Assembly (NCBI RefSeq): GCF_012910785.2
Contig: NZ_WTVH02000010.1
Span: 1,240,001 to 1,304,000 of the forward strand
Direction: 5' to 3'
DNA length: 64,000 nt
Source of the DNA: Aromatoleum buckelii
GTDB taxonomy: Bacteria > Pseudomonadota > Gammaproteobacteria > Burkholderiales > Rhodocyclaceae
A program made the position numbers and the translations under genes. Below, one piece after another: positions 1 through 64,000 of the stretch. Within the stretch, counting starts at the first letter, position 1. Each line of letters begins with the position of its first letter. The notes beneath the pieces were generated by a model that worked only from the letters and a program-made list of their open reading frames with translations, had not been told where the DNA came from and did no database searches.

Positions 1-509
1 CGGGCCGGCGAGAAACCGTCGAGAAAGAACGCGTCGGCATGGCATTCGAGCTGCGGCAGCAGTTCGCGTGCGTCGCCGAGCAGCAGCGTCAGCACGACGC
101 GGCCGCCATCCAGATGCAGGCGGTGCATGCCGGGTGTCAGCGCCGGCCAGTTGTCCGCCAGTTCGGCGGCCAGCGGCGCGAGCTCGGGCCAGCGCGCGTG
201 CAAGGTCGCGAGGTCTTCCCGCGTGAAGGGATGGCGTTCGACCGAGACGAAATGCAGGCGCTCGCAGCGCTTTGGATCGGCTCGCCACGCTTCCCAGGTC
301 GCGAGAAAGTTCAGCCCGAAACCGAAGCCGGTTTCGAGGATCGTGAAGTGCTCGCGCCCCTGCCAGCGCTCGGGCAGGCCGTTGCCGGCGATGAAGACGA
401 AACGCGCCTGTTCGAGCCCGCCGCCGCGCGGGTGATAGACGTCGCCGAAGGCCGCGGAGCAGGGCGTGCCGTCGTCGGTGAAAGCCAGGCGGGCGGGATC
501 GATGGGCAC
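1..509 (-). CDS. mnmC: MnmC, tRNA mnm5s2U biosynthesis bifunctional protein (N-terminal part, cut by window edge)
   Basis: Reading the minus strand from a GTG at 509 gives an uninterrupted frame to position 1 that I recognise as the N-terminal methyltransferase part of MnmC. It opens [16 protein letters not shown], continues with [18 protein letters not shown] and the SAM-binding segment [15 protein letters not shown], and ends near AFFLDGFSP, where the catalytic region begins. MnmC finishes 5-methylaminomethyl-2-thiouridine at the tRNA wobble base. Its N-terminal domain methylates and its C-terminal FAD domain, outside this window, removes the carboxymethyl group. The gene follows lysS on the same strand with about 70 bases between. 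The GTG start is the first plausible one before the conserved sequence; an alternative upstream start is not excluded. The family assignment is secure. Confidence 0.88.
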
Positions 510-532
510 GGGTACAGACTCGGAAACGACAA

Positions 533-548
533 GGCGCCTTGCGGCGCC
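533..548 (-). terminator. Possible terminator hairpin between lysS and mnmC
   Basis: A perfect six-base GC stem (GGCGCC on both sides, four-base loop) lies just after the lysS stop on the minus strand and is followed by a short T-containing stretch (TTGTCGTTT). It may attenuate transcription between lysS and mnmC. The T-tract is weak, so this is tentative. Confidence 0.3.
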
Positions 549-577
549 CGGATTGGGGTGTGACGGACCGGCCGGGA

Positions 578-2086
578 TCACTCCGAGCGCATCTGCGGGA
601 ACAGGATCACGTCGCGGATGCTCGGGCTGTCGGTCAAGAGCATCACGAGGCGGTCGATGCCGATGCCGCAGCCGCCGGTCGGCGGCAGGCCGTATTCGAG
701 CGCGCGAATGTAGTCGGCGTCGTAGAACATCGCCTCCTCGTCGCCGGCTTCCTTCGCCTTGACCTGCTCGAGGAAGCGCGCCGCCTGGTCTTCCGGGTCG
801 TTCAGCTCGGAGAAGCCGTTGGCGATCTCGCGGCCGACGATGAAGAGCTCGAAACGTTCGGTGATCTCCGGGTTCGCGTCGTTGCGGCGCGCGAGCGGCG
901 ACACCTCGGCGGGGTAGTCGATGATGAACGTCGGCTCCCACAGCTCGGCTTCGGTGGTCTCCTCGAACAGCATCAGCTGCAGCGTGCCCAAGCCCGCGCC
1001 GTCGCGCAGCTTGGCCTTGAGGTCGATCAGCTTCGCGCGCAGCCAGGCTTCGTCGTTGAGCTGCGCGATCGAGAAGCCCGGGTGGTACTGGTGGATCGCC
1101 TCGACGATCGTCAGTCGCGCGAACGGTTTCGACAGGTCGAGCTCGCGGCCCTGGTAGACGAACACTTCGGTGCCGAGCGCCTCGCGCGCGGCTTGGCGCA
1201 GCAGGCCTTCGGTGAAGTTCATCAGGCTCTTGTAGTTCGCGTAGGCCTCGTAGAACTCCATCATCGTGAATTCGGGATTGTGGCGCGGGCTCAATCCTTC
1301 GTTGCGGAAGTTCCGGTTCACCTCGAAGACTTTCTCGAAGCCGCCGACGACGAGGCGCTTGAGGTACAGCTCCGGCGCGATGCGCAGGAAGAGTTCCATG
1401 TCGAGCGCGTTGTGGTGCGTCGTGAAGGGCTTGGCCGCGGCGCCGCCCGGGATCGGGTGCATCATCGGCGTCTCGACTTCGAGGAAGCCGTGGCTGACCA
1501 TGTAGTTGCGGATCGACTGCACCATGCGGCTGCGCGCGACGAACGTGAAGCGCGTCTGCTCGTTCATGATCAGGTCGACGTGGCGCTGGCGGTATTTCTG
1601 CTCGACGTCGGTCAGGCCGTGGAACTTGTCGGGGAGCGGGCGCAGGCTCTTCGTCAGCAGGCGGATTTCGGTGCATTTCACCGACAGCTCGCCGGTGCGC
1701 GTCTTGAACAGCGTGCCGACGGCACCGACGATGTCGCCGCTGTCCCAGCGCTTGAAGTCGGCATAGACGTCCTCGCCGACCGCGTCGCGCGTGACGTAGA
1801 GCTGGATCTGTCCGGAGAGATCCTGGATCGTGACGAAGCTCGCCTTGCCCATCACGCGCTTGAGCATGATGCGCCCGGCCACTTTCACTTCCACCGGCGT
1901 CGCGTCGAGCTCGTGCGACTCCTTTTCTCCGTAGATTTCATCGAGCTTGCCGGCGATGTTCTCGCGCGAGAAATCGTTCGGGAAGGCCCGGCCCCCGGCA
2001 CGCCAAGCGGCCAGCTTTTCGCGCCGCTCGGAAATGATGTGATTCTCGTCCTGCGAGGCGGCGGGAGTGTTGTTCTGGTCGCTCAT
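578..2086 (-). CDS. lysS: Lysyl-tRNA synthetase, class II
   Basis: A 502-residue class II lysyl-tRNA synthetase, which charges tRNA-Lys in the cytoplasm. An N-terminal OB-fold anticodon-binding domain spans roughly residues 60-160 ([18 protein letters not shown], then IQLYVTRD). The catalytic core follows: motif 2 reads FRNEG...[11 protein letters not shown] near residue 260, and motif 3 is [14 protein letters not shown] close to the C-terminus, where it should be. The start is the ATG at 2086 (MSDQNNTP), typical of the family. The reading frame is open 39 codons further upstream, but that extension has no family character. Many betaproteobacteria have prfB before lysS; here the upstream neighbour is instead a divergent chemotaxis receptor. 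Confidence 0.97.
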
Positions 2087-2275
2087 GAATCGGCAAGGGG
2101 CATAAAAGCGGTGATTGTGGCACGTGGAGGTGACACGGGCAAATTGGCGCCGGCGCGCCGCGTGCGTCGGCCGTGCCTCAGAGGCGCGAACCGGCGTCCG
2201 CATGGCGAAATAATTGCAGCCACGCGCGGCCCGGGCTCAAGTCGCAGGCCACGATGCCGTAAGGGCAAGCGGGCC

Positions 2276-4084
2276 ATGCAAACGGGAACTCCGATGTTTT
2301 CGCAATTATACGAATGGGTTGAAAAGACGTTCTGGAACTCGCTGACGAAGAAGCTGTGCAGTTTTCTCCTGCTTTTCTTCATCGACCTGTTGTACGTCGC
2401 CATCTACGTCCATCAGCAGAGCCAGGTCCGCGAGCTGCTGGCGGCGGGCGAGGTGGCGCAGGCGGCTGCGCAGAAGATCATCGCGTCGCTCGACGGCGGG
2501 CTGCACCTGATGATCGCGCTGACGGCGATCGCGCTGTGCGCCAATATCGGCCAGATCCTTTACCTCCGCCACCTCATCGTGCGGCCGGTGCGGGTCATCA
2601 CCGGGATTCTCAACGAGATCGCGCAGGGCGAAGGCGACTTCTCGCGCAGCCTGCCGCTGGCAACGCACGACGAACTGCGCCAGCTCGCGATGAGCTACAA
2701 CCGGTTCGCGGCGAAGATGCGCCACATCGTCAGCGAAATCCGCACCCGCAGCGTGAGCATCGCGCGCGACGCCGTCAGGGTCAGGACCCACGTCGAGAGT
2801 TCGGCGCAGGACGCGCAGACGCAAGGGACGATGACCGAAGTGGTGTTCGCCGCGAGCACGGAGTCGACCGCGGCGATCGAGAGCGTATCGGCGAGCGCAC
2901 AGAACATTTCGGCTTCGACGACGAAGAACCTCGAGATCGCGCGCGCTTCGCTGCACGAAATGCAGGATATCGCGGGGAAGATCAACGCGGTCAGCGAGAA
3001 AATCCTGCATTTCAATCACACCGTAGACGATCTGTCGGAGCGCTCCGAGAGCGTCAGGCAGATCGCTTCGTTGATCCGCGCGATCGCCGACCAGACGAAC
3101 CTCCTCGCCCTGAATGCGGCGATCGAAGCTGCGCGTGCCGGCGAAGCAGGGCGCGGCTTCGCGGTCGTCGCCGACGAAGTCAGGAAGCTCGCCGAAAGGG
3201 TGAATCGGGCCACCGAGGAGATCACCGACAACATCGACGGCATGATCGGCCGCGTCATGACGACGCGCGCGGAAAACGTCGTCATCAACGCGGACGTGCT
3301 GCAGGCGCGCGAAGTCGTCGGGAAATCCGCCGAGCATTTCGAGTTCATGGTCGGCGAATTCGAGACTACCGGCGAACAGCTGCAGCAGATCGCCACCGCG
3401 ATGGAGCAGCTGTCGGCGACGAACGGGCAGGTGCATCAAAACGTCACGACGATCCACGAGGCGTCGGGCGCGGTCGCGGCGAACATGGTGGAATCCGAAC
3501 AGTGCACGGTCGAGCTTTCACGGGCCACCGAAGCGGTGCAGGAGCTCGTGTCGCGGTTCCGCATCGGGGAAGGGGCGTTCGATCACGCGATGGACCAGAC
3601 GCGGGTCTTCCGCGACCGCATCCAGGCGCAACTCGACGAAATGGCGCGAGCGGGCATCGACATTTTCGACCGCCGCTACCAGCCGATCGCGAACACCCGG
3701 CCGCAGAAGTTCAAAGTGTCCTGGGGCGACGAGTACGGTCGCCGCTGCCAGCAGCTGCTCGAGGATTGCCTCGCGGCGATTCCGGGCTGCGTCGCTGCGG
3801 TCGCGGTGAACACCGACAGCTACCTCGCCGCCCACAACCTGAAATACTCGCGCCCGCTGACCGGCAAGCCGGACATCGATCTCGGCGGCAACCGCACGTG
3901 CCGGAAGTTCGACCGGCCAGCCGAGCTGCGCGCCGCGCGGAACACGGAAGCCGTGCTGCTGCAGACCTTCCTGCGCGATACCGGCGACATCCTGTGCGAC
4001 ATCGCGATGCCGGTCATGATCGCCGGGCGGCACTGGGGCAACGTGCGCGTCGGCGTGCCGGTGGAATCGCTGCTCGCGGCCTGA
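2276..4084 (+). CDS. Methyl-accepting chemotaxis protein with extra C-terminal sensory domain
   Basis: A chemoreceptor of about 602 residues. One membrane helix lies near residues 27-45 and a second near 78-100, with only ~32 residues between them, so there is no real periplasmic ligand domain. A HAMP domain follows (from [11 protein letters not shown]), then the methyl-accepting coiled coil with the conserved tip [20 protein letters not shown] near residue 270. Beyond it is a ~130-residue domain ([16 protein letters not shown] ... [16 protein letters not shown] ... [11 protein letters not shown] ... [10 protein letters not shown]). I know this as a cytoplasmic sensory extension on some proteobacterial MCPs. 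Signals are therefore probably sensed inside the cell or at the membrane. The frame stays open far upstream, but membrane topology fixes the start at ATG 2276 or 2294. Confidence 0.92.
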
Positions 4085-4108
4085 CCCGCCGCCGCCCCCG
4101 AGCGAGGA

Positions 4109-4375
4109 TCAGCGGCCCTGATTCTGCTCGGGAAGGACGATGTTGACTTCCAGGACTTCGTAGTTGTTCTGCTTGTCGAGATGCACCTTGATGTCGTCGG
4201 AATTGACCGAGACGTACTTCGAGATGACCTCGATCAGCTCCCGCTGCAGGGCCGGCAGGAAGTCCACTTTCGGCGCGCCGTCGCCGCGCTCGTGCGCGAT
4301 CAGCAGCGACAGGCGGTTCTTCGCGATCTCCGCGGTCTTCTTCTTCTCGCCGAAGAGGCGCGCAAGGAATGTCAT
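4109..4375 (-). CDS. minE: MinE, cell division topological specificity factor
   Basis: An 88-residue MinE. The N-terminal [20 protein letters not shown] includes the membrane-targeting and anti-MinCD helix, followed by [11 protein letters not shown] and the dimerisation domain ending in [10 protein letters not shown]. MinE stimulates MinD ATPase activity and drives pole-to-pole oscillation, which keeps the MinC division inhibitor away from midcell. The gene is last in minC-minD-minE and starts one base after the minD stop, so translation is probably coupled. Length and sequence are normal for betaproteobacteria. Confidence 0.97.
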
Positions 4376-4376
4376 T

Positions 4377-5192
4377 TCACCTGCCTCCGAAAAGGCGCTT
4401 GATCAGCCCCGGCTTTTCGTAATTGACGAAGCGCAGCTCGCGTTCGTCGCCGAGGAAGCGGGCCACGACGTCGGAATAGGCTTCGGCGACGTCGCTGCCT
4501 TTCAGGTGGATCGCCGGCAAACCCTGGTTGGACGCCTGCAGCACCGATTCCGATTCGGGGATGACGCCGATCAGCGGCACCCGCAGCAGCTCCTGGACGT
4601 CCTTGTACGACAGCATTTCACCGTCGTCGACGCGCTTGGGCGAATAGCGCGTGACGAGCAGGTGCTCCTTGATCGGTTCGTCGCTTTCGGCGGCGCGGCG
4701 CGACTTCGACTGCAGGATGCCGAGGATGCGGTCCGAGTCGCGCACCGACGAGACTTCGGGGTTCGTCGTGATGATCGCCTCGTCGGCGAACGTCAATGCC
4801 AGCACGGCGCCGCGCTCGATGCCGGCCGGCGAATCGCAGACCACGTAGTCGAAGCCCATGTGCTCGAGTTCCTTCAGCACTTTCTCGACGCCTTCCTCGG
4901 TCAGCGCGTCCTTGTCGCGCGTCTGCGAGGCCGGCAGCACGAACAGGTTGTCGCAGTGCTTGTCCTTGATCAGCGCCTGGTTGAGCTTCGCCTCGCCGTT
5001 GATGACGTTGATGAGGTCATACACGACGCGGCGCTCGCAGCCCATGATCAGGTCGAGGTTGCGCAGGCCGACGTCGAAGTCGATGACCGCGGTCTTGAAG
5101 CCGCGCAGTGCGAGTCCGGAAGAAAATGCCGCGCTGGTGGTGGTCTTGCCCACGCCACCTTTGCCTGATGTCACGACGACGACTCGAGTCAC
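4377..5192 (-). CDS. minD: MinD, septum site-determining ATPase
   Basis: A 271-residue MinD of the ParA/Mrp ATPase family. The deviant Walker A motif [13 protein letters not shown] is at residues 11-23. Switch sequences include [14 protein letters not shown] and [11 protein letters not shown]. The C-terminal amphipathic membrane-targeting helix is visible as [12 protein letters not shown]. MinD binds the membrane when ATP-loaded and recruits MinC. The start is a GTG at 5192 preceded by a clear AAAGGG ribosome-binding site. It lies downstream of minC with a 36-base gap and directly before minE. Confidence 0.97.
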
Positions 5193-5228
5193 GGTATACC
5201 CTTTTCTTTTCTTAAGATGGAGCCGCGC

Positions 5229-6006
5229 TCAATCGAGCTGCAGCGGTTCGATGCCAAGCTTGTAGTCGGATTCGCTCGCGAGCAGCCGGACGAGCGCGGC
5301 ACGCCCGGCGACCGCTTCCGGAATGCCTTGTTCGAAAGTGCGGAAAATGCCGGCGATCGAGACGATCTCCGGGCCGAAGTTGGTCGATACGATGCGCGCC
5401 GAAGGGTCACCCTGCGCGCCGGCGATCGCGCGCCCGCGCAGCGGGCCGTAGCAGTGGATGCTGCCGTCGGCGATGACTTCGGCGCCGTTGCTCATCCCGG
5501 CGAACAGTACCAGGTCGCCGCCGCGCGCATAGACCTGCTGGCCCGAGCGCAGCGGACGGTCGACGAACAGGGTCGCCGCCCGGGGCTCCGCGGCGGGAGG
5601 CGGGGGCGGACTGCGGTGCCGGAGCGGGTGCCGGGGCCGGGCGGGGTGCGGCGGCCGGCCCGTTCTGGCGGTCGCGCAGCTCGGCGCCGTCGAGGACCGC
5701 CAGCCCTGCCTGGCGCGCTGCCGCGGCGAGATCCGGCGGAAGGTTGCGCACGCCGACCGGCTGCAGCCGGTAGCGGCGCAGCAGGCTCATCAGCCCGGTC
5801 CAGTCGATGCGCGCGGGCAGGTCGGCGAGATCGGCAAAATCGAGCACCGCGGCATCGCCGCTGAAGAAATCCGGCATCCCGCCGAGCATCATGTGCAGCG
5901 CATCCGCGAGGCGGGCCGGTTCGGCTTCGCGCAGCACCGCGATGGTCGCGCCGAGGCTGGCGTTGCGAAACTCGATCGGGCGGATGGCAGGGGAGGACGC
6001 GGACAT
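5229..6006 (-). pseudogene. minC: minC, septum inhibitor, interrupted by a one-base frameshift in the linker
   Basis: The N-terminal domain is intact from ATG 6006 (MSASSPAIRPIEFRN ... [15 protein letters not shown]). The C-terminal domain is also intact but in another frame ([20 protein letters not shown] ... [15 protein letters not shown] ... stop at 5229). The frames part inside the Pro/Ala-rich linker near 5600-5612, where the plus strand has a run of five G at 5602-5606. Removing one base there gives a continuous ~258-residue MinC with a proline-rich linker. As written, translation runs out of frame to 5407 and loses the C-terminal beta-helix domain that dimerises and binds MinD. Because minD and minE are intact, a sequencing or assembly error is at least as likely as a true mutation. 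Confidence 0.85.
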
Positions 6007-6138
6007 GGGCGGGATGGGTGGCCGAAGGGGTCGCTGAAAGGCTGGGAGTCTACTGAGCGGCAGGGATTCGGGCAAGGCTGGCGGGATATGCCGGCAGCGC
6101 CCCGTGCAAAGCCTTCCGGCAGCCCGGAGAACCCCTCG

Positions 6139-7023
6139 TCAGTGCAGCGACGACGGCGGTGTGCCCGGTTCGGGATGCGAGGCGAAAAGGGCGTCGATCT
6201 CGGCGGGCTCGAAGCGGTAGTCGTGGTTCGACAGGTCGTCGCGCACGACCAGCTCGCCATGCTCCTCAATGATCCGCCTGACTTCCGCTTCGCCGAGGCT
6301 GCGCAGCATGCCGATGACCTTGTCGCGGTCGGCAGGCCAGTCGTGCGTCACCGGGCGGGCGTCGAACAGGCGGACGTTCTCTTCGGCGAACAGCCGCCCG
6401 AGCAGGGTTTCCGGCGCGAGCGTCAGCAGCTCGCCGGGCTGCACGGTCTGGGCCAGCAGGTGGGCGCGCGTCCAGCCGTCCTCGTCGCGCGCGTCGGCGC
6501 CGGGCAGCTTCTGCAGGAACAACGCGGCGGCCGCATCCTCGTTGCATGCGAGCCAGATGCCGGCGGGCTGCTGCTCGGACTGCATCAGGTAGTGTTCGAA
6601 CGTCGCCGCGATGCTGTCGCCTTCGAGCGGCACGAGGCTGCGGTAAGGCTGGTCGAGCGCGGGGATGTCGAGCGTGAGCTGCAGGATGCCGTCGCCGATC
6701 AGATCCTTCAGGCCGCCGTCCGCGGGAATGTCGCCGTCGATCGCGGCGAACGCGCGCAGGTTCAGCGTCTCGGTGCAGTCGACGACCAGCAGCTTGAGCG
6801 CCCGCTCGCCCTGGATCTGGAACGTCAGTCGCCCGGCCTGCTTCAGGTTCGCGGTGATCAGCGCCGACACGGCGCTCATTTCGCCGAGCAGGCGCGCCAC
6901 TTCGGCAGGGTAGTCGCGCCCTTCCTGCAGCGCTTTCCAGACGTCGTCGAGACGCACCACCGCGCCGCGGATGTCGAGGTCGTCGAGCAGGAAACCGCGG
7001 ACGTAGCTCGGATTGGAAGTCAT
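6139..7023 (-). CDS. hslO: Hsp33-family chaperone HslO lacking the redox-switch cysteines
   Basis: A 294-residue Hsp33-family protein with a recognisable N-terminal substrate-binding domain ([20 protein letters not shown] ... [16 protein letters not shown] ... [16 protein letters not shown]). Hsp33 normally ends in a zinc-binding switch with CxC and CxxC motifs. Here the aligned segments read [12 protein letters not shown] and [14 protein letters not shown], so all four cysteines are replaced (by W, A, D and S) with no insertion or frameshift. The flanking family residues ([13 protein letters not shown]) are kept. The protein cannot bind zinc or be switched on by disulfides in the usual way. 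The start ATG at 7023 was chosen by homology. It follows tex by 31 bases on the same strand. Confidence 0.9.
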
Positions 7024-7054
7024 GCAGAGATTCCTGTTGTTGCGCGTTGTCATT

Positions 7055-9406
<2,352 letters not shown>

Positions 9407-9526
9407 GAGGGAATCAATGGCCGAGAAGGCGGCAAGCGGCCGCCGGGCAAAGGACGCGATGGTGCAACAACCGGCCGCATCGCCGCAAGCGCCGCGGGGG
9501 CCCCCTGGCCGCGCCTGTTGCCGCCG

Positions 9527-10375
9527 TCACAGTGCGATCAGGGTTTGCCGCCCGTACCACTGCTCGCCGGCGTCGAGCTCGATCCGGCGGCGTGCGGCCG
9601 CGGCTTCGACGCACAGCATGTGCCGGAAGCCGTTGGCCGGCATGTCGGGCAGTTGGGCGCAGCGCTGTTCCCACGGGTTCCACACCACGACGTCCGGAAA
9701 GCCTTCGACGTTGATGCCGAGGCTGCGCCCGCCGTCGCGCAGCAGCAGCGGGCGCTGCACGTCGTGATAGACGCGGTCGGTCTCGGCTTCGACGACGAGC
9801 GCATCGCCGCTGTCGCGCTTGATCCGGTCGTTGTCGGCGGCGTCGCGGTATTCGTGGCCGTGCAGGCCTTCGAGACGGGCGTTCTCGACTTCGCCGACGC
9901 GCAGGTAGGTGTGCAGCGCGGCGGTGAACGCAAACGGCGCGTGGCCGGTGTTCCCGACTTCGAGCTCGACGCCGAGGCGATCGCCCTCGATGATCACCGT
10001 GATCTCGGCGGAGAAGCGCTGCGGCCACGCCGCGTAGCTCGCATCGTCTTCGCTCGTCGTCAGCGTCACCAGCGCGAAGTCGTCGCCGCTGCGCTGCTCG
10101 CCGACGGTCCACGGCCGCGTGCGCAGGAGGCCGTGCTTCGGCAGCCTGCCGAGCGCGGCGAACTGCGGAAAGCACACTGGAATGCCACCGCGGATCGGCG
10201 TGCTGCCGTCGTGGCGCGCCTGCGGACTGAGGTACAGCCACTCGCTGCCGCCGGCCGGGGTCCAGGACAGCACCTGGGCGCCGAACAGCGAGACGACCGC
10301 GTGCGCGCCGCCCGGCGTGCGCAGGACGAGCGCGGGTTGATCGTGGAAAGTGCGTGTTTCGATGGATGCGGGCAT
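9527..10375 (-). CDS. D-hexose-6-phosphate mutarotase (YeaD-like aldose 1-epimerase family)
   Basis: A 282-residue protein of the galactose mutarotase-like fold, YeaD branch. Typical motifs are HAVVSLFGAQVLSWTP, PIRGGIPVCFPQFAALG, KHGLLRTRPWTV, the catalytic-region segment ALHTYLRVG, and FPDVVVWNPWEQRCAQLPDMP near the end. The family interconverts alpha and beta anomers of hexose 6-phosphates in the cytoplasm. The start is the ATG at 10375 (MPASIETRTF); the frame is open further upstream, but that part overlaps the preceding acetyltransferase gene. It lies 62 bases behind that gene on the same strand. Confidence 0.9.
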   Translation of the reverse strand: MPASIETRTFHDQPALVLRTPGGAHAVVSLFGAQVLSWTPAGGSEWLYLSPQARHDGSTPIRGGIPVCFPQFAALGRLPKHGLLRTRPWTVGEQRSGDDFALVTLTTSEDDASYAAWPQRFSAEITVIIEGDRLGVELEVGNTGHAPFAFTAALHTYLRVGEVENARLEGLHGHEYRDAADNDRIKRDSGDALVVEAETDRVYHDVQRPLLLRDGGRSLGINVEGFPDVVVWNPWEQRCAQLPDMPANGFRHMLCVEAAAARRRIELDAGEQWYGRQTLIAL

Positions 10376-10437
10376 GAGCGGGGAAACTGGGATCGGTCGT
10401 GGGGGAGCAGCGTTTCGGGGCAGTCCTGGGGGGTCAG

Positions 10438-13125
10438 TCAGTCCTGCAGTGGCAGCACGCCGATCTTGACGGTGCTGTCTTCCGGATCGTTCGACAGCGT
10501 GAAGCCGAGCCCCTGCACGAACTTCAGCATCCGCTCGTTGTTCGCGAGGAATACGCCGTTCATGTACATGATGCCCTTGTTGCGCGCGGTCTCGATGAGG
10601 ACCCCCATCAGCTTGCGCGCGAGGCCGTGGCGCTGCCACGCGTCGGCGACGACGATCGCGAATTCGCAGGATTCGCCGTCCGGGTTCACCGCATAGCGGC
10701 ACACGCCGATCTCGACTTCCTTGCCGCCTTCCTGGATCGTCGCGAGGAACGCCATCTCGCGGTCGTAGTCGATCTGCGTCAGCCGCGCGACCATCGCCGG
10801 CGGCAGCTCGCGCATCGTGTTCATGAAGCGGTAGTACTTCGTCTCGGCCGACAGCGTGCGAACGAACTCGACTTCGAGCTCGGCGTCTTCCGGCTTGATC
10901 GGCCGGATCGTGACCTCGGTGCCGTCGACACTCGTCCACTTCGTGATGAGCTGCGACGGATACGGATGGATCGCCATGTGCGCGTAGCGATCGACCGACG
11001 GCGAGACGTTCTCGACCGTCACGCGCGCGTCGACGGCGACCGCGCCGTTCTCGTCGACGATCAGCGGATTGATCTCGAGCTCGGTGATCCACGGCAGTTC
11101 GCACACCATCTCCGAGACGCGCAGCAGCACGAACTCGAGCGATTCCATCTTCACCGGCGGCATCGTGCGGAATTCGCCGAGCAGCGGGGACACGCGCGAC
11201 GACTTGATCAGGTCGCGCACGAGGTAGTGGTTCAGCGGCGGCAGCGCGACTTCCATGTCGCGGTTCGCGACGACGCGGTTACCGCCTTCGCCGAACGTGA
11301 TCACCGGGCCGAACACCGCGTCGCGCTTGACGCCGACGACGAGTTCCCGGCCGTTGCGCTTGAGGATCATCGGCTCGATCGCGACGCCGTTGATCGTCGC
11401 CGCAGGCTTGTTCTTGCGCACGTCCTCGAGGATTTCCTGGTACGCCGTGCGCACCGCCGCAAGGCTGCCGAGATTGAGCCGCACGCCGCCCGAGTCGGCC
11501 TTGTGGATGATCGACGGCGAGTCGATCTTCATCACCACCGGCAGGCCGATTTCCTCGGCGAGCACCATCGCCTCGGTCGCCGAGCGCGCGACGACGGTCT
11601 GCGCGATCGGGATGCGGAACGCCGCGAGCAGCGCTTTCGATTCCATCGAGTTGAGCACCGTGCGGCGCTCGGCCAGCGCGGTCTCGATGACCAATCGCGC
11701 GCTCTCGACGCTGGGCGGGTTCAGGTGCGACAGCGACGCCGGCGTCTGCATCAGCAGCTTCTGGTTGCGGTAGTACGCCGACAGGTGGCTGAACAGCTCG
11801 ACCGCCGGCTCGGGCGTGCGGAAAGTCGGGATGCCGGCCGCTTCGAAAGCCTTGCGCCCGGGGCCGACCAGCTGCTCGCCCATCCAGCACGTCACGACCG
11901 GCTTGTCGGCGGTCTTCTCGAGCTCGACGACCGCTTCGGCGACCGCGGTCGGATCGGTGTTCGCCTGCGGCGTCAGCATCACCAGCACGCCGTCGACGTT
12001 CGGCCCTTCGAGCACCGCCTGAACGGCCTTGCGATAGCGCTCGACGTCGGCGTCGCCGAGGACGTCCACCGGGTTGCCGTGCGACCATCCGGCCGGCAGC
12101 GCAGCGTTGAGCTTTTCCATCGTGCCCTCCGAGAACTCGGAAAGCGGGATGCCGAGATCGGCCGCGCGGTCGGCCGCCATCACGCCGGGTCCACCGCCGT
12201 TGGTGACAATCGCCAGGCGGTTGCCCCGCGGGCGGAAGTGGGAGAACAGCGCGTTCGCCGCGGCGAAGAGCTGCCCCATGTTGTACAGGCGGATGACGCC
12301 GGCCCGCCGCAGCGCGGCATCGAAGACCGCGTCGTTGCCGCTCATCGAGCCCGAATGCGAGCGGATCGCGCGCGACACGTCCGGGTGGCGCCCGACCTTG
12401 ATCAGCAGCACCGGCTTGACGCGCGCTGCGCCGCGCAGCGCGCTCATGAAGCGGCGCGCGTCGCGGATGCCTTCGACATACATGATGATGCTCTCGGTGC
12501 GCGGGTCCGAGATCATGTATTCGAGCACTTCGCCGAAGTCGATGTCGCTCGACGAACCGAGCGAGACGACTGCCGAGAAGCCGATGTTGTTCGGCTCCGC
12601 CCAGTCCAGGATCGACGTGCACAGCGCCCCGGACTGCGAGATCAGGCCGATCGTGCCCTTGATCGCGCTGACGTGCGCGAAAGTCGCGTTCAGGCCCAGC
12701 ACCGGACGCATGATGCCGAGGCAGTTCGGGCCGAGCAGCCGGATGCGGTAGCGGCGTGCCGCTTCGACGACGTGGCGTTCGAGCAGCGCGCCGCGCGGGC
12801 CGGTCTCGGAGAATCCCGTCGACATGATGATGACCGCCTTCACGCCGGCGCGACCGCAGCTCTCGACGACCGACAGCACCTGGCTCGCAGGCACCGCGAT
12901 GACGACGAGGTCGAGCCGGTGCGGCACGTCCTCGACGGATTTGTAGCACGGCACTCCCAGCACCGATTCATGCTTCGGGTTGACGGCGAACAGCCGACCG
13001 CGAAAACCCGCGTTCTGCATGTTGCGGATCACCACGTTGCCCAGCGATGCTTCACGTTGGCTCGCGCCGATCACGCCTACCGATTTGGGTTCGAGCAGGG
13101 GACTGAGGTAGTGCTTCTCTTTCAT
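10438..13125 (-). CDS. Pat-type protein lysine acetyltransferase (NDP-forming acyl-CoA synthetase-like domain + GNAT)
   Basis: An 895-residue protein with the architecture of bacterial Pat. Residues 1-130 are a CoA-binding Rossmann domain (SVGVIGASQREASLGN). Succinyl-CoA-ligase-like and ATP-grasp segments follow (LLGPNCLGIMRPVLGLNATF, GLISQSGALCTSILDWA, VVMKIDSPSIIHKADSGGVRLN). A C-terminal GNAT domain covers about the last 170 residues (VTIRPIKPEDAELEVEFVR ... FAIVVADAWQRHGLARKLMG). Pat enzymes acetylate acetyl-CoA synthetase and other proteins, linking acetyl-CoA level to activity. The acyl-CoA-synthetase-like part is usually regulatory rather than catalytic in this class. The start ATG at 13125 has no obvious Shine-Dalgarno sequence. 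A 234-base gap upstream probably holds the promoter. Confidence 0.9.
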   Translation of the reverse strand: MKEKHYLSPLLEPKSVGVIGASQREASLGNVVIRNMQNAGFRGRLFAVNPKHESVLGVPCYKSVEDVPHRLDLVVIAVPASQVLSVVESCGRAGVKAVIIMSTGFSETGPRGALLERHVVEAARRYRIRLLGPNCLGIMRPVLGLNATFAHVSAIKGTIGLISQSGALCTSILDWAEPNNIGFSAVVSLGSSSDIDFGEVLEYMISDPRTESIIMYVEGIRDARRFMSALRGAARVKPVLLIKVGRHPDVSRAIRSHSGSMSGNDAVFDAALRRAGVIRLYNMGQLFAAANALFSHFRPRGNRLAIVTNGGGPGVMAADRAADLGIPLSEFSEGTMEKLNAALPAGWSHGNPVDVLGDADVERYRKAVQAVLEGPNVDGVLVMLTPQANTDPTAVAEAVVELEKTADKPVVTCWMGEQLVGPGRKAFEAAGIPTFRTPEPAVELFSHLSAYYRNQKLLMQTPASLSHLNPPSVESARLVIETALAERRTVLNSMESKALLAAFRIPIAQTVVARSATEAMVLAEEIGLPVVMKIDSPSIIHKADSGGVRLNLGSLAAVRTAYQEILEDVRKNKPAATINGVAIEPMILKRNGRELVVGVKRDAVFGPVITFGEGGNRVVANRDMEVALPPLNHYLVRDLIKSSRVSPLLGEFRTMPPVKMESLEFVLLRVSEMVCELPWITELEINPLIVDENGAVAVDARVTVENVSPSVDRYAHMAIHPYPSQLITKWTSVDGTEVTIRPIKPEDAELEVEFVRTLSAETKYYRFMNTMRELPPAMVARLTQIDYDREMAFLATIQEGGKEVEIGVCRYAVNPDGESCEFAIVVADAWQRHGLARKLMGVLIETARNKGIMYMNGVFLANNERMLKFVQGLGFTLSNDPEDSTVKIGVLPLQD

Positions 13126-13359
13126 TTTTTATCGCCTGAATGCAGGGTCCGTAACCGCTGGCCATGGGCCGCGAGGCCTTGGAAGCCTTCGTTGGCCGCG
13201 CTTCGATGAGTACCGGAATTGCAGTCGTTACAGTCTGGTCGAATCTGAGCCGAGTGCAAGCTTACTGCAGTGCACCATGAGTCATTGTGACATAAGTGGC
13301 AAGGCATTCCGATGGGGAGTTTCCGCAATCCGGGGCGGCGCGTCCGCTCGCCCGGGCGG

Positions 13360-15084
13360 TCATCCGCCGAGCGTGAAATAGAAGCTCGCGCCCTCGCCGG
13401 GCTTCGACTTCGCCCAGATCTGCCCGCCGTGGCGCTCGATGATGCGGTAGGTCGTCGCGAGGCCTATCCCGGAGCCCGGAAAATCGGTGCCGGTGTGCAG
13501 GCGGTGAAAGGCGCGGAACAGGTTGTTCGCAAACGTCATGTCGAAGCCCACGCCATCGTCGGTGACGCAGAACACTCGCTGGCCCAGATCGCGCCTGGCC
13601 GTCAGCGAGATGTGCGCGACCTCGTTGCGCGAAGAAAACTTCCACGCGTTGCCGAGCAGATTCTGCAGCGCGAGCTGCATCAGTCCGCGGTCGGCCCTCA
13701 CGATCAGGTCCCTTGTTATCTCCACCTCGACGCGCCGCTCCGGCTCGTTCCGGCGCAGCTCGTCGATGATCTGGATCGCGAGTTCCGACAGATCGAAAGT
13801 TTCCTTCTGCAGCGAATGGCGCGCCAGGTGCGCGAGCTTGATCAGGTCGTCGATGAGGTGGGACATGCGCATGCCGGCCTTGCGGATCCGTACGATATGG
13901 TCCCGCGCGTTCGGCTCGACGCGGTCGCCGAGTTCTTCCTCGAGGATGCGGGCGAACCCGTCGATCGCGCGCAGCGGCGCGCGCAGGTCGTGGGACACCG
14001 AATACGAAAACGCTTCGAGCTCGCGGTTCGCCGCTTCCAGTTCCGCGGTGCGGACGCGCACCCGCGACTCGAGCTCGCGATTGAGATTGCGCAGTGTCAT
14101 CTCGGCGATCTTGCGCGCCGAGATGTCGAACAGCGTTCCCGCCAGGCCGCGCGGCGCCGTGTCTTCTTCGTTGCCGTGGTCGACGCGACGCGCGGTCGCC
14201 TCGACCCAGCGTATCTCGCCGTTTCGCGTCAGCAGCCGCAATTGGGCGGTCCACGCCGGGAGTTCCAGCCGGTGGACCAGCGATATCTGGTGCTCCGCCG
14301 CGACGCGGTCGTCCGGGTGGAAGTGATCGACCAGCGCGGTGTCGAGGCTCTCCGTCAGCGTGTAGCCGGTGATCGATTCCCAGCCCCGGTTCAGGAACGT
14401 CAGCCGGCCGTTTTCGTCGGTACGGAAAATGATCTCGTTGACCGAGTCGATCAGCTCGCGATAGCGCACCTGGTTCTCGCGCAGCGACTGTTCGGACTCG
14501 ACCCGCTCCGTGATGTCCCGCCCGATGCCGTGGTAACCCGCGAAGCTTCCGTCGCGGTGGAGCGGGCGCCCGACCAGTTCGAGATAGCGGCGCCTCCCGG
14601 TGCTGTCGCGCCGGCATAGCGTCAGGCTCAGCGGCGCCTGCTGCACGAGGCTCTCACGCCAAGCCTCGCGGCTTTGCGCTGCCGTGTCCCCGCAGTCGAG
14701 CTCCCACGGCGTGTGCCCGATAAACTCCATCGGGTCGATTCGCGAGCGCTCCTGCAGGCCGGGGGTAATGTGGACATAGCGGTGCTGGGCGTCAGTCTTC
14801 CATTGCCAGTCCGACGACAGGTCGAGCAGTTCGACGAGTTCGGCGGAATCGAAGCCGGCGACGCCGAGCGCTTCGACGGCAGGCGGCGGGCGCCGGAAAA
14901 CATGCCAGGCGAACAGGGCGACGAGAACCAGGAGCAGGCCTGCGAGCGGCGCGGCCAGCGGCAACGCGGAGGCGAACAGTGGCGGGTGGGCCAGCAGTGG
15001 GGAGGAAGTCATCAGCGCCGCCGCGAGTGCCGCACCGGCAAGTCGACGCGCCCACGACGGAAAAGACTCATGAGACGTTTTCAC
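13360..15084 (-). CDS. Membrane PAS-PAS sensor histidine kinase
   Basis: A 574-residue sensor kinase. Two hydrophobic segments lie near residues 10-30 and 40-62 (LAAPLAGLLLVLVALFAWHV), so it is membrane anchored with little periplasmic sequence. Two PAS domains follow: the first around DLSSDWQWKTDAQHRYVHI to YHGIGRDITERV, the second around LIDSVNEIIFRTDENGRLTF to GTLFDISARKIAE. The H-box is FSYSVSHDLRAPLRAIDGF, with the phosphorylated His in SHDLRAP. The ATPase part shows NLLGNAWKFSS (N box), DDGVGFDM (G1) and GSGIGLAT (G2). No response regulator is adjacent, so its partner is probably encoded elsewhere. The start is GTG at 15084. Confidence 0.9.
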   Translation of the reverse strand: MKTSHESFPSWARRLAGAALAAALMTSSPLLAHPPLFASALPLAAPLAGLLLVLVALFAWHVFRRPPPAVEALGVAGFDSAELVELLDLSSDWQWKTDAQHRYVHITPGLQERSRIDPMEFIGHTPWELDCGDTAAQSREAWRESLVQQAPLSLTLCRRDSTGRRRYLELVGRPLHRDGSFAGYHGIGRDITERVESEQSLRENQVRYRELIDSVNEIIFRTDENGRLTFLNRGWESITGYTLTESLDTALVDHFHPDDRVAAEHQISLVHRLELPAWTAQLRLLTRNGEIRWVEATARRVDHGNEEDTAPRGLAGTLFDISARKIAEMTLRNLNRELESRVRVRTAELEAANRELEAFSYSVSHDLRAPLRAIDGFARILEEELGDRVEPNARDHIVRIRKAGMRMSHLIDDLIKLAHLARHSLQKETFDLSELAIQIIDELRRNEPERRVEVEITRDLIVRADRGLMQLALQNLLGNAWKFSSRNEVAHISLTARRDLGQRVFCVTDDGVGFDMTFANNLFRAFHRLHTGTDFPGSGIGLATTYRIIERHGGQIWAKSKPGEGASFYFTLGG

Positions 15085-15344
15085 AGTGTTTTCGTCGGAG
15101 TGAGTCGGGATCGAAAACTACGGATGGCCCGCGCTCGTCAGGGGAATCTTACCTGCCGGGGCGGGGGCGGGGCGCGCTATTGCCCTGAATTGTTACGCAT
15201 AAGCCGGACGGGCGGCCGAGTCGACTGCCCGAATCGGGTTGTGAACGCGCTAGCGGCGGCGCCGCCGAAGAGGCCTCGTCATGCCGCGGGGGGCCGGCTA
15301 GAATCGATGCCGCCCGCACCGGAAAACGACAGAAAGGAAACCCG

Positions 15345-15911
15345 ATGACCGCTCCCCCTGATTCAGCCGTTGCCGATCCTTCAGCGTGGGTTGCGCGCTT
15401 CGCGACGCTGATCCCCGCCGGTGGGCGAGTGCTCGACTTCGCGTGCGGACGCGGTCGGCATGCGCGCTGGCTGGCCCGCCACGGCTGGGAGGTCGAGGCA
15501 GTGGACCGGGATGCGGCGGCGCTGGCGACGTTCGCCGGCGAGCCGCGCGTCAGCGTCGCGCAGGTGGACCTCGAAAACGGGGACTGGCCTTACGGGACCG
15601 CGTGCTTCGACGCGATCGTCGTGACCAATTATCTCTACCGGCCGCGTCTCGAACTGCTGCTCGACTGCCTCGCTGCCGACGGCGTGCTGATCTACGAAAC
15701 CTTCATGCTCGGCAACGAGCGCTTCGGCCGGCCCGGCAACCCGGAGTTTCTGCTGCGCCCCGGCGAACTGCTCGAACGCCTCGCCGGTGATTACACGATC
15801 GTCGCGTTCGAGCAGGGCGAAGTCGCCCGGCCGCGCCCGGCGGTCGTGCAGCGCGTGTGCGCCGTCAAGGGGCAGGGCATCACGGTGTTGCCGGATCGGC
15901 CACCCGAGTAA
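15345..15911 (+). CDS. Class I SAM-dependent methyltransferase (TehB/UbiE-like fold), substrate unknown
   Basis: A 188-residue single-domain methyltransferase. Motif I is VLDFACGRGRHARWLA, with the acidic residue of motif II at VEAVDRD. Later family positions are VDLENGDWPYG, FDAIVVTNYLYRP and GVLIYETFMLGNERFGRP. The family is common in proteobacteria but substrates are mostly unproven. A role in detoxification or small-molecule methylation is possible, and I assign none. Its 3' end overlaps the 3' end of the convergent mnmH by 32 bases. The upstream 260-base gap is shared with the divergent histidine kinase. Confidence 0.8.
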   Translation: MTAPPDSAVADPSAWVARFATLIPAGGRVLDFACGRGRHARWLARHGWEVEAVDRDAAALATFAGEPRVSVAQVDLENGDWPYGTACFDAIVVTNYLYRPRLELLLDCLAADGVLIYETFMLGNERFGRPGNPEFLLRPGELLERLAGDYTIVAFEQGEVARPRPAVVQRVCAVKGQGITVLPDRPPE

Positions 15912-16974
15912 GCGCTTCGGGCAGCGCCGCGGCGGCAGCGAGTATGCGCCGTGCCAGCGCCTCGATGCCGGCCGGCGACAGATCGTCGCTCGTGAAGATC
16001 GGCGCGCTCGGAAAACGGGTGAAATTCCTGTTCTGCGAGCGGTGGTAGAGCGGATCGTAGTGCAGCTCGATGAACTCGGCGAAAAGCGTCGGCAGGTCGT
16101 GCGCCGCGGCAAGGGTCTTCCAGCGTTCCAGCGTCTCGTTGCTCTGCAGGCCCTTGAGGAAGTCGATTTTCTTCTGCAGGTCGGCGATGTCGTCGCCGAG
16201 GTACGCGTAGTCGCGCACGAGGAACTCGAGGCGCGCTTCGCGGCTGGCCTCGATCGCGACGCAGGGGCTCGCGCGCATGTGCCGGATCAGCGCCTCGGGC
16301 ACCTGGATGCGGCCGATCTTGCGGCTTTCGGCTTCGACGAACACTGGCCGGGCCGAGTCGAGCGCATGCAGCGTGCGGAACAGTTCGGTTTCGAACGATT
16401 TCTGCGTCGGCTGCGGGCGGTCCGGCAACGCGCCGAGCACCGAGCCCTTGTGCGCGGCGAGATGCTCGAGATCTAGCACCTGCGCGCCGAGCTTTGCCAG
16501 CGCGTCGAGGACGCGCGTCTTGGCGCTGCCGGTCGCGCCGCACACCACCCGCAGGTCGAAGCGCGCCGGGAGCTCTTCGAGTTCCGCGACCACCATCCGC
16601 CGCCACGTCTTGTAGCCGCCTTCGAGCTGGCACGCATCCCAGCCGATCAGCCGCAGCCAGGTGACGAACGCGCCGCTGCGCTGGCCGCCGCGCCAGCAAT
16701 ACACCAGCGGCCGCCAGTTCTTCGGCTTGTCGTGGAAGCGGGTTTTCAGGTGATGCGCGATGTTCTCGGCGACCATCGCCGCGCCGACGCGCCGTGCCTC
16801 GAACGCGGACTGCTGCTTGTAGATCGTGCCGACGACGACACGCTGCGCGTTGTCGAGCACCGGGCAGCTGATCGCGCCGGGAATGCGGTCTTCGTCGAAT
16901 TCCGCCGGGCTGCGGGCGTCGATGATCTCGTCAAAGGCGGACAGCTGTGCTACGGTCGCGATGCCTTTTTTCAT
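15880..16974 (-). CDS. mnmH: tRNA 2-selenouridine synthase MnmH (SelU)
   Basis: A 364-residue protein. The N-terminal rhodanese domain carries the catalytic cysteine in YCWRGGQRSGAF near residue 92. The C-terminal P-loop domain follows (VVCGATGSAKTRVLDAL). It converts the wobble 2-thiouridine of tRNAs for Lys, Glu and Gln to 2-selenouridine via a geranylated intermediate, using selenophosphate. The start ATG at 16974 (MKKGIATVAQL) was chosen over an in-frame upstream start because it begins the rhodanese fold. The selD gene that makes selenophosphate starts 55 bases away in the opposite direction, which strongly supports the function. The P-loop has Ala where Gly is usual (GSAKT). Confidence 0.93.
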   Translation of the reverse strand: MKKGIATVAQLSAFDEIIDARSPAEFDEDRIPGAISCPVLDNAQRVVVGTIYKQQSAFEARRVGAAMVAENIAHHLKTRFHDKPKNWRPLVYCWRGGQRSGAFVTWLRLIGWDACQLEGGYKTWRRMVVAELEELPARFDLRVVCGATGSAKTRVLDALAKLGAQVLDLEHLAAHKGSVLGALPDRPQPTQKSFETELFRTLHALDSARPVFVEAESRKIGRIQVPEALIRHMRASPCVAIEASREARLEFLVRDYAYLGDDIADLQKKIDFLKGLQSNETLERWKTLAAAHDLPTLFAEFIELHYDPLYHRSQNRNFTRFPSAPIFTSDDLSPAGIEALARRILAAAAALPEALTRVADPATP

Positions 16975-17029
16975 GCGTTGTCGCGGTGCTCCGGCCTGCG
17001 CCGGGCAACCGTTTCTCCCTCTGGAATCC

Positions 17030-18070
17030 ATGGATCAGATCAAACTCACGCAATTCTCCCACGGCGGCGGATGCGGCTGCAAAATCGCTCCCGCCGTGCT
17101 GTCGAAGCTGCTCGCGCACGCCCCAGCGGGCCTGGTCCCGCCGGATCTGCTGGTCGGCACCGAGACCGCCGACGACGCTGCCGTGTATCGCCTCAACGAC
17201 CGCCAGGCGATCGTCGCGACAACCGACTTCTTCACACCGATCGTCGACGACCCGTTCGATTTCGGCCGCATCGCCGCGACCAACGCGCTGTCCGACGTCT
17301 ACGCGATGGGGGGGCGCCCGATCATGGCGCTCGCGATCGTCGGCATGCCGATCGACAAGCTGCCGCCCGAAGTCATCGGCCGCATCCTCGAAGGCGGCGC
17401 GTCGGTGTGCCGCGACGCCGGCATCCCGATCGCCGGCGGGCATTCGATCGACGTACTCGAACCGATCTACGGACTCGTCGGCCTGGGCGTCGTCGACCCC
17501 GCCCAGGTCAAGACCAACGCCGGCGCGCAGGCCGGCGACGTGCTGATCCTGACCAAGCCGCTCGGCATCGGCATCCTGTCGGCTGGGCTCAAGAAAGGCC
17601 TGCTCGAAGATGCCGACTATGCCGCAATGCTGCACTGGACGACGCTGCTGAACCGGGTCGGGATGCATCTTGCCGGCATGGCGGGCGTGCATGCGGTGAC
17701 CGATGTCACCGGTTTCGGCCTGGCCGGGCACCTGCTCGAAATCTGCCGCGCCTCGGCGCTCGCGGCGAGCGTGGCGTTCGACGAGCTACCGACGATCGAC
17801 TCGGCGTTGCAGCTCGTGCGCGACGGCATCGCGACGGGGGCTTCGACGCGCAACTGGGCGAGCTACGGCGAATCGATCCGCTTCGCGGCTGAAGCGCCCG
17901 AGTGGCAGCGCAAGCTCGTCACCGATCCGCAGACGAGCGGCGGGCTGCTGATCGCGTGCACGCCCGATGCCGTGGACGAAGTGCTTGCGGCGATCCGCGC
18001 GGAGCAGGGCAGCGACGGCCATGTCATCGGCCAGATGGAGGCGGGCGAACCGCTGCTGCGCATCGTTTGA
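17030..18070 (+). CDS. selD: Selenide, water dikinase (selenophosphate synthetase)
   Basis: A 346-residue SelD of the AIR synthase-like superfamily. It makes selenophosphate from selenide and ATP. The N-terminal loop SHGGGCGCKIAP keeps the active-site Cys17 as cysteine rather than selenocysteine, and the nearby lysine. Later motifs are TADDAAVYRLND, TTDFFTPIVDDPFDFGRIAATNALSDVYAMGG, GGHSIDVLEPIYG and TDVTGFGLAGHLLE, and the C-terminus has DPQTSGGLLIACTPD. The start is the ATG at 17030 (MDQIKLTQF). It is divergent from mnmH, its user for tRNA selenation. Confidence 0.97.
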   Translation: MDQIKLTQFSHGGGCGCKIAPAVLSKLLAHAPAGLVPPDLLVGTETADDAAVYRLNDRQAIVATTDFFTPIVDDPFDFGRIAATNALSDVYAMGGRPIMALAIVGMPIDKLPPEVIGRILEGGASVCRDAGIPIAGGHSIDVLEPIYGLVGLGVVDPAQVKTNAGAQAGDVLILTKPLGIGILSAGLKKGLLEDADYAAMLHWTTLLNRVGMHLAGMAGVHAVTDVTGFGLAGHLLEICRASALAASVAFDELPTIDSALQLVRDGIATGASTRNWASYGESIRFAAEAPEWQRKLVTDPQTSGGLLIACTPDAVDEVLAAIRAEQGSDGHVIGQMEAGEPLLRIV

Positions 18071-18093
18071 CGGCGGGCGCAGGCGAGTCCCGG

Positions 18094-18688
18094 CTATCCC
18101 TTCAGCATCGACACGAGCTGTCTCCAGACGGTGTCGACGATCAGTTCCTGCGCTTCGGCCGTCGGGTGGATGCCGTCGGACTGGAACATCTCGTGACGCT
18201 CGGCGAAGCCGTCGAGCAGGAACGGCACCAGCGGCACCTTGTGCTCGCGTGCGACGTCGGCGAAAGTCTGCTCGAAGCGCTGCCTGTAAGGGGGGCCGTA
18301 ATTCGGCGGCATCTGCATGCCGATCAGCAGCACGCGGGTGCCACGGCTGCGCGCCGCGTCGATCATCGCGGCGAGGTTCTCCGCGAGCAGCCGCGGCGGC
18401 AGGCCGCGCAGGCCGTCGTTGGCGCCGAGTTCGAGGATCAGCAGGTCCGGTTCGTGGCGGTCGAGCGCAGCGGGCAGGCGCGAGCGCCCGCCCGACGACG
18501 TCTCGCCGCTGACGCTGCCGTTGATCACCGTGTGGCGGAACCCTTCGCGTTCGAGGCGCGTCTGCAAAAGGGTAGGCCAGTCCTGCTTCGGGCGCAGGCC
18601 GTAGCCGGCCGAGAGGCTGTCGCCCCACACCAGTATCGTTGCCGCCTGCGCGGCGCCTGAAACCATTATTGCGAAGAAGAAGATCACG

Positions 18689-18705
<17 letters not shown>
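18094..18705 (-). CDS. tesA: Periplasmic SGNH-hydrolase, TesA-like (thioesterase I / lysophospholipase L1)
   Basis: A 203-residue SGNH hydrolase with an N-terminal signal peptide (MLLRSIVIFFFAIMVSGAAQA, cleavage after AQA), so periplasmic. Block I is WGDSLSAGYG with the nucleophile Ser; block II has the Gly in NGSVSGETSSG; block III is ELGANDGLRG; block V is SDGIHPTAEAQ with the catalytic Asp and His. The E. coli TesA homologue hydrolyses acyl-CoA, lysophospholipid and some esters. The start at 18705 has a GGAG eight bases upstream. The divergent ybbA-like gene starts inside its first codons, the same arrangement as E. coli tesA/ybbA. Confidence 0.93.
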
Positions 18706-19410
<705 letters not shown>

Positions 19411-19414
<4 letters not shown>

Positions 19415-20733
19415 CGGTTCGCCTCGGGGGCTGTCGGCTCGAGCGCCTGCAGCACGCGTGCCGCGGTGGCGACGCCCGAGCGCACCGCGGACTCGAGCGT
19501 GGCCGGATAGTCCGGGTCGAGATAGTCGCCGGCAAGCCACAGCCCGGGGAGCGGCGTCTGCGGGCCGGGACGGGCGAGGCCCGGGCGGCATGCGAAAGTC
19601 GCGCGTTTCTCGGTGATGACCTGCGACCATTCCGCCGCGGGCAGGCGGCGTTGCAGCTGGCGTTCGAGCTGCGCATGCACCGCGAGCGTGAGCGCTTCGC
19701 GGGACAGCGCCTCGTGTGGGCCGTGCGCGCTGATCACGCAGGCGACGAGACCCGCCGGGCCGCCGAGCAGGCCGCGGTCGAACGCCCACTGCGCCGGGCC
19801 GTCGGCGAGGCCGATCATCGCGTGCGCGAGCCGCAGCGGCTCGCCGAGCGCGAGGTACACGGTCGTGATCGGCTCGCTCGGCAGCGCGTCGATCTCCGCG
19901 GCGAGCCGGCTGCAGCCGTCGAGCGGGGCGAGCAACGCACCGGCGTGATGCGGCGCGGCGGCGATGACGACATGCGCGTAGCGCTGGTCGGCCGGATCGC
20001 CTTCGAGACGGAACACGCCGGCTACCGGGCGGATCGCCTCAACCGCGGTGCCGGTGCGCAGCTTGCCGCGCCGCACCGCGAGATAGCGCGCCGCCGGCAC
20101 CGGGAAGAGTTCGGACAGGTCGACGCGCGGGATCAGCAGCTCGCTCGCCGAAGCGCCCGCGGCGAGGCTGTCGCGCAGGACGCTCGCGAAGACCTGTGCC
20201 GACGCTTCGGCGATCGGCGTGTTCAGTGCCGCGACGCACAGCGGCTCCCACACCAGGCGCGACAGCCGCTCCGGCTGGCGCGTGTCGCGCAGCAGCCGCT
20301 CGACCGTCAGCTGCGCGTCGACGCGGAAACGCTGTTTTTTGAGGAAGCGCATCAGCCGCAGCATCGCGAGCCGGTCCGCCCAGCCCAAGCCGGTCGCTCG
20401 CAGCACGCCAACCGCCAGATGCAGCGGCGCCGGCAGCCGGGCCGCCTGCAGATGCATGCGGCCGGGCGTGTGCAGCGTCAGTGGCAGGTGTTCGAGCAGC
20501 TTCGGCGAGCCGCCTGTGAGGCGCAGCAGGCGCGTCAGTTCGGTGTACGCGCCGATCAGGATGTGCTGGCCGTTATCGACGCGCCAGCCGTCCTTCGCGA
20601 CGACTCGCGCCCGCCCGCCCAGCGTGTGCGAGCGTTCGAACACCGTCACCGGCACGCGCCGCCGCGCGAGCTCGACTGCGCACGCGAGGCCCGCGTAGCC
20701 GGCGCCGACGATTGCGACGGGATGCTGCGTCAC
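19411..20733 (-). CDS. hpnE: HpnE, hydroxysqualene dehydroxylase (FAD)
   Basis: A 440-residue flavoprotein of the amine-oxidase/phytoene-desaturase type. The dinucleotide fold is at the N-terminus (VAIVGAGYAGLACAVELARR, then FERSHTLGGRARV). The C-terminal FAD motif reads PLPGLWLAGDYLDPDYPATLESAVRSG. Its place directly behind hpnC and hpnD identifies it as HpnE, which reduces hydroxysqualene to squalene, the last step of the three-enzyme route from farnesyl diphosphate. The start is GTG at 20733, 34 bases after hpnD. Its 3' end overlaps that of the convergent ybbA-like gene by four bases. Confidence 0.92.
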
Positions 20734-20767
20734 GCCGCGGCCATCGCGGGTTCGCGCAGCCTGCGCG

Positions 20768-21601
20768 TCACGCCCGCACCCACGTCGAGCCGGCGATCCA
20801 CAGCTTTCTCACCGGTGTCAGCGACGTGCGCCGGTCGAGCACCTGGAAGCCGTCGCGCGCGATCTCGTCGAGCAGCGTGCGATAGATCGCCGCCATCACG
20901 AGGCCGGGCCGCTGAGCCTTGCGATCGACTGCCGGCAGATGCTGGAACGCCTGCTCGTAGAACTGGCGCGCGCGTTCGGCCTGAAACTCCATCAGCGCGC
21001 GGAAGTTGTCGCCGCCGTGCCCTTCGAGGATCTGGCTCGCCGGCACCTTGAAGCGCTGCAGGTCCTCGATCGGCAGATAGATCCGCCCGCGCCGCGCGTC
21101 CTCGCCGACGTCGCGGATGATGTTCGTGAGCTGCAGCGCGATGCCCAGATCGTGCGCGTACTTCAGCGTCTGGCGGTCCCGGTAGCCGAAGATCTCGGCC
21201 GCGAGCAGGCCGACGACGCTCGCCGCGCGGTAGCAGTACAGTTGCAGCGCCTTGAAATCGAGGTAGCGCGTCTGCCGCAAGTCCATCTCCATGCCGTCGA
21301 TGACTTCGAGCATCTGCTCGCGCGGCAGGTTGAAGCGGGCCAGCACGTCCTTCAGCGCGAGGCCGACCGGGTGGCTCGGGTTGCCGCCATATACCCGCGC
21401 GATCTCCTGGCGCCACCAGTCGAGCTTGTTGTGCGCGACCTGCACGTCGTTGCATTCATCGACGACGTCGTCGACCTCGCGGCAGAACGCATACAGCGCC
21501 GTGATCGCCTGCCGCCGTTCGGGCGGCAGGAACAGGAAGCTGTAATAGAAGCTGGAGCCGCTTTTTGCAGCCTTGTCCTGGCAATACTCGTGAGGGGTCA
21601 T
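20768..21601 (-). CDS. hpnD: HpnD, presqualene diphosphate synthase
   Basis: A 277-residue trans-prenyltransferase of the squalene/phytoene synthase family. The first aspartate-rich motif is CREVDDVVDE near residue 46 and the second is NIIRDVGEDARRGRIYLP near residue 160. Other family segments are SSFYYSFLFLPPERR and YCYRAASVVGLLAAEIFG. In the HpnCDE route HpnD joins two farnesyl diphosphates to presqualene diphosphate. The start ATG at 21601 overlaps the hpnC stop in an ATGA, so the two are translationally coupled. Distinguishing HpnD from HpnC rests on gene order and on its closer likeness to bacterial phytoene synthases. Confidence 0.92.
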   Translation of the reverse strand: MTPHEYCQDKAAKSGSSFYYSFLFLPPERRQAITALYAFCREVDDVVDECNDVQVAHNKLDWWRQEIARVYGGNPSHPVGLALKDVLARFNLPREQMLEVIDGMEMDLRQTRYLDFKALQLYCYRAASVVGLLAAEIFGYRDRQTLKYAHDLGIALQLTNIIRDVGEDARRGRIYLPIEDLQRFKVPASQILEGHGGDNFRALMEFQAERARQFYEQAFQHLPAVDRKAQRPGLVMAAIYRTLLDEIARDGFQVLDRRTSLTPVRKLWIAGSTWVRA

Positions 21602-22431
21602 CCGATTCCTTGATATCGCAGGGCGCGCCACGCGAGCCGCGGCCAGTCGGTGCGGCCGAGCGTCGGGCGGCGGCGGAACACGTCATAGTCCGCCGCTTCG
21701 ATCCGTTCGAGGATGCGCAGGCCTCCGGCGACCATCAGGCGCAGCTCCCAGCCGATGCGACCCGGCAGGCGGCGTGCGAGCGGCGCGCCTTCGAGCATCG
21801 TCGCGCGCGCCCGCTGCACCTCGAACGCCATCAGCGCGCGCCAGCGCTCGTCGCAGCGGCCGGCGTCGATGTCCGCCTCGCCGACGCCGAAGCGCGCGAG
21901 CTCGTCCTGCGGCACGTAGATGCGGCGCTTCGCCCAGTCGACCGCGACGTCCTGCCAGAAGTTGATCAACTGCAGGCTCGTGCAGATCCTGTCCGACAGC
22001 CGCAGGTTGTCCGGCGTTGCCGCGCCGTACAGATGCAGCAGCAGGCGCCCGACCGGGTTCGCCGAGCGGCGGCAATAATCGGCCAGCTCGGCGAAGTCGG
22101 CGTAGCGCGTCTTGCCGACGTCCTGGCCGAACGCGTCGAGGAGGTCGCGGAACAGCGGCAGCGGCAGTGCGTGGGCGCGGATGTTGCGGCCGAGGCGGTC
22201 GAACATCGGCGCGAGCCCGACATCGCGCGGTGGTGCGCCGCGCCCGATCGCGTCGAGTTCGAGGCGGTAATCCTTCAACCGCGCCAGCCGTGCAACCGCC
22301 GGCGCGTCGCCTTCGTCGGCGATGTCGTCGGCGCTGCGCGCGAACGCGTAAATGGCCTCCACCGGCTCGCGCAAACGGGCCGGAAGCAGCAGCGACGCGA
22401 CAGGAAAGTTCTCGTAGTGATCGACGGGCAT
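21598..22431 (-). CDS. hpnC: HpnC, hydroxysqualene synthase
   Basis: A 277-residue squalene/phytoene synthase-family enzyme beginning MPVDHYENFPVASLLLPARL, a characteristic HpnC start. The first acid motif is FARSADDIADEGD and the second is INFWQDVAVDWAKRRIYVP. HpnC converts presqualene diphosphate to hydroxysqualene, feeding HpnE. It is the first gene of hpnC-hpnD-hpnE. The squalene-hopene cyclase gene is not in this window. The 240-base gap upstream is shared with a divergent ABC ATPase and should hold both promoters. Confidence 0.93.
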   Translation of the reverse strand: MPVDHYENFPVASLLLPARLREPVEAIYAFARSADDIADEGDAPAVARLARLKDYRLELDAIGRGAPPRDVGLAPMFDRLGRNIRAHALPLPLFRDLLDAFGQDVGKTRYADFAELADYCRRSANPVGRLLLHLYGAATPDNLRLSDRICTSLQLINFWQDVAVDWAKRRIYVPQDELARFGVGEADIDAGRCDERWRALMAFEVQRARATMLEGAPLARRLPGRIGWELRLMVAGGLRILERIEAADYDVFRRRPTLGRTDWPRLAWRALRYQGIG

Positions 22432-22671
22432 GGCGGGGCGCCGGGAGTATACGCGATCGGCGCGGCGCCTTCCGGTGTTCGGCGGCCATTTGTTCGGCGC
22501 CCGCATGTTTGACGCGGGTTCGGGGCCGATTCGGCGTCGATTCGCTCCCGCAATGCATGCCGTAGCGACCGCTACAGCAGGGCGACAAGCACCGCCGTTC
22601 GGATTATTGTTCGAGGCTGCATGCGAGCCGCGCGGGCGGCATTTTTTCGTCACCGAGGAGACGCTGAACCG

Positions 22672-23349
<678 letters not shown>

Positions 23350-23380
23350 GCGCTTCGCCGGGCCGCCCCAGGAAGCGCCA

Positions 23381-25927
23381 ATGAACGCCGGGCTGCGCCA
23401 CGTGTTCCTCGCGAGCCTCGCCCGGCGGCGGCTCGCGACCGCGCTGTCCCTGCTCGCGATCGCGCTCGGCGTCGCGCTCGGCCTCGCGGTGCAGCTGATC
23501 CACGGCGCGGCGCTCGACGAATTCGGCCGCGGCATGCGCCTCGTCGCCGGCGAAGCGGACCTGCAGGTGATGGGCCCGCGCACCGGATTCGACGACGCGC
23601 TCTACGTCGTGCTCGCGCAGCGCCCCGAAGTGGCCGATGCGAGCCCGATCCTCGAAGTCGAAGCGTCGCTGCCCCAGCGCGACGACATTTTGCGCGTGTT
23701 CGGCGTCGACGCGCTGCGCGTGCGGCGCGTCCAGCCCGCGCTGATGCCAGTGCCCGAGGGGGAGGCGGGCGGCGAATTCGGCATTTTCGCCGCGGACGCG
23801 GTGTTCCTCAGCCCCGCTGCGCAGGCCGCGCTCGCGCTCGGAGAGGACACCGACGTGGGCACGGGCGGCACGCTCGCAGTGCTTGCCGGTCCGCGCGAAG
23901 AACACCTGCGCATCCTCGGCAGCGTCCCCGGCGCCGGCCGCGGCCAGCGCCTCGCGGTCATGGACATTGCCGCCGCGCAGCAGCTGTTCGACCAGGTCGG
24001 GCGCATCACGCGCATCGACCTGCGCCTCGCGCAAGGCGTCGACCGGGACGCGGCGATCGAGCGGCTGCGTCCGCTGCTGCCGGCCGGCGTCGAGCTGCTC
24101 GCCCCGGAAGCGGCCGCGTCGCAGGTCGCCGGGCTGTCGCGCGCGTATCGCGTGAACCTCACGATGCTCGCCGCGATCGCGCTGCTGACAGGCGGTTTCC
24201 TCGTGTTCTCGACGCAGCTGCTGTCGGTCGTGCGCCGGCGCCAGGAGCTCGCGTTCCTGCGCGCGCTCGGCCTCGACCGCCGCACGTTGCTGCGCGGCCT
24301 GCTCGCCGAAGGGGCGGTGCTCGGGCTTGTCGGCGGGCTGGTCGGCGTCGCGCTCGGCTACGTGCTGAGCGGGCTCGCGTTCTCGATCGTCGGCGCGGAC
24401 CTCGGCGCCGGCTATTTCGAAGGCGTCGAACCCGGCCTGCGCTTCGAACCGCTCGCGACCGCAGCGTATCTCGTGCTCGGCGTTGCCGCCGGTGTCGGCG
24501 GGGCGTGGCTGCCGGCGCGCGAAGCGAGCCGCGTCGCGCCGGCGCGGGCCTTGCGCGCCGGTGACGACGTCGAAGTGTGGCGGGCGCGCCCGCGCTGGTC
24601 CGCCGCGCTCGCGTCGCTCGGGCTCGCGCTGCTGCTGTGCCTGCTGCCGCCGCTCGGCGGCGTCCCGGTGTTCGGCTACGCGGCGATCGCGCTGATCCTC
24701 GTCGGCTCGGTGCTGGTCCTGCCCGCGGTCGTGCGGCTCGCGATGCGCTGCGTCGGTGGCGTTGGCAGCGTCGGCGGCGGGCGCTCCGTCCTGCTGCGCC
24801 TCGCGCACGCCCGGCTCGCCGCGGCACCCGGGCAGGTCCTGGTCGCCGGCGCGGGCGTCGTCGCCAGCGTCGCGCTCGCCGCGGCAATGGCGATCATGGT
24901 GAGTTCGTTCCGCACCTCGGTCGACGACTGGCTGTCCGACGTGCTGCCCGCGGACCTCTACCTGCGCGCGTCCTCGTCAGGCACGAGCGCGTTCCTGACG
25001 CCCGAAGTCATCGCCGGGGTCGCCGCGACGCCCGGCGTGTCGTCGGTGCAGCCGGTGCGTTACGACACGCTGCGGCTCGACGAAGCGCAGTTCCCGGTGA
25101 CGCTGATCGCCCGCCCCGTCGCCGAGGGTGCCGCGGTGCCGCTCGTCGAAGGCGACGCCGAGAGCGTGCGCGGAGCCGACGGCCTGCCGCCGGCGTGGGT
25201 GTCCGAAGCGATGGCCGATCTTTTCCGCGTCGCCGTCGGCGACACGCTGTCGCTGCCGCTCGGCGGCGCGCCGCATCGCTTCCGCGTCGCCGGCGTGTGG
25301 CGCGACTATGCGCGGCAGCACGGCGCCGTGCTCGTCGAGCTCGCCGACTACCGCGCGCTGACCAACGATTCCCGTTCGAACAACGTCGCGATCCGCGTCG
25401 CGCCCGGCGTGCAGGCGGAAGCGGTCGCCGCGGCGCTGCAGGCGCAGTTCGACGGGCGGAACTTCGAGCTCGCCGCGCCGGGCGACATCCGGTCGAAGAC
25501 GCTGGCGGTTTTCGACCGTACGTTTCTCGTCACGTACCTGATGGAAGCCGTCGCGATTCTGATCGGCCTTTTCGGCGTCAGCACCAGTTTTGCCGCGCTC
25601 GCGACCGCGCGCCGTAAGGAATTCGGCATGCTGCGCCACCTCGGGCTGACGCGGCGCGACATCGGCCGGCTGCTCGCGCTCGAAGGCGCGCTCGGTGCGG
25701 CGGTTGGCGTCGCGGTCGGGCTGGCGGCGGGTGGCGCGGTCGCGTTGGTGCTCGTCGAAGTCGTCAATCGCCAGAGCTTTCACTGGAGCATGGACATCCG
25801 GGTGCCGCTGGCGGCGCTCGCCGCGTTCGCCGTCGCGCTGGTGCTGCTCGCCGCCGTCGCCGCGCGCTTGTCCGGTTATCAGGCGATGCGCCAGGCGGCG
25901 GTGCTCGCGGTGCGGGAGGACTTTTGA
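23381..25927 (+). CDS. Large FtsX/MacB-type ABC permease (AttFG-like)
   Basis: An 848-residue permease with the duplicated FtsX layout. An N-terminal helix (LLAIALGVALGLAVQLIHG) precedes a ~200-residue periplasmic domain. A block of helices starts near residue 260 (LTMLAAIALLTGGFLVFSTQLLSVVRRR, then LALLLCLLPPLGGVPVFGY). A second periplasmic domain follows. The C-terminal helices include YLMEAVAILIGLFGVSTSFAA and the FtsX-typical EFGMLRHLGLTRRDIGRLLALEG. Such permeases couple ATP hydrolysis to mechanical work on periplasmic or lipid substrates rather than classic import. It ends in TGATG, overlapping the next start by one base. The substrate is unknown. Confidence 0.88.
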   Translation: MNAGLRHVFLASLARRRLATALSLLAIALGVALGLAVQLIHGAALDEFGRGMRLVAGEADLQVMGPRTGFDDALYVVLAQRPEVADASPILEVEASLPQRDDILRVFGVDALRVRRVQPALMPVPEGEAGGEFGIFAADAVFLSPAAQAALALGEDTDVGTGGTLAVLAGPREEHLRILGSVPGAGRGQRLAVMDIAAAQQLFDQVGRITRIDLRLAQGVDRDAAIERLRPLLPAGVELLAPEAAASQVAGLSRAYRVNLTMLAAIALLTGGFLVFSTQLLSVVRRRQELAFLRALGLDRRTLLRGLLAEGAVLGLVGGLVGVALGYVLSGLAFSIVGADLGAGYFEGVEPGLRFEPLATAAYLVLGVAAGVGGAWLPAREASRVAPARALRAGDDVEVWRARPRWSAALASLGLALLLCLLPPLGGVPVFGYAAIALILVGSVLVLPAVVRLAMRCVGGVGSVGGGRSVLLRLAHARLAAAPGQVLVAGAGVVASVALAAAMAIMVSSFRTSVDDWLSDVLPADLYLRASSSGTSAFLTPEVIAGVAATPGVSSVQPVRYDTLRLDEAQFPVTLIARPVAEGAAVPLVEGDAESVRGADGLPPAWVSEAMADLFRVAVGDTLSLPLGGAPHRFRVAGVWRDYARQHGAVLVELADYRALTNDSRSNNVAIRVAPGVQAEAVAAALQAQFDGRNFELAAPGDIRSKTLAVFDRTFLVTYLMEAVAILIGLFGVSTSFAALATARRKEFGMLRHLGLTRRDIGRLLALEGALGAAVGVAVGLAAGGAVALVLVEVVNRQSFHWSMDIRVPLAALAAFAVALVLLAAVAARLSGYQAMRQAAVLAVREDF

Positions 25928-27033
25928 TGCGCGCATATATTGCCGCGGCGCTGCTGTGGCTCGCGTCGGGCGTGTCGGCGGCGCCCCAAGCGCAAACCGG
26001 GAGCGGGAGCAATGATGCGCGGGATCCGCCCGGCTACCCCCCGGTCGTCGCCGGCCGCGCGCTGCAGTTTCCCGCCGACCACGGCGCGCACCCGGATTAC
26101 CGCACCGAGTGGTGGTACGTGACCGGCTGGGTCACGGACGAGGACGGCGTCGAACGCGGCTTCCAAGTCACGTTCTTTCGCGTGCGCACGCGCATCGGTG
26201 AGGACAGCCCGAGCCGCTTCGCGCCGCGCCAGCTGATTCTCGCGCACGCCGCGGTCGCCGATCCCGCCGAAGGCCGGCTGCTGCACGCCGAACGCGGCGA
26301 ACGCGCGCTCGATCCGCTTGCCGGCGCTGCGACCGGGCACACCCGCGCGTGGATCGGCAACTGGGCGCTCGAATGGTCGCAGGACCATTACCGCGCGATC
26401 GTCGACGCCGACGATTTCGCGTACGACCTGCGCTTCGACCCCGCCGGCCCGCCGCTGTCCAACGGCCAGGACGGCTTCAGCCAGAAAGCGCCCGACCCGC
26501 AGCACGCGAGCTATTACTACAGCCGTCCCCAGCTCGGCGTGAGCGGCAGCCTGCGCGTGCGGGACAAAACCCACCGCGTCACCGGCCGCGCGTGGCTGGA
26601 CCACGAATGGTCGAGCGCCTACCTGCCGGAAAAAGCGCGTGGTTGGGACTGGATCGGCATCAACCTCTCCGACGGCGGCGCGCTGATGGCGTTTCGCATG
26701 CGCACCGCCACCGGCGAAGCGACGTGGACTGCCGGCACGCTGCGCCGCGGCGACGGCGCGCCGCGCGCACTCGCTCCCGCGCAAGTCGCGTTCATCCCCG
26801 GGCGGCGCTGGCGCTCGCCGCGCACCGGCACCGAATACCCGGTCGAATGGCAGCTCGACATCGATGGCCGCCGCCTGGCACTGCAGCCGCTGATGGACGA
26901 CCAGGAACTCGACAGCCGCGGCACGACCGGTGCCGTTTACTGGGAAGGTGCGGTGCGCCTCGTCGAAGACGGCCGCGAGATCGGCCGCGGCTACCTGGAA
27001 ATGACGGGCTATGGCGAGCGCCTGAAAATGTAG
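25927..27033 (+). CDS. Secreted lipocalin-like protein, CrtC/AttH family
   Basis: A 368-residue protein with a signal peptide (MRAYIAAALLWLASGVSAAPQA). It has the two-lobed lipocalin-like fold of the carotenoid 1,2-hydratase/AttH family. Family motifs are DYRTEWWYVTGWV, GFQVTFFRVRTR, ASYYYSRPQLGVSG, GRAWLDHEWSSAYLP and GWDWIGINLSDGGALMAFRMR. Members act on or carry hydrophobic ligands such as carotenoids. Here the transporter partners and the nearby squalene genes suggest an isoprenoid or lipid ligand, which is inference. It is coupled to the permease by a one-base overlap. Annotation as a true hydratase would go too far. Confidence 0.87.
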   Translation: MRAYIAAALLWLASGVSAAPQAQTGSGSNDARDPPGYPPVVAGRALQFPADHGAHPDYRTEWWYVTGWVTDEDGVERGFQVTFFRVRTRIGEDSPSRFAPRQLILAHAAVADPAEGRLLHAERGERALDPLAGAATGHTRAWIGNWALEWSQDHYRAIVDADDFAYDLRFDPAGPPLSNGQDGFSQKAPDPQHASYYYSRPQLGVSGSLRVRDKTHRVTGRAWLDHEWSSAYLPEKARGWDWIGINLSDGGALMAFRMRTATGEATWTAGTLRRGDGAPRALAPAQVAFIPGRRWRSPRTGTEYPVEWQLDIDGRRLALQPLMDDQELDSRGTTGAVYWEGAVRLVEDGREIGRGYLEMTGYGERLKM

Positions 27034-27045
27034 CGTCGATGTAAC

Positions 27046-27073
27046 GTTTGGTATCCTCCCTTCTATGTATAAT
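27046..27073 (+). promoter_or_regulatory. Promoter of tRNA-Leu
   Basis: A perfect TATAAT -10 box at 27068-27073 stands 33 bases before the tRNA. A weak -35-like GTTTGG lies 16 bases further upstream. It is the natural promoter of the tRNA gene. Confidence 0.7.
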
Positions 27074-27105
27074 CCGCGCTCCGGGCGTCGTTCGAATGCC
27101 CGTGG

Positions 27106-27190
27106 GCGAGGGTGGCGGAATTGGTAGACGCACTGGATTTAGGTTCCAGCGCCGCAAGGCGTGAGAGTTCGAGTCTCTTCCCTCGCACCA
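27106..27190 (+). tRNA. tRNA-Leu (anticodon UAG)
   Basis: An 85-base class II tRNA. The acceptor stem pairs GCGAGGG with CCCTCGC, followed by A and an encoded CCA. The anticodon arm CTGGA-TTTAGGT-TCCAG gives anticodon TAG (UAG), reading CUA and other CUN leucine codons. A long variable arm (CGCCGCAAGGCG) and the T-arm GAGAGTTCGAGTCTC are as expected for leucine. A T6 run follows shortly (27195-27200). The tRNA sits at the left border of the exopolysaccharide region. Confidence 0.97.
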
Positions 27191-27215
27191 CCCGGTTTTT
27201 TCGCATCCGCGCGGC

Positions 27216-28016
27216 ATGATCGACCTGCATTGCCACATGCTCCCGGGCATCGACGACGGGGCGGCCGATCTTGCGACTGCGCTCGAAATGGCGCGCATCG
27301 CCGCGGCCGACGGCATCACCGTCGTCGCCTGCACGCCGCACATCTATCCGGGCATGTTCGACAACGACAGCGCCGGCATCGCCGCGGCGATCGACGCGCT
27401 GCAGCGGGAAATCGACGCGGCCGGAATCCCCCTGCGGCTGACCTGCGGCGCCGACGCGCACGTCACGCCGGAGCTGCTGTCGCGGCTCAAGACGGGCAGC
27501 GTTCCGCGGCTTGGCGACAGTCGCTATTTTCTCCTCGAACCGCCGCACCACGTCGCGCCGCCGCGCTTCGAGGAGTTCGTCTTCAACCTGCTCGCGTCGG
27601 GCTATGTGCCCGTCGTCACCCACCCGGAACGGCTGACGTGGATCGAAAACCACTACCCGATGTTCGGCGAACTGGTCCGCTCGGGAGCGTGGATGCAGGT
27701 GACTTCCGGCAGCCTCACCGGGCGCTTCGGCAAAGAGGCGAAATACTGGGGCGAGCGCATGCTCGACGAAGGGCTCGTGCATATTCTCGCGACCGACGCG
27801 CACAGCGCGCGGCGCCGTCCGCCGTTGCTCGCGGAAGGCCGGGCGGCAGCCGAGCGCCGGGTCGGTACCGACGAAGCATGCAATTTGGTCGAGGTCCGGC
27901 CCGCGGGTATACTCCGCGACCTTTCGCCCGAGAAACTGCCGCCGTTGCCGCAAACCCGCCGTTCTTCGGCGAGTGGGCGTGCCGGCTTCTTCAACCGGCT
28001 GTTTCGACGGCGTTAA
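27216..28016 (+). CDS. PHP-family tyrosine-protein phosphatase (CpsB/YwqE type)
   Basis: A 266-residue PHP-domain phosphatase. Metal-binding motifs are IDLHCHMLPGIDDG at the start, ACTPHIYPGMFDN, VVTHPERLTW and ATDAHSARRR. CpsB/YwqE enzymes remove phosphate from the tyrosine-rich tail of the polysaccharide co-polymerase kinase. The wzc-type kinase with such a tail is encoded two genes downstream, so this gene takes the Wzb role. The C-terminus is basic (GFFNRLFRRR), which could aid membrane contact; that is speculation. It begins 25 bases after the tRNA and is the first exopolysaccharide gene. Confidence 0.9.
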   Translation: MIDLHCHMLPGIDDGAADLATALEMARIAAADGITVVACTPHIYPGMFDNDSAGIAAAIDALQREIDAAGIPLRLTCGADAHVTPELLSRLKTGSVPRLGDSRYFLLEPPHHVAPPRFEEFVFNLLASGYVPVVTHPERLTWIENHYPMFGELVRSGAWMQVTSGSLTGRFGKEAKYWGERMLDEGLVHILATDAHSARRRPPLLAEGRAAAERRVGTDEACNLVEVRPAGILRDLSPEKLPPLPQTRRSSASGRAGFFNRLFRRR

Positions 28017-28106
28017 CCTGCCTTGTCGAAAACGTCAGATTTGTCCGCGCCGGCAGCAGGCTCTTGCCCTAGAGTTTCGGCTCCGTCGTCCGGGGAGTAG
28101 TTGTAA

Positions 28107-28811
28107 ATGCGTGTTTACCTTGCAGGCGTGATGTTGTCCTGCGCAATGATTTCGTCGTCCCCGGTTCATGCCCAAGCGACGTCCGCGCCGGCGCCCCTGG
28201 CGTCGGTCCTGCCATCGGCAGGCACCGCGCTCGACGACCCGGGCCCGCTGTTCGACGATTACTACATCGGCCCGTACGACTTGCTCGAAATCACCGTCTT
28301 CCAGGTCGACGACCTGTCGCGCACCGTGCGCGTCAACGCGCGCGGCTTCATCGGGCTGCCGCTGATCGGGCAGATCCAGGCTGCGGGGCTGAGCGCGCGC
28401 GTCGTCGAAGAGGAGATCGCGCGGCGCCTCACCGAGTGCTGCCTGCAGGACCCGCAGGTCACGATCTTCATCAAGGAGTTCGTCAGCCAGCGCGTGACCG
28501 TCGAAGGCGAAGTGACCAAGCCGGGCATTTTCCCGCTGTCCGGGCGCACGTCGCTGTTGCAGACGATCGCGCTCGCTGCCGGCGTCAGCGAGATCGCCGA
28601 CGTCAACCAGGTCAGCATCTTTCGCACGCTGGCCGACGGCAACAAGGAGCAGCTGGTGTTCGACCTCGAAGCGGTGCGCGCCGGCAAAGTCGATGACCCG
28701 CTCATCCAGGGCAACGACGTCGTCGTCGTCGGCAGCTCGACGGCTCGGTCGATGGTCAAAAGCGTGACGGGCACCCTGCGCGGCTTCATCGGCTTCGGCA
28801 CCGTCCGCTAG
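28107..28811 (+). CDS. Polysaccharide export protein, Wza/EpsE type
   Basis: A 234-residue secreted protein with an N-terminal signal sequence ending SSSPVHA. The Poly_export domain starts at YYIGPYDLLEITVFQVDDLSRTVRVNARGFIGLPLIG. A SLBB-like domain contains VTVEGEVTKPGIFPLSGRTSLLQTIALAAG. Wza-type proteins form the outer-membrane export channel of capsule systems. This one is much shorter than E. coli Wza (379 residues) and lacks the long C-terminal helix, as in EpsE-type proteins. A Cys at residue 12 does not sit in a convincing lipobox. It lies between the phosphatase and the Wzc kinase. Confidence 0.92.
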   Translation: MRVYLAGVMLSCAMISSSPVHAQATSAPAPLASVLPSAGTALDDPGPLFDDYYIGPYDLLEITVFQVDDLSRTVRVNARGFIGLPLIGQIQAAGLSARVVEEEIARRLTECCLQDPQVTIFIKEFVSQRVTVEGEVTKPGIFPLSGRTSLLQTIALAAGVSEIADVNQVSIFRTLADGNKEQLVFDLEAVRAGKVDDPLIQGNDVVVVGSSTARSMVKSVTGTLRGFIGFGTVR

Positions 28812-28853
28812 CCTTCCGCAAGCTTCCGAAAAACTCGCAAAAAATCCCCGGAA

Positions 28854-31148
28854 ATGATGGACAACACAGAAAAGCCGGACGCCGGCGACGAGCGCCGGCA
28901 GGAAGTTCCTCGCCGCAACGCGTTGGTCGAGCGCCGCGAAAGCACCGCGCTCGCGCACCCCACCGAATGGCGTTCCCATGTCGAGGAGGACGACGACGAC
29001 ACGATCGACCTGCGCGCGATCTGGGACACCATCGTCAAGCGCAAATGGACGGTGATCACGTTCTTCGCCATCGTCATGGTGTCGGTGCTGACCGCGACTT
29101 TCCTGATGACGCCGATCTACCGCGCGAGCCTCACGTTGCAGATCGAGCGCCAGGAAGCCAAGGTGCTCGACTACCAGGGCGTCACGCCCAATGAAATGCA
29201 GGGCGACACCAAGGACTTCTACGAGACGCAGTACGAGCTGCTCCGGAGCCGTTCGCTGGCGCAGCGCGTCATCGACCAGCTCAACCTCGGCGACCACCCG
29301 GTTTTCGCCGGAGCTAATCCGTCGCTGCTCGCCAGCATCAAGGGGCTTTTCGTAGGCGAGGAAGAGGAGGCAGAGGCGGTCGAAGGCGACGCCGAGCAGA
29401 TCCGCAAGCTCAAGCTGACGAAAGCTTTCCTCGCAAACCTGACGATCGAGCCGGTGCGCAATTCGCGCCTCGTCAAGATCCATTTCGACAGCCCTGACCC
29501 GGTGCTCGCGAGCCGCATCGTCAACGCGATCTCCGAAGCTTTCATCAACGTCAACCTCGAGCGGCGCATGGATGCGTCGTCGTTCGCGAAGGTATTCCTC
29601 GAAGAGCGGCTGCAGCAGTTGAAGGTGAAGCTCGGCGAAACCGAGAAGGAACTCGTCGCGTTCGCGCGCGAGGAACAGATCGTCCGCGGCGGCGAGCAGG
29701 AAGCGAGCGTCGACACCCAGGTGATGCAGGAATTCACGACTGCGCTGGCCAAGGCGCAGCAGGAGCGCATCCGCGCCGAAGCGATGTACCAGCAGCTCGA
29801 AAGCGGCAGCGTCGAAGGCATCCCGCAGGTGCTCGAAAACAAGGTGATCCAGGAGTTCAAGGGCCACAAGGCGAAGCTTGAAACCGAGTATCAGGAAAAC
29901 CTCAAGATCTACAAGCCCGGCTATCCGAAAATGATTCAGCTGCAAAGCCAGATCGACGAGATGCAGGCCAAGATCGCCGAGGAACTCGCTCACGTGCGCA
30001 GCGGCATCAGCAGCGCCTACCAGGCGGCGCGCGCGCAGGAGGCGATGCTGCAGGCGAAGATGGACGAGAGCAAGCGCACCGTGCTCGGCGTGCAGGATCG
30101 CAGCATCCAGTACAACATCCTCAAGCGCGAAGTCGACACCAACCGCCAGCTGTACGACGGCCTGCTGCAGCGCTACAAGGAAGTCGGCGTCGCCGGCGGC
30201 GTCGGCGTGAACAACGTGTCGGTCGTCGACAAGGCCGAAGTCCCGCTCCAGCCGTTCAAGCCGAAAACGCTGCTCAACGCGCTGATCGCTGCGCTGCTCG
30301 GGCTGTTCGGCGGCATCGGCCTGGCGCTGCTGTTCGAACACCTCGACGACACGATCAAGGACGGCGAAAGCATGGAACGCCTGCTCGGCCTGCCGGTGCT
30401 CGGCATGGTGCCGCTGATCAAGCGTGCCAGCGACTCGGCGCGCGAGCTCGTGCTCGAACAGCTCGACGACTCGCGCTCGGGCTTCTCTGAAGCATATCGT
30501 TCGCTGCGAACCGCAATGCAGTTCTCGACGCAGGACGGGATACCGAAAGTCCTGATGGTTACCAGCGCGTCGATGGGCGAAGGCAAGAGCACCACCGCGT
30601 TGGCGCTGGCGATCAACCTGTCGCAGATGGGCCTCAAAGTGCTGCTCGTGGACGCCGACCTGCGCAAGGCCTCGATGCACCGCAAACTCGGCATACCCAA
30701 CACGGCAGGGCTGACGAACTACCTGGCGGGCGATTCCCGGCCGGTCGACGTCACGCAGCCGACGCCCTATGACAAGCTCTTCGTAATCACGTCCGGGCCG
30801 CTGCCGCCGAACCCGGCGGAACTCCTCGGCAGCGCCAAGATGGTCGCGCTGCTCGACGTCGCCAAGGACCGTTTCGACTGCGTCATCGTCGACGGCCCGC
30901 CGGTGCTCGGGCTCGCCGACGCGCCGCTGCTCGGCAGCATCACCGACGCGACGGTCGTCGTCGTCGAAGCGGGCGGCACGCGCAAGGACTTCCTCGCCGG
31001 CGCGCTCAAGCGCCTGCGCAGCACGCGCACCCACGTTATCGGCGGCGTGCTGACGAAGATCGCATCCCGCAGCGGTGCCCAGGGCTACTACTACAACTCC
31101 TACTACCAGTACGGCGGCGAAGCCGAAGGCAGTCGTTCCGCGGCATGA
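28854..31148 (+). CDS. wzc: Wzc-type polysaccharide co-polymerase and BY-tyrosine kinase
   Basis: A 764-residue fused co-polymerase/kinase. A Wzz domain starts around IDLRAIWDTIVKRKWTVITFF, with its first membrane helix near residues 60-85. A long coiled-coil periplasmic region follows, then the second helix ALIAALLGLFGGIGLALLFEHLDD near residue 480. The BY-kinase domain has Walker A SASMGEGKSTTALAL, Walker A' VLLVDADLRKASMH and Walker B CVIVDGPPVLG. The tail GYYYNSYYQYGG carries the autophosphorylated tyrosine cluster. It controls polymer length and export through phosphorylation, reversed by the phosphatase at 27216. Its stop overlaps the next start in ATGA. The start is ATG 28854 or 28857. 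Confidence 0.95.
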   Translation: MMDNTEKPDAGDERRQEVPRRNALVERRESTALAHPTEWRSHVEEDDDDTIDLRAIWDTIVKRKWTVITFFAIVMVSVLTATFLMTPIYRASLTLQIERQEAKVLDYQGVTPNEMQGDTKDFYETQYELLRSRSLAQRVIDQLNLGDHPVFAGANPSLLASIKGLFVGEEEEAEAVEGDAEQIRKLKLTKAFLANLTIEPVRNSRLVKIHFDSPDPVLASRIVNAISEAFINVNLERRMDASSFAKVFLEERLQQLKVKLGETEKELVAFAREEQIVRGGEQEASVDTQVMQEFTTALAKAQQERIRAEAMYQQLESGSVEGIPQVLENKVIQEFKGHKAKLETEYQENLKIYKPGYPKMIQLQSQIDEMQAKIAEELAHVRSGISSAYQAARAQEAMLQAKMDESKRTVLGVQDRSIQYNILKREVDTNRQLYDGLLQRYKEVGVAGGVGVNNVSVVDKAEVPLQPFKPKTLLNALIAALLGLFGGIGLALLFEHLDDTIKDGESMERLLGLPVLGMVPLIKRASDSARELVLEQLDDSRSGFSEAYRSLRTAMQFSTQDGIPKVLMVTSASMGEGKSTTALALAINLSQMGLKVLLVDADLRKASMHRKLGIPNTAGLTNYLAGDSRPVDVTQPTPYDKLFVITSGPLPPNPAELLGSAKMVALLDVAKDRFDCVIVDGPPVLGLADAPLLGSITDATVVVVEAGGTRKDFLAGALKRLRSTRTHVIGGVLTKIASRSGAQGYYYNSYYQYGGEAEGSRSAA

Positions 31149-32704
31149 GCGCAGCCGGGGAGGCGGGCAGGGGAGGCGCGGCGGCCCTCGCGCAGGCGGT
31201 GTTCGCCGAGCCGACGCGTTTCGGCGAGCTGGTGCGCGGCGGCGGAGCGCTGCCGGCGGACACCCTCGTCGTCATGCGCACCGCAGCCGAAGCGGTGCGC
31301 GACGGCAGGCAGCACGGGCTGGACGAGCACCGGCGCGCGGCGCTGTTCTTCGTCGAGCACGTGCTGCTGGCATACGAAGCGGACCATTACCGCGTTCTCG
31401 GCCTGACCCGGGACGCGACGGCCGACCAGATCCGCGAGCACTACCGCGTCATGATGGGCATCTTCCATCCGGACCGTCAGGGATGGGCCGACAGCGACCG
31501 GGAAAAACTGTCCGCGCGGATCAACCTCGCGCACCACGTGCTGCGGGACGATCAGCGTCGCGCCGCGTACGACCTTGAGCGGACTCAAGCCCGCCCGCGG
31601 GTGTCGGTCTCGATCAGGATCGTCTCGCAGGCGGAACGCAAACGCGCTGCCGGCGCCGCCCCCACCCTGACCGAAAGACTGCCGCTGACCATGCGGCGGA
31701 ATTTTCCGCAGTACGTGCTCGGCAGCGTCGCGCTCGTCGGCTTCGTCGCCGTCCTCGCCGTCTATCTCAATCGCGCCCCAGCCGGCGCCATCGGCGCATC
31801 CCGGCCATCCCCGAAAGCCCCGGTCGCGGCCGCTCCCGCCGAACGTGCCGCCCCGGTTACGCCGGCTCTCGTGGCTCCGCCGCTGGCCAAGTCGGCAGAA
31901 GCCGCGCCCATGAAAGTGCCAGAAGCTGCCCGGCCGAAGGTGATGCCCGCGGCGGCGCAAAAACCGCCCGGTGCCGCCAACATCCCGGCGCCTGCAAGCG
32001 CCGTCACTGCGGATCGGGCACCGGTAGAAACGCCGCCCGTCGCAGCCATCTTCTCGGCTCGCGAGCCCGTGCCCGAGCCCGAAGCGGCCCCCGCCGTTCG
32101 CACCGCGCGTCCGCCCGCCGTCGTCGACAAACCGCTCGAAGTCGCCGCAGCGCCTGTCGCACTTCCGCCGCCGCGCCCGCTTCTGCAGCCGGAAACGCAG
32201 GCGGAAAAGCAGGCAGAAGCGCAGGGGGAAACGCAGCCCTCGCCAGTCCAACTCATTCCCGCACCCGCACTCGCACCCGCACGTGCCGCGGAAGCGCCCG
32301 CTCCCGCGACCCCGCCCGCCGAAGCACCCGTTCCCCCCGGCCTGACGGCGTCGGACGCCGCGCGCGTGTTGGGCCAGTTCTCGTCGTCGTATCAGCTAGG
32401 CGACATCGAGCGCTTCATGAAGCTGTTCACCGAAGATGCCCGCTCCGGAACCGGCCGCAGGGCGCAGATCCGCAAGGACTACGAGCAGCTGTTCAGCTCG
32501 ACCCAGGCGCGGCGCATCGAACTCATCGACATGCGCTGGTCGCCGGACAGCGCTTCGTTGCGCGGCGAGGGTGGTTATCTGGTGCGCATCCGGCGCGGGG
32601 ACGGCGTCGGCGAGGAAGTGTTCGCCGGATCGATCCGCATGGAGCTCACCCGGCGCGGCCAGGACGTGCTCATCAGCGGCCTGTTCCACAAACCTTCCGA
32701 CTGA
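31145..32704 (+). CDS. Membrane-anchored J-domain protein with C-terminal NTF2/SnoaL-like domain
   Basis: A 519-residue protein coupled to wzc by an ATGA overlap. Residues ~80-135 form a J-domain (DHYRVLGLTRDATADQIREHYRVMM, then the essential HPD tripeptide in GIFHPDRQGW). J-domains stimulate DnaK-type chaperones. A single membrane helix lies near residues 190-208 (YVLGSVALVGFVAVLAVYL), so the J-domain should face the cytoplasm. About 190 residues of Pro/Ala-rich linker follow, crossing the periplasm. The last ~110 residues (DAARVLGQFSSSYQLGDIERFMKLFTEDAR ... LISGLFHKPS) look like an NTF2/SnoaL-type fold. I know of no established function for this combination. Position suggests a role in assembly or quality control of the export machine. 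Confidence 0.85.
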   Translation: MSAAGEAGRGGAAALAQAVFAEPTRFGELVRGGGALPADTLVVMRTAAEAVRDGRQHGLDEHRRAALFFVEHVLLAYEADHYRVLGLTRDATADQIREHYRVMMGIFHPDRQGWADSDREKLSARINLAHHVLRDDQRRAAYDLERTQARPRVSVSIRIVSQAERKRAAGAAPTLTERLPLTMRRNFPQYVLGSVALVGFVAVLAVYLNRAPAGAIGASRPSPKAPVAAAPAERAAPVTPALVAPPLAKSAEAAPMKVPEAARPKVMPAAAQKPPGAANIPAPASAVTADRAPVETPPVAAIFSAREPVPEPEAAPAVRTARPPAVVDKPLEVAAAPVALPPPRPLLQPETQAEKQAEAQGETQPSPVQLIPAPALAPARAAEAPAPATPPAEAPVPPGLTASDAARVLGQFSSSYQLGDIERFMKLFTEDARSGTGRRAQIRKDYEQLFSSTQARRIELIDMRWSPDSASLRGEGGYLVRIRRGDGVGEEVFAGSIRMELTRRGQDVLISGLFHKPSD

Positions 32705-32771
32705 CCGGCGGAGCAGGGCGGGGCTGAACCTTTCCGCACGCCGGCCGCACGCTTTCCCGCTGCATAATTGA

Positions 32772-32800
32772 AAAGGGCCCCGCATTGTGCGGAGCCCTTT
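32772..32800. terminator. Bidirectional intrinsic terminator
   Basis: A 13-base stem (AAAGGGCCCCGCA paired with TGCGGAGCCCTTT, one mismatch) with a four-base loop, A-rich on one side and T-rich on the other. It lies between the convergent ends of the J-domain gene and the FecR-like gene, and can stop transcription from both. Confidence 0.85.
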
Positions 32801-32835
32801 GGAAGCTGGTGCGGCGCGGCGCGAGGCCGCCCGAC

Positions 32836-33369
32836 TTATTCCCCGCTGATCGGATCGTCGTTGTGATTGTCGCCGCCACGGCCCCTGCTATGCTTCCTGC
32901 CCTCGCGGCTCATGCCGACCGTGGCCCCAGCCAAGACTGCGCCGCCGCCGATGATCGCTCCCATGCCGGAACTCAGACCCGCGAGGCTGCCACCCGACAG
33001 CCCCGTCCCGCCTGCCGGCTGCGGCGCGCCGATTGCGGCGGCATATTTCACGGGTTCAGGGTTGGCCGACAGCGGACCCGTCGCGCAGACATCCACGCCG
33101 CCAATCGCCAGCACCGCGTTTTCCTTCAGGCTGGTCACGCAACCTTCGGAAAACGCGACGTCGGCCTTCGACCCCTTCAGCGTGATGACGCGGTCGCCTT
33201 CGACCAGCGTCGAGCCGGCCTTGGCGACCGTGTAGTCCTTCCCCTTGTGGATCAGCACCTTCCCGTCGACGTTCGTCAGCGCTGCAACCTGCAGCGGCTC
33301 GGCGGCGTGGGCGGCGCCCATCGTGCCGACCAGGGTGATTGCGGCGGCAACTCCGGTGATCTTCTTCAT
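32836..33369 (-). CDS. Secreted FecR-like protein with glycine-rich tail
   Basis: A 177-residue exported protein with signal peptide MKKITGVAAAITLVGTMGAAHA. A compact beta-rich segment (VDGKVLIHKGKDYTVAKAG, then GDRVITLKGSKADVAFSEGC) matches the FecR-domain pattern of small periplasmic sensors. It lacks the inner-membrane part of true anti-sigma FecR proteins. The C-terminal half is Gly/Ala-rich, including a hydrophobic stretch (GAIIGGGAVLAGATVG), and ends in a charged HSRGRGGDNHNDDPISGE tail. The function is not known. It is convergent with the J-domain gene and lies 60 bases downstream of a TPR gene on the same strand. Confidence 0.75.
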   Translation of the reverse strand: MKKITGVAAAITLVGTMGAAHAAEPLQVAALTNVDGKVLIHKGKDYTVAKAGSTLVEGDRVITLKGSKADVAFSEGCVTSLKENAVLAIGGVDVCATGPLSANPEPVKYAAAIGAPQPAGGTGLSGGSLAGLSSGMGAIIGGGAVLAGATVGMSREGRKHSRGRGGDNHNDDPISGE

Positions 33370-33429
33370 TTTTCGGCCTCTTGGTGAATTCGATGTAACA
33401 AAACTTTGGGACGAAAGGTACACGGCGGG

Positions 33430-34692
33430 TCAGCGAGCGTCAAGCCGTTCGATCACGATGTCATCGAACCAGATCGGCCCGCTGGCGTCGAAGTCCAGCG
33501 CGACGCGGCCACCGAGCTGCAGCCGCAGCACCTGTGCCGCACAATCGGTGGCGGGGACGGTGAAAGTCGTCTCGAACTTGCGCCATGCCGAGCGGCCGGA
33601 AAAATGCTCCGTGACGCCGATCTGCCGCTCGCGCGCGCCGACGCACGAAACCGCCCACGCCAGTCCCGGTTCCGCTTCCAGCCCGTCCGGGCGCACCCGG
33701 CCGCGCAGCGCGTAGCTCCCCGGTTCCAGCATCAGATGCTGGCTCAGGTGGCGGTAGCGCACGCGCGGGCCGCGAAACACGACGTTCAGCGCGGCGGCGC
33801 CGGTTGCGCCGGAAGTCGGCAGCGGCTCGACCAGAACGTGACCCGCTTTCGCGCTCACCCAGTCGAAGCCGACGCCCGATAGCGGCTGTTCGAAGCCGCC
33901 ATTGAACACGTTGCCCATTCCTTCGAGCTGCTCGACCGGCAGCGCATTCATCCACGCCAGCCGCGCATCGAGCCACAGCCCTTCGCGCTGCAGGCGCCGC
34001 AGCACCGCCGCGAGGCCGGGGCCCTGCAGCGAGTTCGCCGCGCTCGCTTCCGACAGCGCATACAGCGCCATCACCGTTTCGAGCCGCTCGCCCTTGTTCG
34101 CCGCGAATCCGACGAACGCCGGCCACCACGCGACGGGCTCAGTAAGCAGCGCGGAGAACGCCGCCCGGTTCGCGGGTTCGTCTGCGATGCGCAGCAGCTC
34201 CGGGAACGTTGCCGCGCGCAGGCTGCCACGGCGCGTCAGCGCGACGCTCGAGTGGCGCAGCGCCGCGGCGAGATCGTTGCGCCCGAGCTCGAACCCGGCC
34301 GCGATCAGGCGTACATCCACTTTCGCCGGCGCGAAGGCCGCCGCCGCGTCGATCGCGCTCCTCGCCCGCCGCGCGTCGCCGGCCTTTTCCCACAGCGCGC
34401 CGAGCAACGCGTACGACAAACCGTAAGTCGGGTCGGCGCGCACCGCCCGCTGCAGCAGCGCCACCGCCCGCTGCGGGTCGGCGTCGAGCAGCTGCCGCGC
34501 GTCGCGGGTCAGCGCGATCGGATGTTCCACGCCCGGCATTTCGGTCGCGGCCACCGTTTCGCCGGCATCGGCGTAGTGGTCGGCGAGGTTCAGCGTGACG
34601 ATCCGCCACGCCGCGAGTGCAGCGAACAGCGCGAAAGCGAACCACTTGGCGAGGTTGAGCGGATGCGTGAAGGGGAGTGGGCGTTTTGACAT
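33430..34692 (-). CDS. Membrane-anchored tetratricopeptide-repeat protein with C-terminal carbohydrate-binding-like domain
   Basis: A 420-residue protein. An N-terminal membrane anchor lies at residues ~15-33 (WFAFALFAALAAWRIVTL). TPR-like helices start at ARQLLDADPQRAVALLQRAVRADPTYGLSYALLGALWEKAGDARRAR. The C-terminal ~150 residues form a predicted beta-sandwich (FNGGFEQPLSGVGFDWVS ... LEPGSYALRGRVRPDG ... GPIWFDDIVIERL) resembling carbohydrate-binding modules of the CBM4/9 type. Such TPR proteins occur in exopolysaccharide clusters and may scaffold assembly in the periplasm; that is inference. The start ATG at 34692 was chosen to include the anchor. Confidence 0.75.
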   Translation of the reverse strand: MSKRPLPFTHPLNLAKWFAFALFAALAAWRIVTLNLADHYADAGETVAATEMPGVEHPIALTRDARQLLDADPQRAVALLQRAVRADPTYGLSYALLGALWEKAGDARRARSAIDAAAAFAPAKVDVRLIAAGFELGRNDLAAALRHSSVALTRRGSLRAATFPELLRIADEPANRAAFSALLTEPVAWWPAFVGFAANKGERLETVMALYALSEASAANSLQGPGLAAVLRRLQREGLWLDARLAWMNALPVEQLEGMGNVFNGGFEQPLSGVGFDWVSAKAGHVLVEPLPTSGATGAAALNVVFRGPRVRYRHLSQHLMLEPGSYALRGRVRPDGLEAEPGLAWAVSCVGARERQIGVTEHFSGRSAWRKFETTFTVPATDCAAQVLRLQLGGRVALDFDASGPIWFDDIVIERLDAR

Positions 34693-34836
34693 GGGGGCGG
34701 AGTATACCCGCCGCACGTTTAGCGACCGATTTTGGAGCTGAGACTCCGTTCGGCGCCACCGCATACCGCATAGGGCCGATGAGCCGAAGGCGTTATACGC
34801 CAAGCCTCGCGGCGGTGCCTGTGCAGGCGCCGGCAT

Positions 34837-34867
34837 GGTGGAAGGCGCTGCGCTTTTCCACCCTACG
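34837..34867. repeat. REP-like palindromic intergenic element
   Basis: GGTGGAAGGCG...CGCTTTTCCACC followed by CTACG forms an imperfect hairpin. Sequences of this kind recur in intergenic DNA of beta- and gammaproteobacteria. Only this copy is seen here. Confidence 0.5.
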
Positions 34868-34881
34868 CGGGCTGTCGACCA

Positions 34882-35217
34882 TCACCCGAGGGCGGCGAGG
34901 GCTGCCTCGGGTGCCTTGTCCAGTATTTTGAGCAAGGCTTTCGCCGCCCCTGTCGGGCAGCGCTTGCCCTGTTCCCAGTTGCGGACGGTGTCGAGCGGAA
35001 CATCGATCCGCGCAGAAAACTCCGCCTGGCTCAAGCCAAGACGTTTACGGACCCGGCGGGCGAATTTTGCGGCATCCTGCATCGCCATCGCTTCGTCGGC
35101 AGCCTGCTGCGCGGCAATATCTTCTTCACTGGTAGCGTCCACGCGAGCAGAATCAATGCGTCCGCCAGCCAGCGAAGCCGGAACAGCAGGGTCAATCTTC
35201 ACGCGTACTGTCTTCAT
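34882..35217 (-). CDS. XRE-type antitoxin of a BrnT-like toxin pair
   Basis: A 111-residue helix-turn-helix protein (ARRVRKRLGLSQAEFSARIDVPLDTVRNWEQGKRCPTGAAK) with an acidic N-terminal half that would wrap a toxin. Its start ATG at 35217 lies inside the end of the upstream BrnT-like gene (overlap 26 bases), as in type II toxin-antitoxin operons. Classic BrnA antitoxins are ribbon-helix-helix, so this pair is the variant with an XRE regulator. It should repress its own operon and neutralise the toxin. Confidence 0.82.
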   Translation of the reverse strand: MKTVRVKIDPAVPASLAGGRIDSARVDATSEEDIAAQQAADEAMAMQDAAKFARRVRKRLGLSQAEFSARIDVPLDTVRNWEQGKRCPTGAAKALLKILDKAPEAALAALG

Positions 35218-35473
35218 AGTGTCGAACCTCTCGCTGGTTGGCCTTGCGTGCGGAGATGATGCGCAGCGTGTCATAACGGAGCGTATAGACCACAACGAAT
35301 AGACGCTGTTCGATCCTCCCCATCAACTGGTACCGTTCTTCGCCATAGCTGTGACGGGTGTCGGCCTGAACCGTGCGATCCGGATCGAAAAACGCCCGCG
35401 CAGCGTAGGCGAAATCGAACCCGCGCTCGCGAAAGCACGCTTCGCTCTTGACTTCATCCCACTCGAAATTCAT
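35192..35473 (-). CDS. BrnT-family toxin (ribonuclease)
   Basis: A BrnT protein of about 93 residues starting MNFEWDEVKSEACFRERGFDF; an alternative start six codons upstream is possible. Family motifs are AYAARAFFDPDRTVQAD, the RHSYGEERYQLMGRI segment and LRIISARKANQREVRHY. BrnT toxins are RelE-fold ribonucleases that block translation. Toxin-first order with an overlapping downstream antitoxin is typical of this family. Confidence 0.87.
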   Translation of the reverse strand: MNFEWDEVKSEACFRERGFDFAYAARAFFDPDRTVQADTRHSYGEERYQLMGRIEQRLFVVVYTLRYDTLRIISARKANQREVRHYEDSTRED

Positions 35474-35647
35474 CGAAGAAATGTAGGCCATTGGCCCACT
35501 TTAAACAACAGGCCAGAAGAGATCCGGACGTTCTTCGACACTCTTGCCGCTTTTTCGCGGGGGGAAACGCAGATACGAAAAAGCCCAACTGAGAGCAGTT
35601 GGGCGAGTTGGCAAGGTGAAGTCCGGAAGTGATTCAACGCCGATGGC

Positions 35648-35968
35648 TCATTCCTCAAACAATTCGGAGTGCGTGCCCGCGCGCACAAAGATGATGGCGG
35701 TGCCATCGAGCCGGTAGATCAGCAGGAAGTCGCCGCCGATGTGACACTCGCGATGATCGGCCCAGTCGCCCTTCAACGGATGGTCCAGCCACTCGGGGCT
35801 CAGCGGCGCATCGTTGGCGATTAGCAGCAGCATCGCCTCCTTCAACCGCTTCAGGTCGTAGCGGCCCGAGCGGGAGAGGCGTTCCCAGTCTTTGAGGAAG
35901 GTCCTGGTGTAGTCACACGCCCTCGGCAGCGGCGCCCGTTTACTGCTGGCGGGCTTTTTCGAGGTCAT
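35648..35968 (-). CDS. YafQ-like mRNA interferase toxin
   Basis: A 106-residue RelE-superfamily toxin of the YafQ type. It contains YTRTFLKDWERLSRSGRYDLKRLKEAMLLL, then HPLKGDWADHRECHIGGDFLLIYRLDG, and ends FVRAGTHSELFEE. The conserved HPLKG...CHI...DFLLIY...TH.ELF pattern carries the catalytic His and Asp residues. It cleaves mRNA on the ribosome. Its 5' end overlaps the 3' end of the relB/dinJ-type antitoxin by 29 bases, so the antitoxin is translated first. Confidence 0.9.
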   Translation of the reverse strand: MTSKKPASSKRAPLPRACDYTRTFLKDWERLSRSGRYDLKRLKEAMLLLIANDAPLSPEWLDHPLKGDWADHRECHIGGDFLLIYRLDGTAIIFVRAGTHSELFEE

Positions 35969-36218
35969 CGACCAAGGCATCAGCAGAGCCAAAACGGGTG
36001 GCACGGGCCTTCGTCATTGCGCGGGCTTCTTCCATCGCCGCACGGGTTTCGGCGTTGGGCACCTTTAGTTCCAGCGGAAAAGCCTGGTCGTTGACCACGC
36101 GCTTGAGCAGGATGCGCACGGCATCCGACATGGACAGCCCCATCGCTGCCAGTGCCTCGCTGGCTTGCGTCTTGATTTCGTCGTCCACCCGGATGTGCAG
36201 CATCGTGGAACGAGCCAT
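35940..36218 (-). CDS. RelB/DinJ-family antitoxin
   Basis: A 92-residue RelB/DinJ protein beginning MARSTMLHIRVDDEIKTQASEALAAMGLSMSDAVRILLKRVV, the ribbon-helix-helix DNA-binding part. A C-terminal tail (ARATRFGSADALVDDLEKARQQ) wraps the toxin. It neutralises the YafQ-like toxin encoded immediately after it and represses the operon. A GAGGATC sequence before the start can serve as ribosome-binding site. Confidence 0.9.
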   Translation of the reverse strand: MARSTMLHIRVDDEIKTQASEALAAMGLSMSDAVRILLKRVVNDQAFPLELKVPNAETRAAMEEARAMTKARATRFGSADALVDDLEKARQQ

Positions 36219-36484
36219 GGTTAGATCCTCCGTTCGTTAAAATTCTGTGTCTCTTTTGCGATACGGTCAAGTGACTCAGGCGTAAGCGACGGTGTCGCTC
36301 ATCTGCGCGAGCTTGCCCGACATAGCTCTTGCTGCCCTGCCGCCCGCCGGCCCGTCAATGACCACCGAAACGCCTCCCAATGTGGCCCGCCTCGGCAGCT
36401 ACGTCACCGCTGTCGCCTTCAACGAGAGGGTGAGCGCCTACGTGCCGCCGCGGCCCCGAGTTCGTAAAACCCCGGTTTCGTACC
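36219..36484. other. Gene-free gap between the relB-type operon and the repeat copy
   Basis: This stretch holds the upstream region of the relB-type operon and then about 220 bases without a gene I recognise. A short plus-strand ORF (36292-36501) has no family character. It ends where the duplicated leader sequence begins. Confidence 0.5.
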
Positions 36485-36727
36485 GTCATTACGGTACATA
36501 ACCCTGCTCATGACACTACCTTAGATACCCTATCGATAAGTACCTGCATTCTGTCGTGAAATATTTGCTTGCAAGGCATGTTTATGTTGATAACATCGCG
36601 CCCCGTGCTTCGGAAGAAGCCGCAGGGCCCCGCCCCCGAGGGCATTCCCGCCGATCCGAAAACTTCCGGGGCGGGAAGGCGAGGGCACAGACAACAAGCA
36701 AACAAGCCAAAAACGAGAAACGTCTGA
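36485..36727 (+). repeat. Duplicated promoter/leader sequence, copy A
   Basis: About 240 bases that recur at 39106-39351 with scattered substitutions and small indels. Shared blocks include ACGGTACATAACCCTGCTCA, TTGCTTGCAAGGCATG, TTTATGTTGATAACATCGCG and AAAACGAGAAACGTCTGAT. Copy A ends exactly at the start of the wecA-type gene, so it acts as that gene's promoter and 5' leader. Confidence 0.88.
36565..36593 (+). promoter_or_regulatory. Sigma-70-type promoter in leader copy A
   Basis: TTGCTT, a 17-base spacer and TGATAA make a good sigma-70 promoter about 130 bases before the wecA-type start. The same elements and spacing are kept in the second leader copy. Confidence 0.6.
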
Positions 36728-37833
36728 TGAGTTTTCCGGAAAGTTTTTTCGCCATCGCAGCAACCTCCTGCCTCGTTGCCCTTGTCATCGTCCTCACCAA
36801 GAATCTGCACGGTCGCTTCACGCTGGATTCGGACCATGGAATCCAGAAGTTCCACGTCGCGCCGACACCGCGCGTCGGAGGCCTCGCGGTGGTGGCGGCG
36901 CTCGTCGTTGGCGCTTTCACGGCAGGCGCGGACGAGCAGGCGATCCTCTTTCCCCTCCTGCTGGCTGCGGTGCCGGCGTTCGCTTTCGGCATTGCCGAAG
37001 ACCTCACCAAGAAAGTCAGCGTCACCCGGCGGCTGGTCGCGACGCTGTGCAGCGGCGTGCTGGCGTGGCAGCTCACCGGCATCGCGCTCGATCGCCTCGA
37101 CCTCGCGCCGGCCGATTTCATCCTGCAGTGGCTGCCGGCGGCGGTGATCCTCACCGCGTTCGCGGCGGGCGGAATCGCGAATGCGGTCAACATGATCGAC
37201 GGCTTCAACGGTCTCGCCGGCGGGGCGCTCGTCATCATGTTCGGCGCGCTCGGCCTCGTGGCGTTCCAGGTCGGCGACGTCGTCCTCGCGTCGGTATGCT
37301 GGACTTTCGCCGCTGCGTTCGCCGGCTTCCTCGCGATCAACTTTCCCGCCGGCAAGATCTTCCTCGGCGATGGGGGCGCCTATCTCGGCGGCTTCGCGCT
37401 CGCCTGGCTCGCGATCCTGCTGCCCGAGCGCAACACCGAAGTCTCGCCGTGGGTCAGCCTGCTGATCTGCGCGTACCCGGTGATGGAACTGGTCTTCAGC
37501 ATCGCGCGCCGGCGCCATCGCGAGCACCACCCGGGCGCGGCCGACCGCCTGCATCTGCACAGCCTCGTGCATGCGCGCGTCGTGCGCCATTTTGTCCCTG
37601 CAGACCGCCCCACCTTGCGCAACGCAGGCGTCTCGCCGCTGCTGTGGCTGTTTGCGCTCGTCCCAGCGAGCTTCGCGCAGTTCGGCTGGCACAGCCGCAG
37701 CCAGTGCTTGGCCGCGGTCCTGCTGACGTTCGCGGCCTACCTGCTGTGCTACCTGCGACTGGTGCGTTTCCGCTGGCCGTGGTCTCCCGCCTCCGCCGCG
37801 CTGGACAGCGCCGAAGCGCTCGACCGCGCCTGA
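36727..37833 (+). CDS. WecA/TagO-type undecaprenyl-phosphate GlcNAc-1-phosphate transferase
   Basis: A 368-residue polytopic membrane enzyme of the MraY/WecA family with about ten or eleven hydrophobic segments. Diagnostic motifs are KFHVAPTPRVGGLAV, the catalytic aspartate region ANAVNMIDGFNGLAGG, FLGDGGAYLGGF, and the histidine-rich cytoplasmic loop DRLHLHSLVHARV. It attaches a HexNAc-1-phosphate to undecaprenyl phosphate and could start repeat-unit synthesis. The start is ATG 36727 at the end of leader copy A. A second initiating enzyme of another family lies at 56842. Confidence 0.92.
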   Translation: MSFPESFFAIAATSCLVALVIVLTKNLHGRFTLDSDHGIQKFHVAPTPRVGGLAVVAALVVGAFTAGADEQAILFPLLLAAVPAFAFGIAEDLTKKVSVTRRLVATLCSGVLAWQLTGIALDRLDLAPADFILQWLPAAVILTAFAAGGIANAVNMIDGFNGLAGGALVIMFGALGLVAFQVGDVVLASVCWTFAAAFAGFLAINFPAGKIFLGDGGAYLGGFALAWLAILLPERNTEVSPWVSLLICAYPVMELVFSIARRRHREHHPGAADRLHLHSLVHARVVRHFVPADRPTLRNAGVSPLLWLFALVPASFAQFGWHSRSQCLAAVLLTFAAYLLCYLRLVRFRWPWSPASAALDSAEALDRA

Positions 37834-37870
37834 CCGTTTTGCACCCGTTCCGGTGATAATCGCGCCCCGG

Positions 37871-37941
37871 CTTCCAGTCGCGGCAGCGACGCAACCGCGG
37901 CACCGCCCAAAGACATGCACACCCTGTCGGACATCAACGTC
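37871..37941 (+). repeat. Short leader repeat with tviB-like 5' codons, copy 1
   Basis: About 70 bases nearly identical to 39352-39421. Both read TTCCAGTCGCG.CAGCGAC, then CACCCAAAGACATGCACACC and the start of a tviB-like ORF. The two copies lie downstream of the wecA-type gene and directly after leader copy B. Confidence 0.8.
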
Positions 37942-37992
37942 CCCGGCAGTCTCCGCGCCGTGACCGACAACGCGCAGAAAATCGGGGCCTGA
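37915..37992 (+). other. Short ORF repeating the TviB N-terminus (25 residues)
   Basis: ATG at 37915 opens MHTLSDINV followed by PGSLRAVTDNAQKIGA and a stop. The first eight residues equal those of TviB at 40989. It may be a remnant of a dehydrogenase gene or a leader peptide. No longer protein continues. Confidence 0.5.
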
Positions 37993-38212
37993 CCTGAACC
38001 CAAAGACGTTAGCGGCATGAAATTTTTCGACAGACGAGCCAGCAAACACTAACTTTTCGACATCTGCGCCACTTTTTCGACCGCCATCCCGCATTCCGCC
38101 CAATTTCTGCCCACCTGCCTTTCTTCGACACACACGCACTCGCACTCGACGCCTCGCGGCGCTGGGTGGGGTACGCCGCCTTGTTGCGCGGGCTGGGGCT
38201 GGAGGTGCCGAT
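37993..38212. other. Gene-free stretch with repeated TTTTTCGA motifs, possible insertion-sequence end
   Basis: The motif TTTTTCGA occurs at 38023 and 38073, with CTTTTCGA at 38053; a related TTCTTCGACA lies near 38122. Multiple direct repeats near one end are a feature of some insertion sequences such as the IS21 family. No transposase or inverted partner is present. No gene is recognised here. Confidence 0.3.
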
Positions 38213-38359
38213 GGGGCCAGGCTGCGCGGTGGCGAGTTCCCCAAGCGCGCCCTTCGTGCAGTCCTTGACTGGCTGGACGAACATAAGGCCGAACTCGCAT
38301 AAGACTGGGAGCTTGCGCAGCTGCGTAAGCCGCTCAAACCGATTTCGCCTTTGGAGTAA
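38213..38359 (+). pseudogene. DUF4160-family remnant with internal stop
   Basis: In frame from 38213 one reads GARLRGGEFPKRALRAVLDW, then LDEHKAELA, a TAA stop at 38300, and DWELAQLRKPLKPISPLE with a final stop at 38357. This is the C-terminal half of a DUF4160 protein, which normally precedes DUF2442. The N-terminal half is missing and an in-frame stop interrupts the rest, so it is dead. The DUF2442 partner directly downstream is intact. Confidence 0.75.
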
Positions 38360-38363
38360 GACC

Positions 38364-38621
38364 ATGTTCCTACATACCACACGCGTTGAAGTGCGCCCCG
38401 GCTATCGGCTCTACCTACAGTTCAACAACGGCGCCGCCGGGGAAGTCGCCCTGTTCGATGAACTTTGGGGGGAAATGTTCGAGCCGCTCAAGGACGAAAC
38501 GCTCTTCAGGACCGCCCATCAGGATGAAACGCTCGGCACCGTGGTCTGGGCCAACGGCGCCGACTTCGCGCCCGAGTTTCTGCTCGCGCTGCTACAGACT
38601 CAGACCAGCCAAGTGGCATGA
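38364..38621 (+). CDS. DUF2442 domain protein
   Basis: An 85-residue protein (MFLHTTRVEVRPGYRLYLQFNNG, then GEVALFDELWGEMFEPLKDE, then WANGADFAPEFLL) matching DUF2442. These small proteins are usually paired with DUF4160 in putative toxin-antitoxin modules. Here the partner is the broken remnant just upstream, whose stop overlaps the GGAG ribosome-binding site of this gene. It is probably an orphan member of a decayed module. Confidence 0.85.
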   Translation: MFLHTTRVEVRPGYRLYLQFNNGAAGEVALFDELWGEMFEPLKDETLFRTAHQDETLGTVVWANGADFAPEFLLALLQTQTSQVA

Positions 38622-38678
38622 CTGCCTCCATCCCGCTGATTAGGATCAGACCCTAAGGGAGTAACTGAGGAGATCACC

Positions 38679-38924
38679 ATGCGCACTACGATCGACATCG
38701 AAAGCGACGTCCTTGCCGCCGCCAAGGAAATCGCACGCCAGCAACACACCAGTGTCGGCAAAGTCATCTCCCAGCTCGTTCGCCAAAGCCTGATCGGTGC
38801 CGCTGCCCCGCAAACCGTTGTCCGCCAGACACCCGCAGTCCCCGGCTTCGAGCCCTTTCCGGCACGTGACGTCATCGTGACCAACGAGCTCATCGACCGT
38901 CTGCGCGACGCCCAAGGAATCTGA
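38679..38924 (+). CDS. VapB-like ribbon-helix-helix antitoxin
   Basis: An 81-residue protein beginning MRTTIDIESDVLAAAKEIARQQHTSVGKVISQLVRQSL, the DNA-binding part of VapB-type antitoxins paired with PIN toxins. The C-terminal half (PGFEPFPARDVIVTNELIDRLRD) would bind the toxin. A strong GAGGAG site precedes the start. The PIN toxin gene that follows is truncated, so the antitoxin now stands alone. Confidence 0.87.
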   Translation: MRTTIDIESDVLAAAKEIARQQHTSVGKVISQLVRQSLIGAAAPQTVVRQTPAVPGFEPFPARDVIVTNELIDRLRDAQGI

Positions 38925-39040
38925 CGCGTGCGCTGCTGGACGTGAATGTCCTCATCGCCCTGCTCGACGGCAGCCACGTGCACCATGCACGCGCAAGCCC
39001 GTGGCTCGCACGTGAAATCGAGCACGACTGGGCATCGTGC
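38925..39040 (+). pseudogene. VapC (PIN-domain toxin) 5' fragment
   Basis: Directly after the vapB stop the sequence reads ALLDVNVLIALLDGSHVHH, then ARASPWLAREIEHDWASC. This is the first ~38 residues of a PIN-domain toxin, with the metal-binding Asp in LLDVNVLI. Homology breaks off at 39040, well before the other catalytic acids. The following ~65 bases are unrecognised and run into leader copy B. The module was cut by a rearrangement. Confidence 0.8.
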
Positions 39041-39105
39041 CTGCCCTCGCGGCCAGGCGGGCGGGAAACTCGTGGGGATAGCCCAGATTCAGACCTCGAT
39101 GTCAT

Positions 39106-39351
39106 ACCGCTATTACGGTACATAACCCTGCTCATGACACTACCTTAGATGCCTTACCGATAAGTACCCGCACTCTGCCGTGAATTATTTGCTTGCAAGG
39201 CATGTTTATGTTGATAACATCGCGCCCCATGCTTCGAATAAGCCGCAGGGCCGCGCCCTCCGGGGACATCTCCGCCGATCCGAAACTTGTCGGCGCGGCG
39301 AGGGAGGGGAGCAGACAGCAAGCAAACAAGCCAAAAACGAGAAACGTCTGA
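39106..39351 (+). repeat. Duplicated promoter/leader sequence, copy B
   Basis: The second copy of the ~240-base leader at 36485-36727, with clear but imperfect identity across its length. It ends in the same AAAACGAGAAACGTCTGAT but then joins the short tviB-like repeat instead of the wecA-type gene. It precedes the beta-CASP nuclease gene. Confidence 0.88.
39189..39217 (+). promoter_or_regulatory. Sigma-70-type promoter in leader copy B
   Basis: TTGCTT, a 17-base spacer and TGATAA, identical in arrangement to leader copy A. It could drive the nuclease gene and tviB. Confidence 0.58.
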
Positions 39352-39421
39352 TTCCAGTCGCGTCAGCGACACGACCCCTGCGCCACCCAAAGACATGCAC
39401 ACCCTGTCGGACATCAACGTC
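39352..39421 (+). repeat. Short leader repeat with tviB-like 5' codons, copy 2
   Basis: Near-identical to 37871-37941. It follows leader copy B without a gap and contains the start of the 38-residue ORF at 39395. Confidence 0.8.
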
Positions 39422-39511
39422 GGCGTCATCGCCGCTAACCGCTTCCGCGGCAATCTCGCCGACGTGACCAACAAGGTGCGCTGCTGCGATCGGTGCGGCC
39501 CGGACTGCTGA
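39395..39511 (+). other. Short cysteine-rich ORF repeating the TviB N-terminus (38 residues)
   Basis: ATG at 39395 gives [17 protein letters not shown] and ends KVRCCDRCGPDC, stopping five bases before the nuclease start codon. The nuclease has no clear ribosome-binding site, so coupling to this ORF is possible. Whether it is a leader peptide or recombination debris cannot be told from sequence. Confidence 0.45.
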
Positions 39512-39516
39512 CTTCC

Positions 39517-40920
39517 ATGCTCGCCCTCACTCACCACGGCGCCGTCACCGGCGTCACCGGCTCCTGCCACGAACTCACCCTGCACGGCCCCGGGGGAGCA
39601 AAAGGGGGGATGCTGGTCGATTGCGGCATTTTCCAGGGCAGCGAAGCCGCGGGGCGCAGCAACGCCGATGAACTGGCCGTCGACTTCCCGCTTGCGCACG
39701 TTCGCGCGCTGGTCGTCACGCACGTCCATATCGACCACGTCGGGCGCATCCCGCATCTCCTCGCGGCCGGCTTCGACGGGCCGATCCTGTGCTCGCCGCC
39801 TTCGGCGTTGATGCTGCCCGAGATCCTCGAAGACGCGCTCAAGATCGGCTTCACCCGCGACGCCCGCCTCATCGAGCGCGTGCTCGACCGCATCCGCGCC
39901 CGCATCGTGCCGGTGCCTTTCGACCAGTGGCATACCGTGTTCAACGACGGCGCCGGCCGGCTCGCGATCCGCCTGCAGCGCGCCGGCCACATCCTCGGCT
40001 CGGCCTACGTCGAGTGCGACGCCACCACCGTTGCCGAACGCGAACGCATCGTCTTTTCCGGTGACCTCGGCGCGCCCGACTCGCCCTTGCTGCCCGAACC
40101 GCGCCCGCCCGAGCGCGCCGACCGCCTCGTCATCGAAGCCACTTACGGCGACCGCGACCACGAAGACCGCGCCACCCGCCGCCACCGCCTGCAGGCCGTG
40201 CTCGAACACGCGCTGGCCGACGGCGGCACCGTGCTGATCCCGGCTTTCGCGATCGGCCGCACGCAGGAACTGCTCTACGAAATCGAAGACATCATCTTCG
40301 AAGCCGGCGACGACCCGCGCTGGAAGCAGCTCGACATCGTCGTCGATTCGCCGCTCGCGGCCGAATTCACCCGTCTCTACCGTAACCTCAAGCCGTACTG
40401 GGACGAAGAGGCCATCGAACGCGTCCGCCAGGGCCGCCACCCGCTGTCCTTCGACCAGCTGCTCGTCCTCGACCGCCACGAAGACCACCTGAAAGCGGTC
40501 GACTACCTCACCCGCACCGGCCGCCCCGCCGTCGTCATCGCCGGCTCGGGCATGTGCGCCGGGGGCAGGGTGGTGAACTACCTCAAGGCGATGCTCGGCG
40601 ACGCGCGCAACGACGTGCTCTTCGTCGGCTACCAGGCCGCCGGCACGCCGGGCCGCGACATCCTCACCTTTGGTCCGCGCGGCGGCTGGGTCATGCTCGA
40701 CGGCGAGCGCCACCCGATCCGCGCGCAGATCCACCAAGTGGGCGGCTATTCCGCGCATGCGGGGCAGTCTGATCTGTTGAGGTTCGTCACCGGGATTCCG
40801 CAGTTGCCCGCGGAGATCCGCATCGTGCATGGCGACGACGAAGCGAAGGCGGCGCTCAAGCGCAAGCTGGAAGAAGGGGGCGTGGCGAATGTGCGGGTGC
40901 CTGGCAGTCAAGAAACCTGA
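39517..40920 (+). CDS. Metallo-beta-lactamase/beta-CASP nuclease (RNA-processing exonuclease family, YSH1-like)
   Basis: A 467-residue protein. The zinc-binding motif [14 protein letters not shown] is near residue 72. [10 protein letters not shown] and [13 protein letters not shown] (motif 4 Asp) follow, then [10 protein letters not shown]. The beta-CASP insert has [18 protein letters not shown]-terminal motifs are [19 protein letters not shown] and [16 protein letters not shown]. Proteins of this group resemble eukaryotic CPSF-73 and bacterial RNase J relatives and act on RNA. It is unusual inside an exopolysaccharide locus; a role in message processing there is only inference. ATG 39517 is preferred over an in-frame GTG at 39493. 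Confidence 0.88.
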
Positions 40921-40988
40921 AACCGCCCAGTACGCTGCCCACGACAAAACTTGCCCTTTCCCAATACGTAAAAACACAGCCCTTTCGC

Positions 40989-42266
<1,278 letters not shown>

Positions 42267-42348
42267 CGCCCGGACCGCCTGGGAAACCCCGCAATCCACC
42301 GAACTACGTCGCCCGGCTTGATTGTCCTCGAACGATTACATAAGTAAA

Positions 42349-42648
42349 ATGCCCAGCGTAAAACACACGCCTGAATTCGAAAGCTGGCTCAACAGCTTAC
42401 GGGACCGCCCCACGCGCTTCCGGCTGCTGCGCCGGCTCGAAAAGGCGCAACGCGGACTGTTGGGCGACGTTGCTCCAGTTGGCGAAGGTGTTTTCGAGAT
42501 GCGCGAGTTTTTTGGTCCCGGCTGGCGCATGTATTACATCCAGCGCGGCGAGGTGCTGATCGTGATGCTGGGCGGCGGTGACAAGAGCAGCCAGGCAGCG
42601 GACATCGCCTCCGCCAAGGCCTTGGCGGCGACGTTAAAGGACGGATAA
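42349..42648 (+). CDS. HigB-like toxin (RelE superfamily, COG3657 type)
   Basis: A 99-residue killer protein (HTPEFESWLNSLRDRPTRFRLLRRLEKAQRG, then VFEMREFFGPGWRMYYIQRGEVLIVMLGGGDKSSQ). Motifs fit the phage-Gp49-like HigB/RelE toxins, which cleave mRNA. It precedes its antitoxin by three bases, the toxin-first order of HigBA systems. The pair is wedged between tviB and tviC, genes normally adjacent and working together. The ATG at 42349 is chosen because earlier in-frame codons lack family character. Confidence 0.9.
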   Translation: MPSVKHTPEFESWLNSLRDRPTRFRLLRRLEKAQRGLLGDVAPVGEGVFEMREFFGPGWRMYYIQRGEVLIVMLGGGDKSSQAADIASAKALAATLKDG

Positions 42649-42651
42649 GCC

Positions 42652-42954
42652 ATGAGCAAACCAGTGAAAATCAGCGACCTGCCCGAGTTCGACATGGCAG
42701 AGCACCTGAAGACCGATGCCGATGTTGCGGAATACCTGCGCCAGGTACTCGAAGACGGCGAGCCGGGCGAATTTGCGGCTGCGCTCGGTCACATCGCCAA
42801 AGCGCGCGGCATGACCGAAATCGCCAAGGCTACCGGCATCAAGCGCGAAGCGCTTTACAAGGCGCTTCGGCCGAATGCCCACCCGCGCCTCGAAACCGTC
42901 CAGCGCGTGTGCAAAGCGCTGGGGGTCAAGCTCACGGCGACGGTCGACAACTAA
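42652..42954 (+). CDS. HigA-like antitoxin (COG3636 type)
   Basis: A 100-residue antitoxin beginning MSKPVKISDLPEFDMAEHLKTDADVAEYLRQVLEDGEPGEF. A Cro-like helix-turn-helix follows (MTEIAKATGIKREALYKALRPNAHPRLETVQRVCKALG). It is partner and repressor of the preceding toxin gene and completes an apparently intact module. Confidence 0.92.
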   Translation: MSKPVKISDLPEFDMAEHLKTDADVAEYLRQVLEDGEPGEFAAALGHIAKARGMTEIAKATGIKREALYKALRPNAHPRLETVQRVCKALGVKLTATVDN

Positions 42955-43067
42955 GGCGCAGCATCCACACAAGCGTCCATTGCACGAGTGCCCGCGTTTC
43001 GCAGGCCGACACAGCATCCATACCCTCGACCCCTTGCCGGTGAAGCGCCGGCACTCCCACCAGCCCA

Positions 43068-44150
43068 ATGATCGCCTACCAAGCCCTGCAATCCATCCTC
43101 CGCGACGCCCCCAAAACCTGGCTCGTCACCGGCGTCGCCGGTTTCATCGGGTCGAACCTGCTCGAAACCCTGCTCCGGCTCGACCAGCACGTCGTCGGGT
43201 TGGACAACTTCGCCACTGGTTACGCGCGCAACCTCGACGAAGTGCAAACGCTGGTCACCCCGGAGCAATGGGCGCGCTTCATGTTCATCGAAGGCGACAT
43301 CCGTAAGCTCGACGACTGCCACCGCGCCTGCGAGGGCGTCGACTACGTCCTCCACCAGGCTGCGCTCGGCTCGGTGCCGCGCAGCCTGGATGACCCGATC
43401 ACCAGCAACGCCACCAACATTGACGGCTTCCTCAACATGCTGGTCGCCGCGCGCGATGCCAACGTCAGCAGCTTCGTCTACGCCGCCAGCAGCTCCACCT
43501 ACGGCGACCACCCCGGCCTGCCCAAGGTGGAAGACATCATCGGCAAGCCGCTGTCGCCGTACGCCGTCACCAAATACGTCAACGAACTCTACGCCGACGT
43601 TTTCGCGCGCAGCTACGGTTTCACCACCATCGGCCTGCGCTACTTCAACGTTTTCGGTAAGCGTCAGGACCCCAACGGCGCCTACGCCGCGGTGATCCCC
43701 AAATGGACTGCGGCGATGATCCAGGGCGACGACGTCTTCATCAATGGCGACGGCGAAACCAGCCGTGATTTCTGCTTTGTCGACAACGCCGTGCAGGTCA
43801 ACCTGCTGGCAGCCACCACGGCTGACGAGGCCGCGCGCAACCAGGTCTACAACGTCGCCGCCGGCGGGCGCACCAGCCTGAACCAGCTATTCGAAGCGCT
43901 GCGCCACGCGCTGGCCGACAACGGCGTGCGCTACGACAAAAGGCCGATATACCGCGAGTTCCGCGCCGGCGACGTGCGCCACTCACAGGCCGATGTTGGC
44001 AAGGCGGAACGTCTGCTCCGCTACGTCCCCAGCCACGAGATCCAGGCCGGCATCCAGGCGGCGATGCCGTGGTACAGCCGCTTCTGCACCATGGGTGCCA
44101 GGGAGATCCGTGCGATGGGGAAGCCGGACCACGTGCGCTACGACCTCTAG
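43068..44150 (+). CDS. tviC: UDP-GlcNAc/GlcNAcA 4-epimerase, TviC/WbpP type, with foreign C-terminal tail
   Basis: A 360-residue extended SDR enzyme. The NAD motif is [15 protein letters not shown], the catalytic Ser-Ser with Tyr and Lys are in AASSSTYGD and [12 protein letters not shown], and substrate motifs include [22 protein letters not shown]. TviC converts UDP-GlcNAcA to UDP-GalNAcA after TviB. The enzyme proper should end near AAMPWYSRF. The last ~20 residues ([19 protein letters not shown]) instead match the C-terminus of TviB, so the gene is fused to a dehydrogenase remnant. The ATG at 43068 begins MIAYQALQ, as expected. Confidence 0.93.
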
Positions 44151-44188
44151 TACGTCCTTCCCGCAAAGACTCCGATTTGCGGCTGTAG
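44091..44188 (+). pseudogene. 3' remnant of a tviB-type dehydrogenase, overlapping the tviC end
   Basis: [19 protein letters not shown] aligns with [24 protein letters not shown] at the TviB end. The Lys codon AAG has become the TAG stop that ends tviC. Homology continues past it as YVLP and, after a one-base shift, as KDSDLRL with a stop at 44186, matching the TviB ending ADLRL. It is the tail of a second, lost dehydrogenase gene. Confidence 0.82.
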
Positions 44189-44332
44189 AAAGTTGATTGT
44201 GGGTTGGCACAGCGTGGGCCTTGGCTCCTGCAACGAATATGTTCTCGATTGACATTATTTATTGAAAAGTTAGTAGCTCGAGAATTCAATCAAGTTTCTG
44301 ACGATCACGGAAATTGCAACAGGCGAGATCAC

Positions 44333-45607
44333 ATGAAGCTTAAAGGGAATCTAATTAATGGTTTGTCTTTAATAACGATACAGGGAGCAAATGCGCTATT
44401 TCCATTATTAGTATTTCCTTTTCTGCTCAGCGTGCTTGGCGAGGGTGCCTTTGCCGAACTTGTCGTCGCAGAGAGCCTTGCGCTCTATGTACTAACAGTG
44501 TCTCTCTATAGTTTTGATACTAGCGGTGTGCAGTACATAATCGAGGCTAGAAAAGGTGGAAAACTGGCTAAAGAAGCCGATTTTTTCATGAATATTCTTG
44601 CGGCACGTATAGTTCTATTTCTCGTTTCATCGCTACTGCTGGCTACATTATTCGGAATATTCTCTGATAGCAGCCTCAATGTTTTGCTGGCTTGGCTAGG
44701 CTTTGCACTCGGAACAGTTTTACAGTCGAACTACTATTTTCAGGCGATTGAAAATAATTATGAACTTGCGTTTTTTATTCTGCTTTCCCGCTTTTGTGGC
44801 GTACTGGCAGCATATCTGTTTATCAATAGTCCAGACGATCTTTTGCGAGCATCTGCAATCCTTTCGGGGAGCTTTCTTGTTTCCGGCCTTGCTGTCCTCG
44901 TTGTTGCCATCAACCGCTTCGGACTAGATTCATGGCGGTTAGTCAGCACAAAAAAAATAGTGTCTTTGCTTCGCAATGGCCGTCATCTTTTTTTGGGAAA
45001 CATTTCAGTCTTGCTGTTTCGAAACACAAATATTCTTATCTTGGCGGGAGTATCGAGCAGCACTTCAGTTTCTACGTATGCCCTCGCTGAGAAAATAATT
45101 AAGAGCATTCAAGCGCTCGCGCGACCTTTAAATCAGCTCTTCATGCCTAAGGCTGTTAAGGGCTGGTCAGCGCAACCTGTCGACAAAAGAACAAGCATTA
45201 CAGCGTTAGCGCTGATCTGGAAGAACACGCGCACTCAGGTTTACCTGCTGCTTGCGGTATTGCCGGCTATCGTGCTTTCGATCTATGTCGGACATGCTTT
45301 GGGCTTTTTACCTGGCTTTAGTGATGACGTAATTGCGCTTGTAACATTAATGGCTCCATCGGTAATCTTTGGTGCTGCCAATGCCATGTTCGGTGTCGTC
45401 GGACTGAGCCTCATTGGCGCGCAGTCCTACTTTTCGGCCGTTGTATTCATTGTGGGCGTAGCAACTTTTTTGTACTCATTAATCGCATCGTACGCTTTTT
45501 CAGCATATGGTGCTGCAACCGCTTACATTTTCGCAGAAGTGTTATTATTAATCTTGTTTATCTGGAAATACCACCGGAATACTACACGTGGACATTTTTC
45601 TTCTTAA
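44333..45607 (+). CDS. wzx: Wzx-type polysaccharide flippase (MOP superfamily)
   Basis: A 424-residue protein with about twelve hydrophobic segments (from LINGLSLITIQGANALFPLLVFPFLL to AATAYIFAEVLLLILFIW). The pattern fits RfbX/Wzx flippases, including the N-terminal FPFLLSVLGEGAFAELVVAE typical of that family. It would move lipid-linked repeat units across the inner membrane. Base composition drops sharply here: the gene and the next two are AT-rich against the GC-rich flanks, a sign of horizontal transfer. The 180-base gap before it holds the tviB remnant and no further gene. Confidence 0.88.
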   Translation: MKLKGNLINGLSLITIQGANALFPLLVFPFLLSVLGEGAFAELVVAESLALYVLTVSLYSFDTSGVQYIIEARKGGKLAKEADFFMNILAARIVLFLVSSLLLATLFGIFSDSSLNVLLAWLGFALGTVLQSNYYFQAIENNYELAFFILLSRFCGVLAAYLFINSPDDLLRASAILSGSFLVSGLAVLVVAINRFGLDSWRLVSTKKIVSLLRNGRHLFLGNISVLLFRNTNILILAGVSSSTSVSTYALAEKIIKSIQALARPLNQLFMPKAVKGWSAQPVDKRTSITALALIWKNTRTQVYLLLAVLPAIVLSIYVGHALGFLPGFSDDVIALVTLMAPSVIFGAANAMFGVVGLSLIGAQSYFSAVVFIVGVATFLYSLIASYAFSAYGAATAYIFAEVLLLILFIWKYHRNTTRGHFSS

Positions 45608-46901
45608 AATAATCAACCTTTCTCTTTCAGCGGCCTTATTCCTGATTGCGTGGCTTGCTAAAAATGTGGTTGGAGTTTGGTTGAATCCTGTTTCAATATT
45701 TTCACTTTTCTGGTTTTTCTTTACGGCATTCCCCCTTTTTGTTGCATTTGAAGCGCCTGTTAACCCGCTAGCTATTGCATATATTCTAGCATTTTGCATT
45801 TTCTTCTCGTTATCAGCTTTGTTTTTTCGATGGCGTCGCGGATTTATACGAAACGCAAACAAGCTATCGGCGGCACACTATTTTGATAGACCATTAATAA
45901 CGATCGCACTTTATTCATCCTGCACTTTTGCAACCCTAATGCTCATCATTGGGATGCTACAGCAGGGATTTTCAATCGCCCTGCTGCTAGACAGTCCTCT
46001 CTCTATCGGCGGAACATATGCTAGTAAACGATACTCGGGCGAGATTGTGTCGAGCGTTTACTCACAAATTGGTCTGCAGTTCAGCTATTGTACGGTTGTA
46101 TTAGGAGGGCTGCTCTACGGTTCGCGGGATACAACAAGACGTCGGAAAAAATTGATAATTATTTCATTTCTCCCGTCTTTGCTGGTGGTGTTTTTACAAA
46201 GTGCTAAGGGGTTGTTTTTCTTTTCTGTGTTCTTATTTATTGGCGGAGTGTTAGTTACAAAAATATATGATAAAAAATTTTCGCTGTTTAATGGTGCAGA
46301 GATTCGAACCTTAGCGACATACGGGCTTTTTGCGCTTCCCGTAGTTATTGCGTCATTCCTATCGCGTGGAATTTACCAACTTAATGATAGTGTACTAATA
46401 ATTAGTCGCCTCAGGTATTATTTGATCAGCTATTCCTCTGTGCACCTTCCTGCATTTTCCGACTGGTTTTCTGACCGATATACCGGGGAATCATCGATGG
46501 GATATCGGCAGGATTTTCTTAGCATGGGGTTCTATACTTTCATGTCGTTTTTTCGACTTGCGGGTGACGATCGGCCCGTTCTGGCCGGTATTTATGACGA
46601 ATATTATTCGTATGGAGATACGATTCAGGGAAATCTCTATACTGCATTCCGTGGTCTAATTAGTGACTTTACACTTCCTGGAAGCCTGCTTGTCGCCTTC
46701 ATTCTTGGCGGGCTATGTAATTTCTTTTATTGGCGACTACTAAGCAGCCGAAGCAGTGCGTTCTCAACGTTGTTTTTTATCTATTTTGTGGCAATAAGCT
46801 ATCAAACGTATATTGTAAGCTCACTTACATGGATTACAATTCCGGTTGCTTTTCTGGTGCAGTGGGTCATGCTTCACTTTTTAATGAAGACCAGAGTTTA
46901 G
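45588..46901 (+). CDS. wzy: Wzy-type O-antigen/exopolysaccharide repeat-unit polymerase
   Basis: A 437-residue polytopic protein with about ten to eleven membrane segments and a periplasmic loop of ~80 residues near 290-370 (SRLRYYLISYSSVHLPAFSDWFSD ... DEYYSYGDTIQGNLYTAFRG). That topology and position next to wzx support a Wzy polymerase, although such proteins are too diverse for direct motif proof. The start is a GTG at 45588 that overlaps the wzx end by 20 bases. It is AT-rich like its neighbours. Confidence 0.8.
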   Translation: MDIFLLKIINLSLSAALFLIAWLAKNVVGVWLNPVSIFSLFWFFFTAFPLFVAFEAPVNPLAIAYILAFCIFFSLSALFFRWRRGFIRNANKLSAAHYFDRPLITIALYSSCTFATLMLIIGMLQQGFSIALLLDSPLSIGGTYASKRYSGEIVSSVYSQIGLQFSYCTVVLGGLLYGSRDTTRRRKKLIIISFLPSLLVVFLQSAKGLFFFSVFLFIGGVLVTKIYDKKFSLFNGAEIRTLATYGLFALPVVIASFLSRGIYQLNDSVLIISRLRYYLISYSSVHLPAFSDWFSDRYTGESSMGYRQDFLSMGFYTFMSFFRLAGDDRPVLAGIYDEYYSYGDTIQGNLYTAFRGLISDFTLPGSLLVAFILGGLCNFFYWRLLSSRSSAFSTLFFIYFVAISYQTYIVSSLTWITIPVAFLVQWVMLHFLMKTRV

Positions 46902-46914
46902 CTGAGATTTGAAT

Positions 46915-47757
46915 ATGAAAATCTGCATGATTCCGGTGTGTTACAATGCGCATGATGACGCTTTGCGGCTTCTTGACTCTGTTGATCGCGCTTTGAAGAT
47001 TTATTCTGGTTTCACGCTCGACGTTATTCTGGCTGACAATTCTACGATACCATCGAATATAGATATATCATCGCGGCGGTATGGATATGCCATTCATTGG
47101 CTAAAAAATAATAATGTCGGATATTTTCCGGCGTTCAATAATGCTCTGGCTAGATTGCAAGTTGAGAGTTATGATTTTGTGATTGTATGTAATGTTGACC
47201 TGGTGATTGCGGAGAATTTTTTTTTGATTTTAGCAAAACATCCATTGGCGCGTGAGACGGGCTTGATTGCCCCAAGCATCTTATCGGAAAAAAATGGCCG
47301 TGATCTAAATCCAAAGATTATTCACCGACCAAGTGCTCGCAAGATGAAATTTATGCGCATGATTTGTTCTAGCGCGACACTGTTCACCTGGTATCAAAAG
47401 CTAGCCTCCATACGTGAACAATCACGCGCTCGCAGTCAAAAGCGCAGGTATCTGTCATTTTCATCGGCCGAACGTATTCAGAATAAGCCAATGTACGGCG
47501 CGCATGGTTCATTTATGGTCTTTACTCGACACTACTTTGCCATGGGTGCACACGTTTTCTACCCAAGATTTCTTTTTGGCGAAGAGGTCTTTGTTGCTGA
47601 GCAATTAAGAATTCATGGCTTAAAGATCGAACACGTCCCAGGATTGCGAGTTTTCGATAAAGAGCATGCATCGACATCACAAATTAGACTTGATTTTATT
47701 CGTGCCGAGCATAAGAAATCTTATGAATATTTATATGGACAGTTTTATGCTAAGTAA
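46915..47757 (+). CDS. Family 2 glycosyltransferase
   Basis: A 280-residue GT-A-fold glycosyltransferase (MKICMIPVCYNAHDDALRLLDSV, then VILADNSTIPS, WLKNNNVGYFPAFNNAL, and VIVCNVDLVIAENFF as the metal-binding DxD-like segment). It resembles GT2 rhamnosyl- or galactosyl-type transferases with NNGFGAGNN-like motifs; the sugar cannot be predicted. ATG 46915 follows the wzy stop closely. AT-rich composition and adjacency mark it as part of the same acquired block. Confidence 0.85.
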   Translation: MKICMIPVCYNAHDDALRLLDSVDRALKIYSGFTLDVILADNSTIPSNIDISSRRYGYAIHWLKNNNVGYFPAFNNALARLQVESYDFVIVCNVDLVIAENFFLILAKHPLARETGLIAPSILSEKNGRDLNPKIIHRPSARKMKFMRMICSSATLFTWYQKLASIREQSRARSQKRRYLSFSSAERIQNKPMYGAHGSFMVFTRHYFAMGAHVFYPRFLFGEEVFVAEQLRIHGLKIEHVPGLRVFDKEHASTSQIRLDFIRAEHKKSYEYLYGQFYAK

Positions 47758-47900
47758 AAAATAGAATGGACCGCCTCACTATTTTTTATGGATTTGTTCG
47801 AAAGAATATCCAAGCACGGAATGACACGACGAGCGCCGCCAGGATTCAAAGTGGAGGGGGCGCGAAGACATAATTAAATATTTTCAACATTGAGAGTAGG
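47758..47900. other. Composition boundary between the AT-rich block and the GC-rich oxidoreductase
   Basis: A 143-base gap. The first 60 bases are AT-rich like the preceding genes, then the sequence turns GC-rich. It holds a 29-codon ORF (MDLFERISKHGMTRRAPPGF...) that I do not recognise. Confidence 0.4.
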
Positions 47901-50036
47901 ATGAAACAAATCCTCCAAGACATGACCAAGGGCGGCACTAGCGTCGCGCAGGCGCCCGCTCCGCAGGTTTCCCGCGAAAGCGTGATCATCAATAGTCGTG
48001 TTTCACTGATCTCCGCCGGTACTGAGCGCATGCTGGTCGGCTTCGGCAAGGCTTCCTATCTGGAGAAGGCCCGTCAGCAGCCCGAGAAGGTGAAGATGGT
48101 GCTGGAAAAGGTCGTCACCGATGGGCTGATGAGCACCATCGAGGCGGTGCAGTCCAAGCTGGCGCTGCCGCTGCCGCTGGGTTACTGCAATGTCGGCGTG
48201 GTGGTCGAGGTTGGCGCAGGCGTGGAGGGTTTAAAGGTCGGTGACCGGGTAGTGTCCAATGGCCCTCATGCCGACGTGGTGAAGGTGCCGAAAAACCTCT
48301 GCGCGCGCATCCCCGACGAGGTGGACGACGAGGCGGCCTCCTTCGTGGTCGTGGCCAGCATCGGTCTGCAGGGTATCCGCCTGGCCCAACCAACCCTTGG
48401 CGAAGCCTTCGTGGTGACCGGCGTCGGTCTGATCGGCCTGCTGACCGTGCAACTGCTGCGCGCCCAGGGTTGCCGCGTACTGGCCATCGACTTCGACGAT
48501 GCCAAGCTGGAGCTGGCGCGGCAGTATGGCGCGACCACCTGCAACCCCGGCAAGGGCGAAGACCCGGTGGCTGCCGGCATGGCCTTCAGCCGTGGCCAGG
48601 GCGTCGACGGCGTGATCATCACCGCTTCGACCAAGTCGAACGATCCAGTCACCCAGGCGGCGCGCATGAGCCGCAAGCGTGGGCGCATCGTCCTGGTCGG
48701 CGTCACCGGCCTGGAACTGAACCGCGCCGATTTTTACGAAAAGGAGCTCACCTTCCAGGTGTCCTGCTCCTACGGTCCCGGTCGCTACGACCCCTCCTAC
48801 GAGGACAAGGGCCAGGATTATCCGCTGGGCTTCGTGCGCTGGACCGAACAACGCAACTTCGAGGCGGTGCTGGACATGCTGGCCAGCGGCCGGCTGGACG
48901 TGAAACCGCTGGTCACCCATCGCTTCGCCTTCGAGGATGCGCCGCAGGCCTACCAAGCCCTGACCGATGACAAGGCCGGCCTGGGCATCCTCCTGCAATA
49001 CACTTCGGACGTGGCCGCGCGCGCGGTTCGTCAAGTGACTCTCACCCCGTCCGTCAGCTTCAACGCCCAACGCCCGGTGATGGGTTTCATCGGCGCCGGC
49101 AACTATGCCTCGCGCATGCTGATTCCGGCCTTCAAGGCCGCTGGTGCGCAGTTCCACACCATCGTTACCGCTGGCGGCATCAACGGGGTGATCCACGGCG
49201 AGAAGGCCGGCTTTGCCGAAGCCTCTACCGATACGGGGGCCATGCTGGGCAATTCGGCGATCAATACCGTGGCCATCGTCACCCGTCACGATAGCCATGC
49301 CCGCTTCGTCGCCCAGGCCCTGCGGGCCGGCAAGAACGTCTTCGTCGAGAAGCCGCTAGCCATCGATTTTGCCGGTCTGGACGAGGTGCAAAGCGCGTAC
49401 AGCGCGGCTCATGCGAACGGCAAAGGCCCGCAACTGATGATAGGCTTCAACCGCCGCTTTTCGACTCAAGTGCAGAAGATGAAGGCCTTGGTGGAGCCGG
49501 TGAAGGAGCCCAAGTCATTCATTATGACCATGAACGCCGGTGCCATCCCGGCCGACCACTGGACTCAGGACAATGAGGTCGGCGGCGGGCGGATCATCGG
49601 CGAGGCTTGCCACTTCATCGACCTGATGCGCTTCCTGGCCGGCAGCAAGATCGTTTCTATCCAGGCCCGTCGCATGGGCGATGCGCCCGGCGTGGCAGTC
49701 ACCGAGGACAAGGCGTCCATCACCCTCGGCTTCGAGGACGGCTCGTTCGGCACCATCCTCTACTTGGCCAACGGCGCCGCCAGCTTCCCGAAGGAGCGCG
49801 TCGAGGTGTTCGCTGCCGGCCGTGTGCTCCAGCTGGACAACTTCCGCAAGCTCAGGGCCTACGGCTGGCCGGGCTTCTCCAAGCTCAACCTGTGGAAGCA
49901 GGACAAGGGTCAGAACGCTTGCGCGGCCGCCTTCCTGCAAGGCATCGAGCAGGGCAAGCCGGCGATTGCCGCAGACGAGATCTTCGAGGTAGCCCGCATA
50001 ACCATCGAAGTCGCCGAGCTGTTGCGCAACCAGTGA
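47901..50036 (+). CDS. Two-domain oxidoreductase: zinc-type MDR dehydrogenase fused to Gfo/Idh/MocA oxidoreductase
   Basis: A 711-residue fusion. Residues 1-360 are a medium-chain dehydrogenase-like domain (SLISAGTERMLVGFGKASYLEKARQQPEKV, then FVVTGVGLIGLLTVQLLRAQG). Residues ~390-711 are a Gfo/Idh/MocA domain (GFIGAGNYASRMLIPAFK, then NVFVEKPLAIDF, IGFNRRFS, and GEACHFIDLMRFLAG). Such fusions recur in polysaccharide clusters next to heparinase-like and GT4 genes and are thought to modify a nucleotide-linked or lipid-linked sugar. The reaction is unproven. Codon choice differs from the AT-rich block before it. A 3' remnant of a related gene follows. Confidence 0.88.
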   Translation: MKQILQDMTKGGTSVAQAPAPQVSRESVIINSRVSLISAGTERMLVGFGKASYLEKARQQPEKVKMVLEKVVTDGLMSTIEAVQSKLALPLPLGYCNVGVVVEVGAGVEGLKVGDRVVSNGPHADVVKVPKNLCARIPDEVDDEAASFVVVASIGLQGIRLAQPTLGEAFVVTGVGLIGLLTVQLLRAQGCRVLAIDFDDAKLELARQYGATTCNPGKGEDPVAAGMAFSRGQGVDGVIITASTKSNDPVTQAARMSRKRGRIVLVGVTGLELNRADFYEKELTFQVSCSYGPGRYDPSYEDKGQDYPLGFVRWTEQRNFEAVLDMLASGRLDVKPLVTHRFAFEDAPQAYQALTDDKAGLGILLQYTSDVAARAVRQVTLTPSVSFNAQRPVMGFIGAGNYASRMLIPAFKAAGAQFHTIVTAGGINGVIHGEKAGFAEASTDTGAMLGNSAINTVAIVTRHDSHARFVAQALRAGKNVFVEKPLAIDFAGLDEVQSAYSAAHANGKGPQLMIGFNRRFSTQVQKMKALVEPVKEPKSFIMTMNAGAIPADHWTQDNEVGGGRIIGEACHFIDLMRFLAGSKIVSIQARRMGDAPGVAVTEDKASITLGFEDGSFGTILYLANGAASFPKERVEVFAAGRVLQLDNFRKLRAYGWPGFSKLNLWKQDKGQNACAAAFLQGIEQGKPAIAADEIFEVARITIEVAELLRNQ

Positions 50037-50086
50037 AAAGGATCCCGAGAGGTGGCGTGTGCGGCTTCTTTACTTTGCAGAAGTAG

Positions 50087-50152
50087 AAGATCCGTTCTGC
50101 GCCAATCTCGCTGAGCGAAATTTTTGAAGTCAGCCGCGTAACGATCGAAGCG
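50087..50152 (+). pseudogene. 3' remnant of a second two-domain oxidoreductase
   Basis: In frame from 50087 one reads KIRSAPISLSEIFEVSRVTI and then EATQT. This matches the C-terminus of the gene before it (KPAIAADEIFEVARITIEVA). Nothing upstream of 50087 continues the frame. The piece looks like the end of a paralogue or former allele replaced by recombination. Confidence 0.75.
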
Positions 50153-50163
50153 ACTCAAACGAC

Positions 50164-51270
50164 ATGGAATATATGAAAACCATTGACATCATCGCGGGCG
50201 CTCGCCCGAACTTCATGAAAATCGCGCCGATCATTCGTGCCTTCAAGGCACGTGAGGCGGAAGGCGGGCCGCTGCGGTATCGGTTGGTGCATACCGGCCA
50301 GCACTACGACGCCCGGATGTCCGGCGACTTTTTTACCCAGTTGGGAATTCCCGAGCCGGACGTGAACCTGGAAGTGGGCTCTGGTACGCAGGCCGAGCAG
50401 GCGGCTACGATCATGACGCGCTACGAGCGCCTGCTGCTCGATGCCAAGAGCGACCTGTGCTTGGTGGTGGGCGACGTGACTTCGACGATGGCCTGCGCAA
50501 TCGCCGCGCAAAAGCTGCACGTGCCGGTGGCGCACGTGGAGGCCGGAATCCGCTCGGGGGACTGGACGATGCCCGAGGAGATCAACCGGATGGTGACCGA
50601 TGCAATCACGAACTGGTTCTTCACCACCAGCGAAGTCGCAAACGACAACCTTCGCCGCAGCGGTGTGAGCGACGACCGGATTTTCTTTGTCGGGAACACG
50701 ATGATCGACACGCTGCTGGTAAATCTGCCGCGCCTGCAGAAGCCAGGCTTCTGGGACGAGCTGAGGCTAAAGGCGAGCGAATACTTCGTGGTGACATTGC
50801 ACCGCCCGACTAACGTCGACAAGGGCGACGGTTTCGCCCGCCTGCTCGCCGCGATCGGCGAGGGTACGCGCGGGTTGCCGGTGGTGTTCCCGGTGCATCC
50901 ACGCACCGCGAAAACCCTGCGCGATCTGGACGAGGTGCCGGCGAACTTCCGCCTGGTCGATCCGCAGCCGTATCTGGAGTTCAACTATCTGGTGAAGAGC
51001 GCCAAGGCGGTGATCACCGATTCGGGTGGCATTACGGAAGAAACGACCGTGATGGGCGTACCGTGCATGACCTTGCGCGACAACACCGAACGCCCAGAGA
51101 CGGTGACGGTGGGCACTAACGAATTGATCGGCACCAACCCAGACGCGCTGGCGCCCGCGCTCGACAAGCTGTTTGCTGGCGAGTGGAAACGGGGAGGTAT
51201 TCCGGCATTGTGGGATGGCAAGACCGCCGAGCGGATCGTCGCTAGACTCGAGAAGCTGCTTTGCAAGTGA
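50164..51270 (+). CDS. wecB: UDP-N-acetylglucosamine 2-epimerase, non-hydrolysing
   Basis: A 365-368-residue WecB-family enzyme. It starts IDIIAGARPNFMKIAPIIRAF, has HTGQHYDARMSGDFFTQLG, the catalytic-region HVEAGIRSGDWTMPEEINRMVTD, LHRPTNVD, and DSGGITEETTVMGVPCMTLRDNTERPETV. It interconverts UDP-GlcNAc and UDP-ManNAc. No ManNAc dehydrogenase (wecC) lies in the window, so ManNAc itself may be the building block. ATG 50164 or 50173 may start it. The next gene overlaps its stop (GTGA). Confidence 0.95.
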   Translation: MEYMKTIDIIAGARPNFMKIAPIIRAFKAREAEGGPLRYRLVHTGQHYDARMSGDFFTQLGIPEPDVNLEVGSGTQAEQAATIMTRYERLLLDAKSDLCLVVGDVTSTMACAIAAQKLHVPVAHVEAGIRSGDWTMPEEINRMVTDAITNWFFTTSEVANDNLRRSGVSDDRIFFVGNTMIDTLLVNLPRLQKPGFWDELRLKASEYFVVTLHRPTNVDKGDGFARLLAAIGEGTRGLPVVFPVHPRTAKTLRDLDEVPANFRLVDPQPYLEFNYLVKSAKAVITDSGGITEETTVMGVPCMTLRDNTERPETVTVGTNELIGTNPDALAPALDKLFAGEWKRGGIPALWDGKTAERIVARLEKLLCK

Positions 51271-53099
51271 GCCTTGCAACGCAGGCGCGTACCGCGCTCG
51301 CACTCGGGGTGCCGAATCTGGCGCGGGCGTTCTCGTACCGCCTGCGGGTGAAGTCGGGCTTGACTTCCGCGCGCCGCCTGCGGGGCGAGGCGCCTTGCGG
51401 CCCTTTTTTTGCTGTGCCGTCGTCGGTCGCGCGCGATCTTCCTCTGCCGGAAACCTGGCAGACGCACGCACGGCTCTTTAGCTATTGGCCGATCGCGGTG
51501 AGCGATGCGCCGCCAGATTGGCATTGCAACCTGCTTACCGGTAAGCGCATTGCAGCCCCCGAGCGTGAATGGTGGCGGATCCCGGATTTCGACCCCGCGG
51601 TGGGCGACATCAAGCTCATTTGGGAGGCCTCTCGCTTCGATTGGGTGATTGCCCACGCGCAGCGTTTGCGCGGCGGCGATGCCGCTGCGGTTGCGCGGCT
51701 GAATGATTGGCTGGAGGATTGGTGTCGGTGCAATCCGCCGTATTGCGGGCCCAACTGGAAGTGCGGGCAGGAAGCCTCGATTCGGGTAATGCATCTGGCC
51801 ATGGCGACGGTGTTGCTCGGGCAGTCGGAGGCGCCGCTGCCGAGTTTGCTGGAACTGGTGCGGCTGCACCTGCAACGGATCGAACCCACCATCGCCTACG
51901 CCGTTTCGCAGGACAACAACCACGGCACGTCGGAGGCTGCCGCGTTGTTCATCGGCGGTAGCTGGCTGGCGCGGAATGGCCTTGGGGATGGTGTTCGCTG
52001 GGAGGCGCTGGGGCGCAAGTGGCTGGAGAACCGCGCGGCGCGGCTGATTGGTGACGATGGCAGCTTCAGCCAGTATTCGGTGACCTATCACCGGGTGATG
52101 CTGGATACCTTCTGCATGGTCGAGGTGTGGCGTCGGCGAGCCGGCTTGCCGGCGTTTTCGGAGCGCTGGCGCGCGCGTACGCACGCGGCGACGCGCTGGT
52201 TGCGTACGTTGGTGCGTGTCGAGAACGGCGACGCGCCGAACGTGGGCGCCAACGACGGCGCCCGGCTGCTTCAACTGACTGATACCGACTACCGCGATTT
52301 TCGGCCGAGCGTCCAACTGGCCGCGGCGCTGTTCGAGGACGGTTGCGCGTACGCGGAGGACGGGCCATGGAACTTGCCGCTGCGCTGGCTGGGAGTGGAG
52401 GTGCCGACGCGAATGCTCGACACGCTCTGGAGCAATGCGTTCGACGAGGGCGGCTTTGCGGTATTGCACAACAGCGATGCGATGGCCTTATTACGCTATC
52501 CGCGTTTCCGTTATCGCCCCAGCCAGGCCGACGCCCTGCATCTCGACCTGTGGCTTGGCAAACGTAACCTGCTGCGCGATGCCGGCACCTACAGCTACAA
52601 CACCGAAGCGCAGTGGCTGAACTACTTCCCCGGCACGGCGGGCCACAACACGGTGCAGTTTGACGACCGTGATCAGATGCCACGGCTGAGCCGCTTCCTG
52701 TTCGGCGACTGGCTCAAGACACGCGAGCGCGACACGGTGACGGACGACGGCACTACGGTTGCATTCGGCGCGGCCTACCGCGACTGCAAGGGGGCATATC
52801 ACCGCCGGCGGGTGTCGTTACGTGAAAACTGGCTGCGGGTAGAAGACCGTGTAGAGGGTTTTGCCCGCAAGGCTGTGTTGCGTTGGCGACTAGAGCCGGG
52901 CGACTGGTGGATCGAGGGCAACACCGTGCGCAACGGTAAGCATTACCTGCGGGTCGAGGCCGGCGAAGGGCTGGTGCGCTTCGCACTCGTCACCGGCTGG
53001 GAGTCGCGTTACTACCTAGAAAAGACCGAAGTTCCCGTGCTCGAAGTGGAAGTCAATCGGGCCGGAACCTTGATTAGCGAGTATTGCTGGGCACCATGA
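51267..53099 (+). CDS. Heparinase II/III-family protein
   Basis: A 610-residue protein. An N-terminal alpha-helical toroid region (PPDWHCNLLTGKRI, NWKCGQEASIRVMHLA, AVSQDNNHGTSEAAALFIGG) is followed by the heparinase II/III-like beta-sandwich (LHLDLWLGKRNLLRDAGTYSYN, then YFPGTAGHNTVQFDDRDQMP). The His and Tyr-rich motifs (NNHGTSE, GTAGHNT) are those of the polysaccharide lyase fold. No signal peptide is visible, so it may act in the cytoplasm or be noncanonical. Such proteins regularly sit with the two-domain oxidoreductase in capsule loci. Start GTG 51267 overlaps the wecB stop; its own stop overlaps the GT4 start in ATGA. Confidence 0.87.
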   Translation: MSLATQARTALALGVPNLARAFSYRLRVKSGLTSARRLRGEAPCGPFFAVPSSVARDLPLPETWQTHARLFSYWPIAVSDAPPDWHCNLLTGKRIAAPEREWWRIPDFDPAVGDIKLIWEASRFDWVIAHAQRLRGGDAAAVARLNDWLEDWCRCNPPYCGPNWKCGQEASIRVMHLAMATVLLGQSEAPLPSLLELVRLHLQRIEPTIAYAVSQDNNHGTSEAAALFIGGSWLARNGLGDGVRWEALGRKWLENRAARLIGDDGSFSQYSVTYHRVMLDTFCMVEVWRRRAGLPAFSERWRARTHAATRWLRTLVRVENGDAPNVGANDGARLLQLTDTDYRDFRPSVQLAAALFEDGCAYAEDGPWNLPLRWLGVEVPTRMLDTLWSNAFDEGGFAVLHNSDAMALLRYPRFRYRPSQADALHLDLWLGKRNLLRDAGTYSYNTEAQWLNYFPGTAGHNTVQFDDRDQMPRLSRFLFGDWLKTRERDTVTDDGTTVAFGAAYRDCKGAYHRRRVSLRENWLRVEDRVEGFARKAVLRWRLEPGDWWIEGNTVRNGKHYLRVEAGEGLVRFALVTGWESRYYLEKTEVPVLEVEVNRAGTLISEYCWAP

Positions 53100-54313
53100 G
53101 AGTCCTTTATTTTCATCAGCACTTTTCCACCCCACGGGGTGCGGCAGGCATCCGCTCATACGAAATGGCGCGGCGGCTGGTCGCGCGCGGCCATCAGGTG
53201 ACCATGGCGTGCGGCAGTTACGGCTTGGGCGAGACCGGGCTGAGCGCGCCTTTCGTTGGCGGCACGCGACGGGGCACGGTGGATGGGATCGACATCGTCG
53301 AGTTTGACCTCGCGTATTCGAACAGCGACGGTTTCGTTAAGCGCGCGATGACCTTCGTCAAGTTCGCCGTGCGCAGCGTTGGGCTGGCGCTGACCGAGCG
53401 TTACGACTTGGTATTCGCCACCACGACACCCCTGACCGCCGGTATTCCAGGCATCTTCGCACGCTGGCTGCGGGGCAAGCCGTTCGTATTCGAGGTGCGC
53501 GACCTGTGGCCGGAACTGCCCAAGGCCATGGGCGTAATCAAAAACCCGCTGGTTCTGAGTGCCATGTCCGCGCTTGAATGGGCTAGCTATCGTTCGGCGC
53601 ATCGATTGGTGGGATTGTCACCAGGCATCGTCGAGGGCATTGCACATCGTGGCGTCACACGCGAACGCATTGCGCTGGTACCCAACGGCTGCGATTTGGA
53701 AATTTTCGGAGGGGATGTGCAGGCATGGCGACCGGATGCAGTCAAGCCAACCGAGCTACTTGCCTCCTTCACCGGCACGCACGGGGTCGCCAACGGGCTT
53801 GATGCGGTGCTCGACGCCGCCGCGGAGTTGAAGCGGCGTGGGCGTGACGACATCAAGATCCTGCTGATCGGACAGGGCAAGCTCAAGCCCGTCCTGCAGG
53901 CACGTGCCGAACGCGAAGGGCTGAACAACGTGGTGTTCCACGACCCGGTCAACAAGGCGAAGCTCGCAGGGCTAATGGCGAGCACGGATGTCGGCCTGCA
54001 GATTCTGGCGAACGTGCCAGCCTTTTATTACGGAACTTCACCCAATAAGTTCTTCGACTACATCGCGGCCGGGCTGCCGGCGCTCAACAACTATCCAGGC
54101 TGGTTGGCGGGAATGATCGAGGAGAACCGCTGCGGCTTTGCGGTACCGCCGGATAACCCTCAAGCATTTGCCGACGCGCTCGAAAAGGCTGCGGACGACC
54201 GTGAGGCGCTCAAGAAGATGGGACAGCGCGGCAAAAAGCTGGCGATCCGCGAGTTCGACCGGCAGAAGCTCGCCGACAGCTGGGTCGATTGGCTGGAAGG
54301 CGCGCGCGCATGA
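53096..54313 (+). CDS. Family 4 glycosyltransferase (WbuB-like)
   Basis: A 405-residue GT-B enzyme. The N-terminal acceptor domain begins MRVLYFHQHFSTPRGAAGIRSYEMARRLVARGHQV. VFEVRDLWPELPKAMGVIK is characteristic of WbuB-type FucNAc transferases. The donor domain shows LVPNGCDLEIF, FTGTHGVANGLDAVLDA, and FYYGTSPNKFFDYIAAGLPALNNYPGW. It adds one sugar, possibly an N-acetylated deoxysugar, to the lipid-linked unit. It is coupled on both sides through ATGA overlaps, at its 3' end with a broken phosphoglycosyl transferase start. Confidence 0.92.
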   Translation: MRVLYFHQHFSTPRGAAGIRSYEMARRLVARGHQVTMACGSYGLGETGLSAPFVGGTRRGTVDGIDIVEFDLAYSNSDGFVKRAMTFVKFAVRSVGLALTERYDLVFATTTPLTAGIPGIFARWLRGKPFVFEVRDLWPELPKAMGVIKNPLVLSAMSALEWASYRSAHRLVGLSPGIVEGIAHRGVTRERIALVPNGCDLEIFGGDVQAWRPDAVKPTELLASFTGTHGVANGLDAVLDAAAELKRRGRDDIKILLIGQGKLKPVLQARAEREGLNNVVFHDPVNKAKLAGLMASTDVGLQILANVPAFYYGTSPNKFFDYIAAGLPALNNYPGWLAGMIEENRCGFAVPPDNPQAFADALEKAADDREALKKMGQRGKKLAIREFDRQKLADSWVDWLEGARA

Positions 54314-54440
54314 TCAAGCGTGAATTCGACATCGTGGCACGGTTTTGGATCTGCTCTTGTTGGCGCTGATGAGCGCCGCTCTGAGTTGCAGATCCGCAAG
54401 AAACTGGGCTCACCTGCTTTTTTAAACCTTGTACGTGCAG
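54310..54440 (+). pseudogene. Degenerate initiating sugar-phosphate transferase (PglC/WcaJ-type) fragment
   Basis: The ATG at 54310 opens MIKREFDIVA, the standard start of PglC-type phosphoglycosyl transferases. The frame then shifts to VLDLLLLALMSAA (the membrane hairpin) and again to LQIRKKLGSPAFLNLVRA, matching the family's IRLKLGSPVFFRQVR. Everything downstream of that point, including the catalytic Asp-Glu, is missing. Two frameshifts and a large deletion make it non-functional. Confidence 0.8.
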
Positions 54441-54480
54441 CAAGCGTAAGTACCTGCTTGCTCACAAACTCTTTCTTGTC

Positions 54481-55656
54481 ATGACAGATAACACCCACTT
54501 TGCCGCCCTCGTCGATTTGGTCGGCACCCTCTACGGCGGCGGCCCGACGCCCTTGCATCGCCCCGTTTTCGAAGGCAACGAAAAGCAATACCTGGTCGAC
54601 TGCATCGACTCAAACTTCGTGTCCTCGGTGGGCGCGCGCGTGACCGAGTTCGAAGAGCGAATCGCCGCCTTCACCGGCGCACGGTTTGCGGTTGCCACGG
54701 TAAACGGCACGGCCGCGCTGCACGTCGCCCTGCAACTGGCCGGCGTGGAGCGGGGCGATGAGGTGATCAGCCAGGCGCTCACGTTCATCGCGACCTGCAA
54801 TGCGCTGACCTACGCCGGTGCCCGGCCGGTCTTTGTCGACGTTGACCGGGACACCCTGGGCCTGAGCCCGCGGGCGCTGAGAACCTGGCTTGCGGCCAAC
54901 GCGGTAATGCGGGACGGGCATGCCTTCAATCGGACGACCGGCGCGCGGATCGCGGCATGTGTGCCGATGCACACGTTCGGCTTGCCCTGCCGTATCGAAG
55001 AGATCGTCGCGCTCTGTGATGAATACGGGATACCCGTCGTGGAAGATGCCGCGGAGTCGCTCGGCAGCTACGTCGGCGAACGGCATACGGGCACATTCGG
55101 CCGGCTCGCAACGTTCAGCTTCAACGGCAACAAGATCATCACCACCGGAGGGGGCGGGATGATCGTGACCGACGATGAGGAACTGGCCCGACGCGCCAAG
55201 CACTTGACCACGACGGCCAAGATTCCGCATCCCTACGAGTTCGAGCACGACGAAGTCGGCTACAACTACCGGCTACCCAACATCAATGCCGCGCTCGGCT
55301 GCGCGCAGATGGAAAAGCTGCCCGCGATGCTGGCGATCAAGGCCGAGGTGGCGCAGCGCTACGCGGCGTTTTGCGAACAGCATGGCCTCCGCTATGTCGG
55401 CGCGCCGCCGGGCACGCGGCCGAATTTCTGGCTGAACGCGATCGTGCTCGATTCGCGTGAGGCGCGTGATGCGCTCCTGGAATACACCAACAGCCGGGGC
55501 GTCATGACACGGCCGATCTGGCGGCTGATGTCGTCGCTGGAGATGTTCAAGGACTGCCAGCACGATGGGCTGGAAAACTCGCGCTGGCTCGAGGATCGCG
55601 TCGTGAATCTTCCTTCCAGCGTGCCTGAAAGCGAATTCTGGAGACTCCAGCAATGA
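54481..55656 (+). CDS. PLP-dependent nucleotide-sugar aminotransferase (DegT/LegC family)
   Basis: A 391-residue DegT/DnrJ/EryC1 aminotransferase. ARFAVATVNGTAALHVALQLAGV lies near the N-terminus, TFIATCNALTYAGARPVFVDVD follows, PVVEDAAESLGSYVG supplies the cofactor-binding Asp, and the PLP lysine is in FSFNGNKIITTGGGGM. It resembles LegC/PglE-type enzymes that aminate UDP-4-keto-6-deoxy-HexNAc made by a 4,6-dehydratase. Two candidate dehydratases are encoded at 55653 and 58569. Its stop overlaps the next start in ATGA. The start lacks a clear ribosome-binding site because the preceding pseudogene was deleted up to it. Confidence 0.92.
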   Translation: MTDNTHFAALVDLVGTLYGGGPTPLHRPVFEGNEKQYLVDCIDSNFVSSVGARVTEFEERIAAFTGARFAVATVNGTAALHVALQLAGVERGDEVISQALTFIATCNALTYAGARPVFVDVDRDTLGLSPRALRTWLAANAVMRDGHAFNRTTGARIAACVPMHTFGLPCRIEEIVALCDEYGIPVVEDAAESLGSYVGERHTGTFGRLATFSFNGNKIITTGGGGMIVTDDEELARRAKHLTTTAKIPHPYEFEHDEVGYNYRLPNINAALGCAQMEKLPAMLAIKAEVAQRYAAFCEQHGLRYVGAPPGTRPNFWLNAIVLDSREARDALLEYTNSRGVMTRPIWRLMSSLEMFKDCQHDGLENSRWLEDRVVNLPSSVPESEFWRLQQ

Positions 55657-56840
55657 ATGTGCTTCAACTGATCGGGCGCGAGCGCCTGTTGTTCGATACC
55701 GACCTCGCGCGCGAGGAAAAGCGCTTGACCGAGCTGGTGAAAGGAAGCCGCTTTCTCGTGATCGGCGGGGCGGGGTCGATTGGCCAGGCGGTCACGCGAG
55801 AGATCTTCAAGCGCGGGCCGCGCGTGCTGCATGTGGTCGACATCAGCGAGAACAACATGGTCGAACTGGTGCGCGACATCCGCAGCACGCTCGGCTACAT
55901 CGACGGCGACTTCCGCACTTTCGCGATCGACTGCGGCGGGCGGGAGTTCGACGCGCTGATGAACGCCGGGGACGGTTACGACTATGTGCTGAACCTGTCG
56001 GCACTCAAGCACGTGCGCAGCGAGAAGGATCCGTTCACGCTGATGCGCTTGATCGAGGTGAACGTGCTCAACACGATCGCGACGATCGCCCAGGCGCGTA
56101 CCAAGGGGGCGCGCAAGTACTTTTGCGTGTCGACCGACAAGGCGGCCAACCCGGTGAACATGATGGGGGCGAGCAAGCGGATCATGGAGATGTTCCTGAT
56201 GCGCGAGAGCCTGAGCCTGCCGATTTCGACTGCGCGATTTGCCAACGTCGCGTTTTCCGACGGGTCGTTGCTGCACGGCTTCAACCAGCGCTTTGCCAAG
56301 CACCAGCCGATTTCGGCGCCGAACGACGTGCGACGTTATTTCGTAACGCCGCAGGAATCGGGCGAGCTGTGCCTGATGTCGTGCCTGCTCGGGGACAACC
56401 GCGACATTTTCTTCCCGAAGCTGAGCGAGGCGCTGCATCTGACGCGCTTTTCCGACATAGCGGTGCGCTACCTCGAATCGCTGGGTTACGAGCCGCACGA
56501 ATGCGGCAGCGAGGACGAGGCGCGCGAACGCGGCGCGGAGCTGATCGCGAAGCGCAAGTGGCCGGTGTATTTCTTCGCCAGCGACACCACCGGCGAAAAG
56601 GACTTCGAGGAGTTCTTCACCGAGCGCGAGACGCTGGACATGGCGCGGTTCGACACTGTCGGGGTGATCAAGAACGCGGCCGAGTTCGACGGCGCCCGCC
56701 TCGATCGATTCATTGCGCGCATTAACGAGATCCGCGCCCAGCCGACCTGGGACAAGGCGGAGATCGTCGCGCTTTTCAACGAGATGATCCCGGAGTTCGA
56801 TCACAAGGAAACCGGCAAATATCTGGACAACAGGATGTGA
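55653..56840 (+). CDS. Nucleotide-sugar 4,6-dehydratase/epimerase, short CapD-like SDR
   Basis: A 395-residue SDR enzyme. The NAD motif is FLVIGGAGSIGQAVTREIFKRGP, followed by LNLSALKHVRSEKDPFTLMRLIEVNV. The catalytic region is VSTDKAANPVNMMGASKRIMEMFL, where Met stands at the position of the usual Tyr, as in the CapD/FlaA1 group. It acts on a UDP-HexNAc, probably as 4,6-dehydratase supplying the aminotransferase to which it is coupled. It lacks the N-terminal membrane domain of WbpM/CapD. The C-terminal ~100 residues (CGSEDEARERGAELIAKRKWPVYFFASDTTGEKDFEEFF) match LegB-type extensions. Confidence 0.87.
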   Translation: MNVLQLIGRERLLFDTDLAREEKRLTELVKGSRFLVIGGAGSIGQAVTREIFKRGPRVLHVVDISENNMVELVRDIRSTLGYIDGDFRTFAIDCGGREFDALMNAGDGYDYVLNLSALKHVRSEKDPFTLMRLIEVNVLNTIATIAQARTKGARKYFCVSTDKAANPVNMMGASKRIMEMFLMRESLSLPISTARFANVAFSDGSLLHGFNQRFAKHQPISAPNDVRRYFVTPQESGELCLMSCLLGDNRDIFFPKLSEALHLTRFSDIAVRYLESLGYEPHECGSEDEARERGAELIAKRKWPVYFFASDTTGEKDFEEFFTERETLDMARFDTVGVIKNAAEFDGARLDRFIARINEIRAQPTWDKAEIVALFNEMIPEFDHKETGKYLDNRM

Positions 56841-56841
56841 C

Positions 56842-57519
56842 ATGCAGCGAATTCTGGACATTCTTTTTTCGGGCCTGGCGTTGCTGGTGTTGTCGCCGCT
56901 GTTGGTGCCGGTGATGATCGCGCTGCGGCTGACCGGCGAAGGCGAGATCTTCTACGTGCAGCAGCGCGTCGGCCGCGGCGGCAAGTCGTTCGGCCTGTAC
57001 AAGTTCGCGACGATGCTGAAGAACAGCCCCAGCCTCGGCACCGGCACGGTGACGTTGAAGAACGACCCGCGCGTGCTGCCGCTGGGCGGTTTCCTGCGCA
57101 AGACGAAGATCAACGAGCTGCCGCAACTGCTCAACATCCTGTTCGGCGACATGAGCATCGTCGGCCCGCGGCCGCAGACGCAACGCTGCTTCGATGCGTT
57201 CCCGCCGGCGTCGCAGGCGCAGATCGTGAAGGTGCGGCCCGGGCTGTCGGGAATCGGCTCGATCGTCTTCAGGGGCGAGGAGGACATGCTGCACGCCAGC
57301 GCCGCGCCCGAGCGCTTCTACGATGAAGTGATCATGCCGTACAAGGGCAAGCTGGAAGAATGGTACGTGGCGAACCAGGGGCTGCGGACGTATTTCGCCT
57401 GCATTGTGATAACCGTGTGGGTGGTGCTATTTCCTTCGTCGCGAATAGTGTGGAAAGTATTATCGCCGCTGCCATATCCCCCACGTGAGCTTGAAGCGCA
57501 CATCCAATTCGAAAACTGA
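56842..57519 (+). CDS. Initiating phosphoglycosyl transferase (bacterial sugar transferase, PglC/WcaJ family)
   Basis: A 225-residue monotopic enzyme. An N-terminal hydrophobic hairpin (ILDILFSGLALLVLSPLLVPVMIAL) is followed by IFYVQQRVGRGGKSFGLYKFATM, KINELPQLLNILFGDMSIVGPRPQ (the Glu-Leu-Pro-Gln-Leu and GPRP motifs), and VRPGLSGIGSIVFRGEE. It transfers a sugar 1-phosphate to undecaprenyl phosphate and is a candidate for starting the repeat unit. A hydrophobic helix near the C-terminus (FACIVITVWVVLFPSSRIVW) is an additional feature. It begins one base after the preceding stop. Confidence 0.93.
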   Translation: MQRILDILFSGLALLVLSPLLVPVMIALRLTGEGEIFYVQQRVGRGGKSFGLYKFATMLKNSPSLGTGTVTLKNDPRVLPLGGFLRKTKINELPQLLNILFGDMSIVGPRPQTQRCFDAFPPASQAQIVKVRPGLSGIGSIVFRGEEDMLHASAAPERFYDEVIMPYKGKLEEWYVANQGLRTYFACIVITVWVVLFPSSRIVWKVLSPLPYPPRELEAHIQFEN

Positions 57520-57528
57520 ACCGACACC

Positions 57529-58305
57529 ATGCAATTAATTTTTGACCATCGGTTGATTCGACACGTTATCGAAACCTCGGAAAAAGAACATGGTCGTTCT
57601 TCGCGCGTGCTTCAGCTGGCGGAAAAATTGCTGCAACGATCATTCGTGAAAATGCCCTTGTGGCTTTTTGAACGTATTATTGGATTCCTCCTGGCGCTGC
57701 CCATACCGGTCTACAGCTCGGTTGTATACGCATTGGTGACAAACATGCGCGGGCTGCCCCACATGTGGGGTATGTATATCAGAGGTTTATACTATCGAGA
57801 AAAGCTCGGCTTGATGGAACCCAATGTTTTTATCGATCAAGGTGTTTTTTTTGCGTTTCCGAGAGGTGTTGAGCTGAAGGAATTTAGCTATATCGACAAG
57901 AACGTGCTTGTGATGAGCAAGACGGCGAAAGTCGGTAGGCGCGTTCATATTGCGCCTCGTGTTTTTATCAGTGGTGGCGGTGATTTTGAAATCGAGAACT
58001 ACGCTTGCATCGCAACCAACTCAAATATCATCACCTCAACTGAGGTGCTTAAAGACGGCGCGCGATGTTCCGGGCCAATGGTAAGCGCTGATCAACGGAA
58101 AGTTTTTCGGGGTAAGGTGCGGATCAAGAAAGATGCCTTCATTGGAGCGAACGCGACCTTGTTGCCCGGGGTTACGATCGAACCGGGTACAGTAGTTGGG
58201 GCGGGGGTGACCGTGGCAAAATCGTCCGAGCCTTGGGGCATTTACGTAGGTGAGCGTGCTCAACGAGTAGGTACTCGCGATTCGGTTCTTTGGCCCGATA
58301 ACTGA
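57529..58305 (+). CDS. Left-handed beta-helix acyltransferase (hexapeptide-repeat family)
   Basis: A 258-residue protein. Residues 1-85 contain a hydrophobic segment (FERIIGFLLALPIPVYSSVVYALV). Irregular hexapeptide repeats follow (VFFAFPRGVELKEFSYIDKN, VGRRVHIAPRVFISGGG, AFIGANATLLPGVTIEPG, TVVGAGVTVAKS). This is the acyl-CoA acetyltransferase fold of WbbJ/WcaF relatives. It probably O- or N-acetylates a sugar of the repeat unit. It follows the phosphoglycosyl transferase by nine bases and is less GC-rich than its neighbours. Confidence 0.85.
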   Translation: MQLIFDHRLIRHVIETSEKEHGRSSRVLQLAEKLLQRSFVKMPLWLFERIIGFLLALPIPVYSSVVYALVTNMRGLPHMWGMYIRGLYYREKLGLMEPNVFIDQGVFFAFPRGVELKEFSYIDKNVLVMSKTAKVGRRVHIAPRVFISGGGDFEIENYACIATNSNIITSTEVLKDGARCSGPMVSADQRKVFRGKVRIKKDAFIGANATLLPGVTIEPGTVVGAGVTVAKSSEPWGIYVGERAQRVGTRDSVLWPDN

Positions 58306-58568
58306 TCGCTGGCTTTTCTTTGGCAATGACGCTTTGTTTTGCGATGTAGATGTCGACGGGAGAGCATTTCGTAGGCCGCCATTGAGGCAGTCGTTCGAGT
58401 GCCACTCTGTTAGCATCACGGCCTTCGCAACTGCCGAGCCGGGGTAGTGTGTCAGTGCTGCATGGATTGGGTGAGCTTGGGCGGCGCGCGCGCTGCATGC
58501 TGTCGAACGTGTCGAACGCCTCGGATCTCGTCGGGGCCGACGGTGCGAGCGGCGGCGGATCGGTGTTC

Positions 58569-60473
58569 ATGGGTCGTTGGTTCCAGCGCATGCGCTCGCG
58601 CGTACTGGTGCTCGCCTACGACCTCGTCATGCTCGCGCTGGCGTGGGCGCTGGCGTATTGGACGCGCTTCAACCTGGCCCACGTACCTGCCGAATTCATC
58701 GCTGAGGCCGGGCGGATGTTGCCGCTGGTGTTGCTGGTGGTGGGCTCGGTGTATTGGGGCTTCGGGCTTTATCGCGGGGTGTGGCGGTTCGCGTCGCTGA
58801 CCGACCTGGCGAAGATCGTCCAGGCGGTGCTGATCGGCACCACGCTGCTGCTCGCCATCCTGTTCGTATTCAACCGCATGGCCTATGTGCCACGGTCGCT
58901 GCCGATGCTGTTCGTGGTCTACCAGATCATGCTGCTGGCCGGCCCGCGCCTGATGTACCGCTGGGTGAAGGACCGGCGCATCGACCCCGGCACCGGCAAG
59001 CGCGTGCTGATCGTGGGCGCCGGGTCGGATGGCGAGATGCTGGTGCGGGATCTGCTGCAGGACCGCGATGCCGGCTACCTGCCGATCGCCTTCGTCGATG
59101 ATCACCACCACCGCCTTGGCCGCACCGTACATGGCGTACCGATTCGCGGCACTATCGATGAACTGCCGAAGGTCGTGGATGTCTTCGGCATCGATCTGGT
59201 TCTGCTCGCCAAGCCGAACGCCACGGCAAGGCAGATGCAGCACATGGTCGATCTGTGCGAGGCCACCGGCAAGCCTTTCCGCACGGTGCCGCCGACCAAG
59301 GACCTGGTCGCCGGGCGGGTCGCGGCGGGGCAGTTGCGGCAGGTTTCGATCGAGGATTTGCTCGGGCGCGATCCGGTGTCGCTGGATTGGGACGCGATCC
59401 GCCGCAGCCTGAGCGACCACGTGGTGCTGGTGAGCGGGGCCGGAGGTTCGATCGGTGCGGAGCTGTGCCGGCAACTGTGCCGATGCAATCCGCGCCTGCT
59501 GGTTCTGATCGATCACAGCGAGTTCAACCTTTACAGCATCGAAACCGAACTGCTGGAGTCGCCCGACGCGCCACCGATCGCGCGCCATCTGCTTTCCGTG
59601 ACCGATGCGGTGGGCGTGCAGCAGGTGTTCGAGCGCTACCGGCCGCAGGTGGTGTTCCATGCCGCCGCGTACAAGCACGTGCCCTTGCTGGAAGACCAGG
59701 TGGAGGCGGCCGTGCGGAACAACGTGATCGGCACGCAAGTGATGGCACAAGCGGCCGCGGCATGCGCGTGCGAGCGCTTCGTGCTGATTTCGACCGACAA
59801 GGCGGTGAACCCGACCAACGTCATGGGCGCGACCAAGCGGCTGGCCGAGCTGATCTGCCAGGCGCAGGATAGCCGCGCTGGCAGCCGCTTCATGACGGTG
59901 CGCTTCGGCAACGTGCTCGGCTCGGCCGGCAGCGTGGTGCCGCGTTTTCAGCGGCAGATCGAGCGCGGCGGCCCGGTGACGGTGACGCATCCGGATATCG
60001 AGCGCTTTTTCATGACGATTCCCGAAGCCTGTCAGTTGATCATGCAGGCGGCAGCGATCGGCGACGACGCGGACACCTTCGTGCTCGACATGGGCGAGCC
60101 GGTGAAGATCCGTTACCTGGCCGAGCAGATGATCCTGCTGTCCGGTCGCCAGCCCGGGCGCGACATCCGGATCGAATACACGGGCCTGCGCCCCGGCGAG
60201 AAGCTGTACGAGGATCTGTTCTACCCGGCGGAGATTTTCGCCGACACGCCCCACCCGCGCATCCACATCGCCCGCCAGACGCTGCCCGTCGACCGCAAGC
60301 AACTTGCATTCGCTCTGCAGGCGCTGCATGCCGCGCTGCAGGTGCGGGACCGTGATGGACTGGTGGCGGCATTGAAACACGCGGTTCCGGCATGGGAATC
60401 CGGCGGGGGTGAGGACTATTGCGCTGCAACAGGACGACAAAGACATACGGATGGGGAGTGTCTTGCAGGCTGA
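58569..60473 (+). CDS. CapD/WbpM/PglF-type membrane nucleotide-sugar 4,6-dehydratase
   Basis: A ~634-residue protein; GTG 58449 or ATG 58497 would lengthen it to at most 674. Four hydrophobic helices (LAYDLVMLALAWALAYW, LVLLVVGSVYWGFGLY, VLIGTTLLLAILFVF, SLPMLFVVYQIMLLAG) precede a first Rossmann domain (VLIVGAGSDGEMLVRDLL). The catalytic SDR domain follows (VLVSGAGGSIGAELCRQLC, STDKAVNPTNVMGATKRLAEL). Thr-Asp-Lys and Met mark the UDP-HexNAc 4,6-dehydratase class, giving 4-keto-6-deoxy-HexNAc. It likely supplies the LegC-type aminotransferase or a QuiNAc/BacNAc route. The last ~20 residues (YCAATGRQRHTDGECLAG) look unlike the family. A 143-base gap upstream probably holds its promoter. Confidence 0.92.
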   Translation: MGRWFQRMRSRVLVLAYDLVMLALAWALAYWTRFNLAHVPAEFIAEAGRMLPLVLLVVGSVYWGFGLYRGVWRFASLTDLAKIVQAVLIGTTLLLAILFVFNRMAYVPRSLPMLFVVYQIMLLAGPRLMYRWVKDRRIDPGTGKRVLIVGAGSDGEMLVRDLLQDRDAGYLPIAFVDDHHHRLGRTVHGVPIRGTIDELPKVVDVFGIDLVLLAKPNATARQMQHMVDLCEATGKPFRTVPPTKDLVAGRVAAGQLRQVSIEDLLGRDPVSLDWDAIRRSLSDHVVLVSGAGGSIGAELCRQLCRCNPRLLVLIDHSEFNLYSIETELLESPDAPPIARHLLSVTDAVGVQQVFERYRPQVVFHAAAYKHVPLLEDQVEAAVRNNVIGTQVMAQAAAACACERFVLISTDKAVNPTNVMGATKRLAELICQAQDSRAGSRFMTVRFGNVLGSAGSVVPRFQRQIERGGPVTVTHPDIERFFMTIPEACQLIMQAAAIGDDADTFVLDMGEPVKIRYLAEQMILLSGRQPGRDIRIEYTGLRPGEKLYEDLFYPAEIFADTPHPRIHIARQTLPVDRKQLAFALQALHAALQVRDRDGLVAALKHAVPAWESGGGEDYCAATGRQRHTDGECLAG

Positions 60474-60544
60474 GCGGTACCCACGATGGGAAGCGCGCCG
60501 GGGCAGAATAGTAATGATGAAAGATCTGCCCCATTTGCCCATTT

Positions 60545-60568
60545 TAACCGTTATGATCATTATGGTTA
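60545..60568. promoter_or_regulatory. Dyad-symmetric operator candidate of the phd/PIN module
   Basis: A 24-base near-palindrome centred on TGATCA (outer arms TAACC/GGTTA, four internal mismatches) lies just before the GAGGAGAG ribosome-binding site of the phd-type gene. Phd-family antitoxins autorepress by binding such dyads. Confidence 0.6.
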
Positions 60569-60584
60569 GAGAGGAGAGCGGGCA

Positions 60585-60875
60585 ATGATTACCCAGACCA
60601 GTGCAGTGGCATTCAGGCAGAACCTTGGCGAGATGCTCAATCAGGTGCAGTACCGCCACGACAGCGTGGTGATCAACAAGGACGGGAAGCCGGTGGCGGC
60701 CCTGGTCGACGCGCGCCTGTTCGAGCGTATTCGGCGCATGCAGGGGCGTTTCGAGGCTTTGTGCGAGCGCATCGAAGCGGGATTTGCTGCTGTGCCCGAG
60801 GCGCAGGGCCTGGACGAAATCGACGCGGCAGTTGCGCTCGAGCGTGCGCAGCATCGCTCGTCAACGCCGCGCTGA
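60585..60875 (+). CDS. Phd/YefM-family antitoxin
   Basis: A 96-residue antitoxin. The N-terminal Phd fold reads SAVAFRQNLGEMLNQVQYRHDSVVINKDGKPVAALVDARLFERI, the conserved substrate-binding and DNA-binding part. A helical tail (EAQGLDEIDAAVALERAQ) would bind the toxin. The stop overlaps the start of a PIN-domain gene by one base, making a Phd-PIN pair. A dyad operator precedes it. Confidence 0.93.
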   Translation: MITQTSAVAFRQNLGEMLNQVQYRHDSVVINKDGKPVAALVDARLFERIRRMQGRFEALCERIEAGFAAVPEAQGLDEIDAAVALERAQHRSSTPR

Positions 60876-61312
60876 TGGCGTCGCACACGCTGCGCGTCGT
60901 TCTCGACACGAATGTGCTGCTCTCGGGCATTGCCTACCCGGGTAGCGTGCCGGGCAAGATCATGGCTGCGTGGCGCCACGGCTCCGTCGATGTCGTGCTG
61001 TCGTCCTTCATCCTCGACGAGTTGCGACGGGTTCTCCCTCGACTCGCCAATCGACACGGATTGTCGGCCACCGAGATTGACGACCTGGTGGACATCCTCT
61101 CCATTCTCGCCGTGGTGATTGACCCCTTGCCGGCGGCCGAAGCAGAACTGCGAGATATCAATGACCTCCCGGTGCTGGGCACCCTGCTTGCGGCACGCGA
61201 GAACGAGGGCGCCGATTACCTAGTGACCGGCGACAAGGACCTGCTCGTTTTGGCCGAACGTTTTCCAATCGTCACCCCCGCGGAGTTCTGGAAAAGGCAT
61301 GGCGGTTTGTGA
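60875..61312 (+). CDS. PIN-domain toxin (COG1569 type)
   Basis: A 145-residue PIN-domain ribonuclease. The first metal-binding Asp is in RVVLDTNVLLSGIAYPG, the conserved Glu in SSFILDELRRVLPRL, and later acids in RDINDLPVLGTLLAAREN and YLVTGDKDLLVL. These are complete, so the toxin is probably active. It is translated from an ATG overlapping the phd-type stop. The family cuts RNA, often tRNA, when freed from its antitoxin. Confidence 0.92.
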   Translation: MASHTLRVVLDTNVLLSGIAYPGSVPGKIMAAWRHGSVDVVLSSFILDELRRVLPRLANRHGLSATEIDDLVDILSILAVVIDPLPAAEAELRDINDLPVLGTLLAARENEGADYLVTGDKDLLVLAERFPIVTPAEFWKRHGGL

Positions 61313-61645
61313 GGTGGATTCAGTCGTCGCTCCGTTTGACCGATGACCGATCGCACAGGGTTCTCCTGAAAGTCGAAATTAGTCTATTAGCCCGGCAACT
61401 AAACACCGTTCGGGCTGAGCTTGTCGAAGGCCAGTTGCGGCAAGGCAATTGCGGTTCGACAGGCTCACCGCGAACGGTAACTGGTTTGCTGGAACGGACT
61501 ACTAGTCTGGCTAACCCGCGGGTGCCACCTGAAGCTTGGTGTGCGAGCCGTCGCAAAACGTGGCCGATCACCGATTTTGCCGCGATGTTGGGATATGCTC
61601 GCGCGGGTCCAAAAATTCGAGAACAACACAAACGGAGTACGCGGA
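61313..61645. other. Gene-free gap containing a palindromic repeat and the hns upstream region
   Basis: 333 bases without a recognisable gene. The middle holds an inverted REP-like pair. The last ~150 bases are the upstream region of the H-NS-family gene. Confidence 0.6.
61405..61478. repeat. Inverted REP-like pair
   Basis: The arm ACCGTTCGGGCTGAGCTTGT (61405 on) and its partner ending ACAGGCTCACCGCGAACGGT (to 61478) are inverted copies with about 80% match, with a ~21-base spacer. This GAGC.TGTCGAA motif is a common intergenic repeat in proteobacteria. Confidence 0.75.
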
Positions 61646-61981
61646 ATGAGCACGTATCAGGAAATCCTCGCGCAGATCGAAGCGCTCAAGCAGCAGGCCG
61701 AAGAAATGCGACAAGCCGAGGTTGCCGGCGTGATCGCCGACATGCGGCAGAAGATCGCGGACTACAACCTGAGCGCGGCCGACCTGGGCTTCGGCGCGCC
61801 GGCGCGGGCCGAGAAACCGGCAGCGGGCAAGCGCGGAGTGGTGAAGGCGAAATACCGCAATCCGGCCACCGGCGCGAGCTGGTCCGGCCGCGGCGTGATG
61901 CCGAAATGGCTGAAGGCCGAGCTGGATGCGGGCAAGGCGAAGGAGGCGTTCCTGATCGCGGATGAAGGGGCGCAATTGTGA
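61646..61981 (+). CDS. H-NS family nucleoid-associated protein
   Basis: A 111-residue H-NS-type protein. An N-terminal coiled coil (YQEILAQIEALKQQAEEMRQAEVAGVIADMRQKI) mediates oligomerisation. A linker containing ARAEKPAAGKRGVVKAK follows. The C-terminal DNA-binding motif is KYRNPATGASWSGRGVMPKWL. These proteins bind AT-rich, often foreign DNA and silence it. It lies among toxin-antitoxin modules beside an exopolysaccharide locus with an AT-rich core, which it could regulate; that is inference. Confidence 0.93.
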   Translation: MSTYQEILAQIEALKQQAEEMRQAEVAGVIADMRQKIADYNLSAADLGFGAPARAEKPAAGKRGVVKAKYRNPATGASWSGRGVMPKWLKAELDAGKAKEAFLIADEGAQL

Positions 61982-62065
61982 TGAATCGCGTCTTGCTTGC
62001 GCGCTGTGAGTGGTTGGCATTTGCCACTGTCTACGCAAGAGACTCCACGAACAAGGAAACACACG

Positions 62066-62293
62066 ATGGCTACCATCACAGAGCGGTTGTTGGAAACCGC
62101 TCGTTCCCTGCCGGAGCCACTGTTGGCCGAAGTGCTCGATTTCGCCGAGTTCTTGCGGGCCAGGCACGCCAGTATCGAGGCTCAGACGGTGGGTCACGAT
62201 TTGCTCGACCTGTGCGGCGGGCTGGAGAATTCGACGACGTTCAGTGAGGCCCCCGACGTTATTCAGCAGCGGTTGCGCGATGAGTGGCGTTAA
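62066..62293 (+). CDS. DUF2281 / VapB-like antitoxin
   Basis: A 75-residue protein (MATITERLLETARSLPEPLLAEVLDFAEFLRARH, then TVGHDLLDLCGGLENS and IQQRLRDEW). DUF2281-type proteins are usually antitoxins of PIN-domain toxins. The expected toxin start overlaps its end but is broken. The antitoxin itself looks complete. Confidence 0.8.
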   Translation: MATITERLLETARSLPEPLLAEVLDFAEFLRARHASIEAQTVGHDLLDLCGGLENSTTFSEAPDVIQQRLRDEWR

Positions 62294-62454
62294 GTATCCT
62301 GCTGGATACCAGCTTCATCCTGAGGAAGGGCGACCACATAAAGTTCAAGCATCCCGGCAAGCCCGGCCACGTGGTGGTGCCACACCCGCGCAAGGACGTG
62401 GCGATCGGCACGCTGCGCAACATCTACCGGCAGGCCGGATGGGATTGGAGGTGA
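62280..62454 (+). pseudogene. Chimeric remnant: VapC start joined to HicA toxin C-terminus
   Basis: ATG at 62280, overlapping the antitoxin end, gives MSGVKY. After a one-base shift it continues LLDTSFIL, the start of a PIN toxin (normally MSGVKYLLDTNFI). The same frame then runs into RKGDHIKFKHPGKPGHVVVP and DVAIGTLRNIYRQAGWDWR with a stop at 62452. That is the C-terminal half of a HicA toxin with its RNA-binding histidine region. Two unrelated toxins are joined; neither can be complete. Confidence 0.8.
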
Positions 62455-62459
62455 GGAAC

Positions 62460-62508
62460 ATGTTGTATCCCGTGTACGTGCATAAGGACGAGGGCAGCGC
62501 CTACTGCA
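62460..62508 (+). pseudogene. HicB antitoxin N-terminal fragment
   Basis: Five bases after the HicA stop an ATG opens MLYPVYVHKDEGSAYC, the typical first residues of HicB. The frame then loses homology and stops at 62573. The HicB body is deleted. Confidence 0.75.
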
Positions 62509-62524
62509 GCACTCCACTGGAAAG

Positions 62525-62866
62525 ATGGCTTCTCCGCTCCGGAAGATACAGCTGGGCGATATTGCCGGAATGACGCCTGACGAGCGCGAGACGGTCTCCG
62601 CCTTCACGACCCGATTTGCCACCTATCAGGAGCAGATCGGCAAGACCATGCGAAGCATCGCAATTGAAGAGGAAAGCGCTACCACCCCGTTCGGGGGGAT
62701 TACCATCAGCCGCCGCATGGTCAGCTACTACCGCACGGCGCACAAAGCCATCCCGCGTGCGATCTGGCTGGCCTGCCTCGGCTGGGAAGCGACACGACCA
62801 AATACCAAGACGCTTCCGCGTGCTTTGCCCACCAGGGTGGTGCGGGGAAGGATGGGCGTGGCGTAG
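62525..62866 (+). CDS. Small hypothetical protein, possibly a fusion of two fragments
   Basis: A 113-codon ORF. The first half (IQLGDIAGMTPDERETVSAFTTRF...) is helical and not assigned. The second half (TISRRMVSYYRTAHKAIPRAIWLACLGWEA) looks like the end of a helix-turn-helix regulator of the kind found with plasmid or toxin-antitoxin genes. The abrupt change near residue 57 suggests two fused remnants. The last ~20 residues are basic and unlike any family. Whether it is expressed is unclear. Confidence 0.45.
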   Translation: MASPLRKIQLGDIAGMTPDERETVSAFTTRFATYQEQIGKTMRSIAIEEESATTPFGGITISRRMVSYYRTAHKAIPRAIWLACLGWEATRPNTKTLPRALPTRVVRGRMGVA

Positions 62867-62906
62867 CGGCTACAATCGGAGCTTCGCTGTTCCGGAGCCG
62901 GCCCTC

Positions 62907-64000
62907 ATGTCCCGCAAGAAGCTGCCCATCGGTATTCAGACTTTCGCGCGCATTCGCGAGGATGGCTGTTATTACGTCGACAAGACGGGCTTCGCGCTGC
63001 AGCTGATCGAGGAAGGCAACTATTACTTCCTGTCGCGTCCGCGGCGCTTTGGCAAGAGCTTGCTGCTCGACACGCTGGCCGAGCTGTTCGAGGGGAATGA
63101 GCCGCTGTTTCGCGGGCTGGCGGCGCATGGGAAATGGGACTGGACCCGGCGGTTTCCGGTGCTGCGGATCAGCTTTGGCGATGGGATGTTGCAAAGCCGC
63201 GCGGCGCTGGATGAGCGGATCGACGAGCTCTTGACGGAAAACGAGCAGCGACTGGGTTTGACCGTCGAGCGCGCCAGCGTTGCCGGCCGCTTCGGGGCGC
63301 TGATTCGCCAGGCCGAGCAGGTGCATGGCCAGCGGGTGGTGGTGCTGGTCGATGAGTACGACAAGCCGATCCTGGACAATCTGACCCGGCCCGAGATCGC
63401 GCGCGAGATGCGCGACGGGTTGCGCAACCTGTATTCGGTGATCAAGGGCCAGGATGCCCACATCCGCTTCGCGATGCTCACCGGGGTGTCGAAGTTCAGC
63501 AAGGTGAGTTTGTTCTCGGGGCTGAACAACCTCAACGACATCACCCTGGATGAACGCTACTCGGCCCTCTGTGGCTATACCGACGAGGACGTCGACACGG
63601 TGTTCGCCCCCGAGCTGCCCGGGTTGGATCGGGACGAGATCCGTGCCTGGTACAACGGCTACAACTGGACGGGGACATCGGTCTATAACCCGTTCGATCT
63701 GTTGTTGCTGTTCCAGAAGCGGCAGTTCCGGCCGTTCTGGTTCGAGACGGGGACGCCGACTTTTCTGGTCGATTTGCTGACGGTGCGGCGTACCTTTACG
63801 CCGGACTTGGAAAGGGTGGTGGCGCTCGAGTCGCTGCTGTCGAGCTTCGATGTCGACCGGATTCCGACCGAGGCGCTGATGTTCCAAGCGGGCTATCTGA
63901 CCATCGATTCGGTGCGCTATCTGCCCGGCCTGATGCAGCTGACGCTGCGCTACCCGAACCTGGAGGTGCGCAGCAGCCTCAACAATGCCTTGCTGGAGGT
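62907..64000 (+). CDS. AAA-ATPase-like / DUF1703 protein (5' part, cut by window edge)
   Basis: 364 codons of a protein beginning MSRKKLPIGIQTFARIREDGCYYVDKTGFALQLIEEGNYYFLSRPRRFGKSLLLDTLAELFEG. This is the AAA-ATPase-like domain (PF09820 type) with the nucleotide-binding FGKS and the Walker-B-like VVVLVDEYDKPILDN. A PD-(D/E)XK nuclease-like DUF1703 domain should follow beyond the window. These genes are widespread and multicopy in many bacteria; function is unknown, with nuclease or mobile-element roles proposed. The frame is open to the window end. Confidence 0.88.
   Translation, partial: MSRKKLPIGIQTFARIREDGCYYVDKTGFALQLIEEGNYYFLSRPRRFGKSLLLDTLAELFEGNEPLFRGLAAHGKWDWTRRFPVLRISFGDGMLQSRAALDERIDELLTENEQRLGLTVERASVAGRFGALIRQAEQVHGQRVVVLVDEYDKPILDNLTRPEIAREMRDGLRNLYSVIKGQDAHIRFAMLTGVSKFSKVSLFSGLNNLNDITLDERYSALCGYTDEDVDTVFAPELPGLDRDEIRAWYNGYNWTGTSVYNPFDLLLLFQKRQFRPFWFETGTPTFLVDLLTVRRTFTPDLERVVALESLLSSFDVDRIPTEALMFQAGYLTIDSVRYLPGLMQLTLRYPNLEVRSSLNNALLE

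Follow-up and report, generated by a model that had tools for sequence, protein, structure and literature searches.

The membrane-anchored DnaK co-chaperone DjlA of E. coli activates the Rcs capsule (colanic acid) relay via DnaK, for which its J-domain is required (PMC11709261). According to this account, DjlA consists of a membrane helix, a TerB-like domain and a C-terminal J-domain and acts on the IgaA-RcsD pair. The J protein described here, encoded directly behind wzc in the analysed window (the whole 64-kb stretch of DNA), shares with DjlA the single membrane helix, the cytosolic J-domain and the tie to capsule formation, but carries the J-domain first and a predicted periplasmic NTF2-like domain last, and its gene overlaps wzc. 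It does not represent DjlA, since the NCBIfam DjlA model yields 16 bits against a cut-off of 162 and the domain order is opposite.

In cyanobacteria, DnaK1 and DnaJ3 are needed for hormogonium polysaccharide, providing a precedent for a J protein/Hsp70 pair on which polysaccharide output depends; as described there, however, the pair is placed at the type IV pilus motors, its client is left unidentified and no link to Wzc is given (PMC9239167). Wzc itself has been proposed to cycle between a dephosphorylated octamer and phosphorylated monomers (PMC8285477). RmpD is an accessory protein acting on (binding) Wzc, but is described as a small protein (PMC10294653). In the open-licence PMC literature, screened by titles and the opening lines of abstracts, we found no publication that connects a J protein with Wzc. 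RmpD has, to our knowledge, neither a J-domain nor an NTF2-like domain. The LD-carboxypeptidases Csd6, Pgp2 and Bd1075 resemble the J protein as envelope proteins with an accessory C-terminal NTF2-like domain, which targets Bd1075 and in Pgp2 is reported to bind peptidoglycan fragments (PMC8938487).

Compared with these systems, the J protein is best explained as a class C co-chaperone that is anchored in the membrane and dedicated to a Wzx/Wzy-type exopolysaccharide exporter; it would bring Hsp70 to Wzc and be tethered in the periplasm by its NTF2-like domain (probability about 0.5).

The export locus and the architecture of the J protein

By its gene content, the locus is a Wza/Wzc-type polysaccharide export locus: besides CpsB, Wza and Wzc, the window encodes members of the oligosaccharide repeat unit polymerase and Polysacc_synt families as well as TviB/TviC-like proteins, so that phosphatase, Wzy-like polymerase, Wzx-like flippase and sugar genes are all represented. 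The genes around the J gene are:

27216..28016, + strand: CpsB/CapC PHP-type phosphatase, presumed Wzc phosphatase (profile matches)
28107..28811, + strand: wza-type outer-membrane polysaccharide export protein (profile matches)
28854..31148, + strand: wzc, polysaccharide co-polymerase and tyrosine autokinase (Walker A GEGKS from residue 575; tyrosine-rich tail YYYNSYYQY)
31145..32704, + strand: J-domain/membrane helix/NTF2-like protein, 519 aa
32836..33423, − strand: small FecR/LapA-retention-like protein, a recurrent third gene of the module (weak matches below cut-off)
33430..34692, − strand: membrane TPR protein with a predicted CBM4-like C-terminal domain (structure prediction, neighbour survey)

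In many other genomes, the J gene is followed immediately, in the same orientation, by a homologue of the gene for the TPR protein, the usual order across loci being CpsB-Wza-Wzc-J-TPR; in the window, the two genes are convergent. Pfam alone gave little information on the FecR-like and TPR neighbours. No Hsp70 gene is present within the 64-kb window, both full-length Hsp70 genes of the genome being located elsewhere.

The J protein is divided as follows (all + strand):

31145..31378: pre-J helical domain, residues 1-78, with helices 3-21, 40-52 and 61-74 (AlphaFold2 and family alignments)
31379..31579: J-domain, residues 79-145 (Pfam DnaJ, dN/dS)
31466..31474: HPD codons, H108 P109 D110 (translation)
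31712..31768: single membrane helix, residues 190-208 (hydropathy; AlphaFold2 helix 187-210)
31772..32344: Pro/Ala-rich linker, residues 210-400 (composition; low confidence in AlphaFold2; fast evolving)
32345..32701: NTF2/SnoaL-like C-terminal domain, residues 401-519, predicted periplasmic (AlphaFold2, structure matches)

The first-pass annotation had described a J-domain with HPD, one membrane helix, a Pro/Ala linker and an NTF2-like C-terminus, and this architecture is borne out by Pfam, hydropathy, composition and AlphaFold2. The Pfam DnaJ model matches residues 80-143 (E 5.7e-14, 52.4 bits, cut-off 27.8), with H108-P109-D110 in the loop after J-domain helix II. Residues 190-208 form the top hydrophobic stretch of the protein (mean Kyte-Doolittle 2.34), and Pro and Ala account for 52 % of residues 210-400. 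Conserved as well is the helical pre-J domain (about residues 3-78), which had escaped the earlier description. DnaJ models match the J segment alone, full-length ones remaining far under their cut-offs, which points to the absence of the Gly/Phe and zinc-finger core; by domain content, the protein thus belongs to class C (J-domain only).

The C-terminal domain was modelled with AlphaFold2 as part of the J protein from a 17-row alignment (L128 was excluded due to an unknown base). The model comprises helices 402-418 and 421-425, strand 428-434, helix 439-452 and four long strands up to residue 517, with block pLDDT values of 77-95. In structure comparison, NTF2-like proteins come out on top (Z 17.6, rmsd 2.2 Å over 121 residues), and NTF2 itself (1oun) reaches Z 16.1 (rmsd 1.7 over 112 residues). 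The prediction therefore assigns the NTF2/SnoaL fold with good confidence, as had been anticipated. Bd1075 is the first Foldseek match (E 5.5e-7; Z 15.4, rmsd 2.0 over 115 residues), which is to be read as a match in fold and not as proof of kinship, since many other NTF2 structures reach an equal or higher Z. Unlike Csd6, Pgp2 and Bd1075, the J protein contains no LD-transpeptidase-type catalytic domain detectable with Pfam at E <= 1.

The TGA of wzc (31146-31148) and the ATG of the J gene (31145-31147) form an ATGA overlap, confirming the overlap noted before; the junction is identical wherever the J gene occurs in the genus (five genomes). Among these five orthologues, mean dN/mean dS is lowest in the J-domain (0.12), higher in the NTF2-like domain (0.21) and highest in the linker (0.56). 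The J gene is therefore real, and purifying selection acts on its J and NTF2-like domains. An open reading frame arising by chance is ruled out by these ratios together with the common ATGA junction.

Conservation of the gene behind wzc

In 27 of 29 named loci, a wzc homologue precedes the J gene directly (within 400 bases) and in the same orientation; of the two exceptions, L144 starts at a contig end and L149 encodes a J protein of another kind. The samples overlap to some extent, since L122, L124 and L148 probably share their genomes with L050, L044 and L099, respectively. A frame break interrupts L126. Carriers behind wzc include Thiobacillus, Dechloromonas, Chromatiaceae, Halieaceae, Candidatus Competibacter (sludge) and relatives of methanotrophs. 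The consistent link to wzc that the first-pass annotation had called for is thus found across families, and homologues of the J protein do not occur mainly outside export loci.

In an evenly drawn phylum sample of 398 genomes, full members (pre-J plus J) are encoded in only four (E <= 1.5e-34, positions 2-143; next best 2.6e-18), and wzc precedes the J gene in each of them (the window itself, L108, L201 and L202). Altogether, 130 of the 398 genomes matched the pre-J+J profile at E <= 1e-13. The matches listed from 2.6e-18 on start at position 57 or later, except for G369 (18-139, with internal stop, E 1.2e-14) and G863 (48-139, E 2.0e-14). Confusion with an ordinary DnaJ is ruled out by the separation of the four genomes with this profile. 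Searching a plasmid collection with the pre-J+J part gave no match at E <= 1e-8. Of 17 genomes of the genus, five carry the J gene, and it is precisely these five that have the wzc orthologue (95-100 % identity), such co-travel being expected of neighbours anyway.

Four presumed alphaproteobacterial members are devoid of the NTF2-like domain and of a full membrane helix, and retain HPD and the position behind wzc. Since they still occur there, the most widely shared part of the family is the cytosolic one.

HPD and the proposed function at Wzc

Among J-containing NTF2-like proteins outside the genus, HPD is present in 6 of 10 encoded at wzc versus none of 15 encoded away from it (Fisher p 0.0012), a comparison of loci found via the NTF2-like domain in which related sequences, some of one genus, are counted. 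Without L114, the upstream side of which lies off the contig, the ratio is 6/10 versus 0/14 (p 0.0016). L049 and L108 were classed as located at wzc (it overlaps both, and their reading frames extend far back into it), and four further places (one in G582, two in G780 and a weak one in G693) were set aside. The four wzc-linked loci without HPD fall into two tree branches and display FWNEE, FYQDE, FYQEE or a double J-like protein; the role at wzc can therefore survive without HPD.

These losses lend some weight to a serious though rather doubtful competitor, i.e., a structural adaptor working without Hsp70. Here, the pre-J/J part would dock to Wzc or another ring protein, the protein would act as a scaffold between the periplasm and the kinase ring in the cytosol, and HPD in the wzc-linked branches would be a remnant or serve the docking surface. 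HPD is missing from 21 of the 57 J segments in the tree set, and six proteins combine a J-like part with a Walker A ATPase part. Moreover, none of 36 HPD members has Lys or Arg at the position of DnaJ R27, a usual DnaK contact (33 have Leu, Val or Ala, one has His). HscB-type J-domains likewise lack Lys/Arg at this position, so that the residue does not define a J-domain. Together with the HPD losses at wzc and the lack of an Hsp70 gene in the window, this residue difference also weighs against the co-chaperone reading. Against an adaptor argue the dN/dS of 0.12 of the J-domain and the distribution of HPD over the 57 rows, where three changes suffice and the motif is kept in all four alpha-like rows and the whole 11-row branch containing the window, a pattern partly biased by an HPD-containing search pattern. 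Specifically, one of two scan patterns contained FHPDR, which biases the HPD invariance in alignments of the named loci; a large share of the tree consists of such pattern-found loci, and this invariance was not used as evidence. The tree excluded L124, L148, L048, L049 and L050, all of which entered the linker table.

A co-chaperone of the exporter is favoured by the conserved position behind wzc, the absence of HPD away from it, the low dN/dS of the J-domain and the precedents named at the outset, and the following course may be envisaged for it. The cytosolic pre-J+J part would be positioned next to the kinase domains of Wzc and its tyrosine-rich tails, to which it would bring Hsp70, most likely DnaK. 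Hsp70 could then help Wzc to switch between the assembled octamer and phosphorylated monomers, such that polymerisation and export can restart. Membrane helix, flexible spacer and NTF2-like domain would serve as periplasmic tether, the pocket of the latter probably holding peptidoglycan or polymer. A likely partner, which may hold the polymer, is the TPR/CBM-like protein encoded nearby. A more specific, auxilin-like version, in which a J protein integrated into the export operon uses Hsp70 to drive the octamer-to-monomer cycle while the NTF2 tether and the TPR/CBM partner set where and when it acts, is put forward tentatively and is on the whole unlikely. Should it apply, bacterial capsule or matrix export would be chaperone-powered, and the family would represent a toolkit wiring one periplasmic domain to J-domains, pseudo-J-domains, ATPases or receivers. 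The J gene behind wzc may offer a direct genetic handle, by a single HPD change, on the drive or timing of the assembled and disassembled states of Wzc.

An improbable alternative is a quality-control or biogenesis factor that helps to fold or insert the adjacent exporter proteins (Wzc, Wzy, TPR protein) and takes no part in the export cycle. The ATGA overlap suggests translation coupled to wzc, and nascent proteins are common substrates of DnaK systems. However, such a factor leaves unexplained the long spacer, the conserved NTF2-like domain (dN/dS 0.21) and the rarity of the J gene (4 of 398 genomes), Wzc exporters without J gene having been counted within the genus only.

The NTF2-like domain as a wider module

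Of 44 proteins with the NTF2-like domain outside the genus, 10 are encoded directly behind wzc and 2 more within such a cluster. Others carry ExeA-like ATPase or receiver-like parts, and the domain also terminates pseudo-J proteins. Judged from these sequences, it is a wider module specific neither to wzc loci nor to J-domains. The earlier interpretation, a J protein working with Wzc, stands with respect to architecture, predicted NTF2 fold and wzc link, but the NTF2-like domain is not specific to wzc. A sensor of polymer or cell wall, as also proposed previously, with the NTF2-like domain reporting to the cytosolic part, is the least probable explanation: although one C-terminal domain combined with J-like, ATPase or receiver-like parts resembles a common input with varied outputs, and a CBM4-like partner adjoins, the variable linker (about 200 residues) appears ill-suited to conformational signalling and four members have no NTF2-like domain.

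Pfam covers the modular domain family defined here only weakly. SnoaL_2 is matched at E <= 0.1 by 40 of 51 family domains (best 1.8e-7), the window's own domain giving a sub-threshold E of 0.093. The Cds6_C NTF2-like model (PF24125) is matched at the same threshold by 5 of the 51 (best 0.013), the domain of the window not being among them.

Domain architecture and topology of the J protein

The J protein (519 residues) is composed of a helical pre-J segment, a J-domain with the HPD motif, a membrane helix (residues 190–208), a linker (Pro and Ala together 52 %) and a C-terminal domain. In the AlphaFold2 model (17 rows), the pre-J, J and C-terminal domains are confidently predicted, whereas the linker is disordered, which explains the low pTM of 0.36 (mean pLDDT 67). 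The modelled C-terminal domain is NTF2-like: structural matches include 3rob (Z 17.6) and NTF2 itself (Z 16.1, rmsd 1.7), and the remaining structures among the 50 matches listed presumably have the NTF2 fold, judged from their titles. By sequence comparison, SnoaL_2 is recognisable (E <= 0.1) in 40 of 51 NTF2 family domains; the family profile also weakly matches low-affinity penicillin-binding proteins (N-terminal part) and ketosteroid isomerase (E 2e-4 and 5e-4). Tyr, Arg and Trp (residues 416, 456 and 465 of the window protein) are invariant in 51/51 domains and would suit a pocket or core; on inspection, no enzyme signature is apparent. The combination of J-domain, membrane helix and NTF2-like domain proposed in the first-pass annotation is sound.

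Among the five genus orthologues, mean dN/mean dS amounts to 0.12 for the J-domain, 0.16 for the stretch following it, 0.21 for the NTF2 domain and 0.26 for pre-J; the membrane helix reaches 0.40 over 23 codons with few changes, and the linker has the highest value, 0.56. In a set of 50 proteins that combine a J-like with an NTF2 part (near-copies counted), linkers span 84–382 residues (median 212), some of them rich in Pro/Ala and others in Glu/Gln/Arg/Lys/Leu; hence, a spacer is conserved, but not its sequence. A hydrophobic stretch (>= 1.6) is present in 49 of these proteins. The 15 residues N-terminal of the helix are more positive than the 15 after it in 41/50 (equal in the window protein), as expected if the J-domain faces the cytosol. 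Extra stand-alone NTF2 copies in the same cluster at two loci of one genus (L090 and L094) have, by eye, a signal-peptide-like start, which favours a periplasmic NTF2 domain.

Exopolysaccharide locus and recurrent position behind wzc

The window belongs to a genome of 4.16 Mb (10 contigs). The exopolysaccharide locus around the J gene encodes, in order, a CpsB/CapC phosphatase, Wza, Wzc and the J protein, and further on a WecA-type transferase, TviB-like and TviC-like sugar nucleotide enzymes, Wzx-like and Wzy-like proteins, WecB and a heparinase-like protein. The neighbouring TPR protein combines a membrane helix and TPR repeats with a jelly roll at the C-terminus (mean pLDDT of the AlphaFold2 model, 87). 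The jelly roll best matches CBM4 and CBM16 modules (1gui, with a Foldseek E of 1.5e-7, a Z of 14.8 and an rmsd of 2.4 over 140). Sugar binding by this predicted CBM-like domain would be the obvious reading in an export locus, though a fold match alone is no proof. Other genes present are:

Window 34882-35295 and 35648-36004, minus strand: XRE/MqsA-like antitoxin-type gene and YafQ-like toxin gene (Pfam YafQ, E 3.6e-29), about 350 bases apart between the TPR and WecA-type genes, possibly a single pair
Window 39493-40917, plus strand: RNase-type Beta-CASP metallo-hydrolase (Beta-Casp and RMMBL domains) within the polysaccharide locus; top NCBIfam match is a Cas14 model (type VII CRISPR-associated), scoring 286 bits against a cut-off of 800

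The link to wzc is stronger than could be known from the window. A wzc homologue lies immediately upstream of the J gene on the same strand in 27 of 29 named loci. Wza is encoded upstream in at least 22, CpsB is present in at least 16, the TPR protein is encoded immediately downstream on the same strand in at least 18, and the FecR-like protein no more than 4 kb away in at least 12; these four counts are lower bounds because many contigs end early. Outside the genus, the NTF2 profile revealed ten loci with wzc directly upstream (L043, L044, L082, L083, L090, L094, L099, L100, L105 and L108). Organisms with family loci include Thiobacillus, Dechloromonas, Candidatus Competibacter and Contendobacter, Thiocystis, Thiococcus, Lamprocystis, Seongchinamella, Pseudohalioglobus, Methylosinus and a Hyphomicrobiaceae MAG; across the phylum the full family is rare (4/398 genomes). 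Within the genus, J gene and wzc orthologue occur in the identical 5 of 17 genomes; 11 of the other 12 contain distant Wzc relatives only (identity <= 33 %), and none was found at E <= 1e-30 in the remaining one. This co-occurrence adds little on its own, because neighbours would be gained and lost together.

NTF2 family and state of the HPD motif

Among relatives, the NTF2 domain search gave matches in 9/150, two of them at E ~0.008 and lacking any J-like reading frame within the surrounding 20 kb. The NTF2 profile matched 3/399 genomes of the order (one weakly, E 6.4e-4) and 28/369 of the class (one weakly, E 4e-5), own genome included in both. DnaJ was matched by 25 and AAA_22 by 15 of 45 scanned proteins; thus, a single C-terminal domain is joined to J-like, pseudo-J and ExeA-like ATPase parts and, judged by eye, also to receiver-like ones. 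The latter, cytosolic and of the response regulator type, are linked to the same membrane helix, linker and NTF2 domain in L090:7079-9598 and L084:7796-10015. Two NTF2 copies occur within one protein at L093, L097, L110, L112 and L117, and the domain is matched 10 times in a single genome (G780).

Outside the genus, HPD is kept in 6 of 10 J-bearing members at wzc versus 0 of 15 away from it. On the tree of 57 J segments, 3 changes of HPD state suffice. Both kinds occur in one export locus of Pseudohalioglobus sediminis:

L134:9935-11722, plus strand: paralogue adjoining wzc, HPD intact
L134:14592-15929, plus strand: paralogue 4.6 kb further on, HPD degenerate

The protein of L100:9384-11963 (plus strand), encoded immediately behind wzc, has two J-like segments in succession, neither with HPD. 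Among five loci away from wzc (1 to 3 neighbours each), polysaccharide genes adjoin some members (WcaJ-type transferase by L098, WecG/TagA-type by L111), and genes of other kinds adjoin L106 and L085.

Four members (L146, L147, L201 and L202; the first two from families of Alphaproteobacteria) cluster together in the tree of J segments and have neither an NTF2 match nor a full membrane helix (largest 19-residue hydropathy past J, -0.34 to 1.24). Their short ends, mixing hydrophobic and basic residues, might still contact the membrane. They keep HPD and the position behind wzc, and they argue for the cytosolic act being essential and the NTF2 tether an addition.

Possible recruitment of Hsp70 to Wzc

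The J protein is a predicted class C, membrane-anchored co-chaperone whose C-terminal domain is unusual and whose gene recurs behind wzc. A cycle of Wzc between a dephosphorylated octamer and phosphorylated monomers has been proposed (PMC8285477), and the channel formed by Wza and Wzc extends across the envelope (PMC12881504). Overproduced DjlA brings Hsp70 to the IgaA-RcsD pair (PMC11709261). By likeness to DjlA, the head of the J protein at the Wzc kinase ring could recruit Hsp70 to the octamer/monomer cycle. The NTF2 domain is best read as a tether, because that of Bd1075 determines the protein's place and the Pgp2 domain reportedly binds wall fragments (PMC8938487).

Three observations count against the Hsp70 reading: HPD is lost at 4 of the 10 wzc loci outside the genus, none of 36 HPD members has Lys or Arg at the position of DnaJ R27, and the window contains no Hsp70 gene. 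Two full-length Hsp70 genes, one adjoining DnaJ, are located elsewhere in the own genome. Furthermore, a 744-residue frame on contig C5 yields a split weak Hsp70 match (G000:C5:507868-509019), and a J-domain match (C5:516698-516853) lies about 8 kb off; the two possibly represent a separate Hsp70/J pair.
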